A DNA stretch of 32,423 bases from a virus, in the IMG/VR virus record IMGVR_UViG_3300010297_000037, positions 1-32,423 of that record, one strand, 5' to 3'. Below the pieces are notes generated by a model. The model had not been told where the DNA came from. It saw only the letters and a program-made list of their open reading frames with translations, and did no database searches. Positions 1 through 32,423 of this stretch are shown piece by piece. The stretch's first letter is position 1, and the number at the start of each line of letters is the position of its first letter. The translations under genes and the position numbers were made by a program.

Positions 1-1
1 G

Positions 2-79
2 GACACATAAAATACTGGCACAGGGACACATAAAACACCTCCCCCCGACACATAAAAACACACAATGAGACTCATAAAA
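2..79. repeat. 22-nt phased direct repeat, GACACATAAAA
   Basis: GACACATAAAA occurs at 2-12, 25-35 and 47-57, with a one-base variant GACTCATAAAA at 69-79. Start-to-start spacing is 23, 22 and 22 nt, about two helical turns. The array touches the window edge and may continue to the left. Its function is unknown. Phasing of this kind is compatible with binding sites on one face of the helix, but that is inference. Confidence 0.7.
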
Positions 80-179
80 CTCATAAGAACTATGAGTTTC
101 ACACCTTTTTTGCTTGTTATTCTTAAGACTTATGAGACGCAGACACTTCACAGACTGCACACTGGACTTATGAGTCTCA
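66..179. repeat. Inverted repeats built on TTATGAG
   Basis: TGAGACTCATAA at 66-77 is the exact reverse complement of TTATGAGTCTCA at 168-179. Nested in it, AAACTCATA (77-85) and TATGAGTTT (91-99) form a 9-bp stem with a 5-nt loop. A run of six T follows after a few bases (105-110). A further related TATGAG copy lies at 131-136. The inner hairpin could be a weak terminator for a gene to the left, but its stem is AT-rich. Confidence 0.6.
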
Positions 180-405
180 CCGCCCCCGTGCTAGATTTAT
201 AGGGTGGGAGGAGAGGGAGAATAAGCAACATCCCAGAAACTCCCAAAATATAATAATTCACAGGGATTCAATGATACTTATAAAACACTCCCAGACACTC
301 CTATATGCCCCTACAACCCGCCTCTAATCATCTTTAGGTATGAAGACACCTTATAGTCTTTATTTTGATATGTTAACAATACTTTGATAAACTCGAAAAA
401 TGTTG

Positions 406-413
406 TATAAATA
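406..413 (+). promoter_or_regulatory. Perfect late-promoter-like TATAAATA, no adjacent gene
   Basis: This is an exact match to the T4 late -10 consensus TATAAATA. The nearest plausible start codon on this strand is almost 700 nt away (1096). An imperfect hairpin follows immediately (420-439; CTGAG/CTCAG with one A-A mismatch). It may be fortuitous in AT-rich DNA, or may drive a non-coding transcript across the repeat region. Confidence 0.35.
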
Positions 414-688
414 AAACAACTGAGAATACTTATACTCAGGCATTTATATAATCTTATTCCCAAAAGCACAACAGGCGGTTCACCCGATGAGATAAGACTT
501 TTATATGGAACCATAAGATTCCCTGTAATTCCCTGATTTCTTAAGTATCTTTATATTATCAAATGAACTATTATATCATATTAGACTAACGGAGTTTACT
601 ATAACTCGATATGTCGAACTTAGGATTTGCACTATACAAGCAAAAATGAAAGTTGTTTCGTTATTATGTGATTGAGGTATAAGAACTC

Positions 689-708
689 TCATATCATCTT
701 TGATATGA
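689..708. repeat. Hairpin TCATATCA-TCTT-TGATATGA
   Basis: A perfect 8-bp inverted repeat with a 4-nt loop, just upstream of the first well-conserved ATTCGT repeat unit. No T-run follows, so it does not look like a terminator. Confidence 0.5.
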
Positions 709-1095
709 TATTAGGTCTTATGCAATTCATTCGTTATTAGATACTTTACGTCCACTTTATTCTTATATCCAATTCTAATGATAATGAATCTCAAAGTTCA
801 TTCGTGATTAGATAAGATTCGTATGCTTTTTTATAATAGAACAGCATCAAAGAATAAAGATATAGAATTCATTCGTTATTAGATGAGATTCGTATACTGT
901 TTTTTCATAGAAGCATATACACTCATTGACAAATAGAAGATATTCGTTTATAATTCAATTCGTTTAAACTCTTTATAAAGTTTTTGATATAAAGGGTAGT
1001 TTTGTTGCACCTAGAGTTTCGTGTAAAAAGAGACTTGACAGAAAATACAAATTCGTCTATAATTACGTTAAGCAGTTAATTCTTCTCTTCGTCTT

Positions 1096-1257
1096 ATGTT
1101 CAATTCGTATCTTCTAGCACAAAAGAATAAGTATCGTATTACGTTGGAGATTGATGCGATGAGTGATTTTAATCCGCATCAAATAGATTGGAACAAACTC
1201 TTTGAACTTGAAGATAATGAATCAGTGAAGAGTTATGTTGAAGATCTAAACGAATGA
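1096..1257 (+). CDS. Small acidic protein, 53 aa, unknown function
   Basis: An ATG-started frame of 53 codons ending in TGA. The product starts MFNSYLLAQKNKYRITLEID and continues with FNPHQIDWNKLFELE and a C-terminal VKSYVEDLNE. It reads like a folded, acidic small protein rather than random translation, and it resembles my recollection of small conserved proteins in T4-like cyanophages (not checked). There is no clear ribosome binding site before 1096. A GGAG at 1146-1149 sits 9 nt before an internal in-frame ATG at 1159, which would give 32 aa, so the start is uncertain. It lies within the ATTCGT repeat region and one ATTCGT (1103) falls inside it. No function can be assigned. Confidence 0.5.
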   Translation: MFNSYLLAQKNKYRITLEIDAMSDFNPHQIDWNKLFELEDNESVKSYVEDLNE

Positions 1258-1336
1258 TAATAAAATAGAATTACACAGCACATCAATTACATATCTACCA
1301 AAACAGTAAGTATAAGTCTATATTTTCGTGAGATCT

Positions 1337-1397
1337 TATAGTTTATTCGTGGTGTTTTGTGTGTTTGTGCCTCTTTATGTGGGGCAGTTAATATAAA
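1337..1397. repeat. 60-nt direct repeat, copy 1
   Basis: It begins TATAGTTTATTCGTGGTG and ends CAGTTAATATAAA. It matches copy 2 (1411-1470) except for two substitutions (GTGCC versus ATGTC) and one G lost from a G-run. Start-to-start distance is 74 nt, close to the 71-nt period of the wider ATTCGT array. Confidence 0.85.
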
Positions 1398-1410
1398 GAA
1401 TACTGCAAAA

Positions 1411-1470
1411 TATAGTTTATTCGTGGTGTTTTGTGTGTTTATGTCTCTTTATGTGGGCAGTTAATATAAA
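1411..1470. repeat. 60-nt direct repeat, copy 2
   Basis: The near-identical partner of 1337-1397, one base shorter because of a deletion in the GGGG run. A partial third copy of the core (GTTATTCGTGG) follows, with its ATTCGT box at 1490, 71 nt after the box in this copy. Confidence 0.85.
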
Positions 1471-1657
1471 ACAAGACGAATAAACAGTTATTCGTGGTCA
1501 GTTAGTTATTCGTTATTGGACAGTATTGTGTTTTATTGTTGATTGTTTATATTTTTGCGTACCCGCCGTATATAAAAGTTCAAACTACCCTAACCTACAC
1601 TGTATGTCTTTTTCGATGTCTATATCACTCTACTTTTAAAAATTTTCGGAGTAAAAA

Positions 1658-1741
1658 ATGGGAGTCAAATGGATTCATAAAGGGGGATATTCACGACCCG
1701 ATAAAAGAACTATTAAGAAAGGTGGTGGAAAGAAAAAATGA
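1658..1741 (+). CDS. Very small basic protein, 27 aa
   Basis: A 27-codon frame whose product starts MGVKWIHKGGYSRPDKRTIK and ends in a Gly/Lys-rich tail. The support is a CGGAG ribosome binding site at 1647-1651, correctly spaced before the ATG, and an ATGA overlap of its stop with the start of the 47-aa frame that follows (1738), typical of translational coupling. It may be a real basic micro-protein or a leader peptide that delivers ribosomes to the next frame. No homologue is recognised. The sequence alone cannot show that it is made. Confidence 0.4.
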   Translation: MGVKWIHKGGYSRPDKRTIKKGGGKKK

Positions 1742-1881
1742 GACGCACACAACCTTACTGGAATTTCTGGAGAGTTATTCTCGCAGGATGGACAATACGA
1801 TATCCTGGGAAGATGTTTAGAATTCTCGGAGTCCCCCTCGGAATAATCATAGTGCTAATATATAATGCTTTAACGAAATAA
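1738..1881 (+). CDS. Small membrane-type protein, 47 aa
   Basis: An ATG-started frame that overlaps the preceding 27-aa frame by ATGA; the frame is closed by TAA at 1714 upstream, so 1738 is the only ATG start. The N-terminal half is basic and aromatic (MRRTQPYWNFWRVILAGW), followed by a short charged stretch (RYPGKMFR) and then one hydrophobic segment, about residues 29-43 (ILGVPLGIIIVLIYN). This pattern suggests a single-pass inner membrane protein of the host cell or a membrane-active peptide. Small membrane proteins are common in phages and may act in lysis or host modification, but nothing here fixes the role. Confidence 0.5.
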   Translation: MRRTQPYWNFWRVILAGWTIRYPGKMFRILGVPLGIIIVLIYNALTK

Positions 1882-2015
1882 AAGTCATTTAAAAAATTTC
1901 CCAAAATTTTTTGAGAATTACAAGTGCGCACATCCCAATTTATCAGAGGAAAAATTTTCTGAAAAATATGGGAAATGATACACATTTGTTTCAAAAGTAT
2001 CATAAGTTGACAAAC

Positions 2016-2023
2016 AATAAATA
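2016..2023 (+). promoter_or_regulatory. Late promoter box AATAAATA
   Basis: Matches seven of eight bases of the T4 late -10 box and lies 37 nt before the glycosyltransferase start, in a gap that follows the 47-aa gene. The position fits a late promoter for the 2061-3885 gene group. Confidence 0.55.
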
Positions 2024-2060
2024 AACTGTTAAAATTAAAAGTGATGGTTGATTAAATTTT

Positions 2061-2828
2061 ATGGCAAAGGGTTTCACAGTAAAAGCAGCAGCACCCATTC
2101 CTAAAACTGAAGAATGGGATATTACTGCAATTAAAGAAAGAATGAAAGGAAAGTCAATTGTTTTTTGTCTTCCTGGACGAGGTTGTTCTTTTATTTTCCT
2201 CAAAGCATTTGTACAACTTTGCTTTGATTTAGTACAAAATGGAATGAGTATTCAGATTTCTCAAGATTACTCATCAATGGTAAACTTTGCACGGTGTAAA
2301 GTTCTTGGTGCAAATGTTCTTCGTGGACCTAAACAAATTCCTTGGGATGGTAAATTACAATATGATTATCAACTTTGGATTGATAGTGATATTGTTTTTG
2401 ATTCCAATAAGTTCTGGCAACTCTGTGATATGGCATTGCCTGCAGAAGGAGAAGAGCGTGAAATTGTCGGAGGTTGGTACGCAACAGAAGATGGACACAC
2501 AACCTCTGTTGCACACTGGTTAGAAGAAGATGACTTCCGCAAGAATGGTGGCGTCATGAATCATGAAACTGTGGAGAGTATCTCAAAACGTAAAAAACCA
2601 TTCACAGTAGATTACACTGGTTTTGGTTGGGTACTGATTAAAAAAGGAGTTTTTGAGAATCTCGAATATCCTTGGTTTGCACCAAAGATGCAAGTATTCG
2701 AATCAGGTGCAGTTCAGGATATGTGTGGAGAAGATGTATCATTTTGTCTCGATGCAATTGAAAAAGGTTATAAAATCTGGTGCGATCCTCGTATTCGGGT
2801 AGGTCATGAAAAGACTCGTATTATTTAA
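2061..2828 (+). CDS. GT-A-like glycosyltransferase
   Basis: Predicted 255-aa soluble enzyme that would move a sugar from a nucleotide-sugar donor to an acceptor. The GT-A features seen are a hydrophobic strand ending in a DxD metal-binding motif (WIDSDIVF, residues 106-113, DSD at 108-110), an acidic GED at 223-225 in the place of the catalytic or acceptor-side acidic motif, and a C-terminal RVGHEK (His 249) that often completes metal binding in such enzymes. There is no signal peptide or membrane segment. T4-like marine phages commonly carry glycosyltransferases of this kind. The acceptor (DNA base, virion protein or host glycan) is unknown. It stands first in a late gene group next to baseplate genes, which makes a virion-related target plausible but unproven. 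The start at 2061 is the first ATG after the promoter box; no strong ribosome binding site is visible. Confidence 0.75.
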   Translation: MAKGFTVKAAAPIPKTEEWDITAIKERMKGKSIVFCLPGRGCSFIFLKAFVQLCFDLVQNGMSIQISQDYSSMVNFARCKVLGANVLRGPKQIPWDGKLQYDYQLWIDSDIVFDSNKFWQLCDMALPAEGEEREIVGGWYATEDGHTTSVAHWLEEDDFRKNGGVMNHETVESISKRKKPFTVDYTGFGWVLIKKGVFENLEYPWFAPKMQVFESGAVQDMCGEDVSFCLDAIEKGYKIWCDPRIRVGHEKTRII

Positions 2829-2845
2829 ATTAAAGGAGAAAACTT

Positions 2846-2992
2846 ATGGCTTCTAAAGGTGGTATGAATAAAACGGTGTTTGAAAAAGGAGCACCGAAGA
2901 AAACTCGTCAAGGAAAAAGTGCGCGAACATTGCTTTCAGCAACGTCTCGTAATGGGTGTAAAAAGAAATATCGCGGACAAGGGAAAAGTTAA
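2846..2992 (+). CDS. Small basic Lys/Arg-rich protein, 48 aa
   Basis: A short frame with a strong AAAGGAG ribosome binding site at 2832-2838, 7 nt before the ATG. The product starts MASKGGMNKTVFEKGAPKK and ends KKKYRGQGKS. It is rich in Lys, Arg, Gly and Ser, with few hydrophobic residues, so it is probably unstructured and may bind nucleic acid or an acidic protein surface. It resembles short basic proteins I recall near this position in T4-like cyanophages (not checked). Its TAA stop overlaps the next ATG (TAATG), so it is likely translationally coupled to the 198-aa gene. Confidence 0.7.
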   Translation: MASKGGMNKTVFEKGAPKKTRQGKSARTLLSATSRNGCKKKYRGQGKS

Positions 2993-3588
2993 TGTATTTC
3001 TCGGAGTCTTCTGCAGAGTGGAATTTTATTCACAATGAAGACCTCTGGGTTTATAATAAATTATTTTTAAGTCGGGTTTTGGAGTATAACTGTGGTCCTG
3101 CGGGTGTCTCAGTTCCAAGGCCCGATTTTTATATTGTAAGACCATCTATGAATATCTTGGGTATGGGTCGTTTTTCTCGCATTGAGTACTTAGAAAACAA
3201 TACAGAACACTTACATCCTTCTGAATTTTGGTGTGAAGTGTTTGTAGGAGAACATTTGAGTGTAGATTATTATAAAAAACAGAGTTCTTTGATTGTTAGA
3301 GGTATAAGAGAACCTGATTCACCTCTTTATAAATGGTCTAAGTGGGAAAAAATAGAAAAAAAAGTAAAATTTCCAAGTATCCTAGAGAAATTAGTGGGCA
3401 ATTATGATTGGATTAATTGTGAATTTATTGGGAATAATCTTATAGAAGTACATTTTCGCAGAAATTCTGATTTTCGTCATGGAAATACCGTTGCTATTCC
3501 AGTTTGGGAAGAAAATATTATTATAGATAGTAAATATAGATACATAAAAGAGGAAGACTACTATAGAAAAGGATTTTTAATTGGTTAA
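2992..3588 (+). CDS. Conserved phage protein, 198 aa; weak ATP-grasp resemblance
   Basis: Starts at an ATG that shares one base with the stop of the 48-aa gene. I do not recognise a named T4 counterpart. Features visible are EDLWVYNKL (16-24), YIVRPSMNILGMGR (47-60), EFWCEVFVGEHLSVDY (78-93), and INCEFIGNNLIEVHFRRN (141-158). The order (a possible Lys/Arg plus glycine-loop strand, an acidic 'E-V-F-x-G-x-H-x-S-V-D' strand, then 'E-F-I-G-x-x-L-I-E-V-H-F-R-R-N') recalls an ATP-grasp ligase core with its metal-binding Glu and Asn. The protein is shorter than most ATP-grasp enzymes, so this is a hypothesis. If correct, it would join a carboxylate to an amine or thiol using ATP. The alternative is a structural or scaffolding protein of unknown role. 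Confidence 0.65.
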   Translation: MYFSESSAEWNFIHNEDLWVYNKLFLSRVLEYNCGPAGVSVPRPDFYIVRPSMNILGMGRFSRIEYLENNTEHLHPSEFWCEVFVGEHLSVDYYKKQSSLIVRGIREPDSPLYKWSKWEKIEKKVKFPSILEKLVGNYDWINCEFIGNNLIEVHFRRNSDFRHGNTVAIPVWEENIIIDSKYRYIKEEDYYRKGFLIG

Positions 3589-3606
3589 GGGATAGCAACC
3601 CCTTAA
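3585..3606 (+). terminator. Possible stem-loop after the 198-aa gene
   Basis: TTAAGGG (3585-3591) and CCCTTAA (3600-3606) form a perfect 7-bp stem with an 8-nt loop, and the stem overlaps the stop codon. No clear T-run follows, so it may be an mRNA-stability or translation element rather than a true terminator. Confidence 0.3.
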
Positions 3607-3639
3607 AAAGTTCTGATTTTATACATCAGGAGTTAAAAA

Positions 3640-3885
3640 ATGGGACAACCTTCCGATAGAAATATTGAATTTATGAGACAAATGTGGGGAACTGAGGCAT
3701 TAATTACTGATTATGGTTCTTTAGGTGAAAAAAAAATGCTCCGGGAAATTAATAATGATCTTTTAGTACCTAAAAAACATGATTTTGCTATTCAAAATGA
3801 GATTCATGAGAAAATTCGCAATGATGAAGATTACGATGATTGGGAGTATGGTACAGAACCTCTTTACGAATCAAAAAATCTTTAA
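3640..3885 (+). CDS. Small acidic protein, 81 aa, unknown function
   Basis: Has a good AGGAG ribosome binding site (3628-3632) ahead of the ATG. The protein starts MGQPSDRNIEFMRQMWG and has an acidic C-terminal part (NDEDYDDWEYGTE, about residues 61-73). There is no signal peptide, membrane segment or recognised domain. Its TAA stop touches the late promoter box of gp25, so it ends the upstream transcription unit. It is most likely an accessory late protein conserved in related phages, but I cannot name a function. Confidence 0.6.
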   Translation: MGQPSDRNIEFMRQMWGTEALITDYGSLGEKKMLREINNDLLVPKKHDFAIQNEIHEKIRNDEDYDDWEYGTEPLYESKNL

Positions 3886-3891
3886 TAAATA
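3884..3891 (+). promoter_or_regulatory. Late promoter box AATAAATA before gp25
   Basis: Lies 20 nt before the gp25 start and overlaps the stop codon (TAA, 3883-3885) of the previous gene. It is the likely start of the baseplate transcription unit. Confidence 0.65.
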
Positions 3892-3911
3892 AGATAGAAT
3901 TATAATACTTC

Positions 3912-4313
3912 ATGCCTCTCGAAAGAGTAAGTCAAGGATTTAAAGATATTAGTATGACTTTTCAGAGCAATCCTCTGACAAATGATTTAATCGCACTCAA
4001 AAACGAAAGTGCGATTGCTCGTTCTATTCGAAATATTGTATTTACTCTTCCTGGTGAAAAATTTTTCAATCCAAATTTTGGAACAAAGATATCGAGAATT
4101 CTTTTTGAAAATAATGATGAAATCTCATCTTCTATTATTAGAAATGAAATAGCATCATCAATTATAAATTTTGAATCAAGAGTGAATCTAAAAGATGTTA
4201 TTATATCAACAGATTTTGATAGAAATGCATTTAATGTTATTATTGTATATGAGATTATAGGGGCAGATGTACCTGCTCAACAATTAGAATTTGTTTTGCA
4301 ACCAACTAGGTAA
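3912..4313 (+). CDS. 25: Baseplate wedge protein gp25
   Basis: At 133 aa it is almost the same length as T4 gp25 (132 aa). It is a member of the GPW/gp25 family, which sits in the inner baseplate and starts polymerisation of the tail sheath. Family features are visible: an N-terminal DISMTFQSNPLTNDL, the core SAIARSIRNIVFTLPGEKFFNPNFGTKI (given in part: IRNIVFTLPGEKFF, about residues 40-53, then NPNFGTKIS), and an alternating strand pattern at the C-terminus. It is followed after 2 nt by gp6, as in T4-like cyanophages, where gp25 and gp6 are adjacent and interact in the wedge. The family is sometimes called lysozyme-like, but no catalytic function is implied. Confidence 0.93.
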   Translation: MPLERVSQGFKDISMTFQSNPLTNDLIALKNESAIARSIRNIVFTLPGEKFFNPNFGTKISRILFENNDEISSSIIRNEIASSIINFESRVNLKDVIISTDFDRNAFNVIIVYEIIGADVPAQQLEFVLQPTR

Positions 4314-4315
4314 AA

Positions 4316-6241
4316 ATGCCACTAGTCAATTTTTCTAATCTAGATTTCAATCAGATTAAAACAACTCTTAAAGATTACTTAAGGACAAATCCAAATTTCA
4401 CTGATTATGATTTTGAGGGATCTAACCTATCAACAATTCTTGATGTTCTAGCATATAACACATATATCACATCATATAATGCCAACATGGTGGCAAATGA
4501 GGTTTTTATTGATAGTGCTACTCTCAGAGAAAATGTAGTAGCACTTGCAAGAAATATTGGATACATTCCACGTTCAAGAAAAGCATCAAGAGCAACAATA
4601 AGTTTCTTTGTAGATACTTCTAATATAACCCCCACACCATCCTCTCTAACCCTTCGTAAAGGACCTGTAGCAAGCACCTCAGGTAGTTTTGGTAATCAGT
4701 CCTTTGTGTTCTGTATTTTAGAGGATATAACAGTTCCAGTCTTCAACGGCATAGCAACATTCGAAGAACTTAATGTTTATCAAGGAACTCTTTTAACAAA
4801 TAATTTTACTTTTAGTTCAAATAATTTAAATCAAAGGTTTATTTTGCCGAATAGTGGTATCGATACGGAGTTGATTTCAGTATCTGTAAGAAATAATGAA
4901 CAATCTACAAATTCGGTAAAATATAGTCTTCAAGATAGTCTTTTCGAAGTTAAAAAAGACTCTAAAGTTTTCTTTTTACAAGAAATTGAAGATGAAAGAT
5001 ATGAACTTATTTTTGGAGATGGAATCTTTGGCAAGAAACTTGAAGAAGGGAACTTTATTGAAGTTGGATATATTACATCTAATGGTGATAGTGCAAATGG
5101 TATAAGTCAATTTACATTTTCTGGTAGAATTACATACAATAGAAACTCAATAGAATATACAATTACTTCTGGTATTTCCCTACTAACCACAGGATTAATT
5201 GCATCTGGAGGAGAAAATATTGAATCTGTAGAATCAATCAAAAAATATGCACCAAGAATCTATGCATCTCAAAATAGAGCACTTACTTCAAACGACTATG
5301 AAACATTGATTCCTACAAAAATTTATCCAGAAACTGAATCTATTTCTGTATTTGGTGGTGAAGAACTAGTACCACCACAATATGGAAAAGTTTTTATTAG
5401 TATCAAACCAAGATCAGGAGATTTTTTACCAAATTTAATTAAAGAAAATATTAAACTTAAACTTAAAAAATATGCTGTTGCTGGAATTGTTCCTGAGATT
5501 TTAGATCTAAAATATCTTTTTATTGAAATAAATTCAAAAGTATACTATAACACAAATCTAGCACCAAATTCCGATTTCGTATCTAGTATTATACAGAGTA
5601 ATACAACAAAATATGCAGAATCAACGGAGTTAAATAGATATGGTGCGAGATTTAAGTACAGCAAATTTCTAAAGACAATTGATGAAAGTCATGAATCTGT
5701 TACATCTAATATCACAACGATTCAGATGAGAAGAGATTTGCGAGTTGTGTTGAATACATTTGTAGAGTATCAAATTGGTTTTGGAAATGAGTTTCATATT
5801 AAAAATATAGAAGGATATAATATTAAAACTTCATCCTTTAGAGTTTCTGATATTTCACAAGATGTTTATCTATCAGATGTTCCCAATACAAATAGAGAAA
5901 CTGGATCACTATTTTTATTCTCTGTCCCATCAATAAACTCTACAACACCCACAGTTGTTAGGAGAAATGTTGGTAATATAAATTATAAAAAAGGAATTAT
6001 TACATTGAATCCAATTAATATAATTTCTTCGGGGAAAATAAAAGATGGGCAATCAATTATTGAAATTTCTACTACACCAAGATCAAATGATGTAATTGGA
6101 TTGCAAGATTTATATTTACAACTAGATATTAGTAATAGTTTATTTGAAATGATAGTAGATGAAATATCATCTGGTCTTGATCCTTCAGCATCAAACTATA
6201 TTGTAACCTCAAGCTACGCAAACGGGAACTTAGTAAGATAG
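4316..6241 (+). CDS. 6: Baseplate wedge protein gp6
   Basis: At 641 aa it is close to T4 gp6 (660 aa). gp6 forms the continuous ring of the baseplate core together with gp7, gp25 and gp53, and carries the Baseplate_J-type fold. The N-terminal part (LKDYLRTNPNFTDYDFEGSN, then LSTILDVLAYNTYITSYNANM, given here in pieces) is characteristic of marine T4-like gp6. The segment FGDGIFGKKLEEGNFIEVGY (about residues 234-253) is the typical 'FGDGxxGxxP/L' signature of J-like baseplate proteins. The gene starts 2 nt after the gp25 stop and ends 5 nt before the giant gene, consistent with one polycistronic message. Confidence 0.93.
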   Translation: MPLVNFSNLDFNQIKTTLKDYLRTNPNFTDYDFEGSNLSTILDVLAYNTYITSYNANMVANEVFIDSATLRENVVALARNIGYIPRSRKASRATISFFVDTSNITPTPSSLTLRKGPVASTSGSFGNQSFVFCILEDITVPVFNGIATFEELNVYQGTLLTNNFTFSSNNLNQRFILPNSGIDTELISVSVRNNEQSTNSVKYSLQDSLFEVKKDSKVFFLQEIEDERYELIFGDGIFGKKLEEGNFIEVGYITSNGDSANGISQFTFSGRITYNRNSIEYTITSGISLLTTGLIASGGENIESVESIKKYAPRIYASQNRALTSNDYETLIPTKIYPETESISVFGGEELVPPQYGKVFISIKPRSGDFLPNLIKENIKLKLKKYAVAGIVPEILDLKYLFIEINSKVYYNTNLAPNSDFVSSIIQSNTTKYAESTELNRYGARFKYSKFLKTIDESHESVTSNITTIQMRRDLRVVLNTFVEYQIGFGNEFHIKNIEGYNIKTSSFRVSDISQDVYLSDVPNTNRETGSLFLFSVPSINSTTPTVVRRNVGNINYKKGIITLNPINIISSGKIKDGQSIIEISTTPRSNDVIGLQDLYLQLDISNSLFEMIVDEISSGLDPSASNYIVTSSYANGNLVR

Positions 6242-6246
6242 AAAAA

Positions 6247-9200
6247 ATGTCAGATAAAAGAATCCAATTTAGCAACATTGTCCATAATCAACTTCCATCC
6301 TATGTCAAGGAAGAGTTTCCGTTAGTATCAGAATTTTTATCACAATATTATCTTTCTCAAGAGTTTCAAGGGGCACCTATTGATTTAATTCAAAATATTG
6401 ACACGTATATTAAAGTTGATCAAATAACTTCCCAAGCAGAATCTACTATTTTATTTGACGATATTTCTTCTTTTGATAGCACTATCTTTATAGATTTATT
6501 CTCAACACCAACAGGAACAAATGGGTTTCCTGAAAAGTATGGATTGTTAAAAATTAATGATGAAGTAATTACATATACCGGAAAAACTTTTAATTCTTTT
6601 ACTGGTTGTATAAGAGGATTTAGTGGAATAAGTTCTTATACTTCACAAAATAAACCGGATCAATTAGTTTTTTCTAAATCAGAATCAACAGAACATTCTT
6701 CCGGATCAACTATTACTAATTTAAGTTCTTTATTTTTAAAAGAATTTTTATTAAAAATAAAACACCAATTAACACCTGGATTTGAAAATAGGGAATTTGT
6801 TGATGGATTAAATGATTCACTTTTTATTAAACAATCCAAAGATTTTTATCGTAGTAAAGGAACAGATCAATCATTTAAAATATTGTTTAAATCTTTATAT
6901 GGTGAAGATGTACGCATTATTAGACCTAAAGAATATCTTTTTAGACCTTCAGACGCACAATTTCAAATTACAAATGATCTTGTTGTAGAAAGTATTGAAG
7001 GAAATCCTGAAGAACTAGAAAATAATACTCTATATCAAAATGAATATTTAAATTTCACTAAAGCATATGCACCTATTACTAAAGTTGAAAGAATAAGATC
7101 CAAAGAAGGTAAAAATTATTACAAATTAAGTATTGACGCCAGTTACGATAGAGACATTAGAGTAGATGGTGCTTTATATGGAGAGTTTAAAGTTCATTCT
7201 CAAACAAAAGTAATTGGCGAATATAATTCAAACTCAACTGCAATTGATGTTGATTCTACTGTAGGATTTTTGAATAGTGGAGAACTTTCAGTAGTTTATA
7301 ATGATGGTTCTATTGGAGTAATTAAATACACTTCAAAAAATATAAATCAATTTTTTGGATGTACTGGTATAACTGGAATTATTAAAGATTCTTCGACTAT
7401 TAGTGTTAATACATTTGCAAGTGACGAAAATCAAAATATAAAGGTAAGAATTACTTCAGTATTGGGAGGAATTGATATTGTTGATGATACGTTTTCTCAA
7501 AGAAAGAACAATATTTCTGATATAAAAACCTTAGGAGTTAACTCTGAAGATTTTGTTTCTAATAATTGGTTTTTTAATATATCACCAACATACTCTGTAG
7601 AATTTATTTCTTTAGTCGATGATTCGGATAAAACTTATAGGATTATTACCAGAGAAAATAATATTTTTAAAATAGGTGATACCTTAAAAATTAAAGGTAG
7701 TGATAATATAGAAAAAAATTCATTTATTGTTGATATTATTTCAAATAAATCATTTAATATTAAAGGGCAAGGAAATTTATCAATTTCTGATACTTACACT
7801 ATTCAGAAAAATATTTTAAAAACAAATTCATCAACATTCCCAAATATTTCACTTTTTAATGCGAACGTTCAAAACATTTATAAAGACAAAGAAAAAACAT
7901 TAGTAGCATCTGCATCTTTACCTTATTATGGAAGTCAATCATTAAATATATCAAATAAAGAAATATTATTCTCAGGTAATTTTGTCTCAAACACTTTTAA
8001 AATTACTACAAATACAGATCATGGATTTTATACAGGAGATTCTGTATATTATACTCCAGAAAAAATTGAATATAGTTATATAGACCAAAATGGCATTACT
8101 AGAATTGGAATCAAAGTCGCTTCAAATTTATTTGGAGGAGAATTTATTGTCACTGGAATTGATAATGGAAAATTTGTCGAAAATAGAATTCCTCCAGGAG
8201 AAGGAATTTATTTTATTAAAAGAATAGATCCAAATACTATTAAACTTGCACTTAGCAGGTCCGATATTTTTAATTCAAAATTTATTTCAATAGAAAATTC
8301 AGTAACTGTAAATTCTAACAAAATTGTATATTATAACTTCAATAATAAATCTTTGTCTTCACAAAAATTACTTAGAGAAATTAGTACCCCAGTGAATGAT
8401 GGTGGAGTTTATATTACCGAACCTGGATTTACTGGCATTTTGATTAATGGAGTAGAAATATTAAATTATAAATCTAGAGATGTTGTTTATGCCGGTCCTC
8501 TAACTGAAATAGAAGTTACTTCTCCAGGTCAGGGATATGATATCATTAATCCCCCTATCTTATCAATTGAGGATCGTATAGGAGTAGGAGCATCTGGATA
8601 CTGTGCGGTTAAAGGGTCTTTACAAGAAATACGAGTTGTTAATACTGGATTTGATTATGATGAAGTACCAGCAATCAAAATAACAGGAGGGAACGGTATT
8701 GGAGCAAAGGCATTTGCATGTATGAAATTGATTGATCACCAATCAATTTTTAATTCAGAAATAAATTCTGCTCAAATTTCTTTAGTAAATAATACTATTG
8801 GATTTTCAACCTATCATAAGTTTAGAAATGCTGAGAGGGTGATTTATACTACAGATAGTCAACGAGGTGTTGGAGGTCTTTCTACAGATGCCTCATACTA
8901 TGTTTGTGTCCAGTCACCAACACAACTAAAACTTCATAAAACATTGAATGATGCAGTTTCTGGAATTAACACAATATCATTCACTTCTTTTGGAGTTGGA
9001 AATCATTTACTAAGATCTTATAATAAAAAATTAGTACTTGGATCTGTAAATATTCAAAATTCCGGAACAGGATATGAAAATAAAAAAAGAACCGTTTCTA
9101 GTACTGTATCTGGAATTAATACCTCAATCAATCAAATCAATATTAATACTCACGACTTTAAAAGTGGAGAGATTGTAAAATATTCAACAAGTGGAACTGC

Positions 9201-12200
9201 AATTGGAGGATTAACTAATAATACTGAATATTATATAACTGTAGTTGATAATGATAGATTTAAATTATCTCAAGTTGGATCTGAATTTCAATCTAAAGAT
9301 TTCTTTTATAATACAAGACAATTTTTAAATTTTACTTCTATTGGTTCTGGTGTTCACACTTTTAACTATCCAGAAATTTCTGTAGAGGTAATTGGTAATG
9401 TTGGTGGATCTGTTCAATTTAAAGCACAAGTTCAACCAATCTTTAGAGGAGAAATTTTATCAGTCCATTTAGAATCTGGTGGCACAAATTATGGTTCTCC
9501 TGATATTTTAAATCATAATAGAAAACCAACAATCAGTCTTTTAAGAGGTTTTGGAGCACAAGTAACTCCTATTGTATCTAATGGAAGAATTATTGAAGTT
9601 TTAGTAAATTCATATGGTAGTGGATATAATTCTCCACCAAATTTAGATATTCTTGGAGAAGGTATTGGAGCAGTTCTTACTCCAATTGTAGAAAATGGGG
9701 AACTAGTAGAAGTAAAGGTCATAGAGTCTGGTATTGGTTATTCCCCAAATACTACTGTAGTAATAATTACTCCTTCCGGTTCATTTGCCGAATTTTATCC
9801 AAAAATTCAAATTTGGAATGTAAATTTATTTGAAAAATTTCTTCCAATTATTAAAGAAGATGATGGAATATTATCAGAAGGTTTAAATGAAAATTATGGA
9901 CTTCAATATTCACATTTATATGCACCAAGAAAGTTAAGGGAAATTGTTTATTCGACAGATCAAAAAGGAAATATTCTTTATGGGCGAAAAGATTTAAGAA
10001 AATTGTCCAATAAAGAAATAAATTCAACAGATCACTCGCCAATTATTGGTTGGGCATATGACGGAAATCCAATTTATGGACCTTATGGATATCTAACCAA
10101 ACAAGGAGGAATTGTTGCTCAAATGAAATCTGGTTATAGAATTGACCTGAAATCAAATAGACCTTCTTTAACTAATTTTCCACAAGGATTCTTTGTTGAG
10201 GATTACACACATTTTAGCGTTTCAGATGAAACATTTCTTGATGAAAAGAATGGAAGATTTTGTGTAACTCCAGAGTATCCGAATGGAACCTATGCATATT
10301 TTGCTACTATTAATAACGGATTATCTGATTCTTCTGGTGTTTTTGCTGGATTTAAAAAACCAGTATTTCCATTTTTTATTGGAAACGAATTTAAATCAAA
10401 ACCAAATAAATTTAACTTTAAAAAATCTTCAAATCAAGAAGATATTGATCTAAATGAAACAAAGTGGTCCAGGAATACATCACCATATAATTTAACTGAA
10501 AATGGAATATCTTATAATTATCTGGAGTTGCCAAATAATTTAAACCAAACACTCGAAACTGTATTTACTTCCCCAGGCACCATTGAAAATATAAAAATAA
10601 TTTCGGGTGGGTCTGGATATAAAGTTGGAGATAAAATCATTTTTGATAACGAAGAAACACGAGGATCAAATGCATCAGCAGAAGTTGAACGAATTTTAGG
10701 AAAACCTGTAGATACCATTAGTATTGCTTCAACCACCGTTTTTAATGTTGAATTTCATCCAAGTGGAAATCAAGGAACATTTATAGCATTTGCAGAAAAT
10801 CCACATAACTTTATAAATCTGGATACTATTAATCTTTCAGGATTTAATACTACATCATCCTTACTTGAAGGATCATATAAAGTCGGAGTGGCAACAAATA
10901 CAATTGCACTAACTTCTGGAATTGGTAGCATTTCAGTAACGGGTATCGTAACTTATTTTTCAGTTGCAGGAAATCTAAAATATCCAAATATTCGTGAAAA
11001 TGATGTTTTAGGAATTGGAACTGAACAAGTTAAAGTACTTAATATTGATGAAAAATCTTCTAGAATTAGAGTTTTAAGAGGAATTAATGGAACTGTGGGG
11101 TCTTCACATAGTTCTAGTGACATTTTACACGAAATTTCAAGAAAATTAATCATCAATACTGGACTTACTATTCAGTATGATCATAAAGTAAATAAAGAAA
11201 TTTACTTTAATCCAATTGATTCTCTTGGAGTAGGGACAGTTTCTGGGGTAGGAATTGGTACTACTATTGTATTTTCCAATCCTGGAGTTGGAATTACAGA
11301 GATATTTATCCCTACACAATCCATTTACATTCCAAATCACAATCTATCAACAGGTGATGAGTTAATCTATTCTAGTAATGGAGGAATTCCAATTGGAGTT
11401 TCTACAAATGGAATATCAACTTCAGTATCAATTAGTGATCAATCATTATTATATGTTGCTAAGTTCGATGAAAATTTGATTGGTATTTCTACTTTTAGAG
11501 TTGGTCTTGGGACTGCAGGTACTTTTGTTGGATTAACAAGCAATACAAATACTTTTGGATTATTATACTTTACCAATTTTGGTGTAGGTGATTATCATAG
11601 TTTTAAAACAACTTATAATACTCTTATTGGAAATATATCAAGAAATACTGTAACAGTATTTACCTCACAAACTCACGGTTTATTAAACAATGATATGGTT
11701 TTTGTGGATGTAAATCCATCAATTGCATCAACATTTGTAGTTAGATATGATGATTATAATAAAAAACTTTTATTAAATCCTAAAGACTTTATTTCTTCAG
11801 GAATTAATACATCAACAAATACGATTACAATCAACAATCATGGATTTATCAAAGGACAAAAAATAGTCCATACATCTCTATCTCCGTCAATTGGATTAAA
11901 CAATAATAAAGAATATTATATTGTTTTTGTAGACAATAATAATATTAGATTAACTAATAGTTATTTTGAGTCTGTTAATCCAAAACCTGCTGTGGTCGGA
12001 ATTACTAGTGCATCTGACGGTACGTTATCATTAATTAATCCACCAATTGATACTTATAGAAGTTCTTCTGTTATATTTGATTTATCAGATTCTTCACTAT
12101 CATATACTCAACAATCTACAAATTATCCAGCATTTGATCTTAGATTCTTTAAAGATTCAAATCTAACAGAAATTTATGATAGCAATGCAGATGATAATAT

Positions 12201-15200
12201 TTTTGAAGTTCAAAAAACTGGTATTGTTGGTGTTACAAGTGATGCAAAAGTAACTTTAACTATAAATCAACAAACTCCGGAAAATTTATATTTTAATCTA
12301 GTTCCAATTTATAATGGAACATTACCAGAAAATAAAAAACTTATAAGTGTAGATACTGATGTTACCTCAAATAATGCGATACTAGTTAAGTCTAGCATTT
12401 ATAATGGAAGATATAATGTAATTGTAGGATCATCAACATCTTTTACTTATACCATTCCATCAGTTCCGGAAAAAGATTTTTACACTTCAAATCAGTCAAT
12501 TTTAAGTTATGAGACCACTTCTAAAAATACTGTTGGTTCTATTTCCAAAATTAAGATGTCCAATAAAGGGCAAAATTATTATTCTTTACCAAAAATTTCC
12601 GACATCGATTCTATTGAAGGATTTGGGTTTGTTTTGGAACCAGTAAGCAGGTCTATTGGCAAAATAAAAACTACTAGGATCAAAGATATTGGATTTAATT
12701 TTCCTTCAGACTTTACTGCTAGACCTAGTATAGCAATTCCACAGATTATAAAAGTGGATCCGCTGTCATCATTAAAGTCTATTGAAGTTGTTTCTTTTGG
12801 GAGAGGATATATTTCTGCACCAAAACTTTTAGTGTTAGATGGAATAACTGAAAAAGTGGTTCCTGAGATCGATCTTAAACTAACTTTAGGCAATAACAAA
12901 GTTGAAATTTTAAAAAATTCTTTTGCACTTAATGATGTAACTCCAACAATTTTACCTATACAAAATTCTAATGGAGTAGGAATTTCGTCTATTAAATATG
13001 AATCTTCAACTAAAGAAGTAATTGTAAATTTAGCAGTTGGATTTAGCACAGCAAATTCTTTCCCATTTGCTATAAACGATAAAGTTTTAATTGAGAATAT
13101 TAGTGTAGGTGTTAATTCTACTGGAAAAGGATTTAATTCTGAAAATTATAATTATAAACTTTTTAATATTACTTCCGTAAATGCTAATCTTGGTGGATTT
13201 GGATCAGTAACTTATAGTTTAGATGGTTTTCTTAACAACTCAGAAATTCCTGGAATTTTCGATTCAATAAATTCTTCAGGAAGAATAATTGCAAGTAAAT
13301 ATTTTCCAACATTTATTACAAATTTGGAAAAAAGTAATTATCTGGTTGGAGAAGAAGTAACCACAAATTCTACAAAAGGTAGAGTTGAAAACTGGGATTC
13401 AAAGACAAATTTTGTAAGTGTTGTTTCTAAAAATAATTTTAAAGTTGGAGAAATTATTAAAGGATCTGCATCAAAAACACAAGGTATTGTTACAGAAGTA
13501 AATTATTTTGATGCCTTCTTCATTTTATCTTCTTCATCAAGATTTGTAAATGGATGGAAATCTAGTGCAGGGTTTTTAAATGATAATATTCAAAGAATTC
13601 AAGATAGTTTATATTATCAAAACTTCTCATATTCTCTAAGTTCTAGGGTTGACTTTGATACCTGGGATAACACGGTAAGTACTTTAAATCATACATCTGG
13701 ATTTAAGAAGTTTTCTGATTATCAATTAGAATCAAATTTAAGCACAGAAACTTCAAATGCGCTCGTAGTCAATTTGCCTTCAGATGTAACTTCAGTTGAT
13801 GTTGTGAGTGATATAGTTGAGGTTATAAATTTGAACTGTGCGTATGATTTTGATTTAGTAAGAGAAAATGTACTTAGCGGTAGTGAAAGAATATTTTCAG
13901 ATGAAATAATTTTTTCAAATAGAATTTTGACAGATTATGCAGCATCTATTGGAAATAGAGTTCTTTCTATTGATAATATCAGTTCACAATTTAATAGTAA
14001 TCCAAGACCTACACAATTTTCTGAAGTTTATAGATTTAATATTGCCGATATAAGAGCTCAAAAATATATCACATATATCAGAGATAAAAGATTTACTGGT
14101 GAAAGACAACTTTTAATTACTACAACTCTTAGGGATGATACTGGAAATGGATATTTAAATCAATATGCAAGAATTGAAAGTACTTATGATATGGGATCTT
14201 TTGACTTTGTAATTGATGGAACTGAAGGTGTTCTTTTATTCTATCCAACAAAATCTAGCATTAATGATTTTGATGTTACAACTTTATCCTACAATATTAA
14301 TGATAATCTTTCTGGAATTGGAAGTACTAATTTTGGAGAAATAATTGACATTAAATCAAATAGTATATTGGTTTCTTCTGGACCAACAACTATTGTTAGT
14401 ATCGCCAATACTTATAGATCTGCAAAGATTTTAGTTTTAATTGTATCGGATAATCAACAATATGAATTTGATGAATTAACATTAATTCATGATGGAACTA
14501 ATGTTAAATTTTTAGAATACGGACAATTGACTACACACTCATTTGATTCACATTCAAGCAGTGGTCTTGGTACATATTATCCATATTTATCTGGTTCAGA
14601 TCTAAAAATTGATTTTACGCCCAATGTTGGATCTGTAGTGACTGTTAATACTATTCAGGTTTTATTTGCAAATACTACTTCGGTAGGTATAGGTACTTAT
14701 GATATGAAACACGCTAGATTGGAAGGAAGATCCACATCTATTGCTTCAACATCAACTCCATCACCATCTATTATTAGTGAATATCCTGATGCTTACGATA
14801 GCGCATATTTTATCGTACAAGTTTCCGATAATACAAATAATATACACCAAATATCCGAAGTAGCACTAATTGATGATGGAACAGATGTTTATATTACAGA
14901 ATATGCAAATGTCAATACTTTTTCTGGTCTCGGCACAATTGGTGCTCAAAGAACTTCATCGGCAGTTGATTTAATCTTTACACCATTACCAAATATTGGC
15001 GTTGATGTTAAAGTTTATTTAAATGCTTTGAGATATCAAGATGATGAAAAGGATATTCTAAGTTTTGTTAACTCCGAAATTCAAACTGTCTACGGAACTT
15101 ATGAAGGTTCGGAGAGAGATATTAAAAGGGCATTCAATTTAACTCATAAAAATGACCCTATTTTTGAGAGATATTTTGAGGGTTATAATTCTTCCATAGT

Positions 15201-18200
15201 TGATATCGAAAATGACTTTATTATTATACCAAATCATTTCTTTGTAAGTGGAGAATTGGTTAAATATAGCACTGGCATTGTAGGAACCGAGAATTCTATC
15301 GGTATTGCAACTACAAGTTTTGTTGGAATTGGATTAACTGATAAGCTTCCAGAAAATATATATATTGTTAAGTTTAGTGAAGATATAATCAAATTCGCAA
15401 GAACTGCTGAAGATGCGTTGAATATTATTCCAAGAACTTTAGATATTACTAGTGTTGGTATTGGGTCTGAACATAGAATAGTATCTACAAATCAAAATGC
15501 AAAAGTTCTACTTGCAATTGATAATTTAATTCAATCTCCTGTAGTTTCTACTGCAATCACAACTACACTTGCAATTAATGCATTTACGACCGATGATATA
15601 CTTTATTTCTCTGACGCTAATTTATTTTTTGATAGCGATTTAATTCGCATTGGAGATGAAATAATGCGTGTTGAAGGTGTTGGTATTGGAAGTACTAACG
15701 GAATCAGAGTTCGCAGACCATGGTTGGGCACTGTGATTGCTGGTTATTCTACTGGATCTTTAGTTACCAAGATTAGTGGCAACTATAATATTGTAGACAA
15801 TGTTCTTAATTTTGCAGAGGCACCTTATGGAAATATTCTATTAAGTTCCACCACAAATCCCCCAGATGAAAGGGATTGGGTTGGAATATCAACAGGATCA
15901 TTTTTTCAAGGCAGAAGTTTTATAAGATCTGGAATTATAAACTCAATAGAAGAAACATATTCTAAGAATTATATCTTTAATGATGTATCTTCAGAGTTTA
16001 ATGGTATTACTAAAGAATTTACTCTAAAATCTAATGGATTTAATGTTTCCAATATCGAAAATAAAAATGCCCTAATATTAATCAATGATATTTTTCAAGG
16101 ACCAGGATTAAATTATGATTACACATTATCAGAATCTGCTGGAATAACGTCTATTAGATTTACCGGAACCGCAGCATCAGTTTCATATGATATTAATAAT
16201 ACAAGTATTCCTCGTGGAGGAGTCATAGTTTCTGTAGGTTCAAAAGAAGGATTTGGTTATCAACCTTTAGTTTCTGCTGGTGGAACTGCAACGGTTTCTA
16301 TTGCTGGCACTATCGAATCAATTAGTATTGGAAATAGTGGTTCTGGTTATAGAGAAAGTGTTCAGGTTGTTAATGTTGGCGTAAAAACATCGTCTATAGG
16401 AATACCAAATATTGAATTTATTGGAACTGCAATCGTGAGTGGGGGTCATGTTGTAAGTATTGCAATTACGAATCCAGGTACCGGATACACTTCATCTAAT
16501 CCACCATATGTAGTATTTGATAAACCACTATCATATTCTAATATTCCATTAATTTACAGTTCAGGATCTTCTGGAGTAGGTACACAAGCAAAAATTAATA
16601 TAGTTGTTGGACAAGGTTCTAGTATTATTGATTTTGAAATTACAAATACTGGTTATAGGTATGGTCAAAATGAGGTTCTTACAATTCCTGTAGGTGGAAC
16701 TACTGGAATTCCAACCACAGGAATTTCATTCAATGAGTTTCAAATTTCAATTCAAAAGACCACTAAGGATAAATTCTCTGGATGGTCAATTGGAGAACTT
16801 CAGGTTTTTGATAATTTTGATAGTAGATTTGATGGCGAAACATCGTCATTCCCCCTTACAGTTAATGGAAATTTAATCTCCATTCGTTCATTTAAAGGAT
16901 CAAATATCAATGTACAGGATACTTTACTAGTTTTTATCAATGATACTATTCAAGAACCCGGAAAAGGATACGTATTCCTTCCTGGTGGAAGCACATTAAG
17001 ATTCACGGAACCACCTAAGATTGGAGACACCTCAAAGATTCTCTTCTATAGAGGAAGTGGATCTGTCGATGTTGTGGATGTTGATATTTTAGAAACTATT
17101 AAGATTGGAGATGAATTGACCATTGGATATGACCCTTCTCTAGGACAATCTCCAACTTTACAAGAAGAGTCTAGAACAGTTACTAGTATTAATTCTATCG
17201 ATCTTGTCAATACAAATCCATACTTTGGATCAGGAATCACTGGAGATGAAAATATGGAAAGACCTGTGAAATGGTGCAGACAAACTGAAGATAAAATTAT
17301 TAACGAACAAGAAGTTTCAAAAGATAGAATTCTTTACAATGCAGTGATTAATTCATTATCATACTTAATTCAACCTGTTGGAATTGAATCTACTGTTGTT
17401 TATGTTGATAATATAAGACCATTCTTCGATCAAATAAATGAAAACGTTCAATCTTTAGAATTCCAAAAAAAAGTTACCTTTATTCCACAAGAATCTAAAG
17501 TTGGCGCTTCCGCAACTGCAGTCGTATCTATTGCAGGAACCATTACATCTATTGAAGTAACAAATGGTGGACAAGGATATCTTAGTTTACCATTAGTTAC
17601 AATCCAAAATTCTGTTGGAATTGGAACCACTCTAAGTGTTAACGCATCTGCAATATCTTCTATAACTTCAGGAAATGTGACTTCAATTCAAATTGTTAAT
17701 CCAGGTATTGGATATACATTTACAAATCCTCCGATTGTTCTAATTGAACCACCAAATACATTCAATGAAACTAATGAGGTAGAAACTTACGAAGGTGATT
17801 TTGGATATATTGTTGGAATTTATACAGGATCTGTTGGAGTTGCATCAACTGCACTAATATTTGATTTTTATATTTCAGAAAATTCTTTCTTGAGAGATAG
17901 TTCAATAACCGGAGTAACATCAATTAGCGGCATACAAACTGGATACTATTTTGTAACACACAATTCAAGTGTTGGAAATTCAATAACATCATTAGATTCA
18001 AGCGGATTTGTAGTTGGCATAGGAACAACATTTATAGATAATGTTTATCAAGCATCTGCAGTATCAATTGCACAAACTACAGTGTCTGGAATAGGTCTTA
18101 CTTATGTTGTAAGAGTAACTACAAGTGTGCAAGATTATAGTTCCTTGGTTGGAATTAATACGTATAACTTCTTTGGCGAATATAGTTGGGGTAAAATACA

Positions 18201-18324
18201 ACTAAAATCTAGAGTAAAAAATATCGAATATAATGCATACACATTTAATGGAGTTTCTGGATTAACTACTAGCACTATTTTAAAAAGAACTAATTCACTA
18301 AGGTTCTCTGATTATATTACATAA
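6247..18324 (+). CDS. Giant 4025-aa baseplate/tail protein in the gp7 position
   Basis: Position between gp6 and gp8 matches T4 gene 7 (baseplate wedge initiator, 1032 aa), but this protein is four times longer. The N-terminal ~300 residues (MSDKRIQFSNIVHNQLPSYV onward, with FKILFKSLYGEDVRII) probably anchor it in the wedge; the rest is a chain of β-rich modules. Seen in order: a 'DEVITY...RG' module (65-155); 'HGF' modules near 583-680, 842-928, 959-1040, 1693-1790, 1857-1935 and 2986-3080; 'GxGY' glycine repeats near 752-828, 1072-1182, 2098-2199, 3352-3485 and 3764-3837; a YHYH-type domain (GWAYDGNPIYGPYGY at 1268-1282 and PNGTYAYF after 1339); and a tandem ~80-aa duplication (2723-2805 and 2850-2929). 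No transmembrane segment or protease site is evident. It is likely a peripheral baseplate or fibre protein that faces the host. Homology to gp7 itself is inferred from position. Confidence 0.8.
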   Translation: MSDKRIQFSNIVHNQLPSYVKEEFPLVSEFLSQYYLSQEFQGAPIDLIQNIDTYIKVDQITSQAESTILFDDISSFDSTIFIDLFSTPTGTNGFPEKYGLLKINDEVITYTGKTFNSFTGCIRGFSGISSYTSQNKPDQLVFSKSESTEHSSGSTITNLSSLFLKEFLLKIKHQLTPGFENREFVDGLNDSLFIKQSKDFYRSKGTDQSFKILFKSLYGEDVRIIRPKEYLFRPSDAQFQITNDLVVESIEGNPEELENNTLYQNEYLNFTKAYAPITKVERIRSKEGKNYYKLSIDASYDRDIRVDGALYGEFKVHSQTKVIGEYNSNSTAIDVDSTVGFLNSGELSVVYNDGSIGVIKYTSKNINQFFGCTGITGIIKDSSTISVNTFASDENQNIKVRITSVLGGIDIVDDTFSQRKNNISDIKTLGVNSEDFVSNNWFFNISPTYSVEFISLVDDSDKTYRIITRENNIFKIGDTLKIKGSDNIEKNSFIVDIISNKSFNIKGQGNLSISDTYTIQKNILKTNSSTFPNISLFNANVQNIYKDKEKTLVASASLPYYGSQSLNISNKEILFSGNFVSNTFKITTNTDHGFYTGDSVYYTPEKIEYSYIDQNGITRIGIKVASNLFGGEFIVTGIDNGKFVENRIPPGEGIYFIKRIDPNTIKLALSRSDIFNSKFISIENSVTVNSNKIVYYNFNNKSLSSQKLLREISTPVNDGGVYITEPGFTGILINGVEILNYKSRDVVYAGPLTEIEVTSPGQGYDIINPPILSIEDRIGVGASGYCAVKGSLQEIRVVNTGFDYDEVPAIKITGGNGIGAKAFACMKLIDHQSIFNSEINSAQISLVNNTIGFSTYHKFRNAERVIYTTDSQRGVGGLSTDASYYVCVQSPTQLKLHKTLNDAVSGINTISFTSFGVGNHLLRSYNKKLVLGSVNIQNSGTGYENKKRTVSSTVSGINTSINQININTHDFKSGEIVKYSTSGTAIGGLTNNTEYYITVVDNDRFKLSQVGSEFQSKDFFYNTRQFLNFTSIGSGVHTFNYPEISVEVIGNVGGSVQFKAQVQPIFRGEILSVHLESGGTNYGSPDILNHNRKPTISLLRGFGAQVTPIVSNGRIIEVLVNSYGSGYNSPPNLDILGEGIGAVLTPIVENGELVEVKVIESGIGYSPNTTVVIITPSGSFAEFYPKIQIWNVNLFEKFLPIIKEDDGILSEGLNENYGLQYSHLYAPRKLREIVYSTDQKGNILYGRKDLRKLSNKEINSTDHSPIIGWAYDGNPIYGPYGYLTKQGGIVAQMKSGYRIDLKSNRPSLTNFPQGFFVEDYTHFSVSDETFLDEKNGRFCVTPEYPNGTYAYFATINNGLSDSSGVFAGFKKPVFPFFIGNEFKSKPNKFNFKKSSNQEDIDLNETKWSRNTSPYNLTENGISYNYLELPNNLNQTLETVFTSPGTIENIKIISGGSGYKVGDKIIFDNEETRGSNASAEVERILGKPVDTISIASTTVFNVEFHPSGNQGTFIAFAENPHNFINLDTINLSGFNTTSSLLEGSYKVGVATNTIALTSGIGSISVTGIVTYFSVAGNLKYPNIRENDVLGIGTEQVKVLNIDEKSSRIRVLRGINGTVGSSHSSSDILHEISRKLIINTGLTIQYDHKVNKEIYFNPIDSLGVGTVSGVGIGTTIVFSNPGVGITEIFIPTQSIYIPNHNLSTGDELIYSSNGGIPIGVSTNGISTSVSISDQSLLYVAKFDENLIGISTFRVGLGTAGTFVGLTSNTNTFGLLYFTNFGVGDYHSFKTTYNTLIGNISRNTVTVFTSQTHGLLNNDMVFVDVNPSIASTFVVRYDDYNKKLLLNPKDFISSGINTSTNTITINNHGFIKGQKIVHTSLSPSIGLNNNKEYYIVFVDNNNIRLTNSYFESVNPKPAVVGITSASDGTLSLINPPIDTYRSSSVIFDLSDSSLSYTQQSTNYPAFDLRFFKDSNLTEIYDSNADDNIFEVQKTGIVGVTSDAKVTLTINQQTPENLYFNLVPIYNGTLPENKKLISVDTDVTSNNAILVKSSIYNGRYNVIVGSSTSFTYTIPSVPEKDFYTSNQSILSYETTSKNTVGSISKIKMSNKGQNYYSLPKISDIDSIEGFGFVLEPVSRSIGKIKTTRIKDIGFNFPSDFTARPSIAIPQIIKVDPLSSLKSIEVVSFGRGYISAPKLLVLDGITEKVVPEIDLKLTLGNNKVEILKNSFALNDVTPTILPIQNSNGVGISSIKYESSTKEVIVNLAVGFSTANSFPFAINDKVLIENISVGVNSTGKGFNSENYNYKLFNITSVNANLGGFGSVTYSLDGFLNNSEIPGIFDSINSSGRIIASKYFPTFITNLEKSNYLVGEEVTTNSTKGRVENWDSKTNFVSVVSKNNFKVGEIIKGSASKTQGIVTEVNYFDAFFILSSSSRFVNGWKSSAGFLNDNIQRIQDSLYYQNFSYSLSSRVDFDTWDNTVSTLNHTSGFKKFSDYQLESNLSTETSNALVVNLPSDVTSVDVVSDIVEVINLNCAYDFDLVRENVLSGSERIFSDEIIFSNRILTDYAASIGNRVLSIDNISSQFNSNPRPTQFSEVYRFNIADIRAQKYITYIRDKRFTGERQLLITTTLRDDTGNGYLNQYARIESTYDMGSFDFVIDGTEGVLLFYPTKSSINDFDVTTLSYNINDNLSGIGSTNFGEIIDIKSNSILVSSGPTTIVSIANTYRSAKILVLIVSDNQQYEFDELTLIHDGTNVKFLEYGQLTTHSFDSHSSSGLGTYYPYLSGSDLKIDFTPNVGSVVTVNTIQVLFANTTSVGIGTYDMKHARLEGRSTSIASTSTPSPSIISEYPDAYDSAYFIVQVSDNTNNIHQISEVALIDDGTDVYITEYANVNTFSGLGTIGAQRTSSAVDLIFTPLPNIGVDVKVYLNALRYQDDEKDILSFVNSEIQTVYGTYEGSERDIKRAFNLTHKNDPIFERYFEGYNSSIVDIENDFIIIPNHFFVSGELVKYSTGIVGTENSIGIATTSFVGIGLTDKLPENIYIVKFSEDIIKFARTAEDALNIIPRTLDITSVGIGSEHRIVSTNQNAKVLLAIDNLIQSPVVSTAITTTLAINAFTTDDILYFSDANLFFDSDLIRIGDEIMRVEGVGIGSTNGIRVRRPWLGTVIAGYSTGSLVTKISGNYNIVDNVLNFAEAPYGNILLSSTTNPPDERDWVGISTGSFFQGRSFIRSGIINSIEETYSKNYIFNDVSSEFNGITKEFTLKSNGFNVSNIENKNALILINDIFQGPGLNYDYTLSESAGITSIRFTGTAASVSYDINNTSIPRGGVIVSVGSKEGFGYQPLVSAGGTATVSIAGTIESISIGNSGSGYRESVQVVNVGVKTSSIGIPNIEFIGTAIVSGGHVVSIAITNPGTGYTSSNPPYVVFDKPLSYSNIPLIYSSGSSGVGTQAKINIVVGQGSSIIDFEITNTGYRYGQNEVLTIPVGGTTGIPTTGISFNEFQISIQKTTKDKFSGWSIGELQVFDNFDSRFDGETSSFPLTVNGNLISIRSFKGSNINVQDTLLVFINDTIQEPGKGYVFLPGGSTLRFTEPPKIGDTSKILFYRGSGSVDVVDVDILETIKIGDELTIGYDPSLGQSPTLQEESRTVTSINSIDLVNTNPYFGSGITGDENMERPVKWCRQTEDKIINEQEVSKDRILYNAVINSLSYLIQPVGIESTVVYVDNIRPFFDQINENVQSLEFQKKVTFIPQESKVGASATAVVSIAGTITSIEVTNGGQGYLSLPLVTIQNSVGIGTTLSVNASAISSITSGNVTSIQIVNPGIGYTFTNPPIVLIEPPNTFNETNEVETYEGDFGYIVGIYTGSVGVASTALIFDFYISENSFLRDSSITGVTSISGIQTGYYFVTHNSSVGNSITSLDSSGFVVGIGTTFIDNVYQASAVSIAQTTVSGIGLTYVVRVTTSVQDYSSLVGINTYNFFGEYSWGKIQLKSRVKNIEYNAYTFNGVSGLTTSTILKRTNSLRFSDYIT

Positions 18325-18327
18325 ATA
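18320..18327 (+). promoter_or_regulatory. Late promoter box CATAAATA before gp8
   Basis: Overlaps the TAA stop of the giant gene (18322-18324) and lies 17 nt before the gp8 start. It would allow gp8 and downstream genes to be expressed independently of the 12-kb giant gene. Confidence 0.6.
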
Positions 18328-18344
18328 AATAAAAAATCTATAAA

Positions 18345-19886
18345 ATGGCAGCAATCATAACGGATCAAATTAGAATATTAAATGCAAAGAATTTTGTTGC
18401 TGGAGTGCAAACTTCAAGTAATTCTTATTATTCTTTTATTGGTCTACCAAATCCCACCGATATTCAAAGCGATTGGAACAATAATCCTCCAGCACCTAAA
18501 GACAACTTTGATGAGGAAAACAACTATTGGGATACTATGATTGCATTGAAAAAAATAAATGCAAGTGACATAAGACAAGTTGTACAAAAAAGATTTTGGT
18601 CTTCAGGTACAACTTTTGACATGTATCGCCACGACTACAGTAGATCAAATACTACTAAAGTCTCTGGTGCTACTAATTTATATTCATCGTCATATTATGT
18701 TCTGAATAGTGATTATAGAGTTTATATTTGTTTACAGAATGGAACAGATCCTGATAATTTTAGAGGGAGACCATCACTAGATGAACCTAGATTTACAGAT
18801 TTAGAACCAAGACCTGCAGGTACAAGTGGTGACGGTTATATTTGGAAATATCTTTATAGTATTAAACCAACTGATATTATTAAGTTTGAATCCACTGAAT
18901 TTATGCCAGTTCCTGATAACTGGGAAACAAGTACTGATAATGCAGAGGTAAGAAATAATGCTGTTGATGGATCTATTAAGATTGTAACTATTACTGATAG
19001 AGGTGTTGGTGTAGGAACAGCAAACAGAACTTATACAAAAGTTCCTATTCGTGGAGATGGTACTGGAGCAGATTGTACTATTGTTGTTAATAATGATCAA
19101 AAAGTAGAGTCAATCACAATATCAAATCAAGGTTCCGGATATACGTTTGGAAATGTTGATTTAGTTGCAGGAAATGTGCCTACAGGAACTACTAGACCAT
19201 CATTTAATGTAATTATTTCACCGAAAGGAGGTCATGGAGCAGATATTTATAGAGAACTTGGTGCATATAATGTTCTAATGTATTCTAGAATTGAAAATGA
19301 TATTCAAAATCCAGATTTTATTACTGGAAATAAATTTTCAAGAATTGGAATTGTAGAAAATCCAGCATTTAATGTAGGCATTTCCCCAGATAAGGCAAGT
19401 GCTGTTTATGCTCTTAAGTTAACTGGCATTGGTGTTGAGTCTGCAGTATATACTGCAGACTCATTTATTACTCAAACAATTTCTACTGGAACTACTGCTG
19501 TTGGTAGAGTTATTAGTTATGACCAAATTACAGGTGTACTAAAGTATTGGCAAGATAGATCTAATTCGGGATTTTCAACGGTTGGAGTTGCAATAACAAA
19601 TCCAACTTTTGGATTTGATCAGGTTGAATTTTCAAGTTCTATTGGTACAGGTGGAAGTCTTATAATTACTGGCGGATCAGCAAGTTTATCAATTGATACT
19701 ACATTTACAGGTATATCTACCGTGATAAATAATAGGACTTATTACCTTGGTCAATCTTTTACAAGTGGTCTTGCAAATCCAGAAGTAAAAAAACATTCTG
19801 GAAATATTATCTACGTAGATAATAGACCATCAATTACAAGGTCTCCAAATCAAAAAGAAGATATTAAAGTCATTTTGCAGTTCTAA
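18345..19886 (+). CDS. 8: Baseplate wedge protein gp8
   Basis: At 513 aa it is longer than T4 gp8 (334 aa). gp8 is a dimeric wedge protein that bridges gp7, gp10 and gp6. Recognised from the N-terminal region (NAKNFVAGVQTSSNSYYSFI; then WDTMIALKKINASDIRQVV), the segment SSSYYVLNSDYRVYICLQNG and the block DGYIWKYLYSIKPTDIIKF (about residues 164-182), which are typical of gp8 in T4-like marine phages. The extra length includes a glycine-rich insertion around residues 207-282 (ESITISNQGSGYTFG) of the same 'GxGY' type as in both giants and gp14. The gene is separated from the next by 6 nt. Confidence 0.88.
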   Translation: MAAIITDQIRILNAKNFVAGVQTSSNSYYSFIGLPNPTDIQSDWNNNPPAPKDNFDEENNYWDTMIALKKINASDIRQVVQKRFWSSGTTFDMYRHDYSRSNTTKVSGATNLYSSSYYVLNSDYRVYICLQNGTDPDNFRGRPSLDEPRFTDLEPRPAGTSGDGYIWKYLYSIKPTDIIKFESTEFMPVPDNWETSTDNAEVRNNAVDGSIKIVTITDRGVGVGTANRTYTKVPIRGDGTGADCTIVVNNDQKVESITISNQGSGYTFGNVDLVAGNVPTGTTRPSFNVIISPKGGHGADIYRELGAYNVLMYSRIENDIQNPDFITGNKFSRIGIVENPAFNVGISPDKASAVYALKLTGIGVESAVYTADSFITQTISTGTTAVGRVISYDQITGVLKYWQDRSNSGFSTVGVAITNPTFGFDQVEFSSSIGTGGSLIITGGSASLSIDTTFTGISTVINNRTYYLGQSFTSGLANPEVKKHSGNIIYVDNRPSITRSPNQKEDIKVILQF

Positions 19887-19892
19887 AAAATT

Positions 19893-22800
19893 ATGTCTCA
19901 GCAAACCAATCTCAATGTATCACCATATTTTGATGATTTTGACGCAAATAATGACTACCATAAAGTTCTTTTTAAACCAGGAGTTCCTGTTCAAGCAAGA
20001 GAATTAACAACTCTCCAATCAATTCTCCAAAACCAAATTGAAAAGTTTGGACAACACTTTTTTAAAGAAGGTGCTAAAGTAATACCAGGAAATACTTCAT
20101 ATACGCAATTATATTATTGTGTCCAACTTCAAAATACTTTTCTTGGAGTTCCAGTTTCTGCATACGCAGATCAACTTGTTGGAAGTAAAATTACAGGGCA
20201 AACTTCAGGAGTAAGTGCTATAGTAGATAAAGTCCTTCTTCCCCAAGATTCCGAAAGAGGTAACTTAACTCTTTATATTAATTATTTGAATTCAAGCACA
20301 CAGAATAATTCAACTCAACAATTTTCTGATGGAGAATCTTTAGTTTCAAATATTACAATTTCTTCAGGTCTTTTAGGAAATACATCAATTGCTTCTGGAC
20401 AACCTGTAGCAGTTACATTAGCGAATAATTCAACTGCTACAGGTTCTTCATTTAATATTACAAATGGTGTTTATTTTATTCGTGGGCAATTTGTAAGTGT
20501 AGATACTGAATCTTTAATTCTTGATCAGTATAACAACAGATCAAACTATAGAGTTGGTTTATTTGTAAATGAGCAGATTATTAATTCAGATATTGATGAG
20601 GCACTGAACGACAATTCTCAAGGTTTTAATAATTATGCGGCTCCGGGGGCAGATAGACTAAAAATATCAGCATCATTATTCAAGAAAAGTTTAAATGATT
20701 TTGATGATAATAATTTTATAGAATTAGCAACAATTAATGATGGAGTTTTAAGGTCACAAAAAAATACAACAGAATATAATCTTATTGCTGATGAACTTGC
20801 AAGAAGAACATATGATGAATCTGGAGATTACTTTATTAAACCATTTGATATCTCAGTAAAAGAGTCATTAAATAATAACTTAGGTAATCGTGGTATTTTT
20901 AATTCTGGACAATTTACATATGGTGGATTAAATCCCTCAGATGATTTGATAATATATCAAATATCTCCAGGCAAAGCAATCGTTAGAGGATATGAAGTAG
21001 AAACAATTAGCTCAATATTTTTAGATGTAGAAAAACCAAGAACAATTAAAACTTTAGAAAATCAATCAATTAATTATAGTACTGGACCAACATTCTTATT
21101 AAATAATGTTAAAGGATCTCCAATTATTGGAATTGGAAATACTTATGTTTTAAGTTTAAGAAGCGAAAGAGTAGGATCTTCAAATACAATTGCGCCAGGA
21201 AAGGAAATTGGTGTTGCTAGAGTTTATGATTTTAAATTGGAATCTGGATCTTACAGTACATCAAATGCTAACTTAAATGAGTGGAATATTTCTTTATATG
21301 ATATTCAAACCATCACAGAAATTACTTTGAATGAACCAATTACTTTAGCAGTTCCAACTTTTGTTGAAGGTGCAAATAGTGGTGCAAGTGGATTTATTAA
21401 AGATGCAGTTTCTGCAAATTCTCTCATAACTCTATATAATACAAAAGGCGTTTTTTTAAGAAATGAATCATTTATAATTGATGGAATAGATTCTGGGTAT
21501 GTTGCAATAGCAGTAACATCCTATGGAATTCCTGATATTAAATCAGTTTATGGTTTAGTAGGATCTGCATCAACATTTTCTGCAGATACAGTACAAAATA
21601 TAAAATTTAATGTTGGAATTGCAACAATCAGTCAATTTTCTGGTGGGATTAGTACAGTAGTAAGTCCAAATATTTCTTTCCCTGGAAATATTGTAAAAAA
21701 AGATAATATAATTTCTTATAGTGACACCTCACTATCAGATCCAGTTTTTGCGAAAGTTGTGAGTGTAGGTTCTACTACGATTACAATTACGGGAGTTTCT
21801 ACCGTAACAGGAATTTCTCAAGGAAAATTGCCAACTTCATTATTGCAAGTTACTGATTTTAAAATATTAACAACTAATTTAGAATCATCAACAGACAATA
21901 CATTATATACAAAACTTCCTAATAATAATATTTCTAACGTAGATTTAACTAATGCAAGTTTAACAATTAGAAAATCCTTTGTAGTCAATATTGAATCAAA
22001 TAAATTATCAATTCCTGTAAGTGCTGGACCTAATGAGTTTTTCTTACCTTTTGACGAAGAAAGATATTCATTATGTAGATCAAATGGATCTACTGAAGTT
22101 TTAACTTCGGATAGATTTTCTTTCATTGATGGTGGTAGGCAACTTGAAATTTACAATTTAGGTTCTAATGATACTGGTGCCACATTAACAACCACTCTAA
22201 GAAAAATTAAACCGAAAGCAAAAGCAAAAAGAAAGAATAGAGTTAATAGTATAATTATTAGTAAATCAAAATATGCCGGATCTGGTATTGGTGGAACTAC
22301 ATTGAATGATGGTCTTGAATTTGGAAATTATGCTTATGGGACAAGAGTTCAAGATAAAAATATTTCATTAAATGTTCCTGATATTATACAAATTCATGGT
22401 ATTTTTGAATCTTCAGATACTTCAGATCCTTCTGCATCAAAAATGACACTTTCATCAATTAATGGTACATCAGGAACCACTTCTGAATTAATTATTGGTG
22501 AAAAAATATTGGGTCAAAATGGAAGCACTCTTGGAATTGTTGCAGAAAAATTAACAAACAACGAAATATCATTCATTTATAAAAATCAAAATATATTTAA
22601 AGAAGGTGAAACTGTAACTTTTAGTGAATCTAATATTCAAGCAGTTATTACTACATTAGTTTCTAATAGTTTTGATATATCATCAAATTATACATTTTCA
22701 ATTGGACAAAGAGAAACTTTTTATGATTATGGATTTATTACTAGAAAATTAAATTCAGAAGAACCAAATAAAAAAATAAAAGTATATTTTTCTAATGGAT

Positions 22801-25800
22801 TTTATGATTCTGCAGATGATGGTGATATTACAACGGTAAACTCGTATAGTACTTTTAATTATTCTGATGAAATAATATCAATTAATGGAGTATCAAATTC
22901 TGATATTATTGATATAAGACCTAGGGTTTCTCCATATACAGTTTCTAAAAATTCTAGGTCACCATTTGAATTTTATGGAAAAACTTTTAATTCTTCCGGA
23001 AATTCATCGGAAAACATTCTTGCATCCGATGAATCAATTTTAACCAATTTTTCTTTTTATCTGGGGAGAATAGATTCAATTTATTTGTCTAAAGATGGAA
23101 ATTTTCAAGTTAAATATGGAACTCCTTCAGAAAAACCAGAAAAACCTGTTATAGTTGATGAATCTTTAGAAATTTCAACAATCACTCTTCCTCCATATCT
23201 ATATTCCACTTCTCAAGCAGAAATTAAATTTTTAGAACATAAAAGATATAGAATGGTTGATATAAAAAACCTCGAAAATAGAATTAAAAACTTAGAATAT
23301 TATACCGCATTATCTCTACTTGAATCAAATACAGAAAATCTTTTTGTTGCAGATTCAAGTGGATTGAATAGATTTAAATCCGGTTTTTTTGTTGATAATT
23401 TTACATCTATTTTAACACAAGAAAATAGTGTAGATATTAAAAATAGTATTGATATTAAAAATAAAGAATTAAGGCCAAGACATTATACAAATTCTATAGA
23501 TTTAATTCCAGGACCTGTTCAAAATATAGATACATCTACAGATTTAAATTTTTCCAATATTCAAGGGATTAACATTAGAAAAACTAATGACATTATTACA
23601 TTAGATTATTCGGAAGTTGAATGGTTAAAGCAATCATTTGCAACCAGAACGGAAAGTGTAACTCCATTTCTTGTAACTTTTTGGAAGGGAACTCTTGAGT
23701 TAACTCCAGCTTCAGATACTTGGGTTGATACAGTCAGAATTGAGGCAAAAATAACCAATACTGAAGGAAATTATGCAGAAACTCTTGCAATTGCATCAAG
23801 AACATTCGGTGTAGATCCTCAAACTGGTCTTTCTCCAGTTCTTTGGAATTCTTGGGTTCAAAATTGGACTGGACAACAAATTATTGAAGATACTCAAAAT
23901 ACTAAAAAAACTGCTACCTTTTTTAAAGATACAGCAAGACCAGGTGGTGGCGTGTGGGATCAATATGCCACTGTTTTGACTACTTCAAATACTATACGAG
24001 AATTTAAAGAAATTGGAATAGAAACTAGATTTGGAACACGAAATATAGTCTCTGAACAATTTGATTTTATTTCAAATGGAGATAGAATTGTAAGTAGAGA
24101 TATATCTTTTTATATGAGATCTAGAAATATTCAATTTCTTAATAAAGCACTAAAACCATTAACACAAGTTTATGCATTTTTTGATGGTGTCGATGTGACC
24201 AAATACTGTGTTCCAAAATTACTTGAAATTAATATGATTTCTGGGGTATTTGAAGTTGAAGAAACTGTAATTGGTAGGGTAAGAGCAACTGGTTTAGGTT
24301 TTGGTACTTATGATCCTGCAAAAATTAAATTTAGGGTTGCTCAGTCAAATCATAAAGAGGGTCCATATAATTCACCGACCACGACATTTTCACAAAATCC
24401 ATACACAAATCAAATTTTATCAGCAACTTATTCATCAACTTCAAATATTTTAAATATTGACACTTTTTCACTTGCAAACGAACCTCAAGGTTTATTCAGT
24501 GGATGGGTAGAAAGTGGAATGATGCTAACTGGAACTACTAGTGGCGCCCAAGCAACTATTACTAATGTAAGACTTATTTCTGACATATCATCAACTTTAA
24601 TTGGGAGTCTTTACATACCAAATCCAAATGTAAATATTCACCCAAAATTTGAAACAGGAACAAAAACATTGATATTTTTAAATAATGATTCAAACAATCT
24701 AAGTTCAGCAACAACAATATCGGAAGAAAAATTTATTTCTAATGGAATTATAGAAACAGTTCAAGAAAATATTGTTTCTATTAGAAATGCTCGTATTGAA
24801 TCTCTATCACTAACAGAGCAGAGAGAAACATTTAGGACTGTTGATACCCAGGTCATTCAAGGCAATACTATATCAAGAGAAACATTTAATTTAAATACTA
24901 TACCAGGATTAAGAGGTAGACCAGGTAATGTTGATGATCTCCAAAATAATTTTAAATCGAGATACGGAATTGATCCCTTAGCTCAATCATTTATGATTGA
25001 TGAATCAACTGGAATTTTCTTGACAAGATGTGATATTTTCTTCAGAACTAAAGATAATTTTGATATTCCAGTAATAATACAAATTAGAACTTTAGAAAAT
25101 GGTCTTCCTTCTCAAAAAATTATTCCATTTTCAGAAATTGTTTTAGATCCAAGTGAAGTTCAATTATCTAATGATGGATCAATTGCAACTCCTATATCTT
25201 TTAAATCTCCAGTATACTTGGAGGGTGGAAAAGAATATGCAATTTGTTTATTGTCAAACTCAACAAAATATAGTGTTTATATTTCTAGAGTTGGAGAAAC
25301 TGATCTACTGACCCAAACTCTTATTTCAAATCAACCTTATTTGGGATCTTTATTTAAATCTCAAAATGCTTCTACTTGGGAACCAAGTCAATGGGAAGAT
25401 CTTAAATTTACTCTTTATCGTGCAGATTTTATTGAATCTGGAACAGTTGAGTTTTATAGTCCTCAACTCACAGAGGGTAATCATCAAATCGCCCGATTAA
25501 TGCCAGATTCTCTCAACTTTAACTCTAAGAGAGTTAGAATAAGTTTAGCATCTACAATTAATGATTCTAACTTTATTATTGGAAATACTGTTTTACAAAG
25601 TGGAACAAATGCATCAGGAAACTATGTAGGAAATGCGGGAATTGCAACAGGTTCATTAAATATTATTAATGCTGGTATTGGATATACCCCATCTTCTGGT
25701 ATTGCAACTTTTTTTGGAATTAATTTACAAACAATTACTGGTAAGGGTAGAGATGCAACTGCTGCGATTACGATAAACAATGGAGTCGCAATTGGGGCAA

Positions 25801-27395
25801 CAATTGTATCTGGTGGAAGTGGGTACCAAATTGGAGATGTTCTTGGAATTTCTAGCATTGGAGTTGTAAATGTCGGCACAAATGCAAGATTCTCACTTTC
25901 AAACATTTCTAATTTTAATCAAATTATAGTAGATAATGTTCAAGGAGACTTTGTTGTTGGTGAAGCAAAAACAATTCAATATATTGGGGTTGGTATAGGT
26001 ACAACAAACTTAAATGGAACTGGTGTATTAATTAATGAAATCATCACCGAAAACGATGGGTTACATGTAAAAATAGATCATAAAAATCACGGAATGTATT
26101 TTGATGATAACTTGGTTACAATTTATAATGTAGAATCAGATATCAAACCGACTAAATTGAACATTCAACTTGCAGCAGATTCTACAGGACCAATATCAGT
26201 TGATGATTCTAGTGCTTTTGCTATGTTTGAAAATGTTGGGGTAGGAACAACAAACTCAGGTTATCTACTTATTGGTGATGAGGTTATTGAATATACTTCG
26301 GCATCAGGTGGAGTTATTGGTGGGGATATTGTTAGGGGGTCCAATCCTAGATCTCACCCAATCGGATCTCCCGTTTACAAGTATGAATTGAATGGAGTTT
26401 CACTAAAAAGAATTAATAAAACTCACGATTTAAATGATGCAACTGTTGCAGACCCTATTACTTTAGATTCTTATCACATTAAACTTGATATGTCTAGTGA
26501 TGGTGTTAATAGAAGCGTTGGAACAGGTTTCCAAACTCTTTACGCAAATCAAACAAAATCAACTGGAGGATATAACACTAGAGCAACACAAAATATGCCT
26601 TTCGAAATCATTACTCCTCTTGTTCAAAACCTAACAGTACAAGGTACTTCATTAAGTGCTGAAGTAAGAACCATTACTGGATCTAGTATTAGTGGAAACG
26701 AAATTCCATTTACTGATGTTGGATTTGAACCTATTACGATTAATGCTCCAAATTATTTAAATAGCACAAGAATTATTGCATCAAAAGTAAACGAAGATAA
26801 TAAATTGTCCAATTTACCCGGCAATAAGTCATTGAATATGAGATTAACTCTAGGAACTGTTGATACAAGAGTTTCGCCCGTTTTAGATACTCAAAGAATA
26901 AGCACAATATTGACTTCAAATAGAGTAAATAGTGTGATTGAAAATTATGCAACTGATGCGAGAGTTGATACAATTAATGAAGATCCGTCAGCATTCCAAT
27001 ATATCTCAAAAGAAATTACTTTAGAAAATCCTGCATCTTCAATTAAGATCATCCTTGATGCACATATCAATCTTTATTCAGATATTCGTGCATTATATGC
27101 AATTAGCGAAAATCAAAACTTCGATCCTATTTTTACATCATTTCCAGGATATTCAAATCTCAATTCAAAAAAAGAGATTATAAACTTTGAAGATAATAAT
27201 GGGTTGTCTGATAAATTTATAACACAATCAAATTCTATTGGATTCACTTCCTCAGAACTTGAATATAAAGAATATACATTTACTGCTGATAACTTGCCGG
27301 AATTTAGATCATATAGAATCAAACTCATTTTAACATCAACTAATCAAGTTTATGTACCTAGAGTGAAAAATTTACGTGTAATTGCACTTGCCTGA
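19893..27395 (+). CDS. Giant 2500-aa virion protein with DUF4815-type N-terminus
   Basis: The N-terminus (NVSPYFDDFDANNDYHKVLF, then PGVPVQARELTTLQSILQNQ) matches the DUF4815 family found in tail proteins of marine T4-like phages. Other recognisable parts are a 'GxxxxG...S' module near 869-930, a 'DPLAQSF' domain from about 1694 to 1860 (with SPVYLEGGKEYAICLLSNS), 'GxGY' glycine repeats near 1920-2005, a 'GDEVIEYT...RG' module near 2095-2180, and a C-terminal β-rich domain ending VYVPRVKNLRVIALA. It lies where T4 has genes 9 to 12 and wac, none of which is recognisable here, so it probably takes over part of the peripheral baseplate, pin or fibre role. Role by position and domain family; the exact place in the virion is unknown. 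Confidence 0.8.
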   Translation: MSQQTNLNVSPYFDDFDANNDYHKVLFKPGVPVQARELTTLQSILQNQIEKFGQHFFKEGAKVIPGNTSYTQLYYCVQLQNTFLGVPVSAYADQLVGSKITGQTSGVSAIVDKVLLPQDSERGNLTLYINYLNSSTQNNSTQQFSDGESLVSNITISSGLLGNTSIASGQPVAVTLANNSTATGSSFNITNGVYFIRGQFVSVDTESLILDQYNNRSNYRVGLFVNEQIINSDIDEALNDNSQGFNNYAAPGADRLKISASLFKKSLNDFDDNNFIELATINDGVLRSQKNTTEYNLIADELARRTYDESGDYFIKPFDISVKESLNNNLGNRGIFNSGQFTYGGLNPSDDLIIYQISPGKAIVRGYEVETISSIFLDVEKPRTIKTLENQSINYSTGPTFLLNNVKGSPIIGIGNTYVLSLRSERVGSSNTIAPGKEIGVARVYDFKLESGSYSTSNANLNEWNISLYDIQTITEITLNEPITLAVPTFVEGANSGASGFIKDAVSANSLITLYNTKGVFLRNESFIIDGIDSGYVAIAVTSYGIPDIKSVYGLVGSASTFSADTVQNIKFNVGIATISQFSGGISTVVSPNISFPGNIVKKDNIISYSDTSLSDPVFAKVVSVGSTTITITGVSTVTGISQGKLPTSLLQVTDFKILTTNLESSTDNTLYTKLPNNNISNVDLTNASLTIRKSFVVNIESNKLSIPVSAGPNEFFLPFDEERYSLCRSNGSTEVLTSDRFSFIDGGRQLEIYNLGSNDTGATLTTTLRKIKPKAKAKRKNRVNSIIISKSKYAGSGIGGTTLNDGLEFGNYAYGTRVQDKNISLNVPDIIQIHGIFESSDTSDPSASKMTLSSINGTSGTTSELIIGEKILGQNGSTLGIVAEKLTNNEISFIYKNQNIFKEGETVTFSESNIQAVITTLVSNSFDISSNYTFSIGQRETFYDYGFITRKLNSEEPNKKIKVYFSNGFYDSADDGDITTVNSYSTFNYSDEIISINGVSNSDIIDIRPRVSPYTVSKNSRSPFEFYGKTFNSSGNSSENILASDESILTNFSFYLGRIDSIYLSKDGNFQVKYGTPSEKPEKPVIVDESLEISTITLPPYLYSTSQAEIKFLEHKRYRMVDIKNLENRIKNLEYYTALSLLESNTENLFVADSSGLNRFKSGFFVDNFTSILTQENSVDIKNSIDIKNKELRPRHYTNSIDLIPGPVQNIDTSTDLNFSNIQGINIRKTNDIITLDYSEVEWLKQSFATRTESVTPFLVTFWKGTLELTPASDTWVDTVRIEAKITNTEGNYAETLAIASRTFGVDPQTGLSPVLWNSWVQNWTGQQIIEDTQNTKKTATFFKDTARPGGGVWDQYATVLTTSNTIREFKEIGIETRFGTRNIVSEQFDFISNGDRIVSRDISFYMRSRNIQFLNKALKPLTQVYAFFDGVDVTKYCVPKLLEINMISGVFEVEETVIGRVRATGLGFGTYDPAKIKFRVAQSNHKEGPYNSPTTTFSQNPYTNQILSATYSSTSNILNIDTFSLANEPQGLFSGWVESGMMLTGTTSGAQATITNVRLISDISSTLIGSLYIPNPNVNIHPKFETGTKTLIFLNNDSNNLSSATTISEEKFISNGIIETVQENIVSIRNARIESLSLTEQRETFRTVDTQVIQGNTISRETFNLNTIPGLRGRPGNVDDLQNNFKSRYGIDPLAQSFMIDESTGIFLTRCDIFFRTKDNFDIPVIIQIRTLENGLPSQKIIPFSEIVLDPSEVQLSNDGSIATPISFKSPVYLEGGKEYAICLLSNSTKYSVYISRVGETDLLTQTLISNQPYLGSLFKSQNASTWEPSQWEDLKFTLYRADFIESGTVEFYSPQLTEGNHQIARLMPDSLNFNSKRVRISLASTINDSNFIIGNTVLQSGTNASGNYVGNAGIATGSLNIINAGIGYTPSSGIATFFGINLQTITGKGRDATAAITINNGVAIGATIVSGGSGYQIGDVLGISSIGVVNVGTNARFSLSNISNFNQIIVDNVQGDFVVGEAKTIQYIGVGIGTTNLNGTGVLINEIITENDGLHVKIDHKNHGMYFDDNLVTIYNVESDIKPTKLNIQLAADSTGPISVDDSSAFAMFENVGVGTTNSGYLLIGDEVIEYTSASGGVIGGDIVRGSNPRSHPIGSPVYKYELNGVSLKRINKTHDLNDATVADPITLDSYHIKLDMSSDGVNRSVGTGFQTLYANQTKSTGGYNTRATQNMPFEIITPLVQNLTVQGTSLSAEVRTITGSSISGNEIPFTDVGFEPITINAPNYLNSTRIIASKVNEDNKLSNLPGNKSLNMRLTLGTVDTRVSPVLDTQRISTILTSNRVNSVIENYATDARVDTINEDPSAFQYISKEITLENPASSIKIILDAHINLYSDIRALYAISENQNFDPIFTSFPGYSNLNSKKEIINFEDNNGLSDKFITQSNSIGFTSSELEYKEYTFTADNLPEFRSYRIKLILTSTNQVYVPRVKNLRVIALA

Positions 27396-27396
27396 T

Positions 27397-27624
27397 ATGG
27401 ATTATATTAGAGTAAAAGGGCACGACAACCTAATCAGAGATCCTAAAACAAATTCTATTATTAACACTAATATGTCTGAGTATAATGAATATCTTTCTAG
27501 AAGATATTGTAAAGTAAAAGAAAACGAAAGAGTAAATAATCTTGAATCTGATATCATAAATATGAAAGAAGATTTAGATGAAATTAAATTTTTAATTAAG
27601 AGATTGATTGATGAATCCAAATAA
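27397..27624 (+). CDS. Small coiled-coil-like protein, 75 aa
   Basis: I chose the ATG at 27397, one base after the stop of the giant gene; an upstream in-frame TTG (27382) would overlap that gene and is less likely. The protein starts MDYIRVKGHDNLIRDPKTNS and its C-terminal half (VNNLESDIINMKEDLDEIKF) has a heptad-like pattern that suggests a short coiled coil. It resembles small proteins I recall upstream of gp13 in T4-like cyanophages (not checked). It could be a trimerisation or whisker-like factor for the giant protein, but this is only suggested by position and coiled coil. It overlaps the next gene by 14 nt. Confidence 0.75.
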   Translation: MDYIRVKGHDNLIRDPKTNSIINTNMSEYNEYLSRRYCKVKENERVNNLESDIINMKEDLDEIKFLIKRLIDESK

Positions 27625-27790
27625 TATAGAACTTTCAAACTTGTCAAAAAATTTCGAGTATGTAAAATTTAGTAATCAAATTGACAATATTAATAATATT
27701 GACGATATCAGAACTCTCGCAAAGTGCTATTTTAAACTTTATTTAAAACAACAAGAAATAGTTTCTGAGTGGATAATACCACAATCATAA
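27611..27790 (+). CDS. Small protein, 59 aa, upstream of gp13
   Basis: ATG at 27611 is preferred to the TTG at 27608. The product starts MNPNNIELSNLSKNFEYVKF and ends with AKCYFKLYLKQQEIVSEWII, an amphipathic helical region. Small proteins of this type occur next to gp13 in related phages as far as I recall; no function is known to me. It overlaps the preceding gene by 14 nt in another frame, which points to translational coupling, and its stop overlaps the gp13 late promoter box. Confidence 0.7.
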   Translation: MNPNNIELSNLSKNFEYVKFSNQIDNINNIDDIRTLAKCYFKLYLKQQEIVSEWIIPQS

Positions 27791-27793
27791 ATA
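27786..27793 (+). promoter_or_regulatory. Late promoter box CATAAATA before gp13
   Basis: Overlaps the stop codon of the 59-aa gene (27788-27790) and lies 22 nt before gp13. It is followed by the strongest ribosome binding site in the window. Confidence 0.65.
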
Positions 27794-27800
27794 TTATTAT

Positions 27801-27807
27801 TGGAGGA
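27801..27807 (+). promoter_or_regulatory. Strong ribosome binding site TGGAGGA for gp13
   Basis: GGAGG at 27802-27806, 9 nt before the ATG at 27816, gives an extended match to the anti-Shine-Dalgarno sequence and fixes the gp13 start. Confidence 0.75.
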
Positions 27808-27815
27808 TAGCACAA

Positions 27816-28661
27816 ATGGCACAACCATCTTCTAGGCAAGAACTTATAGAATATTGTAAAAGAAAATTGGGTGCTCCGGTATTAGAAATTAATGTTGCTG
27901 ATGAGCAAATCGAAGATTTAGTAGATGATGCTGTCCAATTTTTCCAAGAAAGACATTTTGATGGTGTATATCCTACATTTTATAAGTACAAAATTACACA
28001 AAATGATATTGAACGTGGTAGAGCAGGATATAGTGGAGGATCCGTAGGCATAGCGTCCACATCAGTAACTACAAACATAGTCGGTACTGCCACCACATTT
28101 ACTTATTTTGAAAATAGTAATTATTTACAAGTCCCACCAAATGTAATTGGAATCAATAAAATTTTTATGTTTGATGGTGCAAATACTATCACTAGCAGTA
28201 TGTTTAGTGTTAAGTATCAATTATTCCTGAATGATATCTACTATTGGGGAACAACAGAACTTCTCAGTTATGCAATGGTCAAAACATATCTGGAAGATTT
28301 GGATTTTCTTTTAAATACACAAAAACAGATACGTTTCAATAAAAGACAAGATAGACTATATCTTGATGTCGATTGGTCATCTTTAAGAAATGGTCAATAC
28401 GTCATCATAGATTGTTATTCAACTTTAGATCCAAATGATTATTCAAGAGTTTGGAATGATTCCTTTATTAAACCATACTTAACTTCATTGATTAAAAGGC
28501 AATGGGGACAAAATATGATGAAATTTACTGGAGTTAAACTTCCTGGTGGTGTTGAGTTAAATGGAAGACAAATGTACGATGATGCTCAAAGAGAAATTGA
28601 TGTTTTAATGGAAAAAATGTCCAATACTTATGAACTTCCTCCCTATGATCTTATAGGTTGA
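27816..28661 (+). CDS. 13: Head completion (neck) protein gp13
   Basis: At 281 aa it is similar to T4 gp13 (309 aa). gp13 and gp14 form the neck that closes the filled head and accepts the tail. The N-terminus (SSRQELIEYCKRKLGAPVLE, then INVADEQIEDLVDDAVQFFQ) is highly characteristic of gp13 in marine T4-like phages, as is the C-terminal KRQWGQNMMKFTGVKLPGGV (about residues 229-248) followed by a helix with REIDVLMEKM. It starts behind a strong promoter and ribosome binding site. One base after its stop a homing endonuclease gene begins, which separates it from gp14. Confidence 0.92.
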   Translation: MAQPSSRQELIEYCKRKLGAPVLEINVADEQIEDLVDDAVQFFQERHFDGVYPTFYKYKITQNDIERGRAGYSGGSVGIASTSVTTNIVGTATTFTYFENSNYLQVPPNVIGINKIFMFDGANTITSSMFSVKYQLFLNDIYYWGTTELLSYAMVKTYLEDLDFLLNTQKQIRFNKRQDRLYLDVDWSSLRNGQYVIIDCYSTLDPNDYSRVWNDSFIKPYLTSLIKRQWGQNMMKFTGVKLPGGVELNGRQMYDDAQREIDVLMEKMSNTYELPPYDLIG

Positions 28662-28662
28662 G

Positions 28663-29214
28663 ATGAATATGAAAAAGTACTATTGCTATTTTTATATAAG
28701 AGAAGATGGTACTCCCTACTATGTTGGTAAAGGATGCAATGGTAGAATAGACAGCAAAGTTCATCCCGGAATAGGTCTTCCTCCAAAAGAAAGAAGGATA
28801 AAAGTTGCAGAAAATCTTACAGAAGAAGATGCAATGCAAATAGAAAAAATGTATATAAAAAAGTATGGAAGAAAGGATTTAGGAACGGGTATTCTTTATA
28901 ATAGAACTGATGGTGGTGATAATCCTCCTTGTATGAAAAAGGGAAATACTAATCATATTGCAGGAGTAAAAAGATTTTGGGATAATTTATCAATTGAAGA
29001 TAGAAAAAGAAGAGGCAAAAAAATATCAAATACAAAAAAAGGTAAAGGAAATCATATACCATCAAAACCAGTTATGATAAATGAATTAAATAAAAAATTT
29101 CAATCAATAAGAGAGTGTGCAGATTATATTAATGGGGATATTAGTGCGATTTGTAGGTGTCTGAAAAAAAGAGGACAAACTCGTCATCGCGGATATACTT
29201 TTAGTAGGATATAA
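28663..29214 (+). CDS. Free-standing GIY-YIG homing endonuclease
   Basis: A 183-aa protein with an N-terminal GIY-YIG nuclease domain: YCYFYI (7-12) and YYVGKG (19-24) as the two half-motifs, Arg 28 and His 34 after them, Glu 61 in MQIEKMY as the metal ligand, and Asn 80 in LYNRTDGG. A basic linker (about 103-135) follows, then a C-terminal DNA-binding repeat of the NUMOD/IENR type (KKFQSIRECADYINGDISAI at 144-163, ending HRGYTF). All key residues are present, so it is probably active. The family cuts DNA to spread its own gene. It lies 1 nt after gp13 and 2 nt before gp14 without disrupting either, so the gp14 ribosome binding site (AGGA) lies in its 3' end. The Lys-rich, very A-rich sequence contrasts with the neighbours. 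The start could also be ATG 28669. Confidence 0.9.
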   Translation: MNMKKYYCYFYIREDGTPYYVGKGCNGRIDSKVHPGIGLPPKERRIKVAENLTEEDAMQIEKMYIKKYGRKDLGTGILYNRTDGGDNPPCMKKGNTNHIAGVKRFWDNLSIEDRKRRGKKISNTKKGKGNHIPSKPVMINELNKKFQSIRECADYINGDISAICRCLKKRGQTRHRGYTFSRI

Positions 29215-29216
29215 TT

Positions 29217-30629
29217 ATGTTAAATCCATTTTTTCTTCAGGGGTCTAAAGCAGAACAAGGATTAATCCAAGATTTAATCAATGAGCAATTAAGAATGTAT
29301 GGTGTAGAAGTTTATTATCTACCTCGCCAATACATTACTGAAAAAACAGTCATAAAAGAAGTTATAGAATCAGAATTCAATAATGCTTATCCTATAGAAG
29401 CATATGTTGATACTGTTGAAGGATATGGAAATAATCCAACCATTTTATCAAAATTTGGAATTCAAGCATTAAATGAAATTACTCTAGTAATTTCGAGAGA
29501 AAGATTTAAAAATTATATTTCACCATTAATTAAAAATCAATCTGATATTAAATTATCATCTAGACCCAAAGAGGGAGATTTAATTTATTTTCCCCTCGGA
29601 GATCGTTTATTTGAAATTAAGTACGTTGAGCACGAAAAACCTTTTTATCAACTTCAAGGATTATATACATATGAGTTAAGATGTGAACTCTTTAGATATG
29701 AGGATGAACTTATTGATACTGGAATTGGTGAAATTGACGATAATATTAGTGGGGAAGACACATCAAAACCAGATCAAGTTGCGGTAGGCAATCTAACGAA
29801 TCTTACAATGATTGGAGTAGGTATTACTGCAACTGCATCTGCTTCAATTGTAAATGGTGGTATAAGATTTATTACTGTTACAAATAGAGGTGGGGGATAC
29901 ATTAATGCCCCTACAGTCGGCATTTCTTCTGCTCCTGTGGGCGGAGGAACTGCAAGTGCTATTGCAGATATGATTGGTGGTATTGTCGTATGTAATGATA
30001 ATACAAATCCTAAAGCTCAATCAGTTCAAAGTGTTTCCTTAACAAATGCTGGGTTTGGGTATACGGTAACACCTGGAGTAAGATTTATTGGTGGGGGTGG
30101 AAATGGTGCAACTGCTACTGCAACATTAGGGGACGGTATAGTCGGTATTATTACTCTATCAAATGCGGGTTCGGGATATGTAAATGCTCCTACTATTATT
30201 TTTACCGGAATATCTACTATTTCTGCTGCCGCGACTGCAAGAGTTTCCGCTGCAGGAACAATTACTTCAATTCGTATTACGAATGCGGGTCTTGGTTATA
30301 CATTACCACCCGGAATTATAATTGGAAATCCATCTTTAAATTCGACTGGTAATTTCATATTCAATGAGATTATAACCGGAACTCAAAGTGGTGTAACTGC
30401 GAGAGTTAAATCTTGGAGTTCTATTACAAATGTCCTTCAAGTATCTAAAGTTACAGGGGAGTTCATTACTGGAGAAAATATCGTCGGAAGTTCGTCAAGT
30501 GCATCTCACTATTTGAGATCAATTGATGTTTATGCAGTAAAAGATGGTTATACGGCAAATGAAGAAATTGAAGATGAAGCAGATACAATCATAGATTTCA
30601 GTGAAAATAATCCTTTTGGTATGCCTTAA
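29217..30629 (+). CDS. 14: Head completion (neck) protein gp14, extended
   Basis: The N-terminal ~190 residues (FLQGSKAEQGLIQDLINEQL, then RMYGVEVYYLPRQYITEKTV, with ISRERFKNYISP) are typical of T4-like gp14, the partner of gp13 in the neck. At 470 aa it is much longer than T4 gp14 (256 aa). The extra part holds 'GxGY' glycine repeats at about residues 214-372 (for example ITVTNRGGGYINAPTVGI and IRITNAGLGYTLPPGI) and then a 'GExxxG...S' module (about 381-438, FITGENIVGSSSSASH). Both module types also occur in the giant tail proteins. The extra domain probably decorates the outside of the neck, where whisker-type fibres attach in T4; that location is inference. Confidence 0.9.
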   Translation: MLNPFFLQGSKAEQGLIQDLINEQLRMYGVEVYYLPRQYITEKTVIKEVIESEFNNAYPIEAYVDTVEGYGNNPTILSKFGIQALNEITLVISRERFKNYISPLIKNQSDIKLSSRPKEGDLIYFPLGDRLFEIKYVEHEKPFYQLQGLYTYELRCELFRYEDELIDTGIGEIDDNISGEDTSKPDQVAVGNLTNLTMIGVGITATASASIVNGGIRFITVTNRGGGYINAPTVGISSAPVGGGTASAIADMIGGIVVCNDNTNPKAQSVQSVSLTNAGFGYTVTPGVRFIGGGGNGATATATLGDGIVGIITLSNAGSGYVNAPTIIFTGISTISAAATARVSAAGTITSIRITNAGLGYTLPPGIIIGNPSLNSTGNFIFNEIITGTQSGVTARVKSWSSITNVLQVSKVTGEFITGENIVGSSSSASHYLRSIDVYAVKDGYTANEEIEDEADTIIDFSENNPFGMP

Positions 30630-30639
30630 CTTATAGATA

Positions 30640-30647
30640 GATAAATA
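30640..30647 (+). promoter_or_regulatory. Late promoter box GATAAATA before gp15
   Basis: Lies in the 63-nt gap between gp14 and gp15, 45 nt before the gp15 ATG. It is the only late box in the neck cluster that does not touch a stop codon. Confidence 0.5.
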
Positions 30648-30692
30648 TTAGTTATTAATTCGATTAAATAATAGTATCATAAATTAAATCAT

Positions 30693-31694
30693 ATGTTTGA
30701 ATACTTCTATCACGAAATTCTACGAAATACTATAGTTTCGTTTGGTTCTTTGTTTAATAATATTACCATTAAACACAAAAATAACTCTAATGACGTGACA
30801 AGCGTGATTAAAGTTCCTTTTTCATATGGACCAACTCAAAAATTTCTTGCAAGACTTAATCAATCACCAGATTTAAACAAACCAATTCAAATTACATTAC
30901 CGAGAATGTCATTTGAATTTACAGGTTTAACATATGATTCAACAAGAAAATCCACCACAACTCAAACTTTTACTGCAAAGTCAATAACTGACGGAAAGGA
31001 AACAAAAAAAGTTTATTTGCCGGTTCCGTATAATTTGCAATTTGAGGTCAGCATTATGTCAAAATTAAATGACGATGCTCTCCAAATTATAGAACAAATT
31101 TTACCATACTTCCAACCAGCATATACAATGACTGTTGAATTAATAGATGAAATTAATGAAAAAAGAGATGTTCCAGTAATTTTAGAGAACATCACAATGC
31201 AAGATGATTATGAGGGTGATTTTACATCTAGAAGAGTTTTAATTTATACATTAAGATTTACTGCAAAAACTTACTTGTTTGGACCAACATCTTCTACAAC
31301 AAAAGATATCATCAAAAAAACTACTATCAGTTATATTACTGGAGATACTACAAATACACCAACTAGAGAGGTGGTTTATTCTGCAGAACCAAGGGCAATT
31401 AAAAATTATACAGGAATTGTAGTAACAAATATATCAAATGATATTAGCACTGAGGATACTCTAATTACTGTAAATGATATATCTTCAATTCTACCAAATA
31501 CATATCTTGATATTGAAGGAGAAGAGATATTTGTAAAACTTATATCCGGAAATATTCTTACTGTCGAAAGAGGAAAAGATGGGACACCAATTACTTCACA
31601 CTTAGCAGGTGCAGCAATCAAGTCAATCACAAGCACCGATAATGAACTTATAGAAACTGGAGATGATTTTGGATTTAGTGGTTCTACATTTTGA
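30693..31694 (+). CDS. 15: Tail sheath stabiliser and completion protein gp15
   Basis: At 333 aa it is longer than T4 gp15 (272 aa), which forms the hexameric ring that ends the tail tube and sheath and joins the tail to the neck. Typical sequence includes MFEYFYHEILRNTIVSFGSL, VPFSYGPTQKFLARL (about residues 41-55), LPRMSFEFTGLTYD, and the VPYNLQFEVSIMSKLNDDAL block (about 112-131). The C-terminal ~75 residues (from about 240) are an added module with IEGEEIFVKLISGN and VERGKDGTPITSHLAG, similar to modules in both giant proteins. It ends 13 nt before gp16. Confidence 0.92.
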   Translation: MFEYFYHEILRNTIVSFGSLFNNITIKHKNNSNDVTSVIKVPFSYGPTQKFLARLNQSPDLNKPIQITLPRMSFEFTGLTYDSTRKSTTTQTFTAKSITDGKETKKVYLPVPYNLQFEVSIMSKLNDDALQIIEQILPYFQPAYTMTVELIDEINEKRDVPVILENITMQDDYEGDFTSRRVLIYTLRFTAKTYLFGPTSSTTKDIIKKTTISYITGDTTNTPTREVVYSAEPRAIKNYTGIVVTNISNDISTEDTLITVNDISSILPNTYLDIEGEEIFVKLISGNILTVERGKDGTPITSHLAGAAIKSITSTDNELIETGDDFGFSGSTF

Positions 31695-31707
31695 TATAGT
31701 ATAAAAA

Positions 31708-32133
31708 ATGGTAAAAAAATTCGACAAATTAAACGAAACATTCAATGTAGATGCGGAAATAGTTCCAGTCGAAGAAGAAAAAGTTTCTGAAAAAATACAA
31801 AAATATACTTCAGATGCCGATGATATTAAAAAAGATTATGATTATGCAAGAGGAAATTTATATTCTTTAGTGGAGAAGGGGCAAGAAGCAATTAACGGAA
31901 TGTTAGAATTGGCACAAGAAAGTGAAATGCCTCGGGCATACGAAGTTCTTGGACAGTTAATTAAAACTACCACCGAAACGACAGAAAAACTTATGGCATT
32001 ACATAAGATTAAAAAGGATGTAGAAGAGGATACTTCAAAAGGAACAACAACCGTAAATAATGCTCTTTTTGTCGGTTCTACTACAGAATTGGCAAAACTT
32101 TTAAAGCAACAATCACAAAATCAATTAGAATAA
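31708..32133 (+). CDS. 16: Small terminase subunit gp16
   Basis: At 141 aa it is close to T4 gp16 (164 aa). gp16 binds and presents concatemeric DNA to the large terminase gp17 at the start of packaging. The sequence shows an acidic N-terminus (FNVDAEIVPVEEEKV), the conserved central helices (YDYARGNLYSLVEKGQEAIN, then GMLELAQESEMPRAYEVLGQ) that form the coiled-coil oligomerisation core, and the C-terminal signature NNALFVGSTTELAKLLKQQ. It directly follows gp15, as in T4 order. A NATAAATA box overlaps its stop codon, and gp17 would be expected after one more gene. Confidence 0.92.
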   Translation: MVKKFDKLNETFNVDAEIVPVEEEKVSEKIQKYTSDADDIKKDYDYARGNLYSLVEKGQEAINGMLELAQESEMPRAYEVLGQLIKTTTETTEKLMALHKIKKDVEEDTSKGTTTVNNALFVGSTTELAKLLKQQSQNQLE

Positions 32134-32139
32134 TAAATA
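32132..32139 (+). promoter_or_regulatory. Late promoter box AATAAATA after gp16
   Basis: Overlaps the gp16 stop codon (TAA, 32131-32133) and lies 21 nt before the ATG at 32161. Confidence 0.6.
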
Positions 32140-32160
32140 AATCAAGGGTTCGTTTAACTA

Positions 32161-32423
32161 ATGAATAGATTTAAATCTCATAAGACGGTTGAACAAATTG
32201 CAAGGAAACATCGAATGGATGTTTCTTTTATACAAAAGCAACTTGATATGGGCGAACCTATTGAGCATGAGCATACAAAAGATCACAATTTAGCAATGGA
32301 TATTGCTCTTCAACATCTTGATGAAATTCCAGATTATTATACACGTTTGAAAAAGATGGAAGCAGATGCTAAAAAGCATCACAAAAAATTCAAAGATGTA
32401 AAAGAGCATTGTGGATGTGAGAA
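32161..32423 (+). CDS. DUF5661-like small protein, 3' end cut by window
   Basis: An open frame from ATG 32161 to the window end (87 codons, no stop seen). The product starts MNRFKSHKTVEQIAKKHR with Arg instead of Lys at residue 15, then has a small helix with an 'IEHEHT' box (residues 35-40) and ALQHLDEIPDYYTRLKKME (residues 50-68). The 'H-L-x-E-I-P-D-Y-Y-T-R-L-x-x-M-E' signature is that of the DUF5661 family, seen in many phages, whose function is unknown. The multiple His and acidic residues could bind metal. It sits between gp16 and the expected gp17, behind its own late promoter box. The frame ends near a CGCE sequence, so the stop is probably close. Confidence 0.75.
   Translation, partial: MNRFKSHKTVEQIARKHRMDVSFIQKQLDMGEPIEHEHTKDHNLAMDIALQHLDEIPDYYTRLKKMEADAKKHHKKFKDVKEHCGCE

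Follow-up and report, generated by a model that had tools for sequence, protein, structure and literature searches.

What is the function of a hexamer that is repeated on one strand just ahead of the structural genes of a T4-like cyanophage? The question is raised by an IMG/VR contig whose gene order (gp25, gp6, gp13, gp16) identifies it as coming from such a phage, and whose 32,423 nucleotides are called the window below. The repeated boxes occupy a noncoding gap 3' of a run of small genes and 5' of the structural (tail/head) cluster. A glycosyltransferase-like gene lies on the gp25 side of that cluster, the gene for the gp25 baseplate wedge is at 3912, that for a neck protein at 27816 and that for the terminase small subunit at 31708; gp6, gp7, gp8 and gp14 were identified by gene order together with annotation in relatives. 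The gp7-like baseplate gene (4025 aa, 6247-18324) fills more than one third of the window, and a homing-endonuclease-like gene (28663-29214; phrog_314, E 4e-6) separates the neck protein gene from that for gp14. The box stretch is not wholly noncoding, because a 53-aa gene on the + strand (1096-1257), assigned to phrog_12516 with the function label "unknown", lies inside it as the sole recognisable gene. This small gene is conserved in other cyanophages, and the structure model of its product (mean pLDDT 76, pTM 0.43) is too poor for a fold search.

A periodic array of paired boxes

The hexamer ATTCGT starts at 729, 800, 817, 871, 888, 942, 958, 1051, 1103, 1345, 1419, 1490 and 1508 on the + strand, with the last copy ending at 1513, and at only two positions (1250 and 1476) on the - strand. 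The initial annotation had counted 13 copies on one strand between 729 and 1508 and judged them far above chance. The count was reproduced exactly: over 931 nt, the region's own dinucleotides predict 0.67 copies and those of the window 0.17, the maximum in 2000 simulations with the region's own dinucleotides was 5 copies, and in the rest of the window the hexamer occurs at the chance level. Three units exactly 71 nt apart had also been described, and these were found at 719/790/861, while the degenerate units reported near 655 and 939 correspond to TTCGT at 657 and 943. Taken unit by unit along the + strand, the array begins with the degenerate TTCGTTATTATGTGATTGAGGT (657-678), which has three mismatches to the unit pattern and precedes the next unit by 73 nt. 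Unit 1 (730-751) has the box TTCGT and a degenerate second box, TACGT; units 2 (801-822) and 3 (872-893) both read TTCGT-N12-TTCGT; and the last unit is TTCGTTTATAATTCAATTCGT (943-963). The second box, placed by the annotation 16-17 nt after the first in three units, follows at 17 nt in two of them and at 16 nt in the last. Farther on, where 60-nt repeats had been described as 74 and 71 nt apart, repeats of 47 nt lie 74 nt from each other (1337/1411), and the perfect hairpin at 1476-1495 is present with 8 bp (ACGAATAA-acag-TTATTCGT). Tandem Repeats Finder, a check that had been proposed, did not report the array, because the spacers have diverged.

The box array is neither a chance cluster nor a decayed gene. 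Repeat periods of 69, 70, 71, 72 and 73 nt break any reading frame, so a decayed coding sequence was rejected; a coding repeat in the antisense frame (LYETYLITNE) was likewise rejected, since only arrays with a period divisible by 3 leave that frame open. Nor is the array missing from close relatives, which, along with coding decay, the initial annotation had named as fatal to it. When the period was looked for in relatives, as that annotation had advised, a strict scan for two consecutive units located 43 other IMG/VR contigs with this array in the corresponding place, and the end element used alone as query located 37 contigs. Wherever the locus could be checked, the array surrounds the phrog_12516 gene and has the same glycosyltransferase gene 3' of it, and eight array-bearing contigs (58-156 kb) contain the pattern TTCGT-N12-TTCGT at this locus only. 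Searched by blastn against annotated phages, the region gave no match; the annotated isolates have the phrog_12516 gene and lack the array, and most relatives with the same adjoining structural genes also lack it. Among 84,980 prokaryote genomes scanned, the only match, in Falkowbacteria, was to short AATTCGT repeats of another type. A 17-nt core match occurs once in L158, within an unrelated stretch of low complexity, and was set aside. The viruses with the array form an uncultured clade of T4-like cyanophages.

The array lineages are environmental contigs related by descent, and 65 distinct units from them yield the core AATTCA-TTCGT-GATTAGATAAG-(A/T)-TTCGT-AT, with flanks near background. 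Each unit therefore pairs two TTCGT boxes, as a rule at a distance of 17 nt, within a core of about 27 nt that recurs every 69-73 nt; the 60 unit-to-unit intervals measure 69, 70, 71, 72 and 73 nt in 18, 9, 5, 27 and 1 cases, respectively. The spacers of about 47 nt are saturated with changes (identity 0.36 versus 0.31 for random sequence), and those within one array are as dissimilar as those from different arrays, yet their length is near constant, which argues that the distance itself is selected. Between close relatives, 0.4% of sites differ in the boxes, 2.1% in the linker and 7.6% in the spacers. Box substitutions are thus about 20 times rarer than spacer substitutions in close pairs, a contrast somewhat inflated by selection bias because units were picked for similarity to the box pattern. 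On this comparative evidence the boxes are under strong purifying selection, and the combination of conserved box and spacing with drift in between is what had been predicted for a binding array. Orientation is also maintained: in the upstream part of the array, TTCGT favors the + strand by 178:1 across 18 lineages.

Promoter-like elements and the leader

Several promoter-like elements, all of them called as consensus matches, are threaded through the array. The core of a T4-type late promoter, TATAAATA in the context GTTGTATAAATAAAACAAC, is an exact motif match on the + strand at 406-413, about 250 nt 5' of the array, and occupies the same upstream place in most array lineages. In cyanophages the late promoter is NATAAATA, and cyanomyoviruses have dual sigma70 and NATAAATA promoters while MotA and AsiA are missing (PMC2984593). 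Two relatives carry a second repeat array 5' of the boxes, with either a 31-nt GGTCTTGTAAATGTGCTTATAAATGTCTCTG in 5.3 copies (L124:5864-6028) or a 10-nt ATAAATGCTC in 7.8 copies (L132:2580-2657); both look like repeated late-promoter-like TATAAAT cores.

Within the window's array, a + strand sigma70-like element, TTGACA-N17-TATAAT (926-954), has the TTCGT box at 943-947 between its -35 and -10 sequences, and counterparts of this arrangement occur in L121, L123, L124, L125 and L127. A second TTGACA-N17-TATAAT on the + strand (1035-1063) belongs to the small gene, has TTCGT directly 5' of its -10 sequence and was found in 18 of 18 representative lineages. Several lineages have the combined motif TTGACA-N11-ATTCGT-N-TATAAT in their last unit, and the window has it in the promoter of the small gene. 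In addition, a + strand TATAAT (832-837) lies 9 nt past unit 2, an offset kept in the corresponding unit of several lineages. Enrichment of TATAAT at +31 (z 3) comes chiefly from one corresponding unit per array, and the idea of an array of equal promoters was rejected on that ground. Non-array relatives (L006:4385-4415, L011:3540-3570, L102:3160-3190) share an element (C/T)TTGTGATCT(T/A)(T/A)GCGTGCA..CTATCA 5' of the phrog_12516 promoter, and its GTGAT core resembles the array unit.

Downstream of the small gene the picture changes. The + strand TTCGT boxes at 1325, 1346 and 1420 (1325-1424) lie in an inverted-repeat region with a 47-nt duplication and turn over quickly between relatives, and most boxes 3' of the small gene are not conserved among close relatives. 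The terminal element (1476-1513, + strand), in which the hairpin is followed 18 nt on by a second box (TTATTCGTGGTCAGTTAGTTATTCGTTAT), is nearly invariant, with a substitution rate of 0.008 versus 0.15 in its surroundings. Beyond it, at 1588-1599 on the + strand, is CCCTAACCTACA, the leader of the glycosyltransferase-gp25-gp6 cluster, which is common to non-array cyanophages as well. Most of these cyanophages have a ACTACCCTAACCTACAGAGGTGACAAATCGACCTC leader 5' of the gp25 cluster (window 1560-1625; L102:3640-3680; many other loci), preceded by TATATAAAA and usually also by a sigma70 promoter; the window has a variant after CCTACA.

The leader site suggests where the array came from. Non-array relatives carry 0 to 4 TTCGT there (36 on the + strand versus 9 on the - strand), and most have a sigma70 promoter about 85 nt 5' of the CCCTAACCTACA leader. 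Boxes were present in 8 of the 36 non-array relatives with this usual promoter versus 12 of the 17 without it, an anti-correlation (Fisher p = 0.0018) that is uncorrected for kinship and confounded by descent. All 24 distinct array leaders have a box pair near the usual promoter position, and 22 of them lack that promoter. Given boxes in non-array relatives and in every array leader, the box is probably older than the array, which looks like an expansion of it.

Candidate functions

The sequence of the boxes, their pairing, orientation, period and conservation, their overlap with promoter-like elements and their unique location are direct observations, and three kinds of element had been proposed for them at the outset: a binding-site array, a repeated structured RNA, and a replication or packaging element. 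The prediction for a binding array was matched, the RNA lacked the support predicted for it, and replication gained no positive evidence. Our tentative preference, with a probability of roughly 0.45, is for an iteron- or operator-like DNA binding array that controls the early-to-late junction. Rigid spacing, promoter overlap, a single locus and strand-neutral folding together favor an array bound by protein as DNA. Counted on the same side are the low rate of box changes, the + strand bias of the boxes, the box pairs of the array leaders near the usual promoter position, and the anti-correlation of boxes with that promoter in non-array relatives. The array would be a cis-acting DNA element made of periodic, directional sites where the early region of small genes meets the structural genes, with each double box bound by a sequence-specific protein of phage or host origin. 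At their fixed spacing, several copies would assemble a nucleoprotein complex that spans the tandem sigma70-like promoters and lies beside the late promoter, and this complex might switch transcription of the phrog_12516 gene and of the late leader. Protein binding, action on DNA instead of RNA, and the direction of control are what we infer here. Two features count against the DNA-bound array: spacings of 17 and 70 nt correspond to no whole number of helical turns, and the non-terminal downstream boxes, with their fast turnover and hairpin setting, fit poorly to a single operator code.

Among known systems, operator or stoperator arrays of the mycobacteriophage L5 type are similar in that an asymmetric site recurs many times in connection with promoters. 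Unlike these, the present array is restricted to a single locus, keeps a strict 69-73 nt period and occurs in lytic phages that have no known repressor. T4 middle promoters (MotA box plus -10) also combine a short box with a TATAAT -10 sequence, and there too boxes can replace a sigma70 promoter. The MotA box, however, lies 12-13 nt 5' of the -10 at many middle genes and differs in sequence and spacing, whereas the double box was found only at the array locus (eight contigs), in phages that lack MotA and AsiA (PMC2984593). Control of early and middle transcription in T4-like cyanophages has been described as unclear (PMC2984593) because those T4 regulators are missing. A more specific proposal, rather unlikely as it stands, is that a phage transcription switch specific to this clade targets the array, replaces the late-operon sigma70 promoter and supplies the "middle" control missing without MotA and AsiA. 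A selected, single-locus, promoter-threaded array directly 5' of the structural genes offers a concrete handle on cyanophage transcription control, and its 27-nt core could serve as bait for a binding protein.

It is somewhat unlikely that the array acts instead as a + strand noncoding or leader RNA, in which UUCGU in single strands and loops would titrate an RNA-binding protein, as a CsrB/RsmZ-like decoy, or mark sites of processing. Nearly all boxes are on the transcribed strand, as an RNA motif would show, and in L082 and L139 a sigma70-like promoter about 20-30 nt before the first box reads into the array. Decoy RNAs of this type likewise repeat a short one-strand motif, some copies of it in hairpin loops, with pairs 16-22 nt apart. 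Compared with shuffled sequences, the inverted repeats of the downstream part fold much more stably (mean z -4.8), and some have TTCGT in the loop and compensatory changes, but the folding z is equal on the two strands (-4.76 and -4.77) and the asymmetry between G.U and A.C probably does not go beyond base composition. The boxes are about as unpaired as all positions (0.41 versus 0.40), so that the motif is not exposed in loops of a strand-specific fold as expected of a CsrB-like RNA; the CsrB/RsmZ motif is moreover GGA, and a decoy has no need of a fixed 69-73 nt period. The covariance models of Rfam 15 gave only chance-level matches in the region, and a tRNA search of it gave nothing.

A replication origin whose iterons are bound by an initiator, or a pac site recognised for packaging, would account for the clustering of directional repeats with inverted repeats and promoters in a single large noncoding locus of each genome, and tandem directional repeats of one site, the mark of an iteron origin, are indeed present. 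Iteron arrays such as those of lambda ori, T4 oriE and RepA plasmids share the conserved boxes in short directional tandem repeats, the AT-rich noncoding DNA and the adjoining promoters, and T4 oriF is close to gene 25. Cyanophage Syn9 has been predicted to replicate from a single theta origin (PMC2984593). Nevertheless, both roles are quite unlikely. The array is missing from most relatives with the same neighbouring structural genes, a 156-kb contig has no GC-skew turn at the array, and no unusually weak duplex was found there. No initiator gene was recognised nearby, the gene inside the array having only a low-confidence structure model, and the double-box units with neutral spacers of about 47 nt also depart from iteron arrays.

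Selfish or neutral repeat expansion without function, suggested by a copy number that differs among lineages and by the turnover of downstream boxes, is very improbable and already largely refuted by the purifying selection on the boxes, the fixed period and a locus that stays the same in many lineages. Repeats of about 27 nt that alternate with spacers of near-constant length also resemble CRISPR arrays and RNA anti-CRISPRs; both were rejected, since the repeats are degenerate, the one match in the prokaryote genomes is unrelated, and the spacers are inherited, homologous between close relatives and drifting.
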